Origin: Actinopolymorpha alba DSM 45243
Lineage (GTDB): Bacteria > Actinomycetota > Actinomycetes > Propionibacteriales > Actinopolymorphaceae
DNA length: 64,000 nucleotides
Direction: 5' to 3'
NCBI RefSeq assembly: GCF_000373925.1
Contig: NZ_KB892757.1
Coordinates: 102,618 to 166,617 of the forward strand
The notes under the pieces were generated by a model. That model was not told the origin of the DNA, did no database searches, and worked only from the letters and a program-made list of their open reading frames with translations. The position numbers and the translations under genes are program-made. Position 1 is the stretch's first letter; every line of letters starts with the position of its first letter. Below, one piece after another: positions 1 through 64,000 of this stretch.

Positions 1-38
1 GCCGGCGGGTCATCCCGGCGTAAACCTGACTTTGTCCA

Positions 39-102
39 CGAGATCTCCGGAGTTGATGGTCGCCTTGGTTGACGACCATCAACTGGAGATCTCGCTATTT
101 TT
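39..102. repeat. Long inverted repeat, possible terminator
   Basis: The arms CGAGATCTCC...AGTTGATGGTCG (39-62) and CGACCATCAACT...GGAGATCTCG (73-94) pair with one unpaired base. A T-run (97-101) follows on the plus strand, so it could be a factor-independent terminator for a plus-strand gene left of the window. The minus-strand VOC gene ends just to its right. The GTTGAT part resembles the GTTGATCAAC arms of other intergenic repeats in the window. Confidence 0.6.
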
Positions 103-131
103 CGATCATCGACACACGTCTGAGATAGGTG

Positions 132-521
132 CTAGCCGGCTTGGTGGGCGATCTGGATCAGGTTGCCGCAGGTGTCGTCGAGCACTGCCGTGGTCACCGG
201 CCCCATGTCCGTGGGCTCCTGGGTGAAGCGCACCCCGAGCCCGCGCAGCCGCTCGTACTCCGCCCGTACATCGTCGACGGCGAAGGAAGTGAACGGGATG
301 CCGTCGGCGACCAGCGCCTTCTTGAACGGCTTGACCGCCGGGTGGCCGCTGGGTTCGAGCAGGAGCTCGGTGCCATCCGGATTCTCCGGGGACACCACGG
401 TCAGCCACCGGTCCTCGCCCAGCGGGATGTCGTGTTTCTTCACAAAACCCAACACCTCGGTGTAGAAGTGCAGCGCCTTCTCCTGGTCGTCAACGAGCAC
501 GCTCGCCAGGTTGATTCTCAT
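132..521 (-). CDS. VOC (glyoxalase/bleomycin-resistance) superfamily protein
   Basis: A 129-residue protein of the vicinal oxygen chelate fold, matching small PhnB/glyoxalase-like proteins in length. It opens with MRINLASVLVDDQEKALHFY and continues with a typical ExLGF segment and a C-terminal GNLIQIAHQ strand. The ATG at 521 is preferred over an upstream ATG at 578 because the fold begins right after it and AAAGGGA precedes it. The start lies inside the 3' end of the ArsR gene (32-bp overlap), so the two are probably translationally coupled. These proteins bind a metal and act on small molecules or sequester drugs; the substrate is not predictable here. Confidence 0.85.
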   Translation of the reverse strand: MRINLASVLVDDQEKALHFYTEVLGFVKKHDIPLGEDRWLTVVSPENPDGTELLLEPSGHPAVKPFKKALVADGIPFTSFAVDDVRAEYERLRGLGVRFTQEPTDMGPVTTAVLDDTCGNLIQIAHQAG

Positions 522-852
522 GTCGATCCCTTTTCCTGTCTGTCTCGGCGCCGCTGCCAGGGCGGCCACCCGCGTCATTGTCGGGCTTCTTGAGCCACCG
601 CTTGACGATCGGTTCGAGCGGTGTGGTGTTCATGTAGTGGAACTTGTACCGGCCCTCGCGGTTGGTCTCCACGAGACCCGCGGCCTCCAGAACGGCGAGG
701 TGCTGCGAGATCGCCTGCCGTGACGAGCCAAGCCCGTGCTTGGTCGCCAGTCGCGCGCAGATCTCAAAGAGCGTCTGGCCGTTCCGGTCGGTCAGCTCGT
801 CGAGGATCGTGCGACGCGTCGGATCGGCCAGGGCCTTGAAGACGTCATCCAC
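490..852 (-). CDS. ArsR-family transcriptional regulator
   Basis: A 120-residue winged-helix repressor-like protein. The start MDDVFKALADPTRRTILDEL is the classic ArsR opening, followed by a recognition helix (SSRQAISQHLAVLEAAGLV) and a wing (NREGRYKFHYMNTTPLEPI). No cysteine-based metal site such as CxC is visible, so it is nearer the non-metal ArsR group that pairs with SRPBCC or VOC genes. The tail from about residue 92 is low-complexity and overlaps the VOC gene. The GTG start at 852 coincides with the predicted transcription start, so the mRNA is probably leaderless. It is likely autoregulatory through the palindrome in its promoter. Confidence 0.88.
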   Translation of the reverse strand: MDDVFKALADPTRRTILDELTDRNGQTLFEICARLATKHGLGSSRQAISQHLAVLEAAGLVETNREGRYKFHYMNTTPLEPIVKRWLKKPDNDAGGRPGSGAETDRKRDRHENQPGERAR

Positions 853-858
853 ACACAG

Positions 859-888
859 ACGTTATGCAAGCGGGTACTTGCCTGTCAA
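859..888 (-). promoter_or_regulatory. Promoter with ArsR operator
   Basis: Read on the minus strand: TTGACA (888-883), an 18-bp spacer and TAACGT (864-859), ending about 7 bp before the GTG start. The spacer contains the inverted repeat GCAAG-N6-CTTGC (866-881), a good autoregulatory operator. The match to a sigma70-type promoter and the lack of room for a ribosome-binding site support a leaderless transcript. Confidence 0.65.
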
Positions 889-993
889 CTCGGGCCACTG
901 GGTACCGATTGCGGCTGGCCGCGGCACCCGTTGCGCCGGCCCCAGTCCCACTCCTTTGAAACGGGCGCCGAAGCCAGCTGATCGTGCGGCGGT

Positions 994-2235
994 TTAGAAG
1001 GGCGTGCCGGCTTCTTCTCTCGTGAGCCCTGTGCTGCTTGGGCTCATCCGGTTGGTGAGGTGGTCGGCGACGCTGCGGCGACCGGGTCCCTGTTGGTTGG
1101 GGTTTGCCTGTTGTGGGATTCGGCTACCTGGCAGCGGATCAGGGTCCACGTCGTAGGTGTGCCCGAGCGGGCTTTGTGCTCGCATGGTTCCCGACTCTTG
1201 GCGGGTCCACCACCAGCCGCCCTCATGCTTGGCCCGGTGGTGGCGTTTGCACAGCATCGCCAGGTTGCTCATGATGTCGGCAATCACCTCAGGCGAGACA
1301 GGTCCGAAGTCCTTCAGATCACCGGGCTCGTACCCGGCATCGCCAGCATCCTCGTCAGCCTGACCGCCGGCAGTGCCTTCATCCGTCTGGCCGGCCTGGC
1401 CGGCTGCTTTGAGCCAGGTGTCGAGTGGGGCGACGAGTTCGACCTTGACCGCCATGCCATTGGTGTCCAGATGCCGACCACATAGCAGGTCGAGGAAGAC
1501 GTCGACTTCGATTTCGTCGAGGTAGCGGTCATCCCCACCGGCTTTGAGATGCTCGGTCATCTGCTTGATGAATGCCTTCGCTTGGGCGACTCTCTCCAGC
1601 GGTAGGTCGTGGCCGAAGATGCTCGCGGTCCCGTTGACGCCGGCGCTGAACTTGATGCGGCGTTCGCGTTTGGCTGCCTTCCGGCGTTCTTCGGCACCCA
1701 CCGGATCCAGCGACACCACCTTCGCCTTCAACCGGCGCTCAATCTGCTGACGAGTTAACCCCGGCGCTTTCGACAGGAGCCACTCCTCGGCCTGGCGGGC
1801 AAGCTCGCCTGACAGGCAGCTGGTTTCGGAGGCGATCTCCCGCGCCTTGTTCACATCAATCCGACCCGCCTCAAGAGCGGCACGCGTACCAGGGAGGCGT
1901 GCGGTGAGGTCAAGCGCCAAACACAGCTCACGATCAGCCGAACCCGGCGCCAACGTCAACGCCGCACCGATCTCGACAGAGGCGAACTCGCTGCAGGTAT
2001 CAAGGAGTTCTGGTGGCGCATCTTCGCCGCCCATCGGTGAGCGAGCGACGTACGCCATCGCGTCGTACATGCGGCACGACGCCCACGACACCTGACGCTG
2101 CCAGGCCTGCATCACCACGACCCGCGCGTAGCCGTTCACTGCATTCAAATCGATAGCCGCCAGCGTGGCGGCAAGCTCAGGACCCGGCGCGGCCTCAGCC
2201 AACGCCGACACATCAACATCCCCGTGATCGAACAT
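994..2235 (-). CDS. DUF222 (13E12-type) protein with internally deleted HNH domain
   Basis: A 413-residue protein of the actinobacterial DUF222/13E12 family. The N-terminal DUF222 region is intact to about residue 300 (AREIASETSCLSGELARQAE, then a KRERRIKFSAG linker and a helical segment). The usual C-terminal HNH endonuclease runs from CRxPGC through a DHxxP motif to NLxxLCxRHHxxKH. Here PVSPEVIADIM (about 1285) is joined directly to NLAMLCKRHHRAKHEGGW, so the cysteine-rich part and the DH motif are gone. The frame is kept through the join. The family's role is uncertain; many copies sit near mobile elements. This copy is probably inactive as a nuclease. Confidence 0.8.
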   Translation of the reverse strand: MFDHGDVDVSALAEAAPGPELAATLAAIDLNAVNGYARVVVMQAWQRQVSWASCRMYDAMAYVARSPMGGEDAPPELLDTCSEFASVEIGAALTLAPGSADRELCLALDLTARLPGTRAALEAGRIDVNKAREIASETSCLSGELARQAEEWLLSKAPGLTRQQIERRLKAKVVSLDPVGAEERRKAAKRERRIKFSAGVNGTASIFGHDLPLERVAQAKAFIKQMTEHLKAGGDDRYLDEIEVDVFLDLLCGRHLDTNGMAVKVELVAPLDTWLKAAGQAGQTDEGTAGGQADEDAGDAGYEPGDLKDFGPVSPEVIADIMSNLAMLCKRHHRAKHEGGWWWTRQESGTMRAQSPLGHTYDVDPDPLPGSRIPQQANPNQQGPGRRSVADHLTNRMSPSSTGLTREEAGTPF

Positions 2236-2377
2236 GCATGCGACTCTACCATGAAGCGATCACCTTGCCGAGGCCGACAACCTCTTATCTGTAAGGCGAT
2301 CCGTCAGCAGATCTGAGGTTACATCCGAGCTCCTAGAAGCTGGGCGCTGCCGTGCATCAGAGGCGTCGTCCGTCGGG

Positions 2378-3553
2378 TCAGCGATACGCAGACAGGCCCG
2401 TCAATGCTTCTCCCAGAACCAGAGTGTGGATCTCACTGGTGCCTTCGTACGTGAGGACAGATTCCAGGTTGTTCGCGTGCCGCAGAACGGGATACTCGAG
2501 CGAGATCCCGTTCGCGCCGAGGATGGTCCGCGCCGAACGCGCGATGGCGAGAGCGGCCCGCACGTTGTTGAGTTTGCCGAAGCTCACCTGCTCAGGTCGC
2601 AGGGCGTCGTTGTCCTTCAGGCGCCCGAGGTGAAGAGCGAGAAGGAGCCCCTTGTTGAGTTCCAGCGCCATCTCGACGAGTTTTTCCTGCGTGAGCTGGA
2701 AGGCTCCGATGGGTTTGCCGAACTGCGGGCGTTCCCGGGCGTAGCGTAGGGCGCTCTCGAAACACGTGCGGGCGGCCCCGAGTGCACCCCACACGATGCC
2801 GAAGCGTGCCTCGTTGAGGCAGCTCAGCGGTGCCCGCAGACCTTTGGCTTCGGGGAGTTGGGCGTCAAGCGGTAGTTGACAGTCGCTGAAGATCAGTTCC
2901 GACGTCACCGATGCGCGCAAGGAGAGCTTGCCGTGCAGGTCGCGGGTCGTGAACCCAGGAGTGTCCCGCGGCACACAGAATCCGCTGATGCCGTCGTCAG
3001 TACGCGCCCACACCACCGCGACATCCGCGATACCGCCGTTCGTGATCCACAGCTTCGTACCGTTGAGCACCCAGCCAGAAGCGTTACGCCGGGCCGTCGT
3101 ACGCATGCCGGCGGGGTCGCTGCCATGGTCGGGTTCGGTGAGACCAAAACATCCCACGGCCGAACCCGCCGCCATCGCCGGCAGCCAGCGCTCCTTCTGC
3201 TCAGGCGATCCGTAACGCCACAAGGCATACATTGCCAGCGAGCCCTGGACAGAGACGAAACTGCGCAGGGCGCTGTCGGCCGCTTCCAGCTCCAGGCAGG
3301 CGAGTCCGTAGCTCACGGCGTTCGTTCCCGCGCAGCCGTACCCCGTCAGGTGCATACCAAGCAGACCGAGGTCGCCGAACGCGGGTACGAGCGCGCTCGG
3401 GAACGCCGCCTCCTCAAACCACCGTGCGAGGTGCGGCTCCGCCTTGTCGCGGAGGAACTGTCGTACAGCCTGCTGGATCGCGCGTTCCTCGTCGGTGAGG
3501 AGCGCACTGATGTCGAGGAGGTCAAGTGGATCCAGGGGCCGGCGGCTCGTCAT
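2378..3553 (-). CDS. gcdH: Glutaryl-CoA dehydrogenase-like acyl-CoA dehydrogenase
   Basis: A 391-residue FAD-dependent acyl-CoA dehydrogenase; GCDH enzymes are usually 390-400 residues. LRSFVSVQGSLAMYALWRYG carries the arginine and serine typical of the glutaryl-CoA group, CFGLTEPDHGSDP and LWITNGGIAD form the FAD/substrate core, and LTYEGTSEIHTLVLG contains the catalytic glutamate in YEGT. The ATG at 3553 (GAGGATCGGGG upstream) is chosen because the family begins there; the open frame further upstream crosses a dispersed repeat. GCDH converts glutaryl-CoA to crotonyl-CoA in lysine/tryptophan breakdown, but no partner genes are nearby, so the substrate is inferred from family only. Confidence 0.88.
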   Translation of the reverse strand: MTSRRPLDPLDLLDISALLTDEERAIQQAVRQFLRDKAEPHLARWFEEAAFPSALVPAFGDLGLLGMHLTGYGCAGTNAVSYGLACLELEAADSALRSFVSVQGSLAMYALWRYGSPEQKERWLPAMAAGSAVGCFGLTEPDHGSDPAGMRTTARRNASGWVLNGTKLWITNGGIADVAVVWARTDDGISGFCVPRDTPGFTTRDLHGKLSLRASVTSELIFSDCQLPLDAQLPEAKGLRAPLSCLNEARFGIVWGALGAARTCFESALRYARERPQFGKPIGAFQLTQEKLVEMALELNKGLLLALHLGRLKDNDALRPEQVSFGKLNNVRAALAIARSARTILGANGISLEYPVLRHANNLESVLTYEGTSEIHTLVLGEALTGLSAYR

Positions 3554-3572
3554 GCCCCGATCCTCGTGCACT

Positions 3573-3622
3573 GTGCTGTTCCGGCCCCGCTCGGGCTTCG
3601 CCCGTCCGGGCCCACCCCCACC
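3573..3622 (+). repeat. Palindromic element, copy 1 (5' UTR of gcdH)
   Basis: About 50 bp. The core is CGGGCTTCGCCCG flanked by GGCCCC and CCGGGCC, ending CCCACCCCCACC. It lies 20 bp upstream of the dehydrogenase start and belongs to a ten-copy family in this window. Confidence 0.85.
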
Positions 3623-3724
3623 CCGGTATCGCGGGCGAACGGCACGGGCACCCCGCTTGTCCGTTGCTGACCGCGTGAAGGTGGGTATCCACGCCACGTG
3701 GACATCCAGGGGAGGAGCAAGGTC

Positions 3725-4276
3725 ATGAGCAGGCGCTCGACGGACACGACCAGGGGAACGTACGCAGGCACGCGGGCGGGGTACGCCAGAAAGCGCCTGG
3801 TCGTACTCGTCGCCGTCGCCCTGCTCGGGCTGGTCACGGCCGGCTGCGGCGGCTCGTCCTCGCCGAATGCGGCGGGCACGGCGACCAGGACGGGACACCC
3901 CACCGCGACCCACGACCCGAGCGGCACCGCCACGCCCAGCGCCGCGGTCTGCGCGAAGGCGCGGGAGTTGAAGAAGTCGCTCACCGCTCTCCGCAACATC
4001 AACATCGCCGCCGTGGGCGCCGAGGGTGTGCGGCGCGCCATCTCCAAGGTGACGTCGGACCTGTCCGCTCTGAAGACCGTAGCCGCCGCGGAGTGGAAGA
4101 CCCAGATCGCGGAGCTGTCCAGCGCACTCTCCGCCCTAGGAACGGCGATCGGTCATGCGGAAGGTACGGCAACGTCCTCACCCACGGTGGAGGGCATCGC
4201 GGCCGCCGCCCAGCGGGTGGCGACCGCCGCGCATTCGCTGGTGACGACGCTCTCCGCGCACTGTCCCGGCATGTGA
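3725..4276 (+). CDS. Small secreted lipoprotein, unknown function
   Basis: A 183-residue predicted lipoprotein. A basic N-terminus (about residues 1-25) precedes a hydrophobic stretch LVVLVAVALLGLV and a lipobox TAGC, then a Ser/Thr/Pro-rich linker. The remainder is alanine-rich and helical, with one conserved-looking Cys near each end (AAVCAKARELKK and LSAHCPGM) that could form a disulfide. The ATG at 3725 has GGGGAGGAG upstream. It is divergent from the dehydrogenase. I do not recognise a specific family; this pattern is common among actinobacterial cell-envelope lipoproteins. Confidence 0.75.
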   Translation: MSRRSTDTTRGTYAGTRAGYARKRLVVLVAVALLGLVTAGCGGSSSPNAAGTATRTGHPTATHDPSGTATPSAAVCAKARELKKSLTALRNINIAAVGAEGVRRAISKVTSDLSALKTVAAAEWKTQIAELSSALSALGTAIGHAEGTATSSPTVEGIAAAAQRVATAAHSLVTTLSAHCPGM

Positions 4277-4331
4277 CGGCAGAGCCGGGGCGTACGACGG
4301 TCCACGGCCCGAGAAGTCCGGCCGCCGTCCG

Positions 4332-4730
4332 CTAGCTCGCCGGCGGTGGTCCGAGCAGGCGCTGGAGAATGCCCGGGTCACCTGGCCAGGCTTCGAGGAG
4401 TACGTCGCGTGGAACCGTCCGCGCGGCGTACCTCAGCGCCAGCGCCACCACGACCACGTCGTCCAGCGGCCCGATGACGGGAAGGAACTCCGGTATGAGG
4501 TCGATCGGCGACAGCAGCCAGAGCCCGGCGATCGCGATGGCGACCTTGGCCCGGCGTGGCACCCGTGGATCGCGCCGGAGCAGCCGCACTGTGGTGACGC
4601 AGTCGGGGATGAAGCGCACGAGGTCGCGCAGCGGACCCGGCGGCAGCCGGCGAGCGAGGAGGATCAGGACACCCCAGCTCGCCACCATGAGGAGTACGGC
4701 GATCAGCAGCGCACGCAGCCATCCGGTCAC
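4332..4730 (-). CDS. YkvA/DUF1232 family membrane protein
   Basis: A 132-residue protein with an N-terminal membrane segment (LLIAVLLMVASWGVLILLA) and the DUF1232 signature SPIDLIPEFLPVIGPLDDV at about residues 75-93, followed by a second hydrophobic helix. The GTG start overlaps the stop of the upstream ChrB-like gene (GTGA), so the two are translationally coupled. The function of YkvA proteins is not established. Confidence 0.88.
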   Translation of the reverse strand: MTGWLRALLIAVLLMVASWGVLILLARRLPPGPLRDLVRFIPDCVTTVRLLRRDPRVPRRAKVAIAIAGLWLLSPIDLIPEFLPVIGPLDDVVVVALALRYAARTVPRDVLLEAWPGDPGILQRLLGPPPAS

Positions 4731-5284
4731 GGGCGTTCCTCTCGCTGCGATTCGGGGAAGCCGTGTGCGGCCTGATAGACCCGGTTGGCGTACGCCTCGA
4801 GGCGTTCGGCGCAGTCCTTGAGCCGCTGCTCGGCGCTGATCGCCGAGGGGAGAGCCAGGACGTCGCGCACCTTGAGGTCGCGAAACCAGCGGCGGAGCCG
4901 CTCGAGGCTCTGCTCCTCCTCCTCGAGCTCAGCCAGGGTGAGCTTGCCGAGGCGCTCCTCCTTGGCAAGCTCCGCCTCGAACTTCGCGCAGTCGGACACG
5001 AACTCTGCCCACTCCGCCTCGCGGGCGTCGGTGTAGGCCGCGACGAGGGCGGCGCCGCTCGGCTCGTCCCGACCGGTGACATCGAGCGCGAGGAGCTCGC
5101 CACCACCGCGCTCCGCCAGCGCTCGGGCCCGCTCGACCACGGGAAGGAACGCCGGGGTCGCGGGCAGCGCCCAGACTCCCGGGGCCAGGGACACAGCGCC
5201 CGCCCGGCGCAGCTCGCGCCAGACGGCCACGCGGTGCCGGGATGGTTCGGCGGCGAGCCGGACCACGATCACCACCCACCTCAT
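4727..5284 (-). CDS. ChrB N-terminal domain protein
   Basis: A 185-residue protein. The start MRWVVIVVRLAAEPSRHRVA and the following WRELRRAGAVSLAPGVWALP match the N-terminal domain of chromate-resistance protein ChrB. The C-terminal half is a charged helix (coiled-coil-like, residues about 95-175). The ChrB C-terminal domain and a ChrA transporter are absent, so chromate resistance should not be assumed. First gene of a two-gene operon with the YkvA-like gene (4-bp overlap). Confidence 0.82.
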   Translation of the reverse strand: MRWVVIVVRLAAEPSRHRVAVWRELRRAGAVSLAPGVWALPATPAFLPVVERARALAERGGGELLALDVTGRDEPSGAALVAAYTDAREAEWAEFVSDCAKFEAELAKEERLGKLTLAELEEEEQSLERLRRWFRDLKVRDVLALPSAISAEQRLKDCAERLEAYANRVYQAAHGFPESQREERP

Positions 5285-5373
5285 GGACTGCTCCTTGATC
5301 CGTCGTTACTCGCCCGAGTGTAACCGGTGTTACTCCCAGGGTGGCATGCTAGGGAAGGAGGTGGACCCCGGCG

Positions 5374-5422
5374 GGTGGGGGTGGGCCCGGCGGGCGCAGC
5401 CCGTGCGGGGCCGGAACCACAC
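5374..5422 (-). repeat. Palindromic element, copy 2a
   Basis: Reverse-orientation copy (GGTGGGGGTGGGCCCGG ... CCGGAACCACAC). It is followed immediately by a second copy, forming a tandem pair just upstream of the DedA-PAP2 gene. An open reading frame continues through both copies into the gene. Confidence 0.85.
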
Positions 5423-5468
5423 TGGGGGTGGGCCTGGCGGGCGCAGCCCGTGCGGGGCCCGAACCACC
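5423..5468 (-). repeat. Palindromic element, copy 2b
   Basis: Second unit of the tandem pair, with a few substitutions relative to copy 2a (GGGCCTGG for GGGCCCGG, GGCCCG for GGCCGG). It ends 24 bp before the DedA-PAP2 ATG, so it forms the gene's 5' UTR. Confidence 0.82.
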
Positions 5469-5491
5469 CTGCGGAAAGGCGGTGCGAGCCG

Positions 5492-6928
5492 ATGGGCGGT
5501 CTTGATCAGTGGCTGTCGACCGTGCCGGGCTGGGTCGTGCTGCTGGTCGCGTTCGCCTTCGTGTTCGCCGAGTCGGCCCTTTTCGCCGGCTTCGTCATCC
5601 CGGGCGAGACCGTCCTCCTGCTCGGCGGGGTGCTCGCCGGACTCGGGCACGTCAACGTCGTCGCGGTGGCGCTGTGCGGGATCGTCGGTGCCATTCTCGG
5701 CGACTCCGTGGGCTTCGAGATCGGCCGGCATCTGGGCCCGCGTCTCCGCACCGGCCGGCTGGGCCGGATCGTCAAGCCCACCCACTGGGAGCGGGCCGAC
5801 GCGCTTGTCGCCCGTTACGGCGGCCGGTCGGTGTTCCTCGGGCGCTGGGTCAGCTTCGGCCGCGCGTTGGTGCCGGCGCTCGTCGGGGCCACCCGGATGC
5901 GCTACCCGAGGTTCCTCTTCTGGAACGCGCTCGGCGGAGCGACCTGGGCCGTCACCGTCACCGCGATCGGATACTTCGCGGGCGGGTCGTGGCGGCAGGT
6001 CGAGAAGATCTTCGGGCGCGCCATCCTGCTCGTCGCCCTCGCCCTGATCATCGTGGCGCTGGTCGTCGTCGGGGCGCGCTGGATCGCGCACCATCCCGAC
6101 CGGGTGCGTTCATGGGGCCAGCGGGTCGCCGACCGTCCCTTCGTACGCCGCTGGCGGATGCGGTACGCCCGGCAACTCGGCTGGCTCGGACGGCGCTTCC
6201 GGCCGGGTTCCGCGCTCGGCCTCGAACTGACCGCGGGGCTCGTCCTGATCGTGCTGCTCGGGTGGGCGTTCGGGGCGGTCGTCCGCGACGTCGTCGTGGG
6301 TACGAAGGCCGAGCGGTTCGACGGGCCGGTTCTCGCCTGGCTGGCCGCCCACCGTGACCCGGAGCTGACCCAGCTGACGACCGTGGCGGCCGCCATCACG
6401 GGTACGTGGGGCGCGGTGGTGGTCGCCGTTGTCGGCGCCGGTCTGCTCGCCTGGCGGTGGCGGCGGTGGACGCCGCTCATCCTCACCGGCACGGCCTGGG
6501 GCGGTGCGTTGCTCGCGGCGCTCGCGGTGGCCGCCACGGTCGGCCGGACCGGGCCGCCGGCCGCGCAGGCGGCGATCCACCTGACTACCAGCACCGCGTC
6601 GTTCCCGGCCGTCGAGATCGCGGCGACGACCGCGGTGGTGGGCATGCTCGCCGCGTTGGTGAGCCTTCGCAGCCGGCGATGGTCGGTCGGCGTCACCTGC
6701 TGGGCCGCTGGCCTCCTGTGGGCCGGTGCGGCCGGGGCCGCGGCGCTGTACCTGGGCACGCACTGGATGACAGACGTGCTGGCCGGCTACGCGCTGGGCG
6801 CGGTCTGGGACGTGATCCTGCTGACGGCGTGGATGACCTTCGCTGGTCATCCGGCCGTCACTGGTCACGGCGCGCGTCAGGCGCGGGTTGCTCCTGAGGC
6901 TCCCGGCTATCGCCGAAGGCGTGGGTGA
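5492..6928 (+). CDS. DedA / PAP2 fusion membrane protein
   Basis: A 478-residue polytopic membrane protein. Residues 1-200 are a DedA (SNARE-associated) domain: FAESALFAGFVIPGE and GRWVSFGRALVPALVGATRM carry the family arginines. Residues about 240-460 resemble a PAP2 phosphatase, but the central PSGH motif reads FPAVE at the expected place, and the last motif keeps H and D (GTHWMTDVLAG) while the preceding arginine is gone. DedA proteins act in lipid carrier transport and PAP2 enzymes dephosphorylate lipid phosphates, so a fused undecaprenyl-phosphate role is a reasonable inference, but phosphatase activity is doubtful. The ATG at 5492 (GCGGAAAGGCGG upstream) is chosen because the DedA domain begins there. 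Confidence 0.85.
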   Translation: MGGLDQWLSTVPGWVVLLVAFAFVFAESALFAGFVIPGETVLLLGGVLAGLGHVNVVAVALCGIVGAILGDSVGFEIGRHLGPRLRTGRLGRIVKPTHWERADALVARYGGRSVFLGRWVSFGRALVPALVGATRMRYPRFLFWNALGGATWAVTVTAIGYFAGGSWRQVEKIFGRAILLVALALIIVALVVVGARWIAHHPDRVRSWGQRVADRPFVRRWRMRYARQLGWLGRRFRPGSALGLELTAGLVLIVLLGWAFGAVVRDVVVGTKAERFDGPVLAWLAAHRDPELTQLTTVAAAITGTWGAVVVAVVGAGLLAWRWRRWTPLILTGTAWGGALLAALAVAATVGRTGPPAAQAAIHLTTSTASFPAVEIAATTAVVGMLAALVSLRSRRWSVGVTCWAAGLLWAGAAGAAALYLGTHWMTDVLAGYALGAVWDVILLTAWMTFAGHPAVTGHGARQARVAPEAPGYRRRRG

Positions 6929-7769
6929 AGCTGTTCAGTGCGGCCGTCACCTCGCTGGGGATCACCCAGAAGGTGTTCCCCTGCCCCTGGGCGATCTGCG
7001 GAAGGACCTGGAGGTACTGATAGGCGAGCAGTTTGGGATCGGGGTCGTTGCGGTGGATGGCCGCGAAGACCGTGTCGACCGCCTTCGCCTGGCCTTCGGC
7101 CCGCAGGACCGCGGCCTGCTTCTCACCTTCGGCGGTGAGGATCGCGCCGCGCTTCTCACCCTCGGCGGTGAGGATTCGCGACTGCCGTATACCTTCGGCG
7201 GTGAGGATCGTCGCGCGCTTCTCCCGGTCGGCCCGCATCTGGCGTTCCATTGACTCCTTCACCGACGGCGGTGGGTCGATGGCCTTCAGCTCCACCCGGT
7301 TGACCCGGATTCCCCATTTGCCGGAGGCTTCGTCGAGGACACCGCGCAGGGTGCTGTTGATGTGTTCCCGTGAGGTCAGGGTCTTTTCCAGGTCGATGCC
7401 ACCGATCACGTTCCGCAGGGTGGTGACGGTGAGCTGCTCGATGGCCTGGATGTAGTTGGCGATCTCGTACGCCGCCGCGCGGGGATCGGTCACCTGGAAA
7501 TAGAGCACGGTGTCGATGTGCACCACCAGGTTGTCCTCGGTGATGACGGGGCGGGGTTCGAACGACACCACCTGTTCCCGTAGGTCGATCAACGGGCGTA
7601 CCCGATCGATGAACGGGATCACGATGTTCAGACCTGGCCCGAGGGTGCGGTAGTAGCGGCCCAGGCGTTCGACGTTACCGGCGCGTGCCTGCGGGACGAT
7701 CCGGACGGTCTTCAGACCGACGATGATCACGACGAGCGCGAGTACGAGCCACGCGATCAATTCGCCCAT
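6858..7769 (-). CDS. SPFH/stomatin-type membrane protease-associated protein
   Basis: A 303-residue slipin/QmcA-like protein: one N-terminal membrane anchor (LIAWLVLALVVIIVGL), then the SPFH core (RAGNVERLGRYYRTLGPGLN, DLREQVVSFEPRPVITEDN), a coiled coil rich in ILTAEG repeats (about residues 180-220) and a C-terminal oligomerisation region. The ATG at 7769 starts the anchor and overlaps the NfeD gene by 13 bp. NfeD and SPFH proteins form membrane microdomain scaffolds, and the pair is a standard two-gene operon. The 3' end overlaps the convergent DedA-PAP2 gene by 71 bp. Confidence 0.93.
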   Translation of the reverse strand: MGELIAWLVLALVVIIVGLKTVRIVPQARAGNVERLGRYYRTLGPGLNIVIPFIDRVRPLIDLREQVVSFEPRPVITEDNLVVHIDTVLYFQVTDPRAAAYEIANYIQAIEQLTVTTLRNVIGGIDLEKTLTSREHINSTLRGVLDEASGKWGIRVNRVELKAIDPPPSVKESMERQMRADREKRATILTAEGIRQSRILTAEGEKRGAILTAEGEKQAAVLRAEGQAKAVDTVFAAIHRNDPDPKLLAYQYLQVLPQIAQGQGNTFWVIPSEVTAALNSFTHAFGDSREPQEQPAPDARRDQ

Positions 7770-8203
7770 GGCTCCTCCTGAGGATGCACGAGTGCTGTGG
7801 CCCCCTCGATCGCGAAGACGTCGACCGTTGCGCCGGCAGGGATCACGAGCGAGGAGTCGTAGGGGCGGGCGGTCCATTCCTCGCCGCCGATCCGGACCCG
7901 CCCGGTGTGCCGTGAGACTTCGGAGAGGACCAGCGCCTCGCGCCCGACGAGTGCGGCCGTGCCGGACCGCATCACCGGGACCTTCCGCAGTGCGTGTTGG
8001 GCGAGGGGACGCACGAAGACAATGAGGAGTACCGCGCTCACCGCAAAGGCCACGAACTGGAACGCCGCTCCCAAACCAAGGGCGGCCACCAGCATCGCGA
8101 CGATCGCCGCCGCGGAAACCAGAGCAAGGTAGAGGGTAAGGCTCAGCAGCTCGGCGATTCCGAGCGCCATCGCCACGATCAACCAGACGACCCACGCATC
8201 CAT
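7757..8203 (-). CDS. NfeD-like membrane protein
   Basis: A 148-residue short-form NfeD protein. Three to four hydrophobic helices occupy residues 1-68 and a C-terminal OB-fold domain follows (SGTAALVGREALVLSEV, then GRVRIGGEEWTARP, ending VDVFAIEGATALVHP). The long-form serine protease domain is absent, as in most such partners of SPFH proteins. It overlaps and precedes the SPFH gene, so the two are co-translated and probably form a complex. Confidence 0.92.
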   Translation of the reverse strand: MDAWVVWLIVAMALGIAELLSLTLYLALVSAAAIVAMLVAALGLGAAFQFVAFAVSAVLLIVFVRPLAQHALRKVPVMRSGTAALVGREALVLSEVSRHTGRVRIGGEEWTARPYDSSLVIPAGATVDVFAIEGATALVHPQEEPWAN

Positions 8204-8444
8204 AACTCACCTGCTCATAGGTCGTGCCCAGGCCCACTTATGACCGTAGCTCTGATCGCTTCGAGTAGGAGCAAGAACAGGCTGCGGAAATCCCGGCGGA
8301 AAGGCGCCCAGTCGGTGGGGGAGTGGGACTTTGGTCCCCAGAAGGGCGTCCATTGGGCGAAAGCACCACCTACTTCGCTGCGCCAAGCGTCCGCGGCGTG
8401 AATGACTGGCAGGCAGAAAAACTGACCGACACCGGGAGGTCGCC

Positions 8445-9425
8445 TTGTCCGTACCCGGTGCGTTCCTCGCACTGGCTGTCGTCGTGGTGCCGATGCTCGT
8501 GCCTCTGTCCGGCCCACCCGGTCGTGCGGTCGCCGCATTGGGCGTTCCCGCCAGCCAGGAAGCCATCTCGACCAACACCCTTCTGGTGTCGGAGCTCCCC
8601 GCGGCGAATGGCGGGCAGTTCTTCACGGTCCTGCGCCTTCCACCGGTGCGGGTCGCGGCGGGGCAGCCGATGTACCTGCAAGCTCGACTTGCGGCCCGCA
8701 GCAACGTTCCCCGCGGACCGCTGATGGAGATGCGCACCATCTGTCCCGGCGCCGGCGGATCCCCGACGACGGACCGGAACCACGACGGCCAGGCGTACGG
8801 CGTGGAAAGCGAGACGGGGCGCTGGCTGATGGTGCCGCCCGCCACGGGCACCTTCACCTGCGAGCTGCGGGGACGAGCCGCCACGTCCCTCGATCCCGCC
8901 GTCGCCAAGCTGATCCTTGATCCACGGCTGACGGTGTTGTCGATGGTCGCGGCGAACCCTGGCGCCACCCAGTGGACCGACCCCGTCAACAGGTGTGTGG
9001 GAACGGTGCCGGATCCGACCGTGCCGCAGTGCGTGGTGGCCCGGCCGATCGCGAACGTCTTACAGAAGACCGTGCCGTTGCCGTCGAGTGCGACGTACGC
9101 CAACGTGGGTGCCGATGTGCAGCTGAGCCGTGAGTACGGCGCGTTCCCCGGCGGGAACGCGATGGTACGCCTGAGCCTGCGAGCGACGCCGGTGGATGTG
9201 AACGAAGTCGCGTGCGCGCCCCGGCGGGAAACGATGGCCACGCAGACGATCACCTCGAACCTGCACCATGTCAAGGTCAACCTGACACTCACGAAGGTCG
9301 GGGTCAACCAGAGCGGGACGTGCGGCCGGTCGCTGAAGGTCGGCGTCGTGGTGGCGAGCCTCGTGGGTAATCCGGTCACCATCCACAACAGCGCCTACTC
9401 CAACGCGTTCCTCCTTCCTGCGTGA
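8445..9425 (+). CDS. Secreted protein of unknown function
   Basis: A 326-residue protein with a hydrophobic N-terminal segment (FLALAVVVVPMLVPL) that looks like a signal peptide. A TTG start at 8445 is supported by CGGGAGGT eight bases upstream. The mature part is rich in Val, Thr and Pro, with six or more cysteines (for example ICPGAG, FTCELRG, RCVGTV, QCVVAR, ACAPRR, TCGRS) that could pair in an extracytoplasmic beta-rich fold. No enzyme motif is recognised. It is flanked by convergent and divergent genes and appears monocistronic. Confidence 0.75.
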   Translation: MSVPGAFLALAVVVVPMLVPLSGPPGRAVAALGVPASQEAISTNTLLVSELPAANGGQFFTVLRLPPVRVAAGQPMYLQARLAARSNVPRGPLMEMRTICPGAGGSPTTDRNHDGQAYGVESETGRWLMVPPATGTFTCELRGRAATSLDPAVAKLILDPRLTVLSMVAANPGATQWTDPVNRCVGTVPDPTVPQCVVARPIANVLQKTVPLPSSATYANVGADVQLSREYGAFPGGNAMVRLSLRATPVDVNEVACAPRRETMATQTITSNLHHVKVNLTLTKVGVNQSGTCGRSLKVGVVVASLVGNPVTIHNSAYSNAFLLPA

Positions 9426-9439
9426 CCTTCCCGGGCAGC

Positions 9440-10399
9440 TCAGTGCGGGCGGACGCGCGGGTCGAGGACGGCGTAGGCGAGGTCCACGAGGAGGTTGGCG
9501 ATGATCACCGCGGTGGCGGCGAAGATCACGATGCCGATGATGACGGGCAGGTCCTGCTGGTTGATCGCGTCGACCGCGGTCTTGCCCAACCCGTCGATAC
9601 TGAACACCGTCTCGGTCACGACAACGCCGCCGACCAGTTGGCCGAGGTCGATACCGAACTGCGTGACCACCGGTGTGAGTGCGCTCCGCAGCCCGTGCCG
9701 GTAGACCACCCGGCGTTCGGTGAGGCCCTTGGCGCGGGCGGTCCGGATGTAGTCCTCGCCGAGCACGTCGAGCATGGAGCCGCGGGTGAGCCGGGTGTAC
9801 GTCGCCGCGAGAACCAGCGCGAGGGTGAGCCACGGCAGGATGAGATGCCGGAACCACTCCACCGGATTCTCCGTCAGCGGGATGTATCCGCCGGCCGGAA
9901 AGACGGGAAACCCGGCGAGGGACAGCTGGAAGTAGAGGAAGAACAGCAGTAACAGGCCGAGCAGGAAGGTCGGCATCGAGTAGAAGAACAACGCGAAGCC
10001 GGTGAGGGCCCGGTCGGCGACCGAGCGGGGGTGCACGGCAGAAACGACGCCGTTCAGGACGCCGAGGAGCATCCAGATGACGGCCGCACCGACCGCGAGC
10101 GAGACCGTCGCCGGCAACGCCTGCGTGATGATCGTCGTGACCGGAACCTGATGGTAGTAGTCGTACCCGAGATTTCCGTGCAGTGCGTTCCACAGGAAGG
10201 TCAGGTACTGCTTCCACACCGGCTGGTCGAGACCCAACCGCTGTTGGATCAGCGCGATGGTTTCCGGGGTCGCCTGGCGGCCGGCCAGGGTCCGGGCGAC
10301 GTCGTTGGGCGCGACGAAGAAGATCGCGAACACCATCATCGTGATGAGGAGCAGAACGATCGCTCCGAGGAAGACCCGGCGGATCAGGAAGCGCGCCAT
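9440..10399 (-). CDS. Peptide-type ABC transporter permease (DppB-like)
   Basis: A 319-residue inner-membrane permease with the DppB/OppB N-terminus (MARFLIRRVFLGAIVLLLI) and six predicted helices. The EAA loop reads YIRTARAKGLTERRVVYRHG (about residues 215-235), which docks the ATPases. The final gene of a five-gene operon, 42 bp after the second permease. Together with the DppC-like protein it forms the translocation channel for peptides or related solutes. Confidence 0.93.
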   Translation of the reverse strand: MARFLIRRVFLGAIVLLLITMMVFAIFFVAPNDVARTLAGRQATPETIALIQQRLGLDQPVWKQYLTFLWNALHGNLGYDYYHQVPVTTIITQALPATVSLAVGAAVIWMLLGVLNGVVSAVHPRSVADRALTGFALFFYSMPTFLLGLLLLFFLYFQLSLAGFPVFPAGGYIPLTENPVEWFRHLILPWLTLALVLAATYTRLTRGSMLDVLGEDYIRTARAKGLTERRVVYRHGLRSALTPVVTQFGIDLGQLVGGVVVTETVFSIDGLGKTAVDAINQQDLPVIIGIVIFAATAVIIANLLVDLAYAVLDPRVRPH

Positions 10400-10441
10400 T
10401 CTCAGTCCCTGCGTTTCTTCAGCGTGCGCGAGTGCATCCGA

Positions 10442-11410
10442 CTACCGGCGATCCGAGCCGGGATCGAAGGCGTCCCGGACTCCGTCGCCCAGGAGGTTGA
10501 AGGCCAGCGTGGTGATCACCAACGCGGCGCCAGGAAAGACGATGAACCACCACGCGACCTGGTAGTAGCTGATCGCGTCGTTCAGCATGCCGCCCCAGGT
10601 GGGCGTCGGTGGGGGTACGCCGAGGCCGAGAAACGACAGCGTGGCCTCGATGACGATGACCGTCGGGATCAGCAGGGTCGTGTAGACGATGACCGGCGCC
10701 ATGACGTTCGGGAGTACGTCGACGAACATGATCCGCCAGTCGCTCGCTCCGAGCGACCTGGCAGCCTCGACGAATTCCCGCTCCCGTATGGACAGCACCT
10801 GTCCCCGGACGATCCGGGCTACCGCGGCCCAACTGAACGCACTGATCGCGATGATCGCGACGGCAAGGCTCGGCCCGGTGATCGACACCAGCGCGATCGC
10901 GAAGAGCAGGAAGGGAAACGACAGGACGACGTCGACCAGGCGAGCGAGCACCGTGTCGACGATCCCGCCGAAGTACCCGGCCGCGAGCCCCACGAGGATG
11001 CCGATCGCGACGGTGATGAGGGTGGCGACCACGCCGACGAGTAACGAGATCCGGGCGCCGTAGGCGATCCGTACGAGGATGTCGCGGCCGAGGTCGTCGG
11101 TGCCGAGCCAGAACTCCGCGCTCGGTGGCATCGGAAGGCCATCAGGTGTGAGGCCGGTGGTGCGGTACTGCGTGTCGACGCCGTGCCCGGTGAGCAGCGT
11201 GAACACCGGCGCGAAGATCGCGGCCAGGAAGATCAACACGATAACAACGAAGGACCCGATCGCCACCCGGTCACGACGCAGCCGTTCCCACGCCAGCAGC
11301 CAGGGCCCGCGCCCCTCGATCGAACGAACCGGCTGCTCGGTCTCGAGCTCGCTGCTGTGTGGATCCAGCCCCTCACGGGCTTCGCCCGTTCGGGCCCGCC
11401 CCCACCTCAC
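10442..11410 (-). CDS. Peptide-type ABC transporter permease (DppC-like), repeat-derived N-terminus
   Basis: A 322-residue DppC/OppC permease: RLRRDRVAIGSFVVIVL begins the first helix, GTDDLGRDILVRIAYGARIS is the DppC signature, and the EAA loop reads FVEAARSLGASDWRIMFVDV. The GTG start at 11410 overlaps the upstream ATPase stop (GTGA). The first 17-18 residues (RWGRARTGEAREGLDPH) are encoded by a copy of the palindromic element rather than by normal permease sequence, so the element also supplies the junction of the two genes. Core of the domain is complete, so function is probably kept. Confidence 0.92.
   Translation of the reverse strand: MRWGRARTGEAREGLDPHSSELETEQPVRSIEGRGPWLLAWERLRRDRVAIGSFVVIVLIFLAAIFAPVFTLLTGHGVDTQYRTTGLTPDGLPMPPSAEFWLGTDDLGRDILVRIAYGARISLLVGVVATLITVAIGILVGLAAGYFGGIVDTVLARLVDVVLSFPFLLFAIALVSITGPSLAVAIIAISAFSWAAVARIVRGQVLSIREREFVEAARSLGASDWRIMFVDVLPNVMAPVIVYTTLLIPTVIVIEATLSFLGLGVPPPTPTWGGMLNDAISYYQVAWWFIVFPGAALVITTLAFNLLGDGVRDAFDPGSDRR
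11357..11406 (+). repeat. Palindromic element, copy 3 (inside dppC-like gene)
   Basis: Forward-orientation copy with the ACGGGCTTCGCCCGT core. It is read antisense as the N-terminal codons of the permease and touches the stop codon of the preceding ATPase gene. Confidence 0.85.
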
Positions 11411-12435
11411 GGTCGTTCTCCGTTCGCAGCGGACAGGCGCTCGCCCGGCTGGACTGGGAAGTGGCACGCGGCGCGGTGATCCTCTTCGTCGCCGTTCCGG
11501 GAGACGAGCGCCGGCTCCTCGCCGGCGCAGCGGTCCTGCGCCTTGGGGCAGCGGGGGTGGAACCTGCAGCCGGCTGGCGGGTTGATCGGTGAGGGCACCT
11601 CGCCGCGCAGGATGATGCGTTCCCGCCGGTCGGAGAGTTCGGGATCGGGGATGGGAATCGCCGACAGCAACGCCGCCGTGTAGGGATGGCGCGGCGTCGC
11701 GTGCAGGGACTCGACGTCAGCGACCTCGGCGATCTTGCCGAGGTACATCACCGCCACCCGGTCGCTCACGTGGCGCACCACCGAGAGGTCGTGCGCGATG
11801 AAGACGTACGTGAGGTTGAACTCCGCCTGCAGATCGGCGAGCAGGTTGATGATCTGCGCCTGGATCGACACGTCCAGCGCCGAGACCGGCTCGTCACAGA
11901 CGATGAGCCTGGGACGCAGGGCGAGCGCCCGGGCGACGCCGATCCGCTGCCGCTGCCCACCGGAGAACTCCGCTGGAAACCGGTTGTAGTGCTCGGGATT
12001 GAGCCCCACGAGTTCCATCAGTTCCTGGACGCGGCGCTTGCGATCAGTGCCCTCGCCGACGCCGTGGATCGCGTACGGATCACCGATGATCGAGCCGACC
12101 CGGCGGCGGGGGTTGAGCGATCCGTACGGGTCCTGGAAGATCATCTGGATCTCCCGCCGCACCGGCCTCAGGTCCCGCTGCGACATCTGCGTGATGTCGA
12201 CCCCGTCGAAGATCACCCGCCCAGAAGTGACGTCGTGGAGGCGGGTCATACAACGGGCGAGCGTGGACTTACCGGAGCCGGTCTCGCCCACGAGCCCGAG
12301 GGTCTCGCCCGCGCGGACCCGCAGGCTCACACCGTCGACCGCCTTCACGTGTTCGCGTTCTCTGCGGAAGAGGCGGTCGGAGGCGAGCGGAAACCACTTG
12401 CGGACATCGTCGAGCTCGAGCAGGACGTCGGTCAC
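11407..12435 (-). CDS. Peptide-type ABC transporter ATP-binding protein (DppF-like)
   Basis: A 342-residue ATPase. Walker A is GETGSGKST, the signature is FSGGQRQRIGVARAL, Walker B is LIVCDEPVSALD, and the C-terminal oligopeptide domain contains CRFHPRCPKAQDRC, the cysteine set that often binds a 4Fe-4S cluster in this family. The GTG start at 12435 forms a GTGA overlap with the stop of the upstream DppD-like gene. It pairs with DppD to power import. Confidence 0.94.
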   Translation of the reverse strand: MTDVLLELDDVRKWFPLASDRLFRREREHVKAVDGVSLRVRAGETLGLVGETGSGKSTLARCMTRLHDVTSGRVIFDGVDITQMSQRDLRPVRREIQMIFQDPYGSLNPRRRVGSIIGDPYAIHGVGEGTDRKRRVQELMELVGLNPEHYNRFPAEFSGGQRQRIGVARALALRPRLIVCDEPVSALDVSIQAQIINLLADLQAEFNLTYVFIAHDLSVVRHVSDRVAVMYLGKIAEVADVESLHATPRHPYTAALLSAIPIPDPELSDRRERIILRGEVPSPINPPAGCRFHPRCPKAQDRCAGEEPALVSRNGDEEDHRAACHFPVQPGERLSAANGERP

Positions 12436-13487
12436 CGGGATCCCCTCGCCTCCGCCGTAACGCCGGCATCGGCGCGCGCGCCCTCCCGCCCCGCCGGGTC
12501 GGTCGGCAGCCAACACGCGGACAGGTGGGCCTCGTCGCCGTAGACCGGACGCAGGGGCGGCACGTCCGTACGACAGCGCTCGAAGGCGTACGGGCAGCGC
12601 GGATGGAACGGGCAGCCCTTCGGTAACCGGATCAGGCTCGGAGGGCTGCCGGGGATCGGCCGCAGCCGCCGGCGTACGTCCTGCTCGGAGGGCAGCGAGC
12701 CCAGCAGCCCTTCGGTGTAAGGGTGATGGAAGCGGTAGAACAGCTCCCGCCGCCCGGACCGCTCCATGACCGTGCCGGCGTACATCACGACCACCTCGTC
12801 GGCCACCTCCGCGACCACGCCGAGGTCGTGGGTGATGAGGATGATCGCGGTCCCGAACTCCCGCTGCAGGTCCGCCATCACCTGCAGCACCTGCGCCTGC
12901 ACAGTGACATCCAGCGCCGTGGTGGGCTCGTCGGCGATGAGCAGCTCCGGACCCAACGCCATGGCCATCGCGATCAGGGCGCGCTGCCGCATCCCGCCAG
13001 AGAACTGATGCGGGTAGTCGTCGACCCGGCGTTCGGCATGCGGGATGCCGACCCGCCGGAGCAGGTCGACAGCCCGGTCCCGGCCCTCGGCACGGCTCAC
13101 CGAGCCGTCGTGGGCGCGGATCATCTCCACGATCTGCCAGCCGATCCGGTAGTACGGATGCAGGCTCGACAGGGAGTCCTGGAAGATCATGCCGATCCGG
13201 GCACCCCGGATGCGGCGGAGCTCCTCGGCGTTCATCGTCAACAGGTCCTTGCCGGCGAAGGTCGCCCGGCCACTGACCTCGGCGCCGCGGACCAGGCCCA
13301 CGATCGCCTGCGTCGACACGCTCTTGCCAGAGCCGGACTCGCCGACGATGGCGAGCGTCTTGCCCTTCGCGAGGTCGAAGGAAACCCCGCGCACCGCCCG
13401 GACCACGCCGTCGTGCGTCCGGAACGACACCCGCAGGTCCTCGACCGCGAGCAGCGGGGGCGAGGAGTCAGCTGCCGCCACCGCCAC
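12432..13487 (-). CDS. Peptide-type ABC transporter ATP-binding protein (DppD-like)
   Basis: A 351-residue ATPase. Walker A GESGSGKS, signature FSGGMRQRALIAMAMA, Walker B LLIADEPTTALD, and the C-terminal CPFHPRCPYAFERC cysteine motif are all present. The GTG start at 13487 lies two bases after the binding-protein stop; a second in-frame GTG six bases on is an alternative. The gene is tightly coupled on both sides. Confidence 0.94.
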   Translation of the reverse strand: MAVAAADSSPPLLAVEDLRVSFRTHDGVVRAVRGVSFDLAKGKTLAIVGESGSGKSVSTQAIVGLVRGAEVSGRATFAGKDLLTMNAEELRRIRGARIGMIFQDSLSSLHPYYRIGWQIVEMIRAHDGSVSRAEGRDRAVDLLRRVGIPHAERRVDDYPHQFSGGMRQRALIAMAMALGPELLIADEPTTALDVTVQAQVLQVMADLQREFGTAIILITHDLGVVAEVADEVVVMYAGTVMERSGRRELFYRFHHPYTEGLLGSLPSEQDVRRRLRPIPGSPPSLIRLPKGCPFHPRCPYAFERCRTDVPPLRPVYGDEAHLSACWLPTDPAGREGARADAGVTAEARGSR

Positions 13488-13488
13488 C

Positions 13489-15303
13489 TCAGCCGCCCTG
13501 CTTGCCCGGTTGCAGCCAGACGTTCGTCGGGTCGAAGTTCTGGATCGCCGGGATGTAGACGGCGTTGCGTACCTGCGCGGCGTGGTAGTTGGGCTGCTTG
13601 GGGTTGGTGATCGGATAGAACGCCGCGTCCTTCATCACCTGCTGGTCCGCCTTGGCCCACGCGCTCTCGGCACCCGCCGTCGTCGTCGCCGTGGACGCCT
13701 GCTGGATCAGCTTGTTGGTCGTCGGACTGTTGTAGAAGCCGAAGTTGCTTCCAGCCGGCGGGAACGACGGTGCGCCGGAGAACAACGGCGCGAAGTACGA
13801 CAGGGCGGCGTTGCCGTACCAGTCAGGCGCCCAGCCGGCCAGCGCGAGGTCCCACACGCCGCGCTTGGCGACACTCGGCACCTGGAGGTACTTCGTGTAG
13901 AAGTCGGCGTTTGGCACCGCCACGCTCTGGACGTTGATACCGGCGGCCTTGAGGTCCTGCTGCACCGTCGCGAACGTCTTGCGGTTGCCCTCGGACGCGT
14001 TGCGGTACAGCAGTTTCAGGGTCAGGCCGTTGGGGTAACCCGCCGCCTTCAGCAGCTGCTTGGCCTTCGCGGGGTTGGTGGGGTAGGGGTCGATGTTCTT
14101 GCTCCCCAGGATGTTCGACGGGAGCACGTGCGTGAGCGGTTCGTTGATCTTCGGGCCACCGAGTGCCTGGATGATGTGCGCGCGGTTGAGGGCGTACATC
14201 AGGGCCTGCCGAACGCCCGGTTTGGTCAGCGCGCCGCGGTTTGTGGTCGACACCGTGTTGAAGACGATGTACGGGTTTGACGAACCGGTGATGCCGAGGT
14301 TGAGGTTCGGGTCCTTCCGGGCGATCAGCGCCGGCAGCCGCGACGGGGGCGGGAAGTTGTCCCACTCCATGTCGGCCGAGGGGGAACCCGTCTCGAGCTG
14401 TTGCTGGGCGGATTCCTGGCTCACGGTCTGGTCGACCACCACCTGGTCGACGTACGCCTTGCGAACGGGGTCGGAGGCGGGGTCCCACGCCTTGTTGCGA
14501 TCGAACACGATCTTCTTGGTGGGCGTGTAGCTCTTGATCTGGTAAGGCCCGTCGGAAAGGCTGTTCCGTGCCAGTTCGAGGCTTGCCGGAAGGTATTTCA
14601 GGGATTCCACCGGAGCGGGAGAGAACGCCGGCAGGGTCAGCATGTCGACGAAGTACGTCGCGGGGTGGGCCAGCTTGAAGACCACCGTGGTGTCGTTCTT
14701 CGCCTGCACGCCGGAGATCTTGTGCGTGTTGACGTAGTCGGCGATGGCCTTCGCGTTCGGAGGAACTTTCGCGAATCCAGAGCAGAACGTCGAATAGCCG
14801 ACAATCAGGTCAGCGAAGTCGGGCGTGCCACCAAAAGGCTGGACGGGGTTGCAGGTGCGCTTGAGTCCCCGGATCAGGTCCTCGGCGGTTACCTGCCGGG
14901 CCGGCGAGCTGTTCCATTTCGCGCCCTGCCGGATCGTGATCGTGTACGTCTTGCCGTCGGCGCTCACGCCGCCGTTCGCCTGGGTGGGGATGTCCTTCGC
15001 CAGGTCCGGAACCGCCGAGGTGGCCTTACTCGCGTCGGCTGGATAGGTGAAGAGCTGCCGGCTCCACATCCGCAGGCCCAGGTAGCCGATCGAGTAATAG
15101 CTGATGTTCGGGTCCATGTAGTCGACGTCGCCGGAGCCGAGCATGTTGAGCGTTCCGCCCTTGGCGGGCTGGCCCGAATTCGACCCTGACTGCGCGGGCG
15201 GTACTGTTCCTGTACAGGCAGTGGCGATCAGGGCGACAGCGCACAATCCAGTCGCGGAGACCCAACGCCAGCCTCGACGCCGGGCGTTCGACGAAATGGA
15301 CAT
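13489..15303 (-). CDS. Peptide-type ABC transporter solute-binding lipoprotein (family 5)
   Basis: A 604-residue extracytoplasmic binding protein. Its signal peptide ends in a lipobox (ALIATAC), followed by a Gly/Ser linker and the SBP family-5 fold (GGTLNMLGSGDVDYMDPN, later RQALMYALNRAHI). It is longer than classic DppA (about 535 residues), as is usual in actinobacteria. The ATG at 15303 has a strong GAGGAGGTGA site. First gene of the operon, so its promoter lies in the 15.3-15.6 kb gap. The substrate (peptide, nickel or sugar) cannot be read from sequence. Confidence 0.93.
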   Translation of the reverse strand: MSISSNARRRGWRWVSATGLCAVALIATACTGTVPPAQSGSNSGQPAKGGTLNMLGSGDVDYMDPNISYYSIGYLGLRMWSRQLFTYPADASKATSAVPDLAKDIPTQANGGVSADGKTYTITIRQGAKWNSSPARQVTAEDLIRGLKRTCNPVQPFGGTPDFADLIVGYSTFCSGFAKVPPNAKAIADYVNTHKISGVQAKNDTTVVFKLAHPATYFVDMLTLPAFSPAPVESLKYLPASLELARNSLSDGPYQIKSYTPTKKIVFDRNKAWDPASDPVRKAYVDQVVVDQTVSQESAQQQLETGSPSADMEWDNFPPPSRLPALIARKDPNLNLGITGSSNPYIVFNTVSTTNRGALTKPGVRQALMYALNRAHIIQALGGPKINEPLTHVLPSNILGSKNIDPYPTNPAKAKQLLKAAGYPNGLTLKLLYRNASEGNRKTFATVQQDLKAAGINVQSVAVPNADFYTKYLQVPSVAKRGVWDLALAGWAPDWYGNAALSYFAPLFSGAPSFPPAGSNFGFYNSPTTNKLIQQASTATTTAGAESAWAKADQQVMKDAAFYPITNPKQPNYHAAQVRNAVYIPAIQNFDPTNVWLQPGKQGG

Positions 15304-15636
15304 ACGGCCCGGTCACCTCCTCAAACTGCATGGCCCATTACCGCCCGCAGGTGATCAGCCCGTAGCTCATCAAAAAGTGGGCGGTCAGGCTATTGCCGAA
15401 CCGATGGTCGCCATTACGGTAAGGCCGGAGGGTGCCATTGGCGAAATTGGGGTCGTACTTGAGTGTGAGAATTTGCCCTGTTTTACCAAAGGTGACGATT
15501 AATAATCTTCAGTCTTGGCGATCGTGGGCCACATTGTTGGTTTTCGGCGATCTGCCGGAGGATGCCCTGGTACACCCCAATCCGCCGCTGCGCCTCTCGT
15601 CCGGGGCGCGGTTCTTCTGGTGTGATCGGAGTCGAG

Positions 15637-15702
15637 TTGATCAACGGTGTGTGACTCGGACATCAGCGGCGGTGAACGCCGGAACCGGGGACCGTTGATC
15701 AA
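15637..15702. repeat. TTGATCAACGGT inverted repeat
   Basis: Perfect 12-bp arms, TTGATCAACGGT (15637-15648) and ACCGTTGATCAA (15691-15702). The same arms recur at 23.55, 32.80 and 44.12 kb, always between genes. Confidence 0.8.
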
Positions 15703-15801
15703 ACTTTGCGGCTTACTTCGAGCGTCGGCGATCACCCATCTGATCAACCAGCCTGGAGCCGCGTGGGGTTGGTGGAAGCCCCGTCATGGGCAGGCCATCT
15801 C

Positions 15802-15851
15802 AGATTGTGAAGACTTTGGGGTGCTATGAGACCCGAAAGTCTTCACAATCT
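15802..15851. repeat. Perfect 16-bp-arm hairpin
   Basis: AGATTGTGAAGACTTT (15802-15817) pairs perfectly with 15836-15851. The layout (GTGAAG-containing 16-bp arm, 15-18-bp loop) matches the hairpins at 23.48 and 32.73 kb, though the sequence has diverged. Confidence 0.8.
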
Positions 15852-15923
15852 TCCCGAAATGACGCCGCGACGGGGTGTCTTGCGAGTTTCGGATGAGCGT
15901 CACGGGTGAGGCGGGAGTTGGAA

Positions 15924-15978
15924 CGAGGCAGTGGAGCTTTTTCGGTGCGGGGAGTACCGGAAGTGCTCCACTGCCTCG
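15924..15978. repeat. 14-bp-arm hairpin
   Basis: CGAGGCAGTGGAGC (15924-15937) pairs perfectly with 15965-15978, and the loop itself contains a smaller TTCGGT/ACCGGAA hairpin. Confidence 0.75.
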
Positions 15979-15988
15979 CACGCCCGGC

Positions 15989-16029
15989 ACCCCGCCGCCG
16001 CCCACTCGGGGAGCGGGCGGCGGCGGGGT
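15989..16029. terminator. GC-rich hairpin after the efflux gene
   Basis: ACCCCGCCGCCGCCC (15989-16003) pairs perfectly with 16015-16029. It sits 36 bp beyond the stop of the minus-strand efflux gene. There is no U-tract on that strand, so a terminator role is plausible but not classical. Confidence 0.5.
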
Positions 16030-16064
16030 GAGCGGGACGAGCGGGCGACGGGGCCCGCGGGTGC

Positions 16065-17639
16065 TCAGTGTGCGGGCATACCGGCGTTCGCCTGCTCCTC
16101 CTGGGCGAGCCGCTCACTTCCTGAGGTGGTGTGGAGTGGCTTCTCCTTGATGAAGAGCACCGCGATCAGCGCGAGAACGGCGATCGGCGTGACGATGAGG
16201 AAGATCTCCGACGTCGCGGTGGCGTAGGCGTCCTGGACGATCCGGAGGATGGGTTCGGGCAGGGTCGAGATGTCGGGAACCGCGTCCCCGCCCGAACCCT
16301 GCGCGGCCGGACCGAGCTTGTCAGCCATGATCGTGCCCACCCGGTTGGCGAGAACGGCGCCCAGGGCGCTCACGCCGACCGCACCACCCATGCTGCGGAA
16401 GAACGAGATCACCGACGTCGCGGCACCGAGCTCGTGCGCGGGAACGTCGTTCTGGGCGGCGAGGACGAGGTTCTGCATCAGCATGCCGACGCCGACGCCC
16501 AGCAGGGCCATGAACAGACCCAGCGTGACCGCGTTGGTGCTCGTGTCGATGGTGGAGAGGAGGACGAAGCTGACCGGCATGATGATGGCGCCGGCGACCA
16601 GGAATCCCTTCCAGCGCCCCCACTTGGTGATGAGCTGACCGGCAACCGTGGACGACACCAGCAGTCCGGCGATCATCGGCAGGCTCATGAGTCCGGCCAC
16701 GGTGGGCGACTTGCCGAGAGCGATCTGGAAGTACTGCGAGAGGAACACGGTCCCGCCGAACATCGCGACACCGACGAGGAGGCTGGCGACGGTGGCGAGG
16801 GTGACGGTGCGGTTGCGGAAGATGTCGAGCGGAACGACCGGCTCCGGCGTACGGCGTTCGACCAGCACCGCGAGCACGAGCAGGACGAGGCCTGCGGAGA
16901 CGAGCCCGGCGGTCCATCCCGACGCCCACGCGAACCGCTGGCCGGCCAGCGTCGACCACACGAGGATGGTCGAGACCCCAGCCATGATGAGGAAGGCGCC
17001 CAGGTAGTCGACCTTCACCTCACGCTTGATGAGCGGTAGATGCAGCGTGCGCTGGAGCATCGCGATGGCGACGACGGTGAAGGGTACGCCGAGGAAGAAG
17101 CACCAGCGCCAGCCGAGCCAGTCGGTGTCGACCATCACGCCCCCGACAAGAGGGCCGGCGACGGTGGCGACGGCGAACACCGCACCGAACATTCCGGCGT
17201 ACCGCCCGAGCTCGCGCGGCGAGATCATCGCGGCCATCACGACCTGGGCGAGGGCGGTGAGACCACCGGCGCCGATGCCCTGCACCACCCGGCTGGCGAG
17301 CAGGACCTCGACATTGGGGCTGAGGCCGGCGACGAGCGACCCGACCGCGAAGAACACCAGGGACAGCTGGACGAGGAGCTTCTTGCTGTAGAGGTCGGAC
17401 AGCTTGCCCCACAGCGGCACAGTGGCGGTCATCGCGAGGAGTTCTGTCGTGACGACCCAGGTGTAGACGGATTGGTTCGCACCCAGGTCGGCGATGATCC
17501 GGGGGAGTGCGTTGGAGACGACTGTCGAGGCGAGGATGGAGACGAAGATGCCCATCATCAGGCCCGACAGCGCCTGCATCACCTCGCGGTGGGTCATCGT
17601 CGTGGTGGTGGCTTCCGCCGGCGACGCGGTGGCGGTCAC
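16065..17639 (-). CDS. DHA2-family multidrug efflux MFS transporter
   Basis: A 524-residue EmrB/QacA-type transporter with about 14 membrane helices. Recognisable motifs: LSGLMMGIFVSILASTVVSNALPRII (helix 1 with the family ALP motif), LWGKLSDLYSKK (motif A) and SRVVQGIGAGGL (motif B). The GTG start at 17639 has AAGGGGGAAA upstream. Lies 160 bp downstream of a TetR gene in the same direction and is probably its target. Proton-driven export of drugs is the expected role; the substrate is unknown. Confidence 0.92.
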   Translation of the reverse strand: MTATASPAEATTTTMTHREVMQALSGLMMGIFVSILASTVVSNALPRIIADLGANQSVYTWVVTTELLAMTATVPLWGKLSDLYSKKLLVQLSLVFFAVGSLVAGLSPNVEVLLASRVVQGIGAGGLTALAQVVMAAMISPRELGRYAGMFGAVFAVATVAGPLVGGVMVDTDWLGWRWCFFLGVPFTVVAIAMLQRTLHLPLIKREVKVDYLGAFLIMAGVSTILVWSTLAGQRFAWASGWTAGLVSAGLVLLVLAVLVERRTPEPVVPLDIFRNRTVTLATVASLLVGVAMFGGTVFLSQYFQIALGKSPTVAGLMSLPMIAGLLVSSTVAGQLITKWGRWKGFLVAGAIIMPVSFVLLSTIDTSTNAVTLGLFMALLGVGVGMLMQNLVLAAQNDVPAHELGAATSVISFFRSMGGAVGVSALGAVLANRVGTIMADKLGPAAQGSGGDAVPDISTLPEPILRIVQDAYATATSEIFLIVTPIAVLALIAVLFIKEKPLHTTSGSERLAQEEQANAGMPAH

Positions 17640-17799
17640 GGGTTTCCCCCTTGGTTAGTTCTGCTGTTCGTTCTGTTTGGCTATCCGGCACGCGTCGGCG
17701 GCCGGCTGAAATCGGCTGATGGTCAGATGTCTGCGGAGCAGATCCGGACAGAGATGGCCGCCGCCAGGTCGCGGCGGGACAAGGATCGAGGGTCTGCTT

Positions 17800-18435
17800 T
17801 CAGCGCCTCCGGCGTGGCCGGGTAGGTGCCACGAGGCCGACGGAGAGCATGTCGAACACCTCGTCGACGGTCGTGTGCAACGGCTTCGGTCGGTCACTCG
17901 TCGCCCAGTGGGTGACGGCGACGCGCGCCACCGCGCCGGTGACCGCCGCGACCACGGAGGGATAGCTGTCGGTCTCGACGCTCGTGCCGGTGCGGTCAGC
18001 GATCACGTGCGCGAGCGCACACTCGTCGGCGGCACTCGCGGAGAGTAGGCGGGGTAGGAGTGAGGGGCTGCGTTCGATCACAGTCATCCGCAGGATCCAC
18101 TGCTCCCGGTCGTCCTCAACGTGGGCGATCACACCATCGAGAGCGCGCCGGATCGCCTCCAGAGGTGGCAGATCGGCGGGCGCGGTGACGACGCGTTCGC
18201 GGAACTCCGCGCCGATCGTGGGATCGTGTCCAGTGATCGCCTCGTCCTTGCTGGCGAAGTAGTTGAAGAACGTACGTGTCGAGACGTCGGCGGCCTCGCT
18301 GATGGCGTCGACCGTGACATGCTCGGCTCCGTGTTCGGCGGCGAGGCGTACGGCCGCTCGGCTGAGTGCGTCCCGCGTCTGGCGCTTCTTGCGGTCTCGG
18401 CGACTGCTCGCCGCGCCGTCGGCTGGGGTGACCAC
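17800..18435 (-). CDS. TetR-family transcriptional regulator
   Basis: A 211-residue regulator. The N-terminal HTH (DRKKRQTRDALSRAAVRLAA ... VTVDAISEAADVSTRTFFNYF, residues about 15-62) is typical TetR with the YF recognition end; the ligand-binding domain follows. The GTG start at 18435 is used. A perfect palindrome lies just upstream. It probably represses itself and the efflux pump downstream until an effector binds. Confidence 0.92.
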   Translation of the reverse strand: MVTPADGAASSRRDRKKRQTRDALSRAAVRLAAEHGAEHVTVDAISEAADVSTRTFFNYFASKDEAITGHDPTIGAEFRERVVTAPADLPPLEAIRRALDGVIAHVEDDREQWILRMTVIERSPSLLPRLLSASAADECALAHVIADRTGTSVETDSYPSVVAAVTGAVARVAVTHWATSDRPKPLHTTVDEVFDMLSVGLVAPTRPRRRR

Positions 18436-18456
18436 GCTCGCAAGCGTACGCGCAAG

Positions 18457-18473
18457 GTTGCAGGGTCTGCAAC
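18457..18473. promoter_or_regulatory. TetR-type operator
   Basis: GTTGCA-GGGTC-TGCAAC is a perfect 6-bp-arm palindrome 22 bp upstream of the TetR start. A further TTGCAGAT half-site follows. Its place between the expected promoter and the start suggests autorepression. Confidence 0.65.
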
Positions 18474-18641
18474 ATTGCAGATCGTGTAACGTTCGCCACG
18501 TTCGGAGACCGGCCTCGTGCTCTCGTTGACGCCTTTGTCGGGCGACCTTAGTGTCGATTCTGATCGCGAATTCCGCATATACCTGAACTCCCTTTACGGC
18601 GATTCATGTCTCTGCTGTTCGATGCGTAGAAAGGTGATCTG

Positions 18642-19832
18642 ATGAAGGTGACCGGGGTGCGGACCAAGCTCTACGAATTCGACCTCGACAGACCGCTCGG
18701 TGACGCTAATGATCCGACTGGCCGAAACCGGATAGGGCAACTCGTCGTACAGGTCGACACCGATGAAGGGCTTACCGGAATCAGCCTCGGCAACCCGGGT
18801 GCGCAGGAGGCCGTGCACTGGCTCTCCGGTCTCATCGAGGGTGAGAATCCGGCTGGTGTCAAAGGTCTTTGGCAGCGGATGGTCAGCAAGAATTTCAAGC
18901 GCGGCAACGAAGGTCCCGCGAAGGAGGCGATGTGCCACCTCGATATGGCCCTATGGGACCTGAAGGCAAAGGCCAACGGCGAGCCGTTGTGGCGGACGCT
19001 TGGAGCCGTCACCCCACGCGTCAGGGCGTACGCGAGCGGCATCGACCTGCCGCTGTCCGACGACGAACTCCGCGCCTATTACGAACGCATGGCGGCGCAG
19101 GGCATCACCATCGGCAAGCTCAAGGTGGGCATCGACCCGGAAGCTGACCTGCGCCGGCTGGAAATCATGCGGGACGCCCTGAGTTCGGCCGGTGGTCGTG
19201 CGGAGGTGGCCATCGACTCGAACGAGTACTGGGCACCCAAGCAGGCCATCCGACGAATTCGCGAGATCGAGCGCCATTTCGACCTGCTGTGGTGTGAGGA
19301 GCCGGCCCGGCGCTGGGACTACCGGGGACTGCGGAAGGTTTCCGAGAGCGTCACCGCAGCGGTGGCGACGGGCGAGAACCTCAACGACGTAAGGGAGTTC
19401 ATGCCTCTGGTCGCCAACGAGGCCGTCGATATCGTGCAGGTAGGTATTTACACCTCCGGGATCACCGGGGCGCTCCAGGTGGCCGAGCTCGCGAACGCGT
19501 TCGAGTTGCCGGTCGCCATGATGAACTCCGCGGCGGACTTCATGGTCCACCTGGCGGCGGCACTACCCAACCACCTGGCCCAGGAGATTGTCGCCGCCGG
19601 CACAGACCGGCTCGTCACCAAGGATCAGCGGATCGAGGACGGCTGGATCATCCTCGGTGACCAACCAGGCCTGGGGGTCACCTTCGACGAGGCGGCGGTC
19701 GAACACCTGGCCGTGGACAGGGTTTCCGGCAAGGCCTCCCGTTTTCCGTGGGGTCGCCGGCCGGGTGCCGGGCTGTACGAAGTGCCGTTCACGGAGGAGG
19801 AACGCCAGGGCCGCAAACTTCCGGTCGGCTAA
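18642..19832 (+). CDS. Enolase-superfamily (mandelate racemase/MLE-like) dehydratase
   Basis: A 396-residue enolase-superfamily enzyme. The lid domain occupies residues 1-125 and the barrel follows. It shows KLKVG (a Lys-x-Lys catalytic base pair), metal ligands in AIDSNEYW, CEEPARR and ATGENL, and a late MMNSAAD segment. This pattern fits acid-sugar dehydratases and related racemases. The ATG at 18642 has AGAAAGGTGA upstream. It converges on an IlvD/Edd-type sugar-acid dehydratase, supporting a sugar-acid role. Exact substrate not predictable. Confidence 0.88.
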   Translation: MKVTGVRTKLYEFDLDRPLGDANDPTGRNRIGQLVVQVDTDEGLTGISLGNPGAQEAVHWLSGLIEGENPAGVKGLWQRMVSKNFKRGNEGPAKEAMCHLDMALWDLKAKANGEPLWRTLGAVTPRVRAYASGIDLPLSDDELRAYYERMAAQGITIGKLKVGIDPEADLRRLEIMRDALSSAGGRAEVAIDSNEYWAPKQAIRRIREIERHFDLLWCEEPARRWDYRGLRKVSESVTAAVATGENLNDVREFMPLVANEAVDIVQVGIYTSGITGALQVAELANAFELPVAMMNSAADFMVHLAAALPNHLAQEIVAAGTDRLVTKDQRIEDGWIILGDQPGLGVTFDEAAVEHLAVDRVSGKASRFPWGRRPGAGLYEVPFTEEERQGRKLPVG

Positions 19833-19877
19833 GAGGTCGCGCGACCTCTAACCCAGGGCATGTTCCTGAACCAGCTC

Positions 19878-21596
19878 TCAGAACTTCGCCTGGTCGTCGA
19901 GCCGCACGGGGTCGCGTCCCCGGAGGAAGTCGAAGTCGCAGCCAAGGGGAGCCTGCTGGACGTGGTCAAGGAACAACCGGCCATAGCCCCGTGCATAGGC
20001 CGGCGCCGGAGGCCGCCACGCCGCCCGCCGGCGCGCCAGCTCGGCGTCGTCAACGCAGAGTTGCAGGCGGCGCCGCTCCACGTCGAGCTCGATCTCGTCA
20101 CCGGTACGAACGAACGCGAGCGGCCCGCCGGCGGCGCTTTCGGGAGCCACGTGGAGCACGATGGTGCCGTACGCCGTTCCGCTCATCCGGGCGTCAGAGA
20201 TCCGCACCATGTCACGTACACCCTGCTGGAGGAGTCGGCGTGGGATCGGGAAGTTGCCGACCTCGGGCATGCCGGGTCCGCCGAGCGGGCCGGCGTTCTG
20301 GAGGACAAGGATGTCGTCGACACGGACATCCAGCTCGAGATCGTCGATCCGGCGCCGTAGGTCGTGAAGGTCGGTGAAGACGAGGGCGCGGCCACGGTGC
20401 CGCAGTAGCTCCGGACTCGCCGCGGCGTGTTTGATGACGGCACCATCGGGGGCCAGGTTGCCCCGCAGGATCGCGAGGCCGCCGTGGTCCTGCAGCGGAT
20501 CGGAGAGCGGACGGATCACCTGCCCGTCAGCGGGTTCGGCGGTGGCGACGTTTTCGGCCAACGTCCGGCCGGTGACGGTCAGCTGGTCGCCGTGCAGGAG
20601 CGGGAGGAGCTCACGAAGGACGCTCGGTATGCCGCCGGCATAGAAGAGTTCCTCCATCTGGTAGGCGCCCACGGGGCGCAGGTTGGCCAGCAGCGGGGTG
20701 CGCGCGCTGATCTCGTCAAAGAGTTCGAGGGGGAGTTCGACGCCGCACCGGCCGGCGATGGCCGGAAGGTGGACGACGGCGTTCGTGCTTCCGCCCAGCG
20801 CGCTGAGAAGGACGATCGCGTTCTCGAACGCCGCACGGGTGAGAATCCGCGACGGCCGCAGCCCTTCGCTCACCATGGCGACGATCCGGCGCCCGGCAGC
20901 CTGCGCCAGGCGCATCCGCCGGGAGTCGACGGCCGGGATGGCACCGTTGCCTGGGAGAGCCACCCCCAGCGCTTCGGTGAGGGAGTTCATGGTCGACGCG
21001 GTACCCATCACCATGCAGTGGCCAGCGCTGCGGACGATGCCGTCCTCGATCGCCTGGTAGGTGGCGTCGTCGAGGGTGCCCGCGCGGTGCTCTGCGGTGA
21101 GCCGGCGGCAGTCTGTGCAGGCGCCGAGCGTCTCGCCGCGGAAGTTGCCGTTGAGCATGGGCCCGCCACTCACGAGGATCGCCGGCAGGTCCGCGCTCGC
21201 GGCACCCATCAGCGCGGCGGGTGTGGTCTTGTCACACGAAGCCAGCAGGACCACACCGTCGAGGGGCTGACTGCGGATCATCTCCTCGGTGTCCATCGCG
21301 GCCAGGTTGCGGTGCAGCATCGAGGTGGGGGAGAGGAAGATCTCACCGAGCGAGATCGTCGGAAACTCCAGGGGTGTCCCACCGGCCTGCAGGACTCCCC
21401 GCTTCACCGCCTCGCACAGCTCCCGGAAGTGCCGGTGGCAGTTGTTGAGTTCGCTGAAGGTGTTACAGATGCCGATGAGGGGGCGGCGCAGGTCGTCATC
21501 ATCCAGACCCATTGACTTCGTGAACGCGCGATGGGTGAATCCCGCGACGCCCGACTCCCGGAAGAAACCCTCACCGCGTCGAAGCTGGCCAGTCAC
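19878..21596 (-). CDS. IlvD/Edd-family dehydratase, probably sugar-acid dehydratase
   Basis: A 572-residue Fe-S dehydratase. Cluster cysteines appear in NNCHRHFRELC, LASCDKTTPAALM and GACTDCRRL; the CTDCRR form and the overall spacing resemble the arabinonate/xylonate dehydratase branch rather than branched-chain amino-acid IlvD. The C-terminal half (LQNAGPLGGPGMPEVG, VRISDARMSGTAYGT) is complete. The GTG start at 21596 has GGAAGGAG upstream. It removes water from a sugar acid to give a 2-keto-3-deoxy acid. Divergent from a GH39 glycosidase, 116 bp apart. Confidence 0.9.
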   Translation of the reverse strand: MTGQLRRGEGFFRESGVAGFTHRAFTKSMGLDDDDLRRPLIGICNTFSELNNCHRHFRELCEAVKRGVLQAGGTPLEFPTISLGEIFLSPTSMLHRNLAAMDTEEMIRSQPLDGVVLLASCDKTTPAALMGAASADLPAILVSGGPMLNGNFRGETLGACTDCRRLTAEHRAGTLDDATYQAIEDGIVRSAGHCMVMGTASTMNSLTEALGVALPGNGAIPAVDSRRMRLAQAAGRRIVAMVSEGLRPSRILTRAAFENAIVLLSALGGSTNAVVHLPAIAGRCGVELPLELFDEISARTPLLANLRPVGAYQMEELFYAGGIPSVLRELLPLLHGDQLTVTGRTLAENVATAEPADGQVIRPLSDPLQDHGGLAILRGNLAPDGAVIKHAAASPELLRHRGRALVFTDLHDLRRRIDDLELDVRVDDILVLQNAGPLGGPGMPEVGNFPIPRRLLQQGVRDMVRISDARMSGTAYGTIVLHVAPESAAGGPLAFVRTGDEIELDVERRRLQLCVDDAELARRRAAWRPPAPAYARGYGRLFLDHVQQAPLGCDFDFLRGRDPVRLDDQAKF

Positions 21597-21712
21597 GCTC
21601 GCTCCTTCCCAGCAGCTGCTAGGCGAGACTCACATCAGCAGTCAATCCTGACGTCCTTCATGCCACGACGAGGCTACCTGGCCCCGGGAGCCGGTTCCGG
21701 AAAGGTTGATCG

Positions 21713-23437
21713 ATGACCCACGAGACCGACCAGCGTCGTACCTACCCGCCGCACGCACTGCCTGAGGAGAGCCCCCGTCACATCGAGTCCGCGGTCGTTC
21801 AGGTCGACGGCGCCACCACGCTCGGACCGCTGAAGCGGTTGTGGACCAGCTTCGGATACGACGAGATCAACTGGACTTACACGCCGACCGGCAAGCAGAC
21901 GTTGACAAAGATCGGGAGATTCGGAGATCGGGCCTATCACGTCCGGCCGCATTACGTCTTCTGCAGTGGTACCGGTTTCGGGATCCCGCACTGGGGCACC
22001 GGGAACGTCTATCACGAGGACGCCGACGGTAAGCCGTTCTATGATTTCACGATCGCTGACCAGGTCTATGACGCGATCGTCGGGGCCGGTCACAAACCGC
22101 TGGTGGAGTTGGCGTTCACCCCGCTGGCCCTGGTGCCCGAGCACGCGAAGGAGGAGTTTCCGTTCGCGAACAGCCCGACCGCCTACAGCGGATACGAGGC
22201 GGGCTGGTGGTCCTATCCACCCAAGGACTACGAGAAGTGGGGCGGCCTGGTTTCGGCGCTCGTCGAGCACTGCGTGGACCGCTACGGTGCCGCCGAGGTG
22301 GCGGGGTGGCACTGGGAGCTGTGGAACGAGCCCGACATCTTCTACTGGCGGGGCACCCCGGAGGGGTTCTACGCCCTCTATGACGTGACCAGCCGGGCGG
22401 TGCGCGCGGCGCTGCCCGAGGCGTCTGTCGGGGGGCCGGCGGTGACCGGGGGAGCGGGCGGCGCTTCCTTTCTACGCGGCTTCCTCGCGCACTGCGCCGA
22501 GTCAGGAGCGCCGCTGGACTTCGTGTCGTTCCACACCAAGGGAGCGTCGTTCGAACCCTGGCGGGTCTATGGCCCGCTGGGTGCGCCGGCTCCGGAGCGG
22601 CAGTCGCCGTCCACGCTGAAGATGCTGCGGGAGGTACGCCGGCTGCTGGACGTGGTCGCGGAGTTTCCGGCGTTCGCCGGACTCCCTTGCCTGGTTGACG
22701 AATGTGACGCCTCGGTGCCGGCGCACTGGGGGATCTACGACAACGCCAACTTCGCCTACCGCAACACGGAGTACTACCCGGTCTTTCAGGCCAAGCTGAT
22801 GAAGAAGCTGCTCGACCTCAACCTGGTCTCGACCGCCAAGGTCGACCTGGCGACGACGTGGAGTTTTTACTTCGAGGGCGAGCGCTACTTCGAAGGGACC
22901 CGCAGTCTTGTCACCACCGGCGGCATCGACAAGCCGGTGCTCAACGCCTACCGGATGTTCGCCCAGCTGGGCGGGGAGCGGCTGGCGGTGGAGTCCGGTG
23001 CGGCCTGGCGGTTGGTCGACCTCGACGGCGCCGCCAGCGGGATGCCGGAGGAGGTGGACGCGTTGGCCACCCGGGCTGACGACGGTCGTCTGTGCGTCCT
23101 CGTGTGGCGGCACGCAGATGATCAGTACTCGGTTGATCCGGCGGCCGCCCAGGTGACGGTGCGCGCGGCGAACCTGCCGCCGGACGTGGCGGCGTACGAC
23201 CTCACCCACTGGCGGATCGACCGCCAACACAGCAACGCACACACCGTGTGGCAGGACCTGGGCGCGCCCCAGGAGCCCACCCCGGAACAGCTGCGGGCGA
23301 TCCATGAACGCGAAGGGCTCGAGCGCTACGAGGCCGATCGAGTGGTCGGAGTGGTCGACGGCGCGGTCGAACTCGCCGTGGATCTGCCGCTGCCAGCGGT
23401 GTCGCTGCTGGTGCTGACGCCACGCGCCGGCGGGTGA
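21713..23437 (+). CDS. Glycoside hydrolase family 39 (beta-xylosidase-like)
   Basis: A 574-residue GH39 protein. The acid/base glutamate lies in ELWNEPDIFYW (about residue 206) and the nucleophile in CLVDECDAS (about residue 328); the start of the barrel carries LWTSFGYDEINWTY. A C-terminal beta domain follows. There is no signal peptide, so it acts inside the cell on imported oligosaccharides. The ATG has GGAAAGG upstream. With the two neighbouring dehydratases it suggests xylo-oligosaccharide or related pentose use. Confidence 0.9.
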   Translation: MTHETDQRRTYPPHALPEESPRHIESAVVQVDGATTLGPLKRLWTSFGYDEINWTYTPTGKQTLTKIGRFGDRAYHVRPHYVFCSGTGFGIPHWGTGNVYHEDADGKPFYDFTIADQVYDAIVGAGHKPLVELAFTPLALVPEHAKEEFPFANSPTAYSGYEAGWWSYPPKDYEKWGGLVSALVEHCVDRYGAAEVAGWHWELWNEPDIFYWRGTPEGFYALYDVTSRAVRAALPEASVGGPAVTGGAGGASFLRGFLAHCAESGAPLDFVSFHTKGASFEPWRVYGPLGAPAPERQSPSTLKMLREVRRLLDVVAEFPAFAGLPCLVDECDASVPAHWGIYDNANFAYRNTEYYPVFQAKLMKKLLDLNLVSTAKVDLATTWSFYFEGERYFEGTRSLVTTGGIDKPVLNAYRMFAQLGGERLAVESGAAWRLVDLDGAASGMPEEVDALATRADDGRLCVLVWRHADDQYSVDPAAAQVTVRAANLPPDVAAYDLTHWRIDRQHSNAHTVWQDLGAPQEPTPEQLRAIHEREGLERYEADRVVGVVDGAVELAVDLPLPAVSLLVLTPRAGG

Positions 23438-23472
23438 GCCGTAAGCCGTCGGGTCCGTGAGACCTGAGGCGG

Positions 23473-23624
23473 CGCCTTCAAGGATCGTGAAGGATTTTGG
23501 TCAAATAGCGACGAAAATCCTTCACGATCACGGCCCGCGGGCTCCCGGCGAAGTTGATCAACGGTCCCGGTTCCGGTAGCTCGCCGCTGCCGGCGGCCGA
23601 TTCGCCCGCCGTTGATCGACTTCG
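23473..23624. repeat. Composite intergenic inverted-repeat element, copy 1
   Basis: About 152 bp made of two hairpins. GATCGTGAAGGATTTT (23483-23498) pairs with 23514-23529, then CGAAGTTGATCAACGG (23549-23564) pairs, with one mismatch, with 23609-23624. The same order and spacing recur at 32721-32871. It sits between the GH39 gene and the first universal stress gene. Confidence 0.85.
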
Positions 23625-23800
23625 TTTCGGCCGATCCGGTGTGACAGCGCGGCACACTCCGCGGTCTCCGGCGGGCGACTCCTGACGGTTGGTGGTGGGA
23701 CGACCATCGGCTCCGGGGATCAGGTATTTGGTCACTGTGGACCCGTGCCGGCACGGGGGATGGTTGAAGGCGTCAGATGGTCTGTCCTGGAGGACCGGCG

Positions 23801-24286
23801 ATGGATGAGGTCAGCCTGGGTCTGGACTCGTTGAACGGCAAGACCGCTCGACGTTCCACCATCGTGGTGGGAGTCGACGGCTCGCCGTCGTCTGAGGCTG
23901 CCGTGCAGTGGGCGGCGGAGGAATGCCATCGCCGGGATGCCCGGGTGGTGCTGGTGCATGTCCGCCAGCCGGTCCTTGGTTCGGTGATGACCGTGGAGCA
24001 TCGGCGCTACCGCGCCCTCGCGCTCACCGACACGGTCGGCCGGCTGTGGCAGCAGGTCAGCACCCTGCGGTCCAAGGCTGTGGACGCGGTGGGTCGGGTC
24101 GGCGACGGTTCTCCGAGCGACTTCCTGATCGAGGCCTCCCAGACCGCTGACCTGCTGGTCATCGGGGCCGAGGGCGAAGGCCAACACCGGGGCCTGCTCC
24201 TGGGCGAGGTGGCCCAGCGGTGCGTCCGGGACGCCGCCTGCCCGGTGGTGATCATCCCGGCGCCCGGCGGCCCCGTCGCCGCCTAG
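23801..24286 (+). CDS. Universal stress protein (single domain)
   Basis: A 161-residue UspA-fold protein. STIVVGVDGSPSSEAAVQWA is the nucleotide-binding N-terminal strand, and LLVIGAEGEGQHRGLLLGEVAQRCVRDAACPVVII the C-terminal motif, although the usual GxxG-x9-G(S/T) is partly altered (AEGEG). The ATG at 23801 is chosen because of GGAGG eight bases upstream; an ATG at 23777 is an alternative. Its stop overlaps the stop of the convergent histidine kinase by 4 bp. Marks the left edge of the dormancy island. Confidence 0.88.
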   Translation: MDEVSLGLDSLNGKTARRSTIVVGVDGSPSSEAAVQWAAEECHRRDARVVLVHVRQPVLGSVMTVEHRRYRALALTDTVGRLWQQVSTLRSKAVDAVGRVGDGSPSDFLIEASQTADLLVIGAEGEGQHRGLLLGEVAQRCVRDAACPVVIIPAPGGPVAA

Positions 24287-26046
24287 CGGTTGAGCGGGAT
24301 CTGCCAGACCACGGCCGTGCCGTTCTGGGGGCCGGGCCCGATGCTGAGGTGACCGCCGAGCCGGAGGGCGCGCTCGGCCATGTTGGTGAGGCCGCTTCGG
24401 CGGGGCGGGTCGGCCGGGATCCCGATGCCGTTGTCCGTCACGTGGAGCTCGAACATCCGGTGGACGATATCCGCCCGGATGAGGACGTCGGCCTGGCTCG
24501 CGTGCGCGTGGCGTACGACGTTGGTCAGCGCTTCTCGCAAGGTGGCGAGAACCTCCGGGCGTACCGCATCTGGAACCGCCGAGTCGAGCGGGCCCTCGAG
24601 CGCGACCCGTGGCTCGAACCCCAGCGAGGTGGCCGCGTCCTGCGCGATCTCGAGGACCTGGCCCCGTAGGCTCCGCCGATCCCCGGCGCGTTCCTGGAGG
24701 GAGAAGATCGTCCGCCGAATCTCCTGGATGGTGGTATCGAGATCGCGGACGTAGCCGCTCACCCGGTCGGCGAGGTCGGCGCGGACGACCTGCCGCGAGA
24801 TGCCCTGCAGGCCGAGCCCCACCGCGAACAGCCGCTGGATCACGTGGTCGTGGAGGTCGCGGGCGATCCGGTCGCGGTCCTCGAACACCGCCAGCCGGCC
24901 GCGGTCCTCCTGGGCTCGGGCGAACTCCAGGGCAAGGGCCGCGTGGCCCGCGAACGTCGTCACCATGTGCATGTCGGACGGATCGAACGGCTGCCCCTCG
25001 GGCCGGGTGACGATCAGCACTCCCAGCATGTGCGGCCCGGACGCCAGCGGCACGAGCATGATCGACCCGCCCTTGAGCAGGGCGCCCCGATCCCCGTGGT
25101 CATCCCACCCGAGGGTCGCGGCGTCGCCGTCGAAGACGTAGGGGCGGCTGGTACGAAGGACGTCACCGAGCGGGGTGCCGGCCGTGGGGACGCGTTCGTT
25201 GCGGAGTTGCTCAGCGCTTGGTCCGGCGACCGCCTCGAGGACCAGATCGCCGCCCTGCTCGTCGACCAGGGCGAGCATCGAGAGTTCGGCGCTGGCGACC
25301 GCGCGGGCCCGCTCGGCGATCAGGTCGAGCGTCTCGCCCGGAGAGGCCCCGCTCAGCAGGTGGGCGGTGATCTCGGTCGAGGCGAGGAGCCAGTTCTCGC
25401 GACGGCGGGACACGTCGTACAGCCGGGCGTTGTCGATCGCGATGCCGGCCGCGGCGGCCAGCGCCACGACGACTTCCTCGTCCTCCTCGGTGAAGTCGCC
25501 CCCACCGATCTTCTCTGTCAAGTAGAGGTTGCCGAACGCCTCGCCCCGGACCTGGACGGGTACGCCGAGGAACGACCGCATCGGCGGATGGTTGGGCGGG
25601 AATCCGGACGAATGCGGATGCCGGGTGAGATCGTGCAGGCGTAACGGCTGCGGTTCATTGATGAGCAGCCCGAGGATGCCTTTACCTGTGGGCAGATGGC
25701 CCACTTTCGCGCGTAACTCGTCGCTGAAGCCGGTTGTGTTGAACTCGATGAGAGTCCGGTCGGGTCCGATGACGCCCAGTGCGCCATATTGCGCGCCGAC
25801 GAGGTCGCAGGCGGAACGAACAATTCGCTGGAGCACCTCAGGCAAGGCGAGGTTGCTCGCCACCGAAACGACGGCGTCGAGCAACCGGTGCACTCGGCGT
25901 TCGTTCTCGACGAGCTGGTCGGCACGGTCGACCAGCTCATGCAGCAATGTGTCGAGCCGAAGCCGGCTCAGGTCAGGCAAAACCAGGTCGTGCGGGGTCA
26001 AGGCCTCCCTGGGATTGTCAGGACCCGGCGATTTGTCCGCGTCCAT
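24283..26046 (-). CDS. devS: DevS/DosS-like redox/gas-sensing histidine kinase
   Basis: A 587-residue soluble kinase: GAF-A (about 60-205), GAF-B (about 235-375), HisKA_3 with the phospho-acceptor in RDLHDHVIQRLF (His399), and an HATPase domain (DNGIGI, SGLTNMAERA). GAF-A matches mycobacterial DevS strongly, including FPPNHPPMRSFLGVPV; the histidine there (residue 153) corresponds to the heme-binding histidine known in DevS/DosT. It should sense O2, NO or CO through heme and phosphorylate the DevR-like regulator about 9 kb away. Kinase and regulator are unusually not adjacent. Confidence 0.93.
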   Translation of the reverse strand: MDADKSPGPDNPREALTPHDLVLPDLSRLRLDTLLHELVDRADQLVENERRVHRLLDAVVSVASNLALPEVLQRIVRSACDLVGAQYGALGVIGPDRTLIEFNTTGFSDELRAKVGHLPTGKGILGLLINEPQPLRLHDLTRHPHSSGFPPNHPPMRSFLGVPVQVRGEAFGNLYLTEKIGGGDFTEEDEEVVVALAAAAGIAIDNARLYDVSRRRENWLLASTEITAHLLSGASPGETLDLIAERARAVASAELSMLALVDEQGGDLVLEAVAGPSAEQLRNERVPTAGTPLGDVLRTSRPYVFDGDAATLGWDDHGDRGALLKGGSIMLVPLASGPHMLGVLIVTRPEGQPFDPSDMHMVTTFAGHAALALEFARAQEDRGRLAVFEDRDRIARDLHDHVIQRLFAVGLGLQGISRQVVRADLADRVSGYVRDLDTTIQEIRRTIFSLQERAGDRRSLRGQVLEIAQDAATSLGFEPRVALEGPLDSAVPDAVRPEVLATLREALTNVVRHAHASQADVLIRADIVHRMFELHVTDNGIGIPADPPRRSGLTNMAERALRLGGHLSIGPGPQNGTAVVWQIPLNR

Positions 26047-26435
26047 GGGGCCTCCTACGGTGAACCGTCCCCCAGGCTAGTCGACGCCTCATGGTCACGG
26101 TACGCGAAAATATACCTCTCTCGCAGTGGGCCGAATCCGTTGCGGAGAAAGGCTTCCAGCGCCGCGCAGTGAGCGGCTTTGCGCAACTCGTCCAATCGAT
26201 CGTGCCTAGATGACAAATTTCAAGCGGAGTCGGCGAATATCGATCTCCTCCCGCGCAATGCGCTCGCGCAAATTTTCTTCGGTGTGCGGTCGCGCGTTAC
26301 CGGTGTCGGACGGTCGGTTAAGTGCAGAAATACCCAGACCGCCAGAGTGATGGTGACGATCAGAAATCGCTCCCCTCGGCTGCTGGCTGACCCCTTCCCG
26401 TGTCAAGGGTGGGTTGGCGGTCAGTGGGAGCGGCA
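26047..26435. other. Intergenic region upstream of the kinase
   Basis: About 390 bp that should contain the kinase promoter near 26.05-26.15 kb. It is somewhat lower in GC than its neighbours in the part at 26.2-26.3 kb. No gene, box or repeat is recognised. Confidence 0.5.
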
Positions 26436-26449
26436 GGGACACCGGTCCC
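26436..26449. promoter_or_regulatory. DosR-type box (perfect)
   Basis: GGGAC-ACCG-GTCCC, a perfect 5-bp-arm palindrome matching the GGG[A/C]C-N4-G[G/T]CCC core of known DosR sites. It lies 110 bp upstream of the DoxX-like gene and so could control that gene, the CtpF-like ATPase and the acetyltransferase fusion as one operon. Confidence 0.75.
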
Positions 26450-26558
26450 ACCCGGAGTGGACCATTCGGCGGCCGCGGTGTGACCTCTGGCCGAGGGCGG
26501 GCACCCGTCTCCGCCAGCAGAGTGGTCGCGTATCGGAGAGTCCGGCTGAGGAGTGGAC

Positions 26559-27251
26559 ATGTCCCTTTACCGCCGCTCGGCACATCCGAGCGGGGGATCC
26601 GGCCCCCACGGGCTTCGCCCGCCGGGCCCACCCCCCTACGGTGTGGGATCCGGCCCCCACGGGCTTCGCCCGCCGGGCCCACCCCCCACCGCGTCGTCGT
26701 CGGGCGGGCCGGGTATGCGGAGCACTCCGTTCATTCCGGCGCAGCGTTCCGCGCCGCCCGATCCTGCCTACCTTGAGCGGCGGGTGCGGGCCGAGTCGGG
26801 TGCCACCCGCGTCGGACCCGGCACGGCACGGTGGCTCGCCGCACTACGGGTCGCGTGCGGTCTGGTGCTCGTCTGGGCGTTCCTCGACAAGGCCTTCGGC
26901 TGGGGCCACCCGGCACCGGCCGGACAGGCAGTCGCCGTCGGCGGTTGGGCGGACTGGCTGGTGCTGGTCGGCCTCGGCGGCGTTGGGCTGGCGCTGCTAC
27001 TCGGCGTCGGCCTGCGCGTGTCCGCGGTGGCCGGCGCGATCCTCGCAGTGGCCACCTGGTCGACCGCGTGGCCGCTCGCCCAGGACAGCTCGCCCGGGGT
27101 CACGGGTTCGGTGATTCCCATCGTCAGCGGCCAACTCCTCTTCGTCGCCGTTCTCATCGTGCTCGCCGCGACGCACGCCGGCGGGACCTGGGGCTTTGGC
27201 CGGACCTGGGCGAGGGTGCCGTTCGTACGGCGCCACCGCTGGCTGCTCTGA
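26559..27251 (+). CDS. DoxX-like membrane protein with repeat-derived N-terminus
   Basis: About 230 residues. The C-terminal 150 form four membrane helices (LRVACGLVLVWAFLDKAFGW, then WLVLVGLGGVGLALLLGVGL and two more) as in DoxX-type proteins. The ATG at 26559 is preceded by GAGGAG at good spacing; from it the frame runs through two copies of the palindromic element, giving the duplicated peptide GSGPHGLRPPGPPP. The later ATG at 26715 starts nearer the domain but has a weak ribosome site, so the true start is open. First gene of a probable operon behind a perfect DosR-type box. Confidence 0.8.
   Translation: MSLYRRSAHPSGGSGPHGLRPPGPPPYGVGSGPHGLRPPGPPPTASSSGGPGMRSTPFIPAQRSAPPDPAYLERRVRAESGATRVGPGTARWLAALRVACGLVLVWAFLDKAFGWGHPAPAGQAVAVGGWADWLVLVGLGGVGLALLLGVGLRVSAVAGAILAVATWSTAWPLAQDSSPGVTGSVIPIVSGQLLFVAVLIVLAATHAGGTWGFGRTWARVPFVRRHRWLL
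26592..26636 (+). repeat. Palindromic element, copy 4a
   Basis: Forward-orientation copy (GGGGGATCCGGCCCCCACGG... CCCACCCCCC), translated in frame in the DoxX-like gene if the 26559 start is used. Confidence 0.85.
26641..26690 (+). repeat. Palindromic element, copy 4b
   Basis: A near-identical second unit in tandem with 4a (unit spacing 51 bp, so the frame is kept). Together with copies 2a/2b it is the second case of tandem duplication. Confidence 0.85.
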
Positions 27252-27291
27252 CCCGGCCAGCCTCGGGTAGTCCAGACTGGCGGAGGCGGCC

Positions 27292-29889
27292 GTGACGACT
27301 CCCGCGCCCTCGGCGGCCGCGCCAGCCGGGACCGGACTCACCTCGGCGGAAGCCGACCGCCGGCTCGCCGAGCACGGACCCAACGCGATCGCCGAGCCCC
27401 GGCCGCGCCGGCTGCCGGGTCGGGTGTTCCAGCAGTTACGCGATCCGATGATCGTCCTGCTGCTGGCCGCGGGCGCCATCACGGCGGTGATGAGGGATTT
27501 CTCTGACATGCTCGTGATCGGCGTCGTGGTGGTGGTCAACACCACTGTGGGTGTGGTGCAGGAGGTACGCGCCGACCGGGCGATCTCGGCATTGCGTCGA
27601 CTCAGCGCGCCCTCGGCCCGGGTCCTGCGTGACGGGCGTACCGCCATCGTTCCGGCCGCCTTGGTGGTGCCCGGCGACCAGGTCCTCGTCGAGGCCGGCG
27701 ACGTGGTCCCCGCCGACATCGAACTCGCGACCGCTGTTCATCTCCAGGCCGACGAGTCCGCGCTCACCGGCGAATCGCTGCCCGTCGACAAGTCCGTCGG
27801 AGCGGGTGAGACCGGAATGCTGCGGGCCGGCACAGTCGTGACCCGCGGCCGGGGCGAGGGCGCCGTCACCGCCACGGGCAAGGACAGTGCCCTTGGTCAG
27901 ATCGCGGCCCTGCTCGCCGAGCAGCCGGTCCGCCCGACCCCTCTGCAGCGCCGGCTCGGCCGGCTGGCCAGGGTGCTCACGGTGTCGGTCCTCGTCATCG
28001 GCGCCGTGGTGGTGGTGCTGGGCTTGTTGCGTGGCCAGTCGCTGGAGGAGATGGTCGTGGTCGCGATCAGCCTCGCGGTCGCGGCCGTACCAGAGTCCAT
28101 GCCCGCCGTGGTGACCCTCGCCCTCGCGATCGGAGCGCACCGGATGGCGCGGCGTTCGGCCGTCGTACGCAGCCTTCCGGCGGTCGAGACACTCGGCTCG
28201 GTCACAGTCATCGCCTCCGACAAGACCGGCACGCTCACCGAAGGCCGGATGCGGGCCGAGATCGTGTGGACGCCGGAGGGCCGATACGTCGCGAGCGGTC
28301 AGGGGTACGCGCCGCACGGGTCGCTGGCGAAGGACGGTGTCCCCGTGTCCGAACCCCCGGCGGGCCTGCGCCGTCTGCTCCGGGACGTGGCGTTGTGCAA
28401 CGACGCCGACCTTCTGCCGCCGGGGAACGGCGTTCCGCAGTGGCGCCCAGTCGGCGACCCGCAGGAGGCGGCGCTGGTGGCACTCGCTGGCCGCGGAGGC
28501 GTCGACGTGATGCGGCTGCGAGCCGTGCTGCCGCGGTGTGCCGAGGTGCCGTTCGACAGTTCGCGCGCCCGGATGACGACCGTGCACGAACTCGACGACC
28601 GGCGCCGGCTCGTCGTCTGCAAGGGTGCGCCGGAGCGCCTGTTCGACACGCCGGACCTGCTCGCGGATCCAGCAGGGGAGATCGCCGAGGTGGCGGCCGC
28701 GGCGGGGGAGCTGGCGTCGGAGGGATACCGCGTTCTGGCGGTGGCGGACGCCGTTACCGCGGGCACGCCGCCCGAACCCGAGCGCGGGCTGCGACTGGTC
28801 GGTCTGGTGGGCGTCGTCGACCCGCTGCGCCCCGAGGCCGAGCATGTGGCCGACGTGTTCGACGGCGCGGGGGTGCGGTTCGTCCTGATCACCGGGGACC
28901 ATCCAGCGACCGCGGCGGTGATCGCCCGGCGGCTCGACATCGGTGACGGCCAGGTCGTCCTCGGCGACGCCGTGACCGGGAAGGCGACCGACAAGGACCT
29001 GCTCGACCGGGCCGACGTGTTCGCGAGGACCCGTCCCGAACAGAAGCTCGCCCTCATCCGCACCTGGCAGGACCACGGCCAGGTGGTCGCCATGACCGGT
29101 GACGGGGTGAACGACGCCCCCGCCCTGCGCCGCGCCGACATCGGGGTCGCGATGGGTGCCGGCGGGACGGAGGTGGCCCGCCAGGCCGCGGACCTCGTCC
29201 TCGTGGACGACAACCTCGGGACCGTCGCGGTCGCGATCAAGGAAGGGCGGCGCATCTACGCGAACGTGCGCCGCTTCCTCGGGTACGCCCTGAGCGGTGG
29301 CCTCGCGGAAGTCCTCGTGATGCTGATCGGACCGTTCCTCGGCCAGCCGATCCCACTGCTTCCGGGCCAGATCCTGTGGGTGAACATGCTGACGCACGGG
29401 CTTCCGGGCGTCGCCATGGGTGCGGAGCCGGCCGAACCCGGCGCGCTGCGCCGACGACCGCTGTCCCCACGGGAGTCGGTGCTCGGGGCGGGACTCTGGC
29501 GTCAGATCGTCTTCGGCGGCGGGCTCATCACCGCGGTCGTGCTGGTCGCGGCGCAGTGGGCGGCGGCGCGCGGCGGCCACTGGCAGTCGACGGCGTTCGT
29601 CGTACTCGGACTCGCCCAACTCGGCATCGCCCTCGCCCTGCGTTCGCGGGGCCGGGGGATGGGCCCGACCCGTTTCCTGTTCGTCGCGGTGGCGGGTGCG
29701 GCACTTCTGCAGGTGGCGCCGTTGTACGTGCCAGGGCTGCAGGAGCTCCTCCGGCTGGTCCCGCTGAGCGCCGCGGACCTCGGGATGGCGGTGGCGTTCG
29801 CCACCTTCCCGGGTCTGGTGATGGCCCTGGTCTTCGGCCGGCGGTCGGCGTCTGCCCGGGGAACAGCCGAGGGGACGGTGGCGTCATGA
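27292..29889 (+). CDS. CtpF-like P-type cation-transporting ATPase
   Basis: An 865-residue P2-type ATPase. It has the phosphorylated aspartate in ASDKTGTLTEG (Asp310), the actuator loop ESALTGESLPVDKS, the helix-4 motif PESMPAVVTLALAIG, nucleotide-binding segments and TGDGVNDAPALRRADIG. The P2A layout and context match CtpF of the mycobacterial DosR regulon, which exports Ca2+; ion choice here is inferred. The GTG start is 40 bp after the DoxX-like gene, and the stop overlaps the next start (ATGA), so all three genes form an operon. Confidence 0.92.
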   Translation: MTTPAPSAAAPAGTGLTSAEADRRLAEHGPNAIAEPRPRRLPGRVFQQLRDPMIVLLLAAGAITAVMRDFSDMLVIGVVVVVNTTVGVVQEVRADRAISALRRLSAPSARVLRDGRTAIVPAALVVPGDQVLVEAGDVVPADIELATAVHLQADESALTGESLPVDKSVGAGETGMLRAGTVVTRGRGEGAVTATGKDSALGQIAALLAEQPVRPTPLQRRLGRLARVLTVSVLVIGAVVVVLGLLRGQSLEEMVVVAISLAVAAVPESMPAVVTLALAIGAHRMARRSAVVRSLPAVETLGSVTVIASDKTGTLTEGRMRAEIVWTPEGRYVASGQGYAPHGSLAKDGVPVSEPPAGLRRLLRDVALCNDADLLPPGNGVPQWRPVGDPQEAALVALAGRGGVDVMRLRAVLPRCAEVPFDSSRARMTTVHELDDRRRLVVCKGAPERLFDTPDLLADPAGEIAEVAAAAGELASEGYRVLAVADAVTAGTPPEPERGLRLVGLVGVVDPLRPEAEHVADVFDGAGVRFVLITGDHPATAAVIARRLDIGDGQVVLGDAVTGKATDKDLLDRADVFARTRPEQKLALIRTWQDHGQVVAMTGDGVNDAPALRRADIGVAMGAGGTEVARQAADLVLVDDNLGTVAVAIKEGRRIYANVRRFLGYALSGGLAEVLVMLIGPFLGQPIPLLPGQILWVNMLTHGLPGVAMGAEPAEPGALRRRPLSPRESVLGAGLWRQIVFGGGLITAVVLVAAQWAAARGGHWQSTAFVVLGLAQLGIALALRSRGRGMGPTRFLFVAVAGAALLQVAPLYVPGLQELLRLVPLSAADLGMAVAFATFPGLVMALVFGRRSASARGTAEGTVAS

Positions 29890-32543
29890 CGTCGGTGGCC
29901 GCCGCGGGCGCGGAACGGACGTTCATCTGGACGCTGCTGCTGGACGGAACGCTCGTCCTCATCCGACCCGTGGACCGGCACGACGAGGAAGCGGTCGCGA
30001 CCCTCCACGCGGAGATGTCGCCCGACAACCAGTACCTCCGCTTCTTCGGGGTGTCGCCGCACGCGCCGTACGGCATCGCCGCGCGGATCTGCCAGCGCCC
30101 GCCCGACCAGGGCGCCGGTCTGGGTGCCTGGCTCGGGGACCAGCTGGTGGGGGTGGCCCACTACGTGCGAGATCCGGAGGACCCGACCCGGGCCGAGGTG
30201 GCGTTCGCGGTGGCCGACGACGCACACGGACGCGGCGTCGCGACCCTGCTGCTGGAGCGCCTCGCGTCGCAGGCCCGCGCGCAGGGCATCGGGGCGTTCA
30301 CGGCGGAGGTGCTCGCCCGCAACGCCGCGATGCTGCGGGTCTTCGAGGACGCCGGACTGCCGGTGGTCGAACACCACGAACGCGAGGTGGTGGTCGTCGA
30401 CGCCGAGCTCGGCCTCGGAGAGGCGTACCTGGACGCGGTCGCGGACCGCGAACGCGTGGCCCAGGCGGCCAGCCTCGCCCACATCCTCACACCGGCGTCC
30501 GTCATCGTGGTCGGGGCGAGCGAACGGCCGGGCAACGTCGGTGGAGCCGTCGTCCGCAACCTCCGGGCGGCCGGCCTGCCGGGGCCGCTCGGCGTCGTAC
30601 ATCCCCAAGCGGCGACCGTGGCTGGCGTCAGAGCCCGGCCGCGGGTCTCCGATCTGCCGTTCGTACCTGACCTCGCGGTGATCGCCGTCCCAGTCGCGGC
30701 ACTCCTCGACGCCCTGCTCGACTGCGGGCGGCACGGCGTGCGGGCCGTGGTCGTCCTCACCTCAGGTGCCGGGCCCGTGGTGGGTCGGGAGATGCGGGAC
30801 ATCTGCCACCGGTACGGCATGCGGATGGTGGGCGCCAACAGCCTCGGCGTGGCGAACCCCGCGTACGGGCTCGACGCGACGTTCCTCGCGCATCCACCGT
30901 CCCCGGGCGCGGCCGGCGTGGCCGTGCAGTCCGGCGGGGTGGGCATCGCGCTCACCGAGCAACTCGACCGGCTCGGGATCGGTGTGTCGACGCTCGCCTC
31001 GCTCGGCGAGAAGTACGACGTGAGCGCGACGGACCTGCTGCACTACTGGTACGCCGACCAGGGCACCCGGCTCGCACTCCTTTATGTGGAGTCGTTCGGC
31101 AACCCGCGAAGGTTCGCCCGGGTGGCTCGCCGGCTGGCGGGCCGGATCCCGGTGCTGGCCGTGGACGGTGGCCGGTCGGTTCCAGCCCAGCGGGCCGCCG
31201 CCTCGCACACCGCCGCCGCGGCGACCCCGACCGCGGCCCGGGCGGCGTTGTTCGCCGACGCCGGCGTCGTCGCGGTCCCCGATCTTGGTGATCTGGTGGC
31301 GACGGCGGCCCTGGTCGGCACCCAGCCGCTGCCGGCCGGCGGGCGGATCGCCGTTCTCTCCAATGCGGCTGGCGCCGCAATCCTCGCCGCCGACGCCTGT
31401 GAGGACGCGGGCCTGCGCCTGCCGGAGCTCACCGACTCGACCCGGGCGGAGCTCGCGCGCCTCCTTCCGCGAGGAGCGGTGTGCGGCAACCCGGTCGACG
31501 CCACGGCGGGCTGTGACCGGCACACGCTCGCCGTTGCGACGGGAGTGCTCGCCGCTGACCCCGGGATCGATGGGGTCCTGGTCCTTCCGGTGCCGACCGC
31601 GCTCGACGACCTGGCCCAGATCGCCTGGCCACTGCGGTCCACGGTTCCCCTGGTGGTGGTCCGGGTGGACCAGGCCGAACGCGTAAGGACGGAGGCGGGA
31701 TCGGTGCCGGCCTTCGCCGCCCCACGAGACGCGGCGCTCGCCTTCGCGCGGTCGGTGAGCTATGCGACCTGGCGGCAGCGTCCGGCCGGGACGTTGCCCG
31801 ACCTGCGCGGCCTCGCGGTCGTGGCGGCCCGTCAGCGGGCCCAGGAGTTCCTCGCCGGGCACCCCGAGGGCGGCTTTCTGGAGCCGGACGACGCGGCGGA
31901 GTTCCTCACCACCGCCGGCATCGCGCCGGAGCCGATCCGTCTGGTGCGGAGCACGGCCGCGGCGGTCGAGGCCGCCAGCGAACTCGAGTTCCCGGTCGCG
32001 GTGAAGGCATCGGGTCCGGCGTTGCCGCACAAACAGCACGCCGGCGGCGTGGTGCTCGACCTCGCCGACGAGGGAGCCGTCGCGTCCGCCTTCGCGGGGC
32101 TTGCCGCCCGACTCGGGACCGCCATGACCGGTGCGGTCGTCCAGCGCATGCGCCGGGGAGACGTCGAGCTCCTGGTCGGGGTGAGCAGCGACCCGGTCTT
32201 CGGCCCGGTCGCGGCGTTCGGTCTCAGTGGGTCGGAGGCTGACGCCCTGGCAGACCGCGTGGTCAGCCTGGCGCCGCTCACGGATGTGACGGCCGCGCGG
32301 ATGGTACGTGGCATCCGGGCGGCGCGGCTCTTGGACCAGGCCGCGGCCGGCGGTCCGGTCGACGTGGCCGCCCTGGAAGACCTGCTGCTGCGGCTCTCTG
32401 TCCTTGCCGACCGGGTCCCGGAGCTCGCCGATCTCGACCTCAACCCAGTCCTCGCCCGCGCGGACGGGCTGTCCCTGGTGGATGTCAAGGTGCGGTTGGC
32501 GCCCTCGGTGGCGTACGACCCGTCCCTGCGCCGGTTGCGCTGA
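29886..32543 (+). CDS. GNAT acetyltransferase / ADP-forming acyl-CoA synthetase fusion (Pat-like)
   Basis: An 885-residue fusion. Residues 20-190 are a GNAT domain (HGRGVAT acetyl-CoA loop), 195-300 a CoA-binding Rossmann domain (SVIVVGASERPGNVGG), 300-640 succinyl-CoA-synthetase-like segments with the candidate phospho-histidine in AASHTAAAAT, and 660-880 an ATP-grasp domain (FPVAVKASGPALPHKQHAGGVVLDL). Related proteins in actinobacteria and E. coli acetylate acetyl-CoA synthetase on its catalytic lysine. An acetyl-CoA-synthetase-like gene lies in the same island, a likely target. Coupled to the ATPase by an ATGA overlap. Confidence 0.9.
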   Translation: MTSVAAAGAERTFIWTLLLDGTLVLIRPVDRHDEEAVATLHAEMSPDNQYLRFFGVSPHAPYGIAARICQRPPDQGAGLGAWLGDQLVGVAHYVRDPEDPTRAEVAFAVADDAHGRGVATLLLERLASQARAQGIGAFTAEVLARNAAMLRVFEDAGLPVVEHHEREVVVVDAELGLGEAYLDAVADRERVAQAASLAHILTPASVIVVGASERPGNVGGAVVRNLRAAGLPGPLGVVHPQAATVAGVRARPRVSDLPFVPDLAVIAVPVAALLDALLDCGRHGVRAVVVLTSGAGPVVGREMRDICHRYGMRMVGANSLGVANPAYGLDATFLAHPPSPGAAGVAVQSGGVGIALTEQLDRLGIGVSTLASLGEKYDVSATDLLHYWYADQGTRLALLYVESFGNPRRFARVARRLAGRIPVLAVDGGRSVPAQRAAASHTAAAATPTAARAALFADAGVVAVPDLGDLVATAALVGTQPLPAGGRIAVLSNAAGAAILAADACEDAGLRLPELTDSTRAELARLLPRGAVCGNPVDATAGCDRHTLAVATGVLAADPGIDGVLVLPVPTALDDLAQIAWPLRSTVPLVVVRVDQAERVRTEAGSVPAFAAPRDAALAFARSVSYATWRQRPAGTLPDLRGLAVVAARQRAQEFLAGHPEGGFLEPDDAAEFLTTAGIAPEPIRLVRSTAAAVEAASELEFPVAVKASGPALPHKQHAGGVVLDLADEGAVASAFAGLAARLGTAMTGAVVQRMRRGDVELLVGVSSDPVFGPVAAFGLSGSEADALADRVVSLAPLTDVTAARMVRGIRAARLLDQAAAGGPVDVAALEDLLLRLSVLADRVPELADLDLNPVLARADGLSLVDVKVRLAPSVAYDPSLRRLR

Positions 32544-32612
32544 GAGGCTTGTACAAACTGTGGCGCCGAGGGGATCGCCGCATCGTGGACGGTGCGGGTT
32601 AGCCAGAGTCGG

Positions 32613-32657
32613 CTTGGTGGAGGTATCTCGGCTTCTTTGCCGAAACTCCTCCGCCAA
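32613..32657. repeat. Intergenic TCGGC/GCCGA hairpin element, copy 1
   Basis: CTTGGTGGAG ... TCGGC-TTCTTT-GCCGA ... CTCCGCCAA. About 60 bp around it are nearly identical to 42060-42120; weaker similarity extends left (CGCATCGTG) to match 42.03 and 52.24 kb. Confidence 0.8.
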
Positions 32658-32720
32658 ATCGCCGCAACCTCTCGAGCAATCTCGCATTGGAGAGCGGTCT
32701 GGATGTTGAGACAAGTGGCC

Positions 32721-32871
32721 GTGCCTTCAAGGATCATGAAAGATTTAGGTCATAGAGCGACGAAAATCTTTCATGACCAAGGCCCGCCGCTCCGGCGAAG
32801 TTGATCAACGGTCCTCGTTTCGGGCGTTTGCCGCTGCGGGTGTCCGGTTCGGCCGCCGTTGATCAACTTCG
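32721..32871. repeat. Composite intergenic inverted-repeat element, copy 2
   Basis: Hairpin GGATCATGAAAGATTT (32731-32746) with 32763-32778, then perfect 16-bp arms CGAAGTTGATCAACGG (32796-32811) and 32856-32871. The whole 151 bp aligns with 23473-23624, including the loop segment AGCGACGAAAATC. Confidence 0.87.
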
Positions 32872-33241
32872 CTCGATCGGATCCTGAGGAACCGTGGGCC
32901 GTACGCCTGCCGCTCTCCCGCCTGGACCAACCAACCAAGGCGCCCGTTCGTGCCCCAGGCGAGAGGTTTCGAAGAAGCCTCCTGTGGGCTTATTCAGATC
33001 CCTCGCGCCGACAGATCGCGGCATCTTGAACGGAGAGGACCGATTCCTCGCTATGCGGGATGGCTGATCGGGGTTGTGGTGAGTTGGTGGAGATTTGTCG
33101 GCATAGAAGCCGAGATATCTACAACAAATAGGCTCCTCCTGACCGTCTAAGGCGTGAGCTCTCCTGCCTCGCCAGCACAAACCCAATGCGCGGCCCCGAA
33201 TCGCCTGATGTCTCAGCATCCGGAGAGGTGAGGTGAACGCG

Positions 33242-33320
33242 GCCCCCATCACCAGGCCGGTGGTGGGTTCACCAGGTGCAGGAGCCTCGTGAACCCACCG
33301 GCGAGCCTCGTGATGGGGGC
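33242..33320. repeat. Nested 80-bp inverted repeat
   Basis: Outer arms GCCCCCATCAC (33242-33252) and GTGATGGGGGC (33310-33320), inner arms GGTGGGTTCAC (33262-33272) and GTGAACCCACC (33289-33299), both perfect. It forms a large cruciform-type hairpin 36 bp before a perfect DosR-type box. Confidence 0.75.
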
Positions 33321-33355
33321 ACCGCGCCTCCGAAAGGCGGAAGGCCCGCCCGGCG

Positions 33356-33369
33356 GGGACGTTGGTCCC
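33356..33369. promoter_or_regulatory. DosR-type box (perfect), no gene assigned
   Basis: GGGAC-GTTG-GTCCC, a perfect palindrome with the DosR core spacing. It lies 174 bp beyond the stop codon of the minus-strand PPOX gene and not upstream of any recognisable gene, so it may drive an unannotated transcript. Confidence 0.6.
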
Positions 33370-33518
33370 TGACGGGCGAACCGCGTCGAGGCGAGCGTGG
33401 GAGTGCGGCTGGGAAAGTGCTGACCAGACCGTATTCCTGCCCGGGGTGGAGAGGTTGGCGCGGACGGCGTTGCCGCGCAGACTTCCCCGTCGTCAAGACG
33501 GAACTCCGCTCCGGGCAG

Positions 33519-33552
33519 GTCGTTGTCAGGACGCGGTCGTTGTCAGGACGCG
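33519..33552. repeat. 17-bp tandem duplication at the PPOX stop
   Basis: GTCGTTGTCAGGACGCG occurs twice back to back (33519-33535, 33536-33552). The second unit contains the last codons and stop of the PPOX-type gene. A recent slippage or duplication event. Confidence 0.8.
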
Positions 33553-33965
33553 GCCTGCGCCGGCGGACAGATCCGGCGGCCGTGGATCAACTCCATGCGG
33601 ATGCGCACGAAGTGGTTACGCTCCCCGGGCGCCCACGGACGCAACGGCAGCGTAGAGAGCCGGTCGATCTCCGAGGTGTCGGTCACCATCTCCGCGTGCC
33701 CCACGACGGTGACGCTCCACCCTCGCTGGTACTTGAGGTCGATGTCATCGACCTCGAACGCGACGATCGAGTTCCGCGCGGCGGCGGCGAGCTTGGAACC
33801 CACAGCCGTACGAATCACCACCGAGTCGCCGTCCAGCACGAAGTTCACCGGCTGGACCGCCGGGAGCGCCTGGTCGGTGAACACAATGCGCCCGATCGGC
33901 GCCTCGCTGAGGAGGCGTAGACACTCCGTGGGCTGGAGTACCTCCAGTCCTTTACTGTCGAACAT
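33543..33965 (-). CDS. Pyridoxamine 5'-phosphate oxidase-like (PPOX) flavin/F420-type protein
   Basis: A 140-residue split-barrel protein: LSEAPIGRIVFTDQALPAVQPVNFVLDGDSVVIRT is the usual N-terminal half, then GSKLAAAARNSIVAFEVDDID and GWSVTVVGHAEMV, ending in a PW/R segment. Such small proteins bind FMN, F420 or heme and are frequent members of the mycobacterial DosR regulon (Rv3129-like). The ATG at 33965 is chosen because the domain begins there. A near-consensus DosR-type box lies 77 bp upstream. Confidence 0.88.
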   Translation of the reverse strand: MFDSKGLEVLQPTECLRLLSEAPIGRIVFTDQALPAVQPVNFVLDGDSVVIRTAVGSKLAAAARNSIVAFEVDDIDLKYQRGWSVTVVGHAEMVTDTSEIDRLSTLPLRPWAPGERNHFVRIRMELIHGRRICPPAQAAS

Positions 33966-34041
33966 GCGGGTCCTTATCCGCTGAACGTCGGTGCACACTC
34001 GTGCTCGGTCTCATGGTTGCGGTGTGGCCCAGCTGGGAAAA

Positions 34042-34055
34042 AGGGACGAAGGTCA
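34042..34055. promoter_or_regulatory. DosR-type box (one mismatch) for the PPOX gene
   Basis: GGGAC-GAAG-GTCAC (A for C in the right arm). It lies 77 bp upstream of the minus-strand PPOX start and about 190 bp from the second box of this divergent region. Confidence 0.55.
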
Positions 34056-34231
34056 CCCCACACGAGAGGGAAGACCTGCCCCATTTCGCCGGTTGGCGCC
34101 CCGAGATGACCCGCCTGCGCCCACGGCCCGACGATCGGTGTGGAACGAACACAGGTAAGCAGCTCCGGCGCAAGAGGAAACAATGGTGTCAGGGCTGGTG
34201 ACCTTGGAACCGGGTAAAGGCCCGGCCGGAC

Positions 34232-34245
34232 GGGACTTAGGTCCC
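34232..34245. promoter_or_regulatory. DosR-type box (perfect) for the universal stress gene
   Basis: GGGAC-TTAG-GTCCC, essentially the classical DosR core (GGGACTWWAGTCCC) with one inner base changed. It lies 76 bp upstream of the tandem-domain universal stress gene, which precedes the devR-like gene. Confidence 0.8.
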
Positions 34246-34320
34246 TGTTCCCGGTTTGTGTCTCACGAAAGTCTTGGCCCAGGTCGCCGCGCAGGTGCGG
34301 GGCCTGGAGGGATGCCCTTT

Positions 34321-35325
34321 ATGAGACATGGGCTTCCGCCCCCGGGCGGGATCGTAGTGGGAGCCGACGACGGGCGGTCGGCCCACGGTGCGGTGATCTG
34401 GGCGGCGCGCGCGGCATGGGCGCGCCGCCTTCCCGTGGTCGTTTGCCATGCCTATCAGCCCACCGGCGGGCGGGAGCTCGAGTGCGCCGCACGTAACCGT
34501 GCCTGGCGCACGGCGACGTACGCCGCGGAGATCGCCCAGGCGGAGGCGCCGGGCGTGGAGGCGGTGCCATGGGTGGCTGAGGGTTCGCCGTCGCAGGTGC
34601 TGGTCGGCGCCGTCAAGGATCCCGAACTCATCGTGGTCGGCTTCCGTAGCCGCGGCCGGTTGGCCGCCGAGCTCGTCAGCTCCCTCGGCGAGCGGCTGGA
34701 CCTGTCCGGCCCCTGCCCGATCGTGGCCGTGCCGTCGCGGATCGGTGGACTGGGCCGGAACTCGCCTGGCCGGCGGGGCCGCGGTACGCGGCGGACGGGC
34801 CGGGTCGTGGTCGCGACGGCGGTGTACGGCGACAACGACGAGGTCCTGCGGTTCGCCTCCGATGAGGCTGACCGGTGGGGCGCCCACGTCGTGGAAGTGC
34901 CGGTTCCGTGGTTCGGTCCGGGCGTTCCCGACGCTCACGAATCGCTTTTGGTGACCGCCAAGGATGCGGACCTGCTCGTGATGGGTAGGGCAGTCGGTGA
35001 CGTGACGCCGACCGTACCGTTCCTGTACTCACATTCGCCGACGAGCCATTCAGACGGGACGTGGGGACCACCCCCACCGACCACACTGGCAGGCGCGCTC
35101 GGGTGGGTGGGCCCCGCGGGCGAAACCCGTGGGAGCCGGATCCCACACTGTGAGTCGCGCCGGGTCTCGGTCCCGGTTGCCGTCGTTCCGGTGACGGAGC
35201 GCGCGGCGACCACGGTGGGCGCGGGTACCCCGACCGGCACCACGGCGGCCCTCCTGGCGACCAGCGGGACAGGGACCGCCGTCATGACGCGGCCGGTGCC
35301 GCGGGCGCACGCTGGACGTTGGTAG
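34321..35325 (+). CDS. Universal stress protein, two domains, second one degenerate and repeat-invaded
   Basis: About 334 residues. Domain 1 (residues 10-140) is a normal UspA fold (GGIVVGADDGRSAHGAVIWA, then LIVVGFRSRGRLAAELVSSL). Domain 2 (from about residue 160, RVVVATAVYGDNDEVLRFAS) loses similarity after LLVMGRAVGDVTP. A palindromic-element copy encodes residues about 261-276 (GWVGPAGETRGSRIP), after which strand-like VSVPVAVVPVTE resumes the fold. The ATG at 34321 has GGAGG at 10 bp; ATG 34312 is an alternative. Followed 43 bp later by the devR-like gene. Confidence 0.83.
   Translation: MRHGLPPPGGIVVGADDGRSAHGAVIWAARAAWARRLPVVVCHAYQPTGGRELECAARNRAWRTATYAAEIAQAEAPGVEAVPWVAEGSPSQVLVGAVKDPELIVVGFRSRGRLAAELVSSLGERLDLSGPCPIVAVPSRIGGLGRNSPGRRGRGTRRTGRVVVATAVYGDNDEVLRFASDEADRWGAHVVEVPVPWFGPGVPDAHESLLVTAKDADLLVMGRAVGDVTPTVPFLYSHSPTSHSDGTWGPPPPTTLAGALGWVGPAGETRGSRIPHCESRRVSVPVAVVPVTERAATTVGAGTPTGTTAALLATSGTGTAVMTRPVPRAHAGRW
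35101..35148 (-). repeat. Palindromic element, copy 5 (inside a universal stress gene)
   Basis: Reverse-orientation copy (GGGTGGGTGGGCCCCGCGGG ... CCGGATCCCACAC). It is read through in frame within the second Usp domain. Confidence 0.82.
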
Positions 35326-35368
35326 CGGGGGTTGAGCTCTGCGGTGACGGAGAGGGTGAGGTGTCGGG

Positions 35369-36025
35369 ATGACCATCAAGGTCTTCCTCCTGGACGACCA
35401 TGAGGTAGTCCGCCTGGGCCTGCGACAGCTGCTCGAGGAGGAGACCGACATCCAGGTCGTGGGCGAGGCTTCTACCGCGTCGCAGGCGCGGGCGCGCATA
35501 CCCGCGCTCCGTCCTGACGTCGCGGTCCTGGATGTGCGGCTCCCCGACGGAGACGGTGTCACCGTCTGCCGGGACATCCGGTCCTCGATGGACCCGCCGC
35601 CGGCATGCCTGATGCTGACGTCGTTCTCCGACGACGAGGCGTTGTTCGACGCGATCATGGCGGGCGCGGCCGGCTACCTGCTCAAGCAGGTCAGCAGCAA
35701 CGACCTGGTGGGCGCGGTGCGCCGGCTCTCGTCCGGGGAGTCGATGCTCGATCCGGCGCTCACGGCCGCGGTGCTCGAACGCCTGCGCAAAGGACCTGAC
35801 CAGGAGGATCCGAGGTACGCCTCGCTGACCGAACAGGAGCGGCGGATCCTCGACCTGATCGCGGCGGGAATGACGAACCGCCAGATCGCGCAGACGATGT
35901 TCCTCGCCGAGAAGACCGTGAAGAACTACGTCTCGGGCATGCTGCGCAAACTCGGCATGGAACGCCGCACCGAGGCGGCCGTGTTCGCGGTGGAGCGCGC
36001 CCGAAAGGCTCTCGGCTCGCCGTAG
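35369..36025 (+). CDS. devR: DevR/DosR-like NarL-family response regulator
   Basis: A 218-residue regulator. The receiver has acidic pocket DDHEVV, phospho-acceptor Asp55 in VAVLDVRLPDGDG, LTSFSDDEA and GYLLKQ; the LuxR-type HTH (residues 148-210) contains LAEKTVKNYVSGMLRKLGME, which is almost identical to the DNA-contacting helix of mycobacterial DosR. That match predicts the same GGGAC-type target, and such boxes are indeed scattered around. It has its own ATG 43 bp after the Usp gene, so it is probably co-transcribed and positively autoregulated through the box at 34.23 kb. Confidence 0.94.
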   Translation: MTIKVFLLDDHEVVRLGLRQLLEEETDIQVVGEASTASQARARIPALRPDVAVLDVRLPDGDGVTVCRDIRSSMDPPPACLMLTSFSDDEALFDAIMAGAAGYLLKQVSSNDLVGAVRRLSSGESMLDPALTAAVLERLRKGPDQEDPRYASLTEQERRILDLIAAGMTNRQIAQTMFLAEKTVKNYVSGMLRKLGMERRTEAAVFAVERARKALGSP

Positions 36026-36041
36026 GGCAGGGGAGGTCCCG

Positions 36042-36914
36042 GTGGCTGAGGAGGCGCGGCCGATCACCGTCGGGGTGGATGGCAGTGCGGGCAGCGCACT
36101 GGCGATCCGGTGGGCGATCGACGAGGCGCGCAGCCGACGGGCACCGCTTCGCCTGGTGCATGCGTACCAGATGTCCAGCGTCATCGGGTGGTACCCACCC
36201 AGCGACTACGACGTCTACGGCATCAGGCTGGCGGCTGAGGACGTGCTCGCCAGTTCGCTCGCGGAGACCCGCGGACGCGTGGACGACCTGTCGGTGACGG
36301 GAACGACCGTCCCCGGCATGCGGGTCGGAGTACTCCTGGACGAGTCCGAACGCGCGAACCTTCTGGTGGTGGGTGCGCGCGGCCTCGGACGGCTGACCGC
36401 GACGGCGCTCGGATCGGTGAGCTCGGCGGTGGCGGCGCGCGCGGCGTGCCCGGTGGTGGTGATCCGTGGCCTCCCGTCCCGACCCGACGGACCCGTCGTG
36501 GTCGGTGTCGACGGGACCGACCTGTCCGAGGACGTCCTGCAGTGCGCGTTCGACCACGCCAGCAGGTACTCCCTGCCGTTGCGGGCCGTCATGTGCTGGG
36601 CGCCTCGCGCCGCTGGGCTGCTCCGCCGGACCCGTGAGGAGCGGCCGCCGGCGGAGGAACGGACCCGGGCGGCGCTGACGATGGCCGAGGCGCTGGCGGG
36701 TTGGCAGGAGAAGTACCCCGATGTCCGGGTCGAGCGGCATGTCATCGAACGGCAGCCCGTCGAAGGGCTGCTCGAGGAGTCGCTGCACGCGCGGCTGCTG
36801 GTGGTCGGTGCGCACGGACGGCACGCGATCGCCGACACACTGCTTGGTTCGGTGAGCCAGGGCGTCCTGCACCATGCCACCTGCCCCGTCGCCGTGGTGC
36901 ACGGAAGCCGATAG
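36042..36914 (+). CDS. Universal stress protein, tandem domains
   Basis: A 290-residue protein with two complete UspA domains. Domain 1: ITVGVDGSAGSALAIRWAID to VVGARGLGRLTATALGSVSSAVAARAACPVVVI. Domain 2: PVVVGVDGTDLSEDVLQCAF to VVGAHGRHAIADTLLGSVSQGVLHHATCPVAVV. Both have the G-x2-G-x9-G(S) ATP-binding motif. The GTG start has GGGAGG upstream and lies 16 bp after devR, so one operon. This is the tandem type (Rv2005c/Rv2623-like) induced by DosR in mycobacteria. Confidence 0.93.
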   Translation: MAEEARPITVGVDGSAGSALAIRWAIDEARSRRAPLRLVHAYQMSSVIGWYPPSDYDVYGIRLAAEDVLASSLAETRGRVDDLSVTGTTVPGMRVGVLLDESERANLLVVGARGLGRLTATALGSVSSAVAARAACPVVVIRGLPSRPDGPVVVGVDGTDLSEDVLQCAFDHASRYSLPLRAVMCWAPRAAGLLRRTREERPPAEERTRAALTMAEALAGWQEKYPDVRVERHVIERQPVEGLLEESLHARLLVVGAHGRHAIADTLLGSVSQGVLHHATCPVAVVHGSR

Positions 36915-36916
36915 CC

Positions 36917-36951
36917 GGGACCATCGTCGGCCGGAGCGGGACTATCGGCCA
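36917..36951. promoter_or_regulatory. Pair of degenerate DosR-type boxes
   Basis: GGGAC-CATC-GTCGG (36917-36930) and GGGAC-TATC-GGCCA (36938-36951) are 21 bp apart start to start, two helical turns. The second has one mismatch, the first two. They precede the hemerythrin gene by about 93 bp. Paired DosR sites are usual in known regulons. Confidence 0.5.
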
Positions 36952-37043
36952 CAGCGCGGTGCGGGATCTCCACCTGATCCTGGGAGTGATCGAACTCCCG
37001 GGGCGGCGACCGCCGGCCTCGTGTGGTCTGGCAAGGAGGAAGA

Positions 37044-37550
37044 ATGGCGGAGTTGATTGAGCTGCGTCGCAAGCACGCGGAGTTTGGCGCCGCGCTGGAT
37101 ACTCTCCGGCGAACCGCCGATGAGATGGAGAGCGGGACCAGGCTCGAGCTGTGGGATCGGCTCACCGCCACCGTCGGATTTCTCGTCCACGACCTGCTGC
37201 CCTACACCTCGGTGGAGGACGAGATCCTCTATCCAGCCTTGGCAGCAGCGTCGGAGACGTCGACGCCGATCGACGTCCTGCGGGCTGAGCATGTCGAGAT
37301 CGCGCGGATGACCGGCGAACTGGACGAAGCCCGGCGTTCCCTGCCCTTGGGCGAAAACGGAGCGTGGACGAACCTTCGGCGCCTTCTTTACGGCTTGCAT
37401 GCCGTGGCTCGCCTCCATTTCACGGTGGAGGACGAGATTGTGCTGCCGTTGTTGGAGTCTGACCTTGACGCGCGGGATGCCGAGGAGATCGCGGACGCGA
37501 TGCGGGCGGTCGTACATAACACCATGCTGTCGCCTGCCTATCAGGCGTAA
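37044..37550 (+). CDS. Hemerythrin-like HHE domain protein
   Basis: A 168-residue helical-bundle protein. Metal-ligand-type residues occur in RRKHAEFG, FLVHDLLPYTSVEDEILYP, LRAEHVEIAR and LHAVARLHFTVEDEIVLPLL, i.e. two H...HxxxE half-sites. The ATG at 37044 has AAGGAGGAAGA. Hemerythrins bind O2 or NO at a di-iron site, fitting a hypoxia/NO-response locus. No C-terminal domain is present. Confidence 0.9.
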   Translation: MAELIELRRKHAEFGAALDTLRRTADEMESGTRLELWDRLTATVGFLVHDLLPYTSVEDEILYPALAAASETSTPIDVLRAEHVEIARMTGELDEARRSLPLGENGAWTNLRRLLYGLHAVARLHFTVEDEIVLPLLESDLDARDAEEIADAMRAVVHNTMLSPAYQA

Positions 37551-37574
37551 CCGGATCGCCGAGATCGGGTGGCA

Positions 37575-37588
37575 GGGCCTTTGGGCCC
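37575..37588. promoter_or_regulatory. DosR-type box (perfect, C variant)
   Basis: GGGCC-TTTG-GGCCC fits GGG[A/C]C-N4-G[G/T]CCC exactly. It lies 58 bp upstream of the nitroreductase gene and 25 bp after the hemerythrin stop. Confidence 0.65.
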
Positions 37589-37645
37589 CGGCCCAGGGTG
37601 CCTCGGCCTCTGGGGGCAAGGACGGCGAACGACGAACCTCGAACC

Positions 37646-38629
37646 ATGTCTCGGCGGCATGTCCTGACCTCTGGAGAGGAACGTCGTGTCGTGGACGCGG
37701 CGATCCGCGCGCCGTCGGTCCTCAACACGCAGCCGTGGCGATTCGTGTTCAGTGACGACCGTCTGGAGGTCTGGGAGGACCCCGACCGGTTGTTGCCGGA
37801 CACGGATCCCGACGGCCGGTTCATGGCCGTGTCGTGTGGTGCCGCGGCATACAACGCCTGCCTCGCGATCCGCTCGCTCGGGCACGAGGCGTGGATCCAG
37901 GTGCAGCCCCGTCCGCAGTCGGAACACCTCGCGGCCGCCGTCCACATCGGGGTCCGCCGCCCGGTCGCGTCGGAGGACTTCGCGAAGTTCGACATGATCC
38001 CGGCCCGCCACACCGCGCGGGGGCCCTACCGCGAGTGGCGGCTGCCGTTCTCCCTCATCACCCGGCTGGAGGAGGCCGCGGAGGCGGAGGGCGCGTACTT
38101 TCGGGTGCTCACCACCCACGAGACGGAGCGGGTACGTCACATCATCCAGGCCGCCGAGCAGGTCGAGGAAGGCGAGCGCGATCTCGACCAGGAGATGGCG
38201 TCCTGGATCGGGGAGCGGCGGGTCGAGGACGGTATCCCCGCCGCCGCGCTGGGGCCCCGCCCGGTGGACCGGCGCACCCCGGTTCGCGACCTGGATCCGC
38301 ACGGTCACACCGGCCCGCGCGACCTCGCGACGTTTGAGCGGCGCCCCACTCTGGCCGTGCTGGCGACGCCGGGTGACTCGCACAAGGACTGGGTACGTGC
38401 CGGGATGGCGCTGGAGTGCGTCCTGCTGACCGCCGCACTGCACGGCGTCGCCGCGTCGTTCTTGAACGCACCGGTCGAACGTGGTGACCGCGCTCAGCTG
38501 CGGTCGACCGCGCTCGGTCTTGAGTATCCGCAAATGGTGTTGCGGCTGGGATATCCGCAGGGTGGCTCGGTCCCGACACCACGACGACCTGCCGAGCAGG
38601 TGACCTCGACAGGAAGGTCTCGCCAATGA
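37646..38629 (+). CDS. Acg-type nitroreductase-family protein
   Basis: A 327-residue protein of the double nitroreductase (Acg/Rv2032) type. The N-terminal half has AAIRAPSVLNTQPWRFVFSD, the FMN-site region; the C-terminal half has DWVRAGMALECVLLTAALHGVAASFLNAPVE and LRLGYPQGGSVPTPRRP. Acg proteins bind FMN but lack normal nitroreductase activity and are strongly DosR-dependent in M. tuberculosis. The ATG at 37646 is used. The stop overlaps the next start (ATGA). Confidence 0.92.
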   Translation: MSRRHVLTSGEERRVVDAAIRAPSVLNTQPWRFVFSDDRLEVWEDPDRLLPDTDPDGRFMAVSCGAAAYNACLAIRSLGHEAWIQVQPRPQSEHLAAAVHIGVRRPVASEDFAKFDMIPARHTARGPYREWRLPFSLITRLEEAAEAEGAYFRVLTTHETERVRHIIQAAEQVEEGERDLDQEMASWIGERRVEDGIPAAALGPRPVDRRTPVRDLDPHGHTGPRDLATFERRPTLAVLATPGDSHKDWVRAGMALECVLLTAALHGVAASFLNAPVERGDRAQLRSTALGLEYPQMVLRLGYPQGGSVPTPRRPAEQVTSTGRSRQ

Positions 38630-39528
38630 CGTGGCAACCTACCCGGACGCCGATCGTGGTGGGCGTCCCGGGCAGCCGGAGTGTGTCCGTTGAACGGACG
38701 GCCCCTCCCGACGGGCCGGTCGGCCTCGGACTTCCGGTGCGCTGGGCGGCGCGGGAGGCGATGCTGCGCGGGGTACCCCTGTGGCTCGTGCACGCCTACC
38801 TGGGCGGACGGCGGGCCGCGGCGGGAGGTGCGCAGCGGGCGGTCCACACCCTGGAGCGGACCATGGACCTGCTGGCCGCGGAGTATCCGGAGCTCCCGGT
38901 GGCGATGTACGCCCGCTGCGGTGCCACCGTGGCCGCGCTCGCCGACCTGGCGGGCGACGCCGGGCTCGTCGTTGTCGGCCGGGACGCTCATGGCCGGGTC
39001 GCCGAGGCGGTGCTCGGGTCGGTCGGCCTGTCGCGGCGGGCGGCGAGCCCGGTGGTCGCCGTACCCACCGAAGCGTCGTACGCCAGCCCGTACGCACCCA
39101 TCGTGGTGGGCGTGGAGACGGCGACTCCGGCACCGGCAGCCCTCGACTTCGCCTTCACCGAGGGCCTGGCCCGTGGGGTGCCCGTCCGATTCGTGCTGTG
39201 CCAGCCGAGCCGGCCGGGGTACATGTCTTCGACGAGCACCACGGAGGTGGCGGCCGCGCTCCGGTCGGCTGTCGCCGCGTACCGGAACGCCTATCCGGCG
39301 GTGAACGTGCGCACGGAGGTCGTGGATGGGGAGCCGGACGAGGTGCTCATCAAGGAGTCGATGGATGCCGGGCTGCTCGTACTCGGGCCCGGCCGCGGAT
39401 GGACCGCCGGCTGGCGGCTTCGCCGGCTTGGGCGGGTGGGGCACGACGTCCTACGACACTCGAGCTGTCCGGTGGTGCTGCTGCGCGCCGCGGACGGTTC
39501 GCGCGGCGGCGTGCGCTGTGGCCTCTGA
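38626..39528 (+). CDS. Universal stress protein, tandem domains
   Basis: A 300-residue two-domain UspA protein. Domain 1: TPIVVGVPGSRSV to VVVGRDAHGRVAEAVLGSVGLSRRAASPVVAVP. Domain 2: APIVVGVETATPAPAALDFA to LGPGRGWTAGWRLRRLGRVGHDVLRHSSCPVVLL. Domain 2 has a less regular ATP motif. Coupled to the preceding nitroreductase gene by a 4-bp overlap. Its stop codon lies in the first unit of a 13-bp tandem repeat. Confidence 0.9.
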   Translation: MTWQPTRTPIVVGVPGSRSVSVERTAPPDGPVGLGLPVRWAAREAMLRGVPLWLVHAYLGGRRAAAGGAQRAVHTLERTMDLLAAEYPELPVAMYARCGATVAALADLAGDAGLVVVGRDAHGRVAEAVLGSVGLSRRAASPVVAVPTEASYASPYAPIVVGVETATPAPAALDFAFTEGLARGVPVRFVLCQPSRPGYMSSTSTTEVAAALRSAVAAYRNAYPAVNVRTEVVDGEPDEVLIKESMDAGLLVLGPGRGWTAGWRLRRLGRVGHDVLRHSSCPVVLLRAADGSRGGVRCGL

Positions 39529-39554
39529 CTGTGGTCTCTGACTGTGGCCTCTGA
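39516..39554. repeat. Three 13-bp tandem repeats at a gene end
   Basis: CTGTGGCCTCTGA occurs three times in tandem, the middle unit with T for C. The first unit carries the TGA stop of the universal stress gene; each later unit also ends in TGA. Confidence 0.85.
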
Positions 39555-39620
39555 CGACGAGGGGGAAGCCATGATGGTCCTGGGGGTTCTGAACGGTGGT
39601 GCCCACCCGCGGACGAGTCC

Positions 39621-41996
39621 GTGAGCGGCCCCGCGCTCCAGCCCGCCACCGGGAATCCCCAGCGGGCGGGGGTGGCTCGCCGCGTCGAGGTACGCGGCAC
39701 GGTTCAGGGAGTGGGGTTCCGGCCCTTCGTGTCCCGGCTCGCACGTCAACTCGGGCTTGACGGGTCGGTGCGTAACGCGGGTGGCCAGGTGGTGATCGAC
39801 GTCGCGGGTGCGGCGGAGGTCGTCGCGTCGTTCCTGGAACGGCTCACGGCTGAGGCGCCCGCGCCCGCAGCGGTGGCCGATGTCGCGGTCGCGGACCTCG
39901 ACGGTGCGGGGCCGGTCGCGGGGAGCGGCTTCCACATCGTGGAGACCCCGATCCGTGCCGGGGACGGAGCCAGTGCGATCGACGGCGACCTCCGGCCCGA
40001 CCTTCCGCCGTGCGCCGACTGCGTCCAGGAACTCTTCGATCCGCGTGCCCGCCGCTACCGGTATCCCTTCGTGAGCTGCGCAGCGTGCGGGCCGCGCGCC
40101 TCGATCGTCGAGGAGCTGCCGTACGAACGGGCCCACACGACGATGGCGGCGTTCCCTATGTGCGCGGCCTGCGAGGCGGAGTACGCGGATCCGACGGAAC
40201 GCCGCTTCCGCGCCGAACTCCTCGCCTGCCCAGACTGCGGGCCGTCCCTCAGCTGGCGTACTGACCCGTCCGCGGCTGGTGTGCGCACGGGGGAGGAGGC
40301 TCTGACGGCGGCGATCGACCTGATCTGCTCGGGCGGGATCGTCGCGGTGAAGAGCGTGGGTGGCTACCAGCTGGTGTGTGATGGCACGCTGCCGCAGACG
40401 GTCGCGCGGTTACGTGCCCGCAAGGGACGCTGGACCAAGCCGTTCGCGGTCATGGTGGCCGACCTGGAGGTGGCCCGGTCCCTCGGCGAGCTGACGTACC
40501 CCGAGGAACGCCTGATCGGGTCCGCGGCGCGGCCGATCGTCCTCGCGCGGGTCGGCAAGCGGCGGCTGCCGATCGCCGCGGGGGTCAGTGCGGGCTCCAG
40601 CCGGATCGGCCTGGTCCTGCCGGCCACACCACTGCACCACCTGCTGCTCCACGGAGTGGACCGGCCGGTGGTCGTGACGAGCGGCAACCGGACGAACGAG
40701 CCGATCGTCGTCGACGATGAGGAGGCGACGGAACGCCTGGGGGAGATCGCCGACGGGTTCCTGACCCATGACCTGCCGATCCGCTCCGGGTACGACGAAT
40801 CCGTCGCGCGGGTGGTCGCCGACCGCCCGGTGCTTCTCCGGCGTTCCCGCGGCCACGTACCGTCGCCGCTGCGCCTACCCGTGGCCGCCCGTCAACCGAT
40901 CCTTGCGGTGGGCGCGCAGCGCGCCCACACCTTCGCGCTGGCAGACCGGGACCGGGTGGTGCTCAGCCAACCGCTCGAGGACCTCTCGAACGCGATGACG
41001 CTCGAGGTCTTCGAGCAGGGCCTGGAGCATCTGTCGCGGCTCACCGGCATCACTCCGCGGGTCATCGCGCACGACCCACACCCTGGTTGTCTCTCCACCC
41101 AGTACGCGAGTCGTTGGCCGGCCAGCCAGCGAATCTCCGTACAACACCATCACGCCCAGGTCGCCTCGTGCGCCGCCGAGCACGGCGTGGCCGGCCGGTT
41201 CATCGGCATCGCCTATGACGACGGCCTGGCCATGGGCGACGACGGGACGCTGTGGGGCGGTGAGGTCCTGGTCGCCGACCTGCGGGCCTACCGCCGGGTG
41301 GGGAGATTCGGCGCCGCACCGTTACCGGGAGGGGAGGTGGCGGTGCGGCGCCCGGCCCGAGCAGTACTCGGTTACCTGCTGGCGGGCGAGCGGCTCGGTG
41401 GAGCACCGATCGATCCCGACCTGGTCGACGCGTTCGTCCAGCGGCTGCCCGACCGGGAGGTCGAGACGGTCCGGAAGATGCTGCGGGCCGACGTCAACAG
41501 TCCCTTGACAACGAGCGCGGGCCGGCTCTTTGACGCCGCCGCGTGCGTGCTGCGCCTGCGGGAGGACGCGTCGTACGACGGTGAGGCCGCGACCATGCTG
41601 GAGGCGGCCGCCCACCACGCCGAGATGGCCGAGGAACTGCCCTGGCGGGTGGTGACCGTTGACGACCTGCGCGTCTACGACCCCACGCCGACGCTCGCCG
41701 CACTCCTGGCCGGGGTCGAGCAGGGGCTGCCGATCAGCGCGCTGGCGGCGGCGTTCCACACGACGCTTGCCTCCGTCACCGCGGCGTTCTGCGTGGACGC
41801 GGGCCGGGAGACCGGTGTGCGCACCGTCTGCCTGTCAGGGGGCGCCTTCCAGGACGGCCTGCTCACAACGATGGTCATGGAAGCATTGGGCGCGGAGGGC
41901 TTCGAGGTTCATGTCAACGAAGCCGTCCCGGCGAATGACAGTGGGGTGAGCTACGGCCAGGCCGTGGTCGCCGCGGCCCGGATAGCCGCGGGATGA
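39621..41996 (+). CDS. hypF: Carbamoyltransferase HypF (hydrogenase maturation)
   Basis: A 791-residue protein with the full HypF layout. Residues 18-105 are an acylphosphatase domain (VRGTVQGVGFRPFVSRLA), 130-210 two zinc-finger-like motifs (CADC ... CAACG, CAACEAEYADP ... CPDCGPSL), 225-400 a YrdC domain, and 405-785 the Kae1-like carbamoyltransferase domain (VQHHHAQVASCAAEH, LSGGAFQDGLL). It makes the thiocyanate intermediate for CN ligands of [NiFe]-hydrogenase. No hydrogenase or other hyp gene is present here, so partners must lie elsewhere. The GTG start is followed by the domain within 20 residues. Confidence 0.94.
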   Translation: MSGPALQPATGNPQRAGVARRVEVRGTVQGVGFRPFVSRLARQLGLDGSVRNAGGQVVIDVAGAAEVVASFLERLTAEAPAPAAVADVAVADLDGAGPVAGSGFHIVETPIRAGDGASAIDGDLRPDLPPCADCVQELFDPRARRYRYPFVSCAACGPRASIVEELPYERAHTTMAAFPMCAACEAEYADPTERRFRAELLACPDCGPSLSWRTDPSAAGVRTGEEALTAAIDLICSGGIVAVKSVGGYQLVCDGTLPQTVARLRARKGRWTKPFAVMVADLEVARSLGELTYPEERLIGSAARPIVLARVGKRRLPIAAGVSAGSSRIGLVLPATPLHHLLLHGVDRPVVVTSGNRTNEPIVVDDEEATERLGEIADGFLTHDLPIRSGYDESVARVVADRPVLLRRSRGHVPSPLRLPVAARQPILAVGAQRAHTFALADRDRVVLSQPLEDLSNAMTLEVFEQGLEHLSRLTGITPRVIAHDPHPGCLSTQYASRWPASQRISVQHHHAQVASCAAEHGVAGRFIGIAYDDGLAMGDDGTLWGGEVLVADLRAYRRVGRFGAAPLPGGEVAVRRPARAVLGYLLAGERLGGAPIDPDLVDAFVQRLPDREVETVRKMLRADVNSPLTTSAGRLFDAAACVLRLREDASYDGEAATMLEAAAHHAEMAEELPWRVVTVDDLRVYDPTPTLAALLAGVEQGLPISALAAAFHTTLASVTAAFCVDAGRETGVRTVCLSGGAFQDGLLTTMVMEALGAEGFEVHVNEAVPANDSGVSYGQAVVAAARIAAG

Positions 41997-42003
41997 TGAC
42001 GCT

Positions 42004-42140
42004 GCCTTTACTCAAGCCCTCACGCAGACAGCTCGCGACATCGTGAAGGGGAGCGGGAGGCGACTTGGCGGAGATCTCTCGGCTTCTTTGCCGAAACTCC
42101 TCCGCCAAGTCATCGGAACCTCGACGGCGATTTCGCATAG
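42004..42140. repeat. Intergenic TCGGC/GCCGA element, copy 2 (fullest)
   Basis: Core hairpin CTTGGCGGAG (42064-42073) with CTCCGCCAAG (42100-42109), enclosing TCGGC-TTCTTT-GCCGA. The left part (GCGACATCGTGAAGGGGAGC) matches 52239-52265 and the core matches 32613-32657. The three loci together define a family of about 130-140 bp. Confidence 0.8.
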
Positions 42141-42160
42141 TGGGCAACTCTCGACCCAGG

Positions 42161-42229
42161 CCAAGATCATTTCGGGAAGTGGCCCACGTTCCGCGCAGGG
42201 CGTGGGCCACTTCCCCGAAATGATCTTGG
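42161..42229. repeat. 28-bp-arm hairpin
   Basis: CCAAGATCATTTCGGGAAGT plus GGCCCACG (42161-42188) pairs with 42201-42229 with a single bulged base. It is the longest arm in the window and could be a strong bidirectional terminator or the end of a mobile repeat. Confidence 0.8.
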
Positions 42230-42512
42230 TCCGCCGTAGGTTGTCTCACGGGCCGGACTGCTGACGATCTGGTTGATCATGGTCCGGCGACCCCTCAATC
42301 AGATCCAGCAACCTGTCCGGCCGGCCGGCCCTCGCATCCCGATCAGGTGAGGCCGGCGGGATTCTCCGGTGCGGGTCCGGCGAGAGGTGGCCGAATGCGA
42401 CCGACCCCTGGGAATGGCGAAAGACCGTACTTTCCCGGGCCGGTGGCCTCTGACTGCCTCCACGGCGCCCGTGATGGGCTCGTACCCGAAGCGAGGAAGG
42501 TGGTGACGACAA

Positions 42513-42948
42513 ATGGCGGCTCGGACGCGGCGCGGTGAACTGACGCGGGCGCTGCCCGAGATTTTCGAGTGGGCGGAGAGCCTTCCCGAGATTTTCGCCA
42601 TGCCTACCGCCGCCGGCTTCCGCGGTATCAGGGTCGAGGAGTTCCTGGAAGAGGGAGAAGTACGTCGTTCGCGCCGAGCTTCCCGGAATGGACCCTGACA
42701 GCGACATCTCGGTCGAGGTCGACAACGGCATGCTGGTGATCCAGGCCGATCGCAAGGAAGAACGCCGGGAGCGCGGGCGTACGGAGTTCCGCTACGGAAC
42801 CTTCACCCGCAGGGTGGCCCTCCCGGAGGGTGCCGACGAGTCCAACGTGAATGCGCGGTACGACGCCGGAATCCTCGAGGTGACGGTGCCCCTCACCGAG
42901 AAGCGCGCGGAGGCGCGCCAGATCCCGGTGCAGCGGACCGGCGGTTGA
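42513..42948 (+). pseudogene. Hsp20/alpha-crystallin small heat-shock protein with +1 frameshift
   Basis: Two overlapping frames together encode one Hsp20. The first (from ATG 42513, GGAAGGTGG upstream) gives ALPEIFEWAESLPEIF and IRVEEFLEEG, then leaves the family. The second gives KYVVRAELPGMDPDSDISV through the IxVxVP-like end (ILEVTVPLTEKRA). The switch is at a GGG run at about 42650-42655 (GAAGAGGGAGAAG), where one extra G explains it. Removing it yields a protein of about 144 residues, like HspX, the main DosR-induced chaperone. A reading error, a true mutation or frameshifting are all possible. Confidence 0.85.
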
Positions 42949-42960
42949 TGCGGGGGACCA

Positions 42961-43033
42961 GCACCGACCATCGGGGGGCGGTCGGTGCGGCAGGTGCGGC
43001 CTCAGGTTTCGAGGCCGCACCTGTTTTCTTTTC
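42961..43033 (+). terminator. Double hairpin with rho-independent terminator
   Basis: GCACCGACC (42961-42969) pairs with 42980-42988. Directly after it, AGGTGCGGCCTC (42992-43003) pairs perfectly with 43011-43022 and is followed by GTTTTCTTTT. It ends Hsp20 transcription 40 bp past the stop and lies only 23 bp before the next start, so it might also act as an attenuator. Confidence 0.85.
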
Positions 43034-43055
43034 CGTACGGCGAAAGGACATTCCC

Positions 43056-43553
43056 GTGAGTGGGTCCGGACCTGACGACGTGACGCGAGCGAGCACGGAC
43101 GAGCTCGCGGCCCATCCGTTCCTCGCTGGCATGCCCAAGGACCACGTCGCCCGGCTGGCCGGGCACGCACGCAAGGTGACCTTGACAAAGGGCGACCAGA
43201 TCTTCGTCGAAGGTGGCGACGCGGACCGGTTCTGGCTCCTGTGGGACGGGCAGGTGCTACTCGACCTCCACGTACCCGGCCGCGGCACGCTGCTGGTCGA
43301 AACCCTTGGTCCTGGGGACGTACTCGGCTGGTCATGGTTGCTCGCGCCGCACGAGTGGCGGTTCGGGGCGGTGGCCGCGCTGGACACGAACGCCGTGGAG
43401 GTGGTCGCGGCGCCGATCAGGACGATGGCGGAGGAGAACCCGGAGTTCGGCCGAACGATGTACCGCCGCTTCTCCGAGGTGGCCACGGCACGCCTCCAAG
43501 CGACCCGGTTGCGCCTGCTCGACGTGTCCGCGGGTACAAGGTCACCCGCCTGA
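43056..43553 (+). CDS. Cyclic-nucleotide-binding-domain protein (no HTH)
   Basis: A 165-residue single cNMP-binding beta-roll: KVTLTKGDQIFVEGGDADRF, then LWDGQVLLDLHVPG, VETLGPGDVLGWSWLLAP and a helical end. The phosphate-binding cassette R(S/T)A signature is not evident (the EWRFGAVAAL segment stands in its place), so ligand binding is uncertain. No DNA-binding domain follows. The GTG at 43056 has GAAAGGA upstream. Similar proteins of this type occur in dormancy loci. Confidence 0.85.
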   Translation: MSGSGPDDVTRASTDELAAHPFLAGMPKDHVARLAGHARKVTLTKGDQIFVEGGDADRFWLLWDGQVLLDLHVPGRGTLLVETLGPGDVLGWSWLLAPHEWRFGAVAALDTNAVEVVAAPIRTMAEENPEFGRTMYRRFSEVATARLQATRLRLLDVSAGTRSPA

Positions 43554-43599
43554 CCTGGCGGATGGCCGGGTCGGCTCATGACGTGCGGACCGGCTCGTC

Positions 43600-43613
43600 C
43601 TGACCAAAGGCCC
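43600..43613. promoter_or_regulatory. DosR-type box (minus-strand reading, one mismatch)
   Basis: Read on the minus strand: GGGCC-TTTG-GTCAG. The same CTGACCAARGGCCC string recurs at 48490-48503 ahead of another dormancy-type gene, which supports a real site. It is 200 bp upstream of the DUF1876 gene. Confidence 0.45.
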
Positions 43614-43815
43614 TGCCGGGCCCGCCCGCGGAGCAGTCGAATAGGAGACGGCGAGGGAAGCCCTTCCTTCAGCGCACATGGAAATTCAGAGAAATCTGGA
43701 AGACCATGAAGACGCTGATCCGGGTTTCCCTTGTCGTTTGTTTTCGGGCCTTTCCGGTCCGGTCTTGTCTGATCTCCCGCCGGTCTGGCCCATCACGCAC
43801 GAGGGGGCGACCAAG

Positions 43816-44085
43816 ATGACAACCGCGAAGCGCTGGGACGTTCACATCTTCATCGACGAGGACGAGAGCAAGACGCGGGCGGAGGCAAGACTCGTCATGG
43901 GGGACAACACCCAACTGGTGGGTACGGGCACGGCCCGGAGGAACCCTCGCGACATGAATGTGCCAGAGATCGGCGACGAGTTGGCCGTGGCGCGGGCCCT
44001 GTCGGAGTTGTCGCACCGTCTCCTGCACGCGGCGGCCGAAGACATCGAGGGCGTCACCCGCCAACCCGCACACCTGGAAGCCTGA
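43816..44085 (+). CDS. DUF1876 protein (Rv1738-like)
   Basis: An 89-residue protein: KRWDVHIFIDEDESKTRAEARL, then TQLVGTGTARRNPRDMNVPE and IGDELAVARALSELSHRLL. This is the DUF1876 family whose mycobacterial member Rv1738 is among the most strongly DosR-induced proteins and has a fold like ribosome-hibernation factors. The ATG at 43816 has GAGGGGGCGACCAAG upstream. The frame is open for 46 more codons upstream, but that part does not look like protein. Confidence 0.9.
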   Translation: MTTAKRWDVHIFIDEDESKTRAEARLVMGDNTQLVGTGTARRNPRDMNVPEIGDELAVARALSELSHRLLHAAAEDIEGVTRQPAHLEA

Positions 44086-44122
44086 CAGCATCCAGGAAGC
44101 CCGGGAAGGGAAGCCCGGGAAG

Positions 44123-44188
44123 TTGATCAGCGGTCGCCGATTCGGACATCACCCGGGGGCCATGTCCGAATCGGTCACCGTTGATCAA
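44123..44188. repeat. TTGATCAACGGT-type inverted repeat, long arms
   Basis: 27-bp arms (44123-44149 with 44162-44188) agree at 24 positions. The outer part is the same TTGATCA-CGGT motif as at 15.64, 23.55 and 32.80 kb; the inner part (ATTCGGACAT) is specific to this copy. Confidence 0.82.
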
Positions 44189-44323
44189 ATGTTGGCCGCA
44201 GCCGTTCCCGGATCGGCTTGAGGCGTTCGCCCTGCCTTCGACCCTTCCGCCGGCCAACCAATGAGGTCCAGGCCGGGTGGGGCGCTGAGGTTCGCCGCCC
44301 AACCAAGGCAAAGGTCCCTGGCG

Positions 44324-44337
44324 GGTCCCCGGGGCCC
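44324..44337. promoter_or_regulatory. DosR-type box (one mismatch)
   Basis: GGTCC-CCGG-GGCCC, one base from the consensus. It lies 82 bp upstream of the DUF4389 gene. GC-richness raises the chance of a random match. Confidence 0.4.
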
Positions 44338-44419
44338 ACACCCGACGGAGGTCGGATGGCACTGAGGTAGGCCCTCTTGACCGCACTGCGATGAGCAGCC
44401 GAAGGGAGGGATCGGTGCG

Positions 44420-45172
44420 ATGAACACTTACCCGCCGACGAACGCGTCGTACCCCCTGCGGCTGGAGGGGCGTCTCGACCCGGGGCTCAGCCGAGGACTG
44501 TGGATCATCAAGTGGATCCTGGCCATCCCGCACTACATCGTGCTGTGGGTGCTGTGGTTCGTCTTCGCGATCCTGACGATCATCGCGTGGTTCGCCATTC
44601 TGTTCACTGCTCGCTATCCCCGGTCGCTCTTCCTCTTCAACGAGGGGATCCTGCGGTGGACCTGGCGGGTGTACTTCTACGCGTTCGTGCTCGGCACCGA
44701 CAGGTATCCGCCGTTCAAGCTGCAGTCGGATCCGAACTACCCGGCCGACCTGTGGATCGACTATCCCGAACGCCTGTCACGCGGACTCATCTTCGTGAAG
44801 TGGTGGCTCCTCGCGATCCCGCACTACCTGGTCATCTCCATCTTCACCAGCGGCATGGTCTACGGCCGCTGGCAGGAGTGGGGTGAGTGGGACGGCCACG
44901 AACTCTGGTGGGCCCAATGGGGCCGGCCGTGGACGGTGAACTTCGGCCTGATCGGCCTGCTGGTGCTCTTCGCCGCGATCGCCCTGCTGTTCCGCGGCAG
45001 GTATCCCTCGTCGATCTTCGACTTCGTGATGGGGATGTGGCGCTGGATCTACCGGGTCACGGCGTACACCCTGCTCTTCCGGGACGAGTATCCGCCGTTC
45101 CGGCTCGACCAGGGCGGCGCCGACCCGCCGGTGAGCCCGCGCGCCGAGCCCATCAAGGAGCCATCGGGCTGA
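44420..45172 (+). CDS. DUF4389 membrane protein
   Basis: A 250-residue membrane protein made of two similar halves. Each has a helix of the type IKWILAIPHYIVLWVLWFVF / VKWWLLAIPHYLVISIF, a LFTARYPRSLFLFNEGILRW / LFRGRYPSSIFDFVMGMWRW segment and a TDRYPPF / RDEYPPF end. This is the DUF4389 repeat. Function unknown; such proteins are frequently found next to USP and DosR-type genes in actinobacteria. The ATG has GGGAGGG upstream. Confidence 0.9.
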   Translation: MNTYPPTNASYPLRLEGRLDPGLSRGLWIIKWILAIPHYIVLWVLWFVFAILTIIAWFAILFTARYPRSLFLFNEGILRWTWRVYFYAFVLGTDRYPPFKLQSDPNYPADLWIDYPERLSRGLIFVKWWLLAIPHYLVISIFTSGMVYGRWQEWGEWDGHELWWAQWGRPWTVNFGLIGLLVLFAAIALLFRGRYPSSIFDFVMGMWRWIYRVTAYTLLFRDEYPPFRLDQGGADPPVSPRAEPIKEPSG

Positions 45173-45178
45173 GACCAA

Positions 45179-45192
45179 GGGTCGAACGTCCC
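45179..45192. promoter_or_regulatory. DosR-type box (one mismatch)
   Basis: GGGTC-GAAC-GTCCC, one base from consensus, starting 7 bp after the DUF4389 stop and 132 bp upstream of the aldolase. Confidence 0.5.
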
Positions 45193-45323
45193 CGCCAGTC
45201 AGGCTCCAGAGCGGACCTTTTCCTCTGTCCGGATTCGCCCGGGTTCGAAATGTTGGGGGGCACGGCGAGCACGTGACGTTCGTGCTCCGAGCCACCATCG
45301 TTTCCTAAGCGGAGGCCATCGCG

Positions 45324-46217
45324 ATGACCACCCGACCTCAGCTGCGCACCCTCGGGCTCAACACCGGAAAGAAGGCGCGGTTGCACCGCATCCTGTTCGA
45401 GCACGGCGTCCGTAACGGAACGGCCATCTTCCTGCCGTATGACCAGGGCCTCGAACACGGACCGCGCGACTTCACCGCGAACCCCCTCGCCAGCGATCCC
45501 GCCTATATCGTGAAGCTTGCCGTGAAGGGCGGCTTCAACGGCATCGCGCTGCAGGTCGGACTTGCCGAGAAGTTCTACTGGGACTACGCCGGCGAGGTCC
45601 CGCTGGTGCTGAAGCTGAACGGCAAGACGGAGATCCCGTCGGATGCGGAGCCCGTGTCGCCCCTGAACGCGAGCGTCGCCGACGCGGTACGCCTGGGCGC
45701 GGACGCGGTGGGCTACACGTTGTACGTCGGTTCGCCCGCACAGGAACGCGACTTCGAGCAACTCCATCAGGTCCGCGTCGAGGCGCATGAGTTCGGTTTG
45801 CCGCTGATCGTGTGGGCCTACCCGCGTGGCGCCGCCATCGACGCCAAAGGTGGCAAGGACTCCTTCTACGCGGTCGACTACGCGGCGCGAGTGGCCAGCG
45901 AGCTGGGCGCTGACATCGTCAAGGTCAACTTTCCCCGGCCGGAGATGCAGGCCGGGGTGCGGTCGGAGTACCTCGGCTCCATCGCCCCGCAGCAGGCGAT
46001 CGAGTCGGTCGTACGTTCGGCCAACCGCACCTACGTCCTCATCTCCGGTGGGGAGAAGGCCGGCGACGCGGCCATGCTCGACAAGGCCCGGATGGCGATG
46101 GAGGCCGGCGCGCTCGGCCTGATCTTCGGCCGCAACGTGTGGCAGCGCTCCTACGACGAGTCGCTGGCATTCGTCGACCAGCTGAAGGAAATCCTCGCGA
46201 AGTACCCCGGGGCCTAG
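45324..46217 (+). CDS. Class I fructose-bisphosphate aldolase (DhnA/DeoC-type)
   Basis: A 297-residue TIM-barrel aldolase of the archaeal class I type. It starts with FLPYDQGLEHGPRDF, a family hallmark, contains LIVWAYPRG, and the Schiff-base lysine is expected in GADIVKVNFP; LISGGEKAG and GLIFGRNVWQR form the phosphate site. It cleaves fructose 1,6-bisphosphate (or a related substrate) without a metal. It is coupled to the next gene (44-bp gap) and could serve glycolysis/gluconeogenesis under low oxygen. Confidence 0.92.
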   Translation: MTTRPQLRTLGLNTGKKARLHRILFEHGVRNGTAIFLPYDQGLEHGPRDFTANPLASDPAYIVKLAVKGGFNGIALQVGLAEKFYWDYAGEVPLVLKLNGKTEIPSDAEPVSPLNASVADAVRLGADAVGYTLYVGSPAQERDFEQLHQVRVEAHEFGLPLIVWAYPRGAAIDAKGGKDSFYAVDYAARVASELGADIVKVNFPRPEMQAGVRSEYLGSIAPQQAIESVVRSANRTYVLISGGEKAGDAAMLDKARMAMEAGALGLIFGRNVWQRSYDESLAFVDQLKEILAKYPGA

Positions 46218-46261
46218 GGCGTCGACGGTTCGGACGGTTCGGAAGGCATCGAGGGATCAGG

Positions 46262-47440
46262 ATGATCGACGTCAAGCAGGTTGAGCGGCTGCTGCGTTAC
46301 CACGACTCTGACGGCGCGCTGGTGTCCGTCTACTTCACGGTTCCGACCGAGGCCGCCGGGCTGCGTGAGTTGTCCGTACGCCTGGACGGCCTGCTCGCCT
46401 CGATCGAGCCGCCGCCAGGCGTGCCGGAACGCTCCCGGCACGCGGTGCGCCTGGCGGTGGAGGAGGCCAAGCGCGCCGTACGGGAGGCGGTCACCGAGCA
46501 CGTCCGTGACTGGCTCGGGCACGGGGTGGCGATCCTGCACTCGGGGATGCTGCGGGTGCACGAGAACCTGCCCGTCTGCCGGAGCGTTCCCGACCGCGTG
46601 GTGGTTGGTCCACGCCCGTACCTTCGTCCGCTCCTCGCGGCCGTGCGCGAATGCCGGCCGTACCACGCGGTGGTGGTCGACCGTCGCAACGCCTGGGTGT
46701 TCCGGATCGACGGGGACAGCATCGAGCCGGTCAGCCGCCTGGTCGGTAAGGGTCTGCGGGACCCGTCCCACGCGGGCTGGGCCGGGCTGGAGGAGTACCG
46801 CGTACGCCAGCGCGCGGCGGAACTCGCCCGCCGGCACTACCGCTCGACAGCCTCGACCCTCGACGCGCTGCTCCGCGACAACGACCGCGAGTTCGTGGTC
46901 GGCGGGCACGAGGTCAGCATCGTGGAGTTCATCGGGCTGTTGCCGGACTGGCTGCGGCAGCGGGTGGCGGGGACGTTCGTGGTCGACCCGCACACGATGA
47001 CCTCCGGTGAGCTTCGCGAGCGCTGCGAGCAGGCCCGGGGACAGGCCAGCGAGGAACGCGAGCGGCGGCTGCGGGCCGAGCTCGCCGACCGTGAGGCCGG
47101 TGGCCGGGCGGTCAGCGGCCTCGAGCGGTGCGCGGAGGCGGTGAGCCAGTCCGATGCGGAGCTCCTGGTCGTCAGCGGCGACAACGTCGTACCCGGGTAC
47201 GTGTGTGACGCCTGCGGGCAGCTCGTCGTCGACGAGACGGAGGTGGGGGCGGGCCTTCCGTGCCCACGGTGCGGGAAGCAGGCCAGGTTGGTGCCCGACA
47301 TCGTGGACGAGATGCTGGCCCGGGTGATGCTGCAGCGCGGGCAGGTGGAGTTCATCGCGGGGGAATCCCTGGACGGTACGTGGATCGGCGCGATGCTACG
47401 CCGGCGCCTCGTCCGGCAGGGGGCCGAGGAAGTGACCTGA
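46262..47440 (+). CDS. eRF1-like (baeRF family) protein with zinc ribbon
   Basis: A 392-residue protein of the bacterial/archaeal eRF1-related group. The N-terminal part has SVYFTVPTEAAGLRELSVRL; the middle HAVVVDRRNAWVFRIDGDSIE strand and ELLVVSGDNV are typical of the family. Near the C-terminus CDACGQLVVDE ... CPRCGKQ forms a zinc ribbon. Members are thought to act on stalled ribosomes, and an association with USP/DosR-type neighbourhoods is common. The ATG at 46262 (GAGGGATCAGG upstream) begins the family sequence. The 3' end overlaps the convergent Usp gene by 45 bp. Confidence 0.82.
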   Translation: MIDVKQVERLLRYHDSDGALVSVYFTVPTEAAGLRELSVRLDGLLASIEPPPGVPERSRHAVRLAVEEAKRAVREAVTEHVRDWLGHGVAILHSGMLRVHENLPVCRSVPDRVVVGPRPYLRPLLAAVRECRPYHAVVVDRRNAWVFRIDGDSIEPVSRLVGKGLRDPSHAGWAGLEEYRVRQRAAELARRHYRSTASTLDALLRDNDREFVVGGHEVSIVEFIGLLPDWLRQRVAGTFVVDPHTMTSGELRERCEQARGQASEERERRLRAELADREAGGRAVSGLERCAEAVSQSDAELLVVSGDNVVPGYVCDACGQLVVDETEVGAGLPCPRCGKQARLVPDIVDEMLARVMLQRGQVEFIAGESLDGTWIGAMLRRRLVRQGAEEVT

Positions 47441-48337
47441 CAGCTCGTCGTACGCCGGTGCCGACGGTTCGCGGACGAGAGCCACCGGACAGCTGGCCCG
47501 GCGCAGGACGCCACGGGCGATCGCACCACGGAGCGGGGTCGGGTCGCCATGCCCGCCCAGGACGAGCAGGGACGCTCCGGCACTGCGCTCGGTGAGCGCC
47601 GAGACCGGGTGGGCACGTTCGCAGACCGTGCTGACGTCGACCTTGGGATACTTCTCCCGCCACGGCGTGAGCGTCGCGGCGAGCATGCGGCAGAACTCCA
47701 CCTGCCGGCGACTGATCGCGCCCTCCGCAGCGTCCGGGCCGAAGGCGTCGGGGCTGGGCAGGTCCCACGCGCTGACGACTACCAGCGGCGCCGCGCGCAC
47801 GCCCGCGGCGTCGAACGCGAACGCCAGCGCCGCCTCGCTGTGGGACCGCGGGTCCAGGCCGACGAGCACCGGACTCGTACCTCCATCGTCTGGCCGCCAC
47901 TCCGGTGGAACCACGACGAGCGGTATGCGCAGGCGGACAGCGAGGGCCATCGATGTCGAACCCAACACGAAGCTCGCAAGACGACTCCTCCCTCGACGGC
48001 CGACCACACACATCTGCGCCCTGGTGGTGAGGTCGATCAGAACCTGGCTCGGCCGGCCCTCGTGGAGAGCCGTGCCGACGACGAAGCTCGCGCCGCGGCG
48101 ATCGCCGAGATGGGCCCGCGCCGCCGCGAAGACCTCCGTGCCCTCGGCGTACATCTCCGCCATGTTCGACTGCGGCCGGGCCAGCGTACGGCGTCCGGCC
48201 AGCTCGAACGCATAGACCATCCTGACCGGCGAATCACGCCGGGCGGCCTCCTCGACGGCCCAGTCCAGGGCACGAAGAGAGTTCTCGGAGCCGTCCACGC
48301 CCACGACCAGGGCAGGCCTGGCGAAAGTACGCGGCAT
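47396..48337 (-). CDS. Universal stress protein, tandem domains
   Basis: A 313-residue two-domain UspA protein. Domain 1: ALVVGVDGSENSLRALDWAV to CVVGRRGRSRLASFVLGSTSMALAVRLRIPLVVVP. Domain 2: SPVLVGLDPRSHSEAALAFA to LVLGGHGDPTPLRGAIARGVLRRASCPVALV. The ATG at 48337 has GGGAGGAA. The N-terminal extension possible from 48454 is rejected. It is divergent from the Rv1733c-like gene, and the box region at 48.49 kb could serve both. Confidence 0.93.
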   Translation of the reverse strand: MPRTFARPALVVGVDGSENSLRALDWAVEEAARRDSPVRMVYAFELAGRRTLARPQSNMAEMYAEGTEVFAAARAHLGDRRGASFVVGTALHEGRPSQVLIDLTTRAQMCVVGRRGRSRLASFVLGSTSMALAVRLRIPLVVVPPEWRPDDGGTSPVLVGLDPRSHSEAALAFAFDAAGVRAAPLVVVSAWDLPSPDAFGPDAAEGAISRRQVEFCRMLAATLTPWREKYPKVDVSTVCERAHPVSALTERSAGASLLVLGGHGDPTPLRGAIARGVLRRASCPVALVREPSAPAYDELSGHFLGPLPDEAPA

Positions 48338-48489
48338 GTGGGAGTTCCTCCCTGTGACCCTGTCTGCGTACCCCTGCGTACATCTGCGACCGGAATCCCC
48401 GCGACGGTCGCTCTCAGCACACCATCGCAGTGAACCTGCCTGGGAGAGCGGCAAGACCCGGCTGCCGAGGCCGGTCGGCGCGGGGACTG

Positions 48490-48510
48490 CTGACCAAGGG
48501 CCCTTGGCCC
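48490..48510. promoter_or_regulatory. DosR-type box region (degenerate)
   Basis: Minus-strand GGGCC-CTTG-GTCAG (48490-48503) overlaps plus-strand GGGCCCTTGGCCC (48498-48510). The first matches the site at 43600-43613 except for one spacer base. It lies 50-70 bp upstream of the Rv1733c-like gene and 153 bp from the divergent Usp start. Confidence 0.5.
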
Positions 48511-48561
48511 GTCAACCCGGCGCTGACGACCCTGGAAGGTGCGCACCGGGGGAGGTCGCCC

Positions 48562-49167
48562 ATGATTCGACGCCGGGTCCGGCGCTTGGCACTCCTCGTG
48601 GCTCGACGGCTGGGATGGAGCCGTAACCCGATGTGTCGGGTGTGGGACCGGGTGGAGGGGCTGCTGATCGTGGGGGTCGTGGTCGCCGCGCTGGTGGCCG
48701 TTCCGCTGGCAGTGTCCGTCGGCAGGACGGCGTACGACACCGGCATCCAGAACGCGGCGGTGCAGATGGCCTCCGGCCACTGGGGTCAGGCACGGTTGCT
48801 CCAGACCGCACCGAACTCTGCCGTGTCCGACACGCCCAACGTCATGACCTCCCTGGCCCGTGCGCGTTGGGAGACGCCCGCCGGGACGTGGCGCGTCGGA
48901 GACGTGCCGGTGCGTGCCGGGACGCCGCAGGGCTCGTCGGTGCGGGTGTGGATGAACGCCTCCGGCCAGGTGACCCGGCCGCCGCTGCGTCCCGCCCAGG
49001 TCTCGGACCGGGCGGTCGCGACCGGCGTGACGACCCTGATGGCGATGGAACTCGGCGTCACCCTGGTTTACCTCCTCCTGCGGTGGCTGATCGACCGGCG
49101 CCGGCTCGCGGCCTGGGAGGAAGAGTGGGCGCGGGTCGCGCCACGGTGGACCAGGAAGTACCACTGA
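48562..49167 (+). CDS. Rv1733c-like membrane protein
   Basis: A 201-residue protein with two membrane helices, GLLIVGVVVAALVAVPLAVS (about 35-55) and GVTTLMAMELGVTLVYLLL (about 155-175), and an extracytoplasmic domain between them (RWETPAGTWRVGDVPV, SSVRVWMNASGQVT). The NPMCRVWDRVEGLL start fits the Rv1733c family, a DosR-regulon membrane antigen in M. tuberculosis. The ATG at 48562 has GGGGGAGG upstream. Function unknown. The next gene starts 14 bp downstream. Confidence 0.85.
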   Translation: MIRRRVRRLALLVARRLGWSRNPMCRVWDRVEGLLIVGVVVAALVAVPLAVSVGRTAYDTGIQNAAVQMASGHWGQARLLQTAPNSAVSDTPNVMTSLARARWETPAGTWRVGDVPVRAGTPQGSSVRVWMNASGQVTRPPLRPAQVSDRAVATGVTTLMAMELGVTLVYLLLRWLIDRRRLAAWEEEWARVAPRWTRKYH

Positions 49168-49181
49168 GCCGGAGGTGATGG

Positions 49182-51026
49182 ATGCCCCTGGACGCCGTAC
49201 GTGTGGGCCGCGGCAAGGTCGCGCCGCCCGGTGCCGCCCGCGTACAACCCAACCTGGGCGAGTACGAACGGGTACGCCGGGACTTCACCTGGGACTCCGC
49301 CCGCGGGTGGCTCGCGGGCCTGCCGGACGAGCGCGGGCTCAACATCGCCCACGAGGCGGTCGATCGGCATGCGGAGGGACCACGCGCCGGGAAGGTCGCG
49401 GTGGTGTGTCGCGACCGCCAGGGCCGGATCAGTGAACTCACCTACGGGCAGCTGCGGTCGTCGACCAGCCGGTTCGCCAACCTGCTCCGCGATCTCGGGC
49501 TGGCGCCGGGGGAGAGCGTCTTCTCCTTACTGGGAAGGGTTCCCGAGCTGTACGTCACGGCGCTCGGCACGCTCAAGCACACCAGTGTGTTCGCGCCGCT
49601 CTTCCCTGGTTTGGGTCCGGAACCCATCCGCCAGCGGCTGCTCCTCGGGGACGCCCGGGTGCTCGTGACCACTCCGGAGCTCTACAAACGCGAAGTCGCG
49701 CCGATCCGCGACCGCGTTCCCGGTCTCGCGCACGTCCTTCTGGTCGGCAACCGCACCGCCGCGGGCGACACCATCGACCTGCACGCGGCGCTGGCGCGGG
49801 CGGACGAGACGTTCGAGATCCCGCCGACCGATCCGCGCACGCCCGCGCTGCTGCATTTCACCAGCGGAGCGACCGGCCGCCCGAAGGGTGCGCTGCACGT
49901 CCACGAGGCGGTCGTGGCGCACCACGCGACCGCGGCGTACGCGCTGGATCTGCACGAGAGCGACGTCTTCTGGTGTACGGCGGATCCGGGTTGGGTGACC
50001 GGAACGTCGTACGGCATCATCGCGCCCCTCACGCACGGCGCGACGCTGGTGGTGGACGCGGCCGACTTCGACGTCCACGGGTGGTACGAACTGCTGCAGG
50101 AGCAGCGGGTGAACGTCTTCTACACCACGCCGACGGCGCTCAGGATGCTGATGCGGTACGGCGTCGACCGGGCGCGGGCCTACGACCTGTCGGCGCTGCG
50201 GTTCATCGCCAGTGTGGGCGAACCCCTCAACGCCGAGGTGGTGTTGTGGGGGCAGGAGGCGTTCGGACGTCCGGTGCACGACACGTGGTGGCAGACCGAG
50301 ACGGGCGCCATCATGATCAGCAACTTCGCCAGCATGGACGTGCGACCTGGATCCATGGGCCGGCCGGTGCCCGGCGTCAAGGTGGCCTTGCTCGAACGCG
50401 GTGAGGACGGCCGGGCGCTGGTAATCGACGGTGAGGTCCACGAGATCCGCAGCCCCGAGGCGGTTGGTGAGATCGCGCTCCGCCAGGGATGGCCGTCGAT
50501 GTTCCGCTCCTATGTCGGAGACGCGGAGGTGGGGGTGGGCCCGGCCGGGCGAAGCCCGGGTGGGGCCGGAACCACACAGCGGTACGACGCCTGCTTCGCT
50601 GACGGTTGGTATCTCACCGGCGACGTCGCCCGGCGCGACAACGACGGCTACTACTGGTTCCTCGGGCGCACCGACGACGTGATCAAGTCCGCGGGACAGC
50701 TGATCGGGCCGTTCGAGGTCGAGAGCGTGCTGATGAGCCACCCCGCGGTCGCCGAAGCGTGCGTGATCGGGAAGCCGGACCGGGTGGCGGGCGAGATCGT
50801 CAAGGCGTTCGTGACCCTCCGACCCGGATGCGAACCCAGCGACGACCTCCGCCTCGACATCCTGGCGTTCGGGCGGCGTGCGCTCGGCGCGCTGGCACCG
50901 AAGGAGATGGCCTTCGAGGCCCAGCTGCCACGCACCCGGAGCGGGAAGGTCCTGCGCCGACTCCTGAAGGCCCGCGAACTCGGCCAGCCCGACGGCGACC
51001 TCTTCATCCCACAGCCGCGCGGCTGA
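49182..51026 (+). CDS. Acetyl-CoA-synthetase-like AMP-forming acyl-CoA synthetase with in-frame repeat insertion
   Basis: A 614-residue ANL-superfamily enzyme. It has [20 protein letters not shown] (P-loop), [11 protein letters not shown] (A5), [22 protein letters not shown] (A7-A8) and the catalytic lysine in [10 protein letters not shown]. Residues about 449-466 ([17 protein letters not shown]) come from a palindromic-element copy between SYVGD and [14 protein letters not shown], a surface loop position in the family. The lysine is the site acetylated by Pat-type enzymes, linking it to the GNAT fusion at 29.9 kb. In operon with the Rv1733c-like gene. Confidence 0.92.
50528..50577 (-). repeat. 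Palindromic element, copy 6 (inside the acyl-CoA synthetase)
   Basis: Reverse-orientation 50-bp copy with core CCGGGCGAAGCCCGG. It is flanked by conserved synthetase codons on both sides and adds about 17-19 residues without a stop or frameshift. Confidence 0.9.
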
Positions 51027-51042
51027 CGGCGGGCTCCGCGCT

Positions 51043-51092
51043 GTGTGGTTCCGGCCCCGCTCGGGCTTCGCCCGTCCGGGCCCACCCCCACC
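51043..51092 (+). repeat. Palindromic element, copy 7
   Basis: Forward 50-bp copy (GTGTGGTTCCGGCCCCG ... CCCACCCCCACC), 17 bp after the synthetase stop and 7 bp before a DosR-type box. It lies in the 5' UTR region of the second Acg-type gene and is nearly identical to copy 1. Confidence 0.88.
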
Positions 51093-51098
51093 GCACAC

Positions 51099-51112
51099 GG
51101 GACCTTCGGCAC
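51099..51112. promoter_or_regulatory. DosR-type box (one mismatch)
   Basis: GGGAC-CTTC-GGCAC, with one base off in the right arm, 36 bp upstream of the second Acg-type gene and right next to a palindromic element. Confidence 0.5.
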
Positions 51113-51147
51113 TGGACGATCAACCGGACCGGGCAGAGTCTGTTGCC

Positions 51148-52131
51148 ATGTTCGTGTGCCTCGACCTTCGCAAGCACGCGGAGGACTTGGTGGACAAGGC
51201 GCGAATGGCACCGTCCCTCCACAACGCCCAGCCGTGGGCGTTCCGTATCAAGTCGAACGCCGTCGAGATCTACCTCGATCATTCTCGCGACGTGCCCGTC
51301 CTCGATCCTGCCGGGCGGCAGATGCTGATCGGCGTGGGCGCGGCGGTCTTCACCATCCGCCTGGGCATCTCCCTCCTCGGCGCGACACCCACCACGGCCC
51401 TGCTACCCGGGCCCGAACGTGGCGAGCTCGCCGCCTCGGTGACCCTTGGCCCCGAGCACCTGCCGGCGATGGAAGAGGCGCGGCTGATGCAGCAGGTGCC
51501 CCTGCGCCGAACGATCCGTGACCGGTTCGATCCGCAGGTGCCGGCCAAGGTGCGCGAGGAGTTGACGGCCGAGGCCACGGAGGAGACCGCGACGCTGACC
51601 TGGGTCACGGACCCGGCGCAGCGGACGGAACTCGCCCACCTCGTGGCGCTGGCCGAACGCCGCGAACAGGCCGATCCGCGGATCCAGGAGGAGCTCGCGC
51701 GGTGGGTGGGTGGGCGCACCGTGCGGTACGGCTCGGGCATTCCCGAGGAGGCGCTTGGTCCGAGTGGTGAGAGCGGCCGGGAGGAGTTCCAGCAGCGGGA
51801 CTTCGCCGGCGGGCGGCCGAGGTTCTCCCCGGCGTCGGTGGAGCAGGAGATGGAGCCGACCATCGCTGTGCTCACCACCGACGGCGACCGCCCGGTCGAC
51901 TGGCTGCGGGCAGGACAGGCGCTGATGCGGGTCCTGCTCACCGCGACCGCCCACGGTCTGGCGGCGTCGTACCTCAACCAGCCGCTGGAGCTGCCGGATC
52001 TGCGGCCCCGGGTCCGGGAAACGCTGGCGCTGGTGGGGTTCCCGCAGCTCATCCTCCGGCTCGGGCGGCCGATCGGCGGCTGGCCACTCCCAACTCCGCG
52101 CCGCCCCGTGGCCGATCTACTGCGCCCCTGA
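51148..52131 (+). CDS. Acg-type nitroreductase-family protein
   Basis: A 327-residue relative of the protein at 37.6 kb, with the same length. KARMAPSLHNAQPWAFRIKS is the FMN-site segment; the second half carries DWLRAGQALMRVLLTATAHGLAASYLNQPLE and LRLGRPIGGWPLPTPRRPV. DosR regulons typically contain several of these. The ATG at 51148 is chosen because the domain begins there; its ribosome site is weak, so coupling to upstream translation or a leaderless start is possible. Right end of the dormancy island. Confidence 0.91.
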   Translation: MFVCLDLRKHAEDLVDKARMAPSLHNAQPWAFRIKSNAVEIYLDHSRDVPVLDPAGRQMLIGVGAAVFTIRLGISLLGATPTTALLPGPERGELAASVTLGPEHLPAMEEARLMQQVPLRRTIRDRFDPQVPAKVREELTAEATEETATLTWVTDPAQRTELAHLVALAERREQADPRIQEELARWVGGRTVRYGSGIPEEALGPSGESGREEFQQRDFAGGRPRFSPASVEQEMEPTIAVLTTDGDRPVDWLRAGQALMRVLLTATAHGLAASYLNQPLELPDLRPRVRETLALVGFPQLILRLGRPIGGWPLPTPRRPVADLLRP

Positions 52132-52792
52132 CCGGCACTGCACCACGTGATCAACCCCAGGTCTGCCGCGTACGGATCGTGGGCGGTTTCTGACAGTTGA
52201 TCATGGAAGCTTATTCAAGGCTCCTTTGCTCCGGCAGCTTGCGGCATCGTGAAGGGAGCGGGAGGCGGCTTGGTGGCGGCGTCTCGGCGAGGAAAGCGCC
52301 GCATCTGCGCCAGGTCGAGACGGCGCCGCAGGTGTGTCTCACATTGTGTACACCTTCTGGGGTGCCAGGCAGGACATTTCCCTACCAGGCAAGGCAAATT
52401 CGCCTAGTTAGGTGGAAACTTGCCGCGTGAGGTCCACCAAAGGGTGTACACAATGTGAGACCGGAGCCTGATTTCTCACTATCCGATACAGCCGGGTGTA
52501 CGCCATTCGAGACAGCCGCCACCCCACGCGGTATCTCCCCACGAAGCACGCTGAATTCTGCGGCCTGGCGGGAATTGCTCCGTGACGCCGCCGCCGTCTC
52601 ACATGATCGAGCTCGGGATCGCTCACTGGGTGAGACGCTCGCCGAGGTCGTCGTCACTTTGTTGGAGGAACGTCGGCAAAGGAGCCGACAATCCTCCAAC
52701 AAGTCCCCAAGTCCAGACCGACCAAATCCCTTGGCCGGCCCCACTCCTCCAGGTCTGACAACCCGGGCCTAACCGCGGCCTAACCGGCGGCT
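52132..52792. other. Intergenic region with two repeat elements
   Basis: A 660-bp convergent gap with no convincing gene. A divergent copy of the 42-kb element occupies about 52206-52300 (GCGGCATCGTGAAGGGAGCG, CGGGAGGCGGCTTGGTGG). A long inverted repeat follows. From 52470 to 52790 I see nothing further; local GC falls slightly below the neighbours. Confidence 0.6.
52337..52460. repeat. 124-bp inverted repeat, 18-bp perfect arms
   Basis: TCTCACATTGTGTACACC (52337-52354) pairs perfectly with 52443-52460. The 88-bp interior is AT-richer than its surroundings and codes for nothing recognisable. The layout resembles a small non-autonomous mobile element, but no clear target duplication is seen. 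Confidence 0.75.
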
Positions 52793-54175
52793 TCAGATGG
52801 TGGTGGGTAGCTCGTTTCCGGCCTCACGGACAGCCCGGCGCGGGTCCACCCGCAGGAGCAGCACGAAGCCGACCACGAAGAAGAACAGCAGGGCGACGAT
52901 CGCCGGCCGGTAGGAGTTGGTGAGCTGGTGGACGAGCCCGAACACGAGGGTTCCAAGCCAGCTCGTGCCGCGCTCACACGCCTGATAGAGGCTGAAGTAC
53001 TCCGCTTCCCGACCTTTCGGGATGAACTGGCTGTAGAGCGAGCGCGACAGCGCCTGGGTGCCGCCCAACACGATGCCGATGAAGATGCCGAGGATGAGGA
53101 TCGGCAGCGCCGTCCGCTCGGGGAGGAAGTAGGCCGCCACCACGATCGCGATCCACACCCACAGCGCCCCGAGGATCGTTCGCCGGCTGCCGAACCTTCC
53201 GGCCAGCCGCCCGAACCACAACGCGCCCCCAAAGGCCACGAACTGCACGAGCAGGATCGTCGCGATGAGGATGTTCTGACCGAGACCAAGCTCGCGCGCG
53301 CTGTAGATCGACGACGCGTAGATGACCGTCTGGACGCCGTCGTTGAAGAAGAGGTACGCGATCAGGAACAGCAGCGTCATCGGGTAGGCACGCGCCTCGC
53401 GCAGCGTCGTGAACAGCTGCCCGAGGTTCTGGCGTACGGCGTTCCCGTGCTCGGGTACGACCGCGAGCGGCGGCCGGCTCCGCAGCCGGAGGTAGGGGAT
53501 CAGGGTGAACCCACCCCACCACAAACCGGCGGACAGCAGGCTGATGCGGACGGCGGCGGTCGTCGACAGGCCAAGCAGCTCGTGGGTCTGGACCAGGCCC
53601 AGGTTGAGCGCCAGCAGTAGCCCGCCACCGAGATATCCGAGCGCCCAGCCGCGCGAGGACACGCGGTCGCGTTCGTCGGGTGTGGCGATGTCGCACAGGA
53701 TCGCGTCGTACACGACGATCGACGACGCGAGGCAGAGGTTGCCGACGAAGAGGAGCAGGACGCCGAGCTGCCAGTTGCTGCCGGCGACGAACACCATCGA
53801 CGTGGCGGCGGCCGCACCGACCCAGGCGAATCCGCCGAGAAGGTCCTTCTTGCGGCGGGAACGGTCCGCGAGCGCTCCAATGACCGGGAGCAGGATGGCC
53901 GACAGGAGCGTGGTGGCCGTGATGACGTACAGCGGCAGCGAGCCGGGGGAGACGGGGATCCCGAGGATGCGGAGATTCGTCGTGCACGGGTGCCCGGGAG
54001 TGCCCGGGGCCCCGCAGGCCGCGGTTTCGGCGACCGAGGCGAGGTAGGGGCTGAACAGCACCGTGAGGACGGTCGTGACATAGGCGGAGTTGGCCCAGTC
54101 GTAGAAGTACCACGCCCGTTGCTCGCGTTGGCGTTCGGCCGCGTCCGGATACGACGCCGTCGTCGCTGCTGTCAT
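52793..54175 (-). CDS. UMF1-type MFS transporter (Atg22-like)
   Basis: A 460-residue transporter with about 12 helices. The start RAWYFYDWANSAYVTTVLTVLFSPYL is the UMF1 hallmark, and YDAILCDIATPDERDRVSSRGWALGY is the family's central motif. Substrate unknown; relatives include amino-acid effluxers. It begins 7 bp after the upstream GDPD gene, so both are one operon. Confidence 0.92.
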   Translation of the reverse strand: MTAATTASYPDAAERQREQRAWYFYDWANSAYVTTVLTVLFSPYLASVAETAACGAPGTPGHPCTTNLRILGIPVSPGSLPLYVITATTLLSAILLPVIGALADRSRRKKDLLGGFAWVGAAAATSMVFVAGSNWQLGVLLLFVGNLCLASSIVVYDAILCDIATPDERDRVSSRGWALGYLGGGLLLALNLGLVQTHELLGLSTTAAVRISLLSAGLWWGGFTLIPYLRLRSRPPLAVVPEHGNAVRQNLGQLFTTLREARAYPMTLLFLIAYLFFNDGVQTVIYASSIYSARELGLGQNILIATILLVQFVAFGGALWFGRLAGRFGSRRTILGALWVWIAIVVAAYFLPERTALPILILGIFIGIVLGGTQALSRSLYSQFIPKGREAEYFSLYQACERGTSWLGTLVFGLVHQLTNSYRPAIVALLFFFVVGFVLLLRVDPRRAVREAGNELPTTI

Positions 54176-54182
54176 GGGAGGA

Positions 54183-54977
54183 TCATTCCGCCCATTGGCC
54201 CCGTGCGGCCAGCTCCCCCCTCAGGATGTCGATCCGGTCGGTGATGATGCCGTCGACGCCGAGGTCGAGGAGGGCGTTCATCTGGGCCGGGTCGTCGATG
54301 GTCCAGACGTGTACCTGCTTACCAAGGTTCTGGGCGCGTTCGACGAACTTCGGCGTGATCAGGCGGATCCCCTTGTAGCCGAGTGGCACCTGTACGCAGG
54401 GCGCGTCGTTCGCGAGCAGGTTGGTGAGGAAGCGGGGGAGTCCGAGCTTGAGCAGCGCGACGCCGAGTGGTGCCAGACCGGTCGCGACCCGCGGACCGAG
54501 GAGGCGATGGACCGCCTGGACGCGGTGACCGGCGAACGACGACACGCAGATCCGGTCATGCGCGTCGGTCCTCACGACCGCCTCGGCGAGTGGCCGGACC
54601 GCGTTGTCCTCCTTCACGTCGATATTGATGCGAATGTCCGGCCAGGTGCCGAGGATCTCCTCGAGGGTCGGGATGGGTTCGCGGCCGCCGATCCTCGCCC
54701 TGGCGACCTCGGCGTACGGCAGCTCGGCGATCGTGCCGGTCCGGTCGGTGACGCGGTCGAGGTCGTCGTCATGGAAGGCCACCAGGACGCCATCGGCCGT
54801 GGCGTGGACGTCGGTCTCGAGGTAGCGGTAGCCGAGCTCGATGGCGTTGGCGAACGCGGCCATGGAGTTCTCGATGCCGAGGTTGGGCCCGTAGCGGGCG
54901 CCACCTCGGTGGGCGAACGGAATCGGCCCCGGGTGGTCGAGGAACGGGTAGTGGCGCTTGCGTGACGTCGCGGGCAC
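54183..54977 (-). CDS. Glycerophosphodiester phosphodiesterase
   Basis: A 264-residue GDPD enzyme: IPFAHRGGARYGPNLGIENS holds the catalytic HRG and metal-binding glutamate, YLETDVHATADGVLVAFHDDDLDRVTDRTG the ExD and second histidine, and INIDVKE and HVWTIDD complete the site. It hydrolyses glycerophosphodiesters to glycerol 3-phosphate and an alcohol. No signal peptide is seen, so it acts in the cytoplasm. GTG start at 54977. Confidence 0.94.
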   Translation of the reverse strand: MPATSRKRHYPFLDHPGPIPFAHRGGARYGPNLGIENSMAAFANAIELGYRYLETDVHATADGVLVAFHDDDLDRVTDRTGTIAELPYAEVARARIGGREPIPTLEEILGTWPDIRINIDVKEDNAVRPLAEAVVRTDAHDRICVSSFAGHRVQAVHRLLGPRVATGLAPLGVALLKLGLPRFLTNLLANDAPCVQVPLGYKGIRLITPKFVERAQNLGKQVHVWTIDDPAQMNALLDLGVDGIITDRIDILRGELAARGQWAE

Positions 54978-55034
54978 GCCGGAAGTATGCCGGGTCAGTG
55001 GCGGGCTGTCCGGTGATTCATGATCAGGATCCCA

Positions 55035-55077
55035 TCAACCTGGGGTTGACGCACCCGTGCGGTCAACCTAGGGTTGA
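55035..55077 (+). promoter_or_regulatory. Promoter with two tandem palindromic operators, leaderless
   Basis: TCAACC-N3-GGTTGA occurs at 55035-55049 and 55063-55077, 28 bp apart. The -35 TTGACG (55046-55051), a 17-bp spacer and -10 TAGGGT (55069-55074) overlap them, placing the transcript start at or next to the ATG (55082). The downstream protein has an HTH, so autoregulation is likely. Confidence 0.72.
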
Positions 55078-55081
55078 CTGC

Positions 55082-55777
55082 ATGACGCCGCCACCCAGCC
55101 TTCAGGACCTCATCGACATCGTCCGGCGCGACTCCTCCAACGATGTCCTCGACCAACTCGCCACCGCCCGCGCGATGGTCGCCGATCTCAGCGAGACCGG
55201 CGACGCGCTGCTCGGGCACTACGTCGACCGGGCCCGCGGCACCGGCCGGTCATGGACCGAGATCAGCAACGTTCTCGGCGTCACCAAGCAAGCGGTCCAC
55301 AAGCGGTTCGCGACCAGCGGGGTGCCGGTAGGGGAGTTCGAACGCTTCACCGACCGCGCACGCAACACTCTGGCGGCCGCGACCGAGGCGGCCCGAGGGT
55401 TCGGGCACGCCTACGTCGGCACCGAGCACCTGCTCCTTGGGTTCTATGCCGAGCCCGAGAGCATCGCCACGAAGGTCCTGCTGTCGGTCGGGGCCACCTC
55501 GGACGACGTCGCGACGGCCGTCCTGGCGCTAACGCCGAAGCGGGCCGAGACCCCCGAGGGCGCGTTGCCACGCACCCCCCGTGCGAACGCCGCACTTGAG
55601 GGTGCGGTCATCGTGGCTCTCGAGCTCGGCCACGACTACGTCGGTACCGAACACATCCTGCTCGCGCTCTACCAGGATTCGGCCGGCATCGCGGCGCGGG
55701 TGCTCGCCCAGCTCGGCCTCGGTCAGGACACGGCGCAGGCGAAGGTGATCGAGGCCCTGTCGGGCTACCGGTCCTGA
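55082..55777 (+). CDS. Clp N-terminal-domain protein with HTH region
   Basis: A 231-residue protein. Residues 1-85 include an HTH-like segment (GRSWTEISNVLGVTKQAVHKRF). Residues 88-228 are two Clp-N repeats: TDRARNTLAAATEAARGFGHAYVGTEHLLLGF and TPRANAALEGAVIVALELGHDYVGTEHILLALY. There is no AAA+ ATPase domain. Such proteins are thought to be transcription or proteostasis regulators. The 3' end overlaps the convergent ABC gene by 13 bp. Confidence 0.87.
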   Translation: MTPPPSLQDLIDIVRRDSSNDVLDQLATARAMVADLSETGDALLGHYVDRARGTGRSWTEISNVLGVTKQAVHKRFATSGVPVGEFERFTDRARNTLAAATEAARGFGHAYVGTEHLLLGFYAEPESIATKVLLSVGATSDDVATAVLALTPKRAETPEGALPRTPRANAALEGAVIVALELGHDYVGTEHILLALYQDSAGIAARVLAQLGLGQDTAQAKVIEALSGYRS

Positions 55778-57720
55778 CCGCCGACCGACACCCCCAACGG
55801 TGTTGTTCCGGCCCCGCTCGGGCTTCGCCCATCCGGGCCCACCCCCAACCCGGCGGGCTCGTCCTGGTCGAACTGCGTGCGGTACAGCTGCTCGTAGCGA
55901 CCTCCGGCGGCGAGGAGCTCCACGTGGGTGCCGCGCTCGATCACCTGGCCGTCCTCGATGACGAGGATCAGGTCGGCCGCCCGCACCGTCGACAGCCGGT
56001 GTGCGATCACCACCGCGGTCCGACCGGCGAGCGCCTCGCCGAGCGCCGCCTGGACCGCCGCCTCCGACGTGGAGTCCAGATGTGCGGTCGCCTCGTCGAG
56101 GATGACCACGCGGGGACGGGCCAGCAGCAACCGGGCGATCGTCAGCCGCTGCCGCTCGCCACCCGAAAGCCGGTACCCGCGCTCGCCCACCACCGTGTCG
56201 AGCCCATCCGGAAGCGAGGCCACGAGGTCGTCGAGGCGAGCACGCCGCAGGGCCGCCCACACCTCGTCCTCGGTGGCGTCAGGTCGGGCCAGGGCGAGGT
56301 TCGCGCGGATCGTCTCGTGGAAAAGGTGCCCGTCCTGGGTCACCATCCCGAGAGTGTCGCGGATCGCGTCGAAGGAAAGGTCGCGAACGTCGACGCCTGA
56401 CAGGCGTACCGCTCCTGAGTCCACGTCGTACAACCGCGGGATGAGCTGGGCGATCGTCGACTTCCCGGCACCGGAGGAACCCACCAGCGCCACCATCTGG
56501 CCCGGCTCGGCGCGGAACGAAACACCGTGCAGCACCTCCACGCCTCCGCGCCGGTCCAGCTTGGCGACCTCCTCCAGTGAGGCCAGGGAAACCTTGTCGG
56601 CGGAGGGGTAGCTGAAGTGAACGTCGTCGAACTCCACCGAGACCGGACCGTCCGGCACGGTGACCGGGTTGGGCTTCTCCTGGATCAGGGGAGCGAGGTC
56701 GAGGACCTCGAAGACCCGCTCGAAGCTGACCAGCGCGCTCATCACTTCCACCCGGGCGCTGGCGAGTGCGGTCAGCGGCGCGTAGAGCCGGGTCAGCAGC
56801 AGGGCGAGGGCAACCACGTCACCCGCGTCGAGTTGGCCACGCAGGGTGTAGAAGCCGCCGAGGCCGTAGACGAGGGCCAGTGCCAGCGCCGACACCAGGG
56901 TCAGCGCGGAGATGAACACCCACTGCACCATCGCGGCGCGCACACCGATGTCGCGGACCCGCCGCGCCCGCAGCTCGAACTCGGAGGACTCGTGCGCCGG
57001 CCGGCCGAACAGCTTGACCAGCGTGGCTCCGGGAGCTGAGAACCGCTCCGTCATCTGCGTACTCATCGTCGCGTTGTGGTTGGCGGCCTCCCGCTCCATC
57101 CGGGCCAGCCGGTTGCCCATCCGGCGCGCGGGCACCACGAAGATCGGGAGCAGCACCAGTGCGAGCACGGTGACCTGCCAGGACAGACTGACCATCACCA
57201 CGAGCGTCAGGGCCAGTGCGACGAGGTTGCTGACAACCCCGGACAGCGTGTCGCTGAACGCCCGCTGGGCGCCGATGACGTCGTTGTTGAGGCGGCTCAC
57301 GAGCGCGCCGGTGCGGGTACGCGTGAAGAACGCGATCGGCATGCGTTGGACGTGGTCGAACACCGTGGTGCGCAGGTCGAGGATCAGCCCTTCACCGATC
57401 CGGGCCGAAAGCCAGCGCGAGACGATCCCGATCCCGGTCTCGGCCACCGCGATGACCGCGATGATCAACGCGAGACTGACGACGATCCGTAGCTCCGCAC
57501 GGGTGACGATCGCGTTGACGACCCGTCCCGCGAGCACCGGTGTCGCCACTGCCAGGACCGCGCTGGCGACGCTGAGGATGAGGAACGTGATCAGGAGAGG
57601 GCGGTGCGGTGTGGCGAACGACCCGATCCGGCGCAGGGTTGCCCGGGAGAAGGGACGGCGGTCCTCCTCGGCGTTCATCGCGTGGTAGAGCGACATCCAC
57701 GCGGTCGTCTCCATGTCCAT
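55765..57720 (-). CDS. ABC exporter (fused TMD-NBD), C-terminus extended by a repeat
   Basis: A 651-residue half-exporter. Six helices (residues about 35-310), then Walker A GSSGAGKST, signature LSGGERQRLTIARLLLARP and Walker B RVVILDEATAHLD. After the normal end (ELLAAGGRYEQLYRTQFDQDEPA) the last 28 residues include GVGPDGRSPSGAGTT from a palindromic-element copy. The export substrate (drug or lipid) is unknown. It probably works as a homodimer, since no partner gene is adjacent. ATG 57720 has AAAGGA. Confidence 0.92.
   Translation of the reverse strand: MDMETTAWMSLYHAMNAEEDRRPFSRATLRRIGSFATPHRPLLITFLILSVASAVLAVATPVLAGRVVNAIVTRAELRIVVSLALIIAVIAVAETGIGIVSRWLSARIGEGLILDLRTTVFDHVQRMPIAFFTRTRTGALVSRLNNDVIGAQRAFSDTLSGVVSNLVALALTLVVMVSLSWQVTVLALVLLPIFVVPARRMGNRLARMEREAANHNATMSTQMTERFSAPGATLVKLFGRPAHESSEFELRARRVRDIGVRAAMVQWVFISALTLVSALALALVYGLGGFYTLRGQLDAGDVVALALLLTRLYAPLTALASARVEVMSALVSFERVFEVLDLAPLIQEKPNPVTVPDGPVSVEFDDVHFSYPSADKVSLASLEEVAKLDRRGGVEVLHGVSFRAEPGQMVALVGSSGAGKSTIAQLIPRLYDVDSGAVRLSGVDVRDLSFDAIRDTLGMVTQDGHLFHETIRANLALARPDATEDEVWAALRRARLDDLVASLPDGLDTVVGERGYRLSGGERQRLTIARLLLARPRVVILDEATAHLDSTSEAAVQAALGEALAGRTAVVIAHRLSTVRAADLILVIEDGQVIERGTHVELLAAGGRYEQLYRTQFDQDEPAGLGVGPDGRSPSGAGTTPLGVSVGGQDR
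55800..55850 (+). repeat. Palindromic element, copy 8 (3' end of ABC gene)
   Basis: Forward copy of the CGGGCTTCGCCC-core element, translated antisense as the C-terminal tail of the ABC exporter. It is 23 bp beyond the stop of the convergent Clp-N gene. Confidence 0.88.
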
Positions 57721-57795
57721 CCGGACTGGGTCCTTTCAGTGCTGGGCTACTCGGTGACATCAAAGGGAGGGCGCCCGGTAGCGGCGCCCTCCCGG

Positions 57796-58668
57796 TTAGG
57801 ACTGCGGTGGCGCCCGAAAGTCATCGGCGTGGTCGAGCGCCCACTCCTGGAGCGTACGGGCAGGCTTCCCGGTGAGTTCCTCCACCACACTGGTGATCTG
57901 TTGCGGCGCGGGCGCGGCAGTTTGGGCGCCCACGACGAGGGCGTCGACCAACGGAGCTGGATAACCCGCCGCGAGCATCTGCTCCCGCGCGACCTCCGGC
58001 GGGATCTGTTCGTAACGCAGCGGCCGACCGATGGCCTCGGCGATGGCCTGGACCTGCTCAGCGCCGGTCAGTGCCCAGGGTCCGGTCAACGGGAGCTTCG
58101 CGCCCGCATGACCGTCGCTGGTGAGAACGCGTACGGCGGCGGCGGCGATGTCCCGCTCATGAATCAGCGGTCGAGCCCCGCCGAACGGGTCGCGGACTAC
58201 GCCGCCAGCACGGATCTGGTCAGCCCAGCCGAGGATGTTGCTCGCGAAGCTGCTGGGACGCAGGAAGGTCCACGCCATCCCGGACCGCTCGATCGCGCGC
58301 TCCACGTCGGCATGGAACTGGTTGATCGGATCGCTCTGCTGGTCCGTGTCGTCGCGGACGCCCAGCGACGACAGGTAGACGATCCGGCGGGCGTGCCGGC
58401 CGACCACGCTCAGGACCGCCGGTACGAGGTCGGCGGTGAGGAACGGCCAGACCAGGAACACCGAGGTGACCCCGTCCAGGGCCGGTTCCAGGGTGTCGGG
58501 CGCGGACAGGTCGCCGCGGACGACCTCGACTTCGCTGGGCAGGTCGGCCGACTCGGGGTGGCGTGCCAGCGCGCGCACCCGGGCGCCGGCGTCGAGCAGC
58601 TGGGAGACGACCTGCCGGCCGACGGTTCCAGTCGCTCCGGTCACCAGGATCAGGTCCTGCTCTGTCAT
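57796..58668 (-). CDS. NmrA-like NAD(P)-binding protein
   Basis: A 290-residue atypical short-chain dehydrogenase-like protein: ILVTGATGTVGRQVVSQLL is the dinucleotide site (GxxGxxG), followed by VRGDLSAPDTLEPALDGVTSVFLVWP, and YLSSLGV and FLRPSSF. NmrA-type proteins sense NADP or act as quinone reductases. Transcribed from a promoter with a MerR-type operator, suggesting redox or electrophile control. No MerR gene is in the window. Confidence 0.9.
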   Translation of the reverse strand: MTEQDLILVTGATGTVGRQVVSQLLDAGARVRALARHPESADLPSEVEVVRGDLSAPDTLEPALDGVTSVFLVWPFLTADLVPAVLSVVGRHARRIVYLSSLGVRDDTDQQSDPINQFHADVERAIERSGMAWTFLRPSSFASNILGWADQIRAGGVVRDPFGGARPLIHERDIAAAAVRVLTSDGHAGAKLPLTGPWALTGAEQVQAIAEAIGRPLRYEQIPPEVAREQMLAAGYPAPLVDALVVGAQTAAPAPQQITSVVEELTGKPARTLQEWALDHADDFRAPPQS

Positions 58669-58725
58669 TCGGCGTTCCTCTCTGGGACTTCACGAGCTCG
58701 CCGACGGTCCGGCGACCTGGAGAGG

Positions 58726-58756
58726 ACGCTAGGACCTCAACCTTGGTTTAGGTCAA
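58726..58756 (-). promoter_or_regulatory. MerR/SoxR-type promoter with 19-bp spacer
   Basis: Read on the minus strand: TTGACC (58756-58751), 19-bp spacer, TAGCGT (58731-58726). The spacer region holds the near-palindrome CCTCAACCTTGGTTTAGG (58735-58752), the form bound by MerR-family activators. Drives the NmrA-like gene, 58 bp downstream. Confidence 0.7.
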
Positions 58757-58785
58757 CAGCGCCGGCTGGCCTGGGCGCCGCCGAC

Positions 58786-59052
58786 TTACAGGTTGTCCGA
58801 GTAGAAGTCGACGAGCCGATCGACGGCGGCGTCGACGTACTCGGGCTCGTCGTACATCTCGTAGTGGCCGGCGCCGTCGATCACCATGAGATCGACTGGG
58901 TTGGGCGCCAGTTTCCAGAGCTGCATGCCGGACTCGTAGGAGCCCGTGTTGCCGATGCGTCCGGCGAGGATGACCCGCCCGGGCTTGGCCGAACTGAGCG
59001 AGAACGGTCGACCGTCCCGCCCGCCCGTCGGCCACTCAACGTGCTCGATCAC
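58786..59052 (-). pseudogene. C-terminal fragment of an alpha/beta hydrolase
   Basis: 88 residues. VDLMVIDGAGHYEMYDEPEYVDAAVDRLVDFY is the C-terminal end of a DUF1100/YcjY-like alpha/beta hydrolase and has the catalytic histidine. The nucleophile elbow and the rest (about 200 residues) are missing. The N-terminal half of the remnant is only weakly like the family. It lies in a patch of truncated genes. Confidence 0.7.
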
Positions 59053-59074
59053 GATGTCTCCTTGGAAGTGCTGA

Positions 59075-59124
59075 CCGTCTGCCCAGGTCAGGGGATCTCC
59101 ATACGCCCTGACCTGGGCAGACGG
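59075..59124. repeat. Perfect 19-bp-arm hairpin
   Basis: CCGTCTGCCCAGGTCAGGG (59075-59093) pairs perfectly with 59106-59124. It sits between two gene remnants. Confidence 0.82.
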
Positions 59125-59185
59125 GGCGAGACTGTGGTCCCTGGACCCGTAATCGTCCGGTGGCCTAACGGCTTGAGTCGATCAG

Positions 59186-59533
59186 TCATGGACCTGGGCG
59201 CGTGGCCTGCCTGATGAGACGTGGGTGTCGCTGCTCTCGGCGATGTCGCTCAGCACCTGCGATGCGGCCACCCGGCACGAGGATGTAGCGCGCGGCGTAT
59301 CCGTCGACGAGCTGCGCGACGATGACCAGGCCGATCGCCATCCCGACCGCGGCGACCGAGTAGGCGCCGGTGACGGTCGTGCGACTGAATCCGGTCTCCT
59401 CGACGATCGGCAGGACGAACGGGCCGATGGTGGCCAGGTACATCTGAGGGCCGACGGCGTTGGCCGTACCACCGCCGACGACCACCCACCAGGGGCTTCG
59501 TCGCTTGGCGGTCGGATGGGTGACAGAACTCAT
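59186..59533 (-). pseudogene. N-terminal fragment of an MFS transporter
   Basis: Starts with SPWWVVVGGGTANAVGPQMY and FVLPIVEETGFSRTTVTGAY, the first helices of an oxalate/formate- or monocarboxylate-type MFS protein, and continues to ARYILVPG. After that the frame is unrelated and stops; about 300 residues are missing. The ATG at 59533 appears genuine, so the gene has lost its 3' part. Confidence 0.72.
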
Positions 59534-59574
59534 GTGGCTGCTCCGGTGGCTCCGCGGTTCTCGGGGCGGGAATG

Positions 59575-60516
59575 TCAGGCGGTCGGGAAGGCGGTCTTCG
59601 TCAGCTCCTCGGAGACTCGCCAGACGCGCTGGGCCTCCTCGCTGCTGCGCAGCGGCGGGTACAGCCGCTGTTCGGCGGGAGGGCCGCCGAGGTTCCCGGG
59701 GCCGCTGGGGCCGTAGAGGGCGCCGGGCTTGGCGCTGGGGTCGGTCGCGGCCAGGAGGGCGGGCAGCTTGGCGGTCTCGACGGTGCCCATCAGGATGCCG
59801 CGAGCAGACATAGCCCGGATCAGGCGGATCTGGGAGGTGTCCTGGCTGCGGCCGAGCTCGGGGCGGGCGGCCAGGAGGCTGGTGGGGGCCACCCCGGGGT
59901 GGGAGAGGTTGCTGGTGACGCCCCACCCGTGGGCCTTGCTGCGGCGGTCCAGCTCCAGGCCGAACAGCCCGAACGCGATCTTGGACTGGATGTAGGCGCG
60001 CATGCCGTCGTACGAGCGTTCCCAGTTCAGGTCGTCCCAGTTGATGGTGCCGCGACGGGCCGCGACGCTGATCTGCGAGGTGACGCGGGCGTGACCGTCG
60101 CGCAGGAGCGGGAGAAGCCGGCCGACGAGGGCGAAGTGGCCCAGGTGGTTGGTGCCGAACTGCAGCTCGAACCCGTCGGCCGTGGTCTGCCGGTTCGGCG
60201 GCCTCATGACGCCGGCGTTGTTGATCAGGAGGTGGATTGGGCGGCCCTCCTCGCGCAGGGTGTCGCCCAGCGCCGCGACGGAGTCGAGCGAGGACAGGTC
60301 GAGGCTACGCAGCGAGACGTTCGCGCCCGCGGCCCGCCTGATCGTGGTGATCGCGGCCTCGCCCTTGCGCGGGTTACGAACGGGCATGATCACCTCCGCG
60401 CCGGCCGCGGCCAGCCGCGCGGCCATCCCCAGGCCCATTCCGTCGCTCGCCCCGGTGACGACGGCGCGCTTTCCGGACAGGTCGGGGACGGTGATGTCGA
60501 TTGGTGTACGTGGCAT
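59575..60516 (-). CDS. Short-chain dehydrogenase/reductase
   Basis: A 313-residue SDR. It has the cofactor motif [18 protein letters not shown] (TGxxxGxG) and LLINNAGVM (NNAG). The catalytic segment has [14 protein letters not shown] and [15 protein letters not shown], where the usual YxxSK reads YIQSK, so the Tyr and Lys are kept. C-terminal extension as in SDRs of the retinol-dehydrogenase-like type. ATG at 60516. Divergent from the truncated regulator. Confidence 0.9.
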
Positions 60517-60541
60517 TGGTTCTGCTCCGTCATGTTGTGGT

Positions 60542-61210
60542 TGCCGCGGACCCCAGCCGTCCGAGCGGATGATCGCCTCCATCGCGCAAGGGCTGCACCT
60601 CTCGCTCGACGAACGCGACCACCTGTTCCGGCTCGCCGGGCACAACGCACCGACACGGGGCGTGACCAGCGAGCACATCAGCCCCGGCCTGCTACGCATC
60701 CTCGACCGTCTCGACGACACTCCCGCCGAGATTGTCACCGAGCTCGGCGAGACCCTGCGGCAGACCGCGCTCGGCGTCGCGCTCACCGGCGACACGACCA
60801 GCTACAGCGGCCCGGCCCGCAGCATCGGCTACCGCTGGTTCACCGACCCCGCCACCCGGCGGCTCTACGCTCCCGAGGACCATCCGTTCCTCACGCGCAT
60901 GTTCGCCGCGGGCCTGCGGCAGATCGTCACACTGCGGGGCCCGGACTCCCGCGCGGCGGAGTTCGCCCGTCTCCTGCTGGCCCGGAGCGAGGAGTTTCGG
61001 CAGGTGTGGGACGACCACGAGGTCGGCATCCGCCCGAAGGACGTCAAGCGCTTCGTGCATCCCGAGATCGGCGCACTGGAGCTGACCTGCCAATCCCTCC
61101 TCGACCCGGACCAGTCGCACCGGCTGCTCGTCTACACCGCCCTTCCCGGCAGCGAGAGCCACGAGAAGCTGCGGCTGTTGTCCGTCCTCGGAGCGCAGAC
61201 ACTCCGCTGA
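60542..61210 (+). pseudogene. MmyB-like transcriptional regulator lacking its HTH
   Basis: The family has an N-terminal Xre-type HTH ending in RGPxPSERVLxALAxAL, then an MmyB ligand-binding domain. Here sequence starts at [20 protein letters not shown] and the rest (FRLAGHNAP, then SIGYRWFTDPATRRLY, HPEIGALELTCQSLL) is complete to LLSVLG. About 70 N-terminal residues are missing. A short protein from ATG 60569 could still be made but could not bind DNA through the usual HTH. It lies divergent from an SDR gene, the standard partner layout. Confidence 0.8.
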
Positions 61211-61348
61211 CACCCGCGATCGGACTGGCGCTCCTGAACGGTTCATCTACTGACATGTGATGCTGTGCGCGGTCGGACGAATCGGCTCAAGGGATTGCCT
61301 TCTTGCGGAGGGCAGGCAGCCGATCGAACTTACGTGGCGGTCATCTGG

Positions 61349-62287
61349 TCACCAGGGCAGGGGGTCGTCGCGCAGCCGTGTCTCCCAGAAGGCACGGATG
61401 GCGTCGACCGACTCGGCGGGCAGGGAGCGGTCCGCGCCGGCGACGTTGTCGCGGACCTGCTCGACCGACTTCGCACCCGGGATCACGGTGGCCACCCCCG
61501 GCTGAGCCAGGATGAAGCGCAGGGCGCCGTGCACGGTGCTGGTCCCCGCCGGAAGTGCCTGCTCGAACTCCTCGACGAGCGCGGCCCGCCGCGCGATCTC
61601 CGCACGGGTCCAGCGGCTGCGGACCGGATCGAAGGTGCTGTCCGCGCGGTAACGCCCGGAGAGCCAGCCAGACTCCAGCGGCACGTTGACGATGATCCCG
61701 ACGCCCTTCTCGCCAGCCTCGGCGATCGCGGGAGCCGGCTCCTGGCACAGGGGGTTGAACCGCACCTCGACCGCCTCGCTCCCGGTCGTATCGAGCACCT
61801 CGCGGAGTTCGTCGCAGCTGCCCTCGCGGAGCGAGACGCCGTATGCGCGGATGACGCCCGCGTCCTTGAGGCGTTCGAGAACGCGGTAGTGGGGAGCCGT
61901 GCCGTTCATGAGGTCACGCGGCGGGCTGTGGATCAACAGGATGTCGAGGTGGTCGGTGCGCAGGCGACGCAGGCTCCCCTCGACGGACGCCTCGATCCGG
62001 TCGGCGCTGTAGTCGGTGGTCCCTTCGGGTGTGTGCCCGAACTTCGTGCAGAGAACGACCTGGTCCCGGCGCCCTTCGAGGACCTCGCCGAGGAGTTCCT
62101 CACTGCGGCCGTCGGCGTACGGCGGTGCGGTGTCGATGAACGTGCAGCCCAGGGCCAACGCCTCGTCGACAACGCGATGGGCAGCCTCGTCCCGTGGGCC
62201 GTTCCACCCCGCACAGCCAAGCTGCCAGGCGCCGAGGCCGATCTCACTGACCGCGAACCCTGTCGTGCCGAACGCCCTTGTCCTCAC
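61349..62287 (-). CDS. Aldo/keto reductase
   Basis: A 312-residue AKR: RAFGTTGFAVSEIGLGAWQLG opens the barrel, TFIDTAPPYADGRSEELLG has the catalytic Asp and Tyr, VVLCTKFGH the lysine, and LDILLIHSPP the histidine; IPGAKSVEQVRDNV is the NADPH-binding end. The GTG at 62287 is chosen because GGAGGTG lies six bases upstream. Reduces small carbonyls; substrate not known. Confidence 0.92.
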   Translation of the reverse strand: MRTRAFGTTGFAVSEIGLGAWQLGCAGWNGPRDEAAHRVVDEALALGCTFIDTAPPYADGRSEELLGEVLEGRRDQVVLCTKFGHTPEGTTDYSADRIEASVEGSLRRLRTDHLDILLIHSPPRDLMNGTAPHYRVLERLKDAGVIRAYGVSLREGSCDELREVLDTTGSEAVEVRFNPLCQEPAPAIAEAGEKGVGIIVNVPLESGWLSGRYRADSTFDPVRSRWTRAEIARRAALVEEFEQALPAGTSTVHGALRFILAQPGVATVIPGAKSVEQVRDNVAGADRSLPAESVDAIRAFWETRLRDDPLPW

Positions 62288-62421
62288 CCGTCCACCTCCG
62301 AGCAACACGCACGTGAGCCGCGTCCACGTGATCCACGACGCAGCCTAGGGTGATCCCCGGCGTATGAACCGGCCGCTCGTACGTCCGGAAACCAGGCCAA
62401 TCCAGCGGCCCATGTCAGATC

Positions 62422-62477
62422 GTGGAGACTTTGTTGCCGCGTGAGGTTGGCGGGTTTGGACGTCAAGGAGTCTCCAC
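62422..62477. repeat. Short inverted repeat GTGGAGACT
   Basis: GTGGAGACT (62422-62430) pairs with AGTCTCCAC (62469-62477). It resembles in layout the GTGAAG-type hairpins at 15.80, 23.48 and 32.73 kb and lies in the same kind of gap (62.29-62.55 kb). Confidence 0.5.
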
Positions 62478-62548
62478 TCCCTACCAGATCAACCAGGGCG
62501 GCATTCGCAATTCCGCTCTCAACCCGAAACTGGTCATCTACTCAAGGT

Positions 62549-63259
62549 TCAATCCGAGCGCAGGCGCCACACGCTCGTCAGCTTTGTTTCGGCGTCTTCG
62601 AGTGCTCCCGCCACCGGCATCTCGTAGCTCTCGAGGCGTTCGAGGTGGCGGTGGGGCAGATAGGCGCGCCCCGGGTCGCCGATGAGGACGGCCGCACCGT
62701 GCGACCGCGCCCGGAGGAGGAACGGCAGCACCCGATCGGCGGTCCGGCGTTCGTAGAAGATGTCGCCGGCGAGGATGACCTGGGCATGGACCTCGGCGTC
62801 GACCTGGTCGTCGTCGAGCAGGTCCCTCAGATTGAACGTCAACTCGACCGCGTTCGCCCGGGCGTTGAGACCGGCCGCCGCGCTGGCCAGAGGCTCGATG
62901 TCGTTCGCGATGACCGTTGCCGCGCCGGCCTTGGCCGCCGCGATGGCGACCAGCCCCGAGCCGGCGGCGAGGTCGAGGACCCGCCGCCCGGCGACGACCT
63001 CCGGATGGTCGATGAGGTAGCGCGCGAGCGCCTGACCACCTGCCCACGCGAACGCCCAGTACGGCGGCGGAGCTTCGGTACTCGCGGCAGGCAGCCCGGT
63101 CCATTCCGCCTGCTCGGTTCGTTCCCACAGACTCATCACGTCGGCGGCGAGATGGAGCCGGATCTCGGGTACGCCGGGCACGGGGGCGAGGCGGGTCTGC
63201 GACCGTACCAACTCCTCGAGCGAGGGGTCGGCGCCGAGGCCGTCGAGGTATTCCGCCAC
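62549..63259 (-). CDS. Class I SAM methyltransferase (METTL20/ETFB-lysine-type)
   Basis: A 236-residue methyltransferase. VLDLAAGSGLVAIAAAKAGA is the SAM motif I and VIANDIEPLASAAAGLNARAN motif II; ILAGDIFYE (motif of the D/N-x-x-Y/F type) and LIGDPGR follow. PPYWAFAWAGGQALARYL just before motif I is typical of the METTL20/nicotinamide-N-methyltransferase-like group that methylates lysines of ETFB or ribosomal proteins. GTG start at 63259. Confidence 0.88.
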   Translation of the reverse strand: MAEYLDGLGADPSLEELVRSQTRLAPVPGVPEIRLHLAADVMSLWERTEQAEWTGLPAASTEAPPPYWAFAWAGGQALARYLIDHPEVVAGRRVLDLAAGSGLVAIAAAKAGAATVIANDIEPLASAAAGLNARANAVELTFNLRDLLDDDQVDAEVHAQVILAGDIFYERRTADRVLPFLLRARSHGAAVLIGDPGRAYLPHRHLERLESYEMPVAGALEDAETKLTSVWRLRSD

Positions 63260-63350
63260 CCCCGCATTGTGCCGCCCGGGCGAGCACTCGAGACGTCAGG
63301 CGTCCGCATCGCCGGCCAACAATGTCAGCACGTGGGCAGCGGCGGGCCGG

Positions 63351-64000
63351 CTAGAGGTGAGCAACGGTCCGGGCCACCCACTCCTCGAACCTCGCGTACT
63401 CCAGCCGGGTCGCGAGGGTCGTTGGCTCGGGCAGGTCGAGGATCCCGTCGGCCGCGTCGAGCAGGTCCCAGTAGGGATGGTGCGCGTCCGGTGTCCCGGT
63501 CGCGCGGTAGGCGGCGAGGAACCGGTCGGCCACCTCGGCGCCGTACCTCCCCGCGAGGTTGAGCCGCATCCGGGCGAGGTCGATGCCGCGCGGGCCGAGG
63601 CAGCCGGTCGTCCAGTCGACCACGCCGACGAGCCGGTCGTCCTGCCAGAGAGTCTGCCCCGGGTGGTAGTCGCGGTGGATGAACCCGAGGCTCGCCGATG
63701 GTGGACCGCTCCCCAGGATGGTGAACACGCGTTCCCAGAGGCGGATGTTGGGGGACCAGGCCGGTGGCCGGCGCAGTCCGTCGAGGTGTGGGTCGTAGTA
63801 GGGGCGGTACGGCGGCAGCGCGCGCACCACCGGCAGGTCGACGGCGTGAATGACCCCGAGCATCTCCGCCAGGGTCGTGAGGTACGCCGGGCTCTCTGTC
63901 GCACCCGGCGGCGTGCCGGGCACCCGGGTGGTCAGCAGCGTGGGCAGGTCACACATGGTCGGGCCGGTGTCGGCGGCGAGGAGTCGCGGTGCGGGTACGA
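63351..64000 (-). CDS. Aminoglycoside phosphotransferase-family kinase (partial)
   Basis: The coding frame continues without a stop to the right edge of the window, so the N-terminus is missing. An internal ATG at 63956 gives 201 residues, but upstream codons read VPAPRLLAADTGPT, matching the family. FIHRDYHPGQTLW is the catalytic loop (HxDxxPxN type, with Gln for Asn) and VGVVDWTTGCLGPRGIDLAR the metal-binding DxD-like site. Antibiotic resistance should not be assumed; many such kinases act on metabolites. Confidence 0.87.
   Translation of the reverse strand, partial: VPAPRLLAADTGPTMCDLPTLLTTRVPGTPPGATESPAYLTTLAEMLGVIHAVDLPVVRALPPYRPYYDPHLDGLRRPPAWSPNIRLWERVFTILGSGPPSASLGFIHRDYHPGQTLWQDDRLVGVVDWTTGCLGPRGIDLARMRLNLAGRYGAEVADRFLAAYRATGTPDAHHPYWDLLDAADGILDLPEPTTLATRLEYARFEEWVARTVAHL

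Follow-up and report, generated by a model that had tools for sequence, protein, structure and literature searches.

The hsp20 Locus and Its Neighborhood

The window, that is, the whole stretch of 64,000 nucleotides of Actinopolymorpha alba DSM 45243 analyzed here, contains between positions 36042 and 46217 a dense set of stress genes, which resembles a hypoxia or dormancy gene set. The following genes were assigned with Pfam and NCBIfam on either side of hsp20:

36042: USP
37023: hemerythrin
37643: Acg-family FMN oxidoreductase
38626: USP
39621: hypF
43056 (after hsp20): cNMP-binding gene
43678: Rv2632c-like gene
44420: DUF4389
45324: aldolase

The literature names USPs, nitroreductases, hemerythrin, and heat-shock genes among the gene kinds of the DevR and OsdR regulons (PMC5069765), and by analogy the cluster may represent a DevR/OsdR-type regulon. 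This reading gains no support from a box search, because the DevR/OsdR-type pattern was no more common in the window than in shuffled sequence (13 occurrences versus a shuffle mean of 9.6); none was found upstream of hsp20.

The hsp20 gene itself and its signals consist of the following features:

42493 to 42500, + strand: GAGGAAGG, purine-rich, the likely ribosome-binding site of ATG 42513 as judged from its sequence, with a 12-nt spacer
42513 to 42698, + strand: 5' part of hsp20 in frame 1, 61 aa, of which the last 13 are out-of-frame; N-terminal similarity to relatives; stop TGA at 42696–42698
42648 to 42660, + strand: GAAGAGGGAGAAG, the interval of the move to the +1 frame, placed best at 42657 with each of the four references
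42658 to 42948, + strand: 3' part of hsp20 in the +1 frame (KYVVRAELPG... to TGA), alpha-crystallin domain (PF00011), 78% identity to Actinopolymorpha pittospori
42688 to 42948, + strand: 86-aa ORF from the first +1-frame start after 42544, without the conserved VVRAELPG and with no visible Shine-Dalgarno sequence
42693 to 42698, + strand: CCC_TGA, made up of the final sense codon of frame 1 and its stop; the sequence is known to be prone to +1 shifting and lies 12 codons past the junction
42989 to 43025, + strand: intrinsic terminator-like hairpin 3' of hsp20, 15 pairs and a T-rich tail (terminator scan)

The Frame Change in hsp20

The first-pass annotation had reported that the Hsp20 gene at 42513–42948 switches frame, and this is confirmed: a 61-aa ORF in frame 1 is followed by the rest of the gene in the +1 frame. 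The frame-1 ORF (42513–42698) encodes MAARTRRGELTRALPEIFEWAESLPEIFAMPTAAGFRGIRVEEFLEEG followed by 13 residues without a match in any relative, and ends with TGA at 42696, so that its tail reads ...RGIRVEEFLEEG|EVRRSRRASRNGP*. The +1 frame carries ...KYVVRAELPGMDP... up to the stop at 42948; from 42658 it encodes KYVVRAELPGMDPDSDISVEVDNGMLVI..., with the TGA ending at 42948. In frame-aware alignments with each of four intact relatives, the junction fell at 42657 in all four.

Measured against the A. pittospori gene (L004), the sequence has one base too many, and measured against the three others (L003, L005, and L006) it has two too few. Because two lengths occur among the relatives at this place (EDGK and DEDGT), one base gained and two bases lost are equally good and inseparable readings. 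The claim of a "single extra G" near 42650 therefore stands as far as the frame change is concerned, at 42657 within GAAGAGGGAGAAG, but several other descriptions fit as well as the single G. The longest homopolymer run at the junction is GGG, and the length of a G run, which the same annotation had proposed to check, is thus not likely to be the issue.

The HSP20 family (PF00011) matched the +1 frame over 42544–42948 (E 4.8e-22; 78.4 bits versus a Pfam cut-off of 20.8) and also the 86-aa ORF at 42688–42948 (E 6.7e-18). The 61-aa frame-1 piece alone matched no Pfam family at E 0.001. The alpha-crystallin domain of an Hsp20 gene is thus present in the +1 frame, above the Pfam cut-off, and no continuous frame leads from the start codon through it: the frame changes at 42657, and the first later start, at 42688, is inside the domain. 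This ATG is the only start codon of the +1 frame in 42544–42690, even when CTG and ATT types are counted. In addition, the YVVRAELPG segment aligns with solved Hsp20 domains; it contains a strand needed for dimer formation.

The C-terminal part is 76–78% identical to that of A. pittospori, and the N-terminal part aligns at only 49–56% identity. The hairpin at 42989–43025 is the strongest of three terminator-like sites in 42000–44100 (shuffle mean 1.5). The retention of both halves, the start region, and a strong terminator, as first described, is borne out by these comparisons, by the likely ribosome site at 42493–42500, and by this terminator. No match was obtained with Rfam over 42000–43700, nor with plasmid records.

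The Same Locus in Other Actinopolymorpha Genomes

The comparison covered six Actinopolymorpha genomes, including this one (the other five are G001–G005), and a contig scan identified the closest loci in A. pittospori and Actinopolymorpha rutila. In sequence, in domain, and in its location, flanked by hypF and the Rv2632c-like gene, the gene is the same as the actinobacterial Hsp20 (PF00011) of these two species, but here the frame changes at about 42657 and no start codon was found that gives the whole domain. A single open hsp20 frame stands at the same locus in four of the five other species (G001, G002, G003, and G004), in the order hypF, hsp20, Rv2632c-like gene; these four intact orthologues, the counterparts against which a pseudogene would be recognized, encode proteins of 147–148 aa. 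Among the relatives, a cNMP-binding gene lies 3' of hsp20 in G002 and G003 only.

In the fifth species, G005, hsp20 is reduced to its two ends between hypF and the Rv2632c-like gene. In G001 and G003, two copies of CGAGGTCCGG lie at a distance of 360 nt; G005 has lost the stretch between them, a deletion of 360 nt, and the remnant that is left (L009, G005:C8, 1484–1570) has one further base difference at its 3' end. The deletion could be an assembly collapse at a direct repeat. In the sequences as they stand, two of the six species carry a broken hsp20, and their lesions differ. The remnant therefore indicates that the locus can be lost, and the description of the gene as a "core" dormancy chaperone was too strong, because one sister species has only this remnant.

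Selection on the Two Parts

Comparison of the window with A. pittospori (L004) over the 94 codons that follow the junction gives 12, 11, and 41 substitutions at the first, second, and third codon positions. In a coarse test, dN/dS of the C-terminal part was 0.15 against L004 and 0.27–0.34 against L003, L005, and L006, versus 0.22–0.24 among the relatives (L004 with L003, L005, and L006). For the N-terminal part, the corresponding values were 0.25–0.44 with the window and 0.15–0.26 for L004 with the other relatives. This pattern suggests that coding constraint was in force for the greater part of the divergence. Since the values for the window lie partly above those for L004 with the relatives, selection may have relaxed mildly in this lineage, and the lesion is of uncertain age. 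The selection data would suit a mutation, recent or somewhat older; the C-terminal part alone would also suit an error.

Screen for Frame Changes Along the Contig

Reference ORFs were taken from 1.3 Mb of the relatives' genomes (400 kb each from G001, G002, and G003, 60 kb from G005, and 40 kb from G004) and aligned to the 261-kb contig C51, in the middle of which the junction lies. ORFs below 45% identity or 60% coverage were dropped, with a slightly looser ORF filter in the last three reference sets than in the first two. A frame change was detected in one of 52 distinct comparable genes, hsp20, by four references. In a single trial with one random base planted per gene in the other 51, the screen detected 43 of the 51 insertions. 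The contig is thus not error-ridden, though one error in 52 genes is possible.

A second apparent frame change, near 37273–38602, was false: the ORF of the relative ran upstream into an out-of-frame reading of the hemerythrin gene. Similarly, eight ORFs of relatives aligned across an in-frame stop in the contig (stops were checked for the first two reference sets). In seven of them the stop fell at positions 16–80 of a stop-to-stop ORF and in the eighth at position 322 of 390, at the alignment end; the stretches across these stops are taken for sequence outside the true gene. Applied to the two relatives A. pittospori and A. rutila (regions L079–L118), the raw detector gave unchecked hits for 2 of 101 ORFs of the former in the latter and for 6 of 92 in the reverse direction. 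A flagged frame change is therefore not rare in itself; what sets hsp20 apart is the close alignment of its two parts, with only a few bases where they join.

Hsp20 Copy Number

The draft assembly comprises 127 contigs and 8.0 Mb, with an estimated completeness of 95.9%. PF00011 has one match in this genome, versus 4, 4, 4, 4, and 3 in G001–G005, and all 19 matches of the relatives are in open frames without stops. No hidden further copy was found with PF00011; a paralogue query of this genome, with E values up to 10, returned the broken copy and four matches at E 0.79–1.12. Two further Hsp20 groups are common to all five relatives and have no match here. One of them is flanked by TerC, whose best match in this genome (76%) lies in the central part of a 284-kb contig, beside a YceI gene; in the 8 kb around it (G000:C40:186001–194000), the Hsp20s of the relatives have no match, and YceI stands instead. 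The flank gene chosen for the other group gave only weak matches in this genome (29–36%). Overall, no intact Hsp20 was found in the whole genome, versus three to four matches in each of the five relatives. In a family-wide search of eight genomes, G006 yielded nothing at the 1e-15 threshold and G007 a single open copy.

Origin of the Frame Change

We consider it probable that hsp20 was recently inactivated by a short indel. A net gain of one nucleotide, or a loss of two, near 42657 would have broken the frame; translation from ATG 42513 would then yield a 61-aa peptide without the alpha-crystallin domain, and little or no working Hsp20 would be made, because the domain lies in the other frame without a proper start. 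The lesion is probably recent, since both parts and the signals are still recognizable and the domain appears to be still under coding constraint. Of the three options offered by the first-pass annotation, a recent mutation fits best in view of the intact relatives, the mid-contig position, and the single case among 52 genes, with "recent" itself being only probable. The lesion is known from one assembly of one strain; that it is real in the DNA, its age, and the inactivity of the product are what we infer from these comparisons. As in an ordinary single-indel bacterial pseudogene, the frame change comes with retained flanks and signals and is absent from relatives, and one sister species carries a copy that is broken in another way; no difference from that type was seen. 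There is a smaller, though real, chance of a sequencing or assembly error, in which case the gene would be intact in the organism and the draft would misread the purine-rich stretch. That the two parts are retained along with start region and terminator, and that the domain substitutions are biased to third positions, agrees with an error, and constraint kept in the only Hsp20 match of the genome is how a misread intact gene would look; the draft state of the assembly, in 127 contigs, points the same way. However, the site has no homopolymer longer than GGG, the junction is mid-contig, and no frame change was seen in the 51 further comparable genes of the contig, in 43 of which a planted one was detectable.

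The other explanations concern how the second frame might be translated. Leaky or coupled translation, by a +1 slip at CCC_TGA (a fusion with about 12 residues changed) or by reinitiation at ATG 42688 (a truncated domain of 86 aa), is unlikely in our view, and it is slightly less likely again that such a leak keeps the frameshifted sole Hsp20 at low output; if true, this would be a translational leak that naturally rescues a broken stress gene. According to one review, CCC_UGA is shift-prone in E. coli, Salmonella, and Listeria phages, with +1 shifting of 15% at pheL in E. coli K-12 and 1.9% in Salmonella, and with use of the shift in the tsh gene of the phages (PMC5009743). As in tsh and pheL, CCC_TGA stands here at the frame-1 stop and a +1 slip enters the right frame, but it lies 12 codons past the junction, in an arrangement absent from the four intact relatives, which read across the spot in one frame. 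A slip at this site replaces the conserved YVVRAELPG segment by VRRSRRASRN, so any leaked product would probably be defective; indeed, the products of slip and restart both lack the conserved [YF]V[VA]RAELPG stretch. ATG 42688 overlaps the stop at 42696, which would favor reinitiation, but no Shine-Dalgarno sequence is visible there. A separate initiation at 42688, which the first-pass annotation had envisaged, also fits poorly with the relatives, as the counterpart of this ATG is an internal Met in three of the four intact ones and a Leu in L006, and conserved sequence lies further upstream. A two-gene arrangement with its own start at 42688 was likewise rejected, as no ribosome site is visible and the proteins of the four intact relatives are 147–148 aa long. 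Least probable, and by our estimate very improbable, is programmed frameshifting at the junction that restores a full-length protein. The two frames do join precisely by homology, and a −2 slip of tRNA-Glu from GAA 42657 to GAG 42655 could re-pair as judged from the sequence. However, none of the four intact relatives has a frameshift arrangement or needs a shift, none of the codons of 42648–42659 (GAA GAG GGA GAA) can re-pair at +1 by visual inspection, and no stop is nearby. In pseudoknot-free folding, the RNA downstream of the junction showed no folding advantage over shuffles (z +0.86 and +0.64), and the stretch across the junction folded worse than most of them (z +2.2). The intact relatives, the missing +1 slip site, and the lack of a stimulatory structure in these folds thus contradict the programmed option that had been proposed.

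Significance and Further Observations

The frame change is ordinary and matters little beyond annotation; what is mildly interesting is only comparative, namely, that hsp20 is broken in two of six species and here in the sole Hsp20 found. If the inactivation by a short indel is real, it suggests that the Hsp20 of the stress-gene cluster is dispensable in Actinopolymorpha, because two of the six have a broken copy with different lesions, once where no other Hsp20 was found; the strain would then be a natural background in which Hsp20 is scarce or missing. In the literature collection searched, no paper covers both Actinopolymorpha and Hsp20, and among the Actinopolymorpha genome papers listed, titles and abstract openings contain nothing on this gene. 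For frameshifted small heat shock protein pseudogenes in actinobacteria, only work on Rickettsia surfaced among the search results.

Two inverted repeats were observed near the gene. The one at 42161–42229, between hypF and hsp20, has arms of 28 and 29 nt, complementary but for one bulged C, and a 12-nt loop; its left arm has a single genome-wide occurrence when as many as three mismatches are allowed, and it is therefore not a repeat family. The other, at 44123–44188, lies 3' of the Rv2632c-like gene; it has 32-nt arms that are 84% complementary and a 2-nt loop, and it is preceded by two tandem copies of GGAAGCCCGGGAAG.
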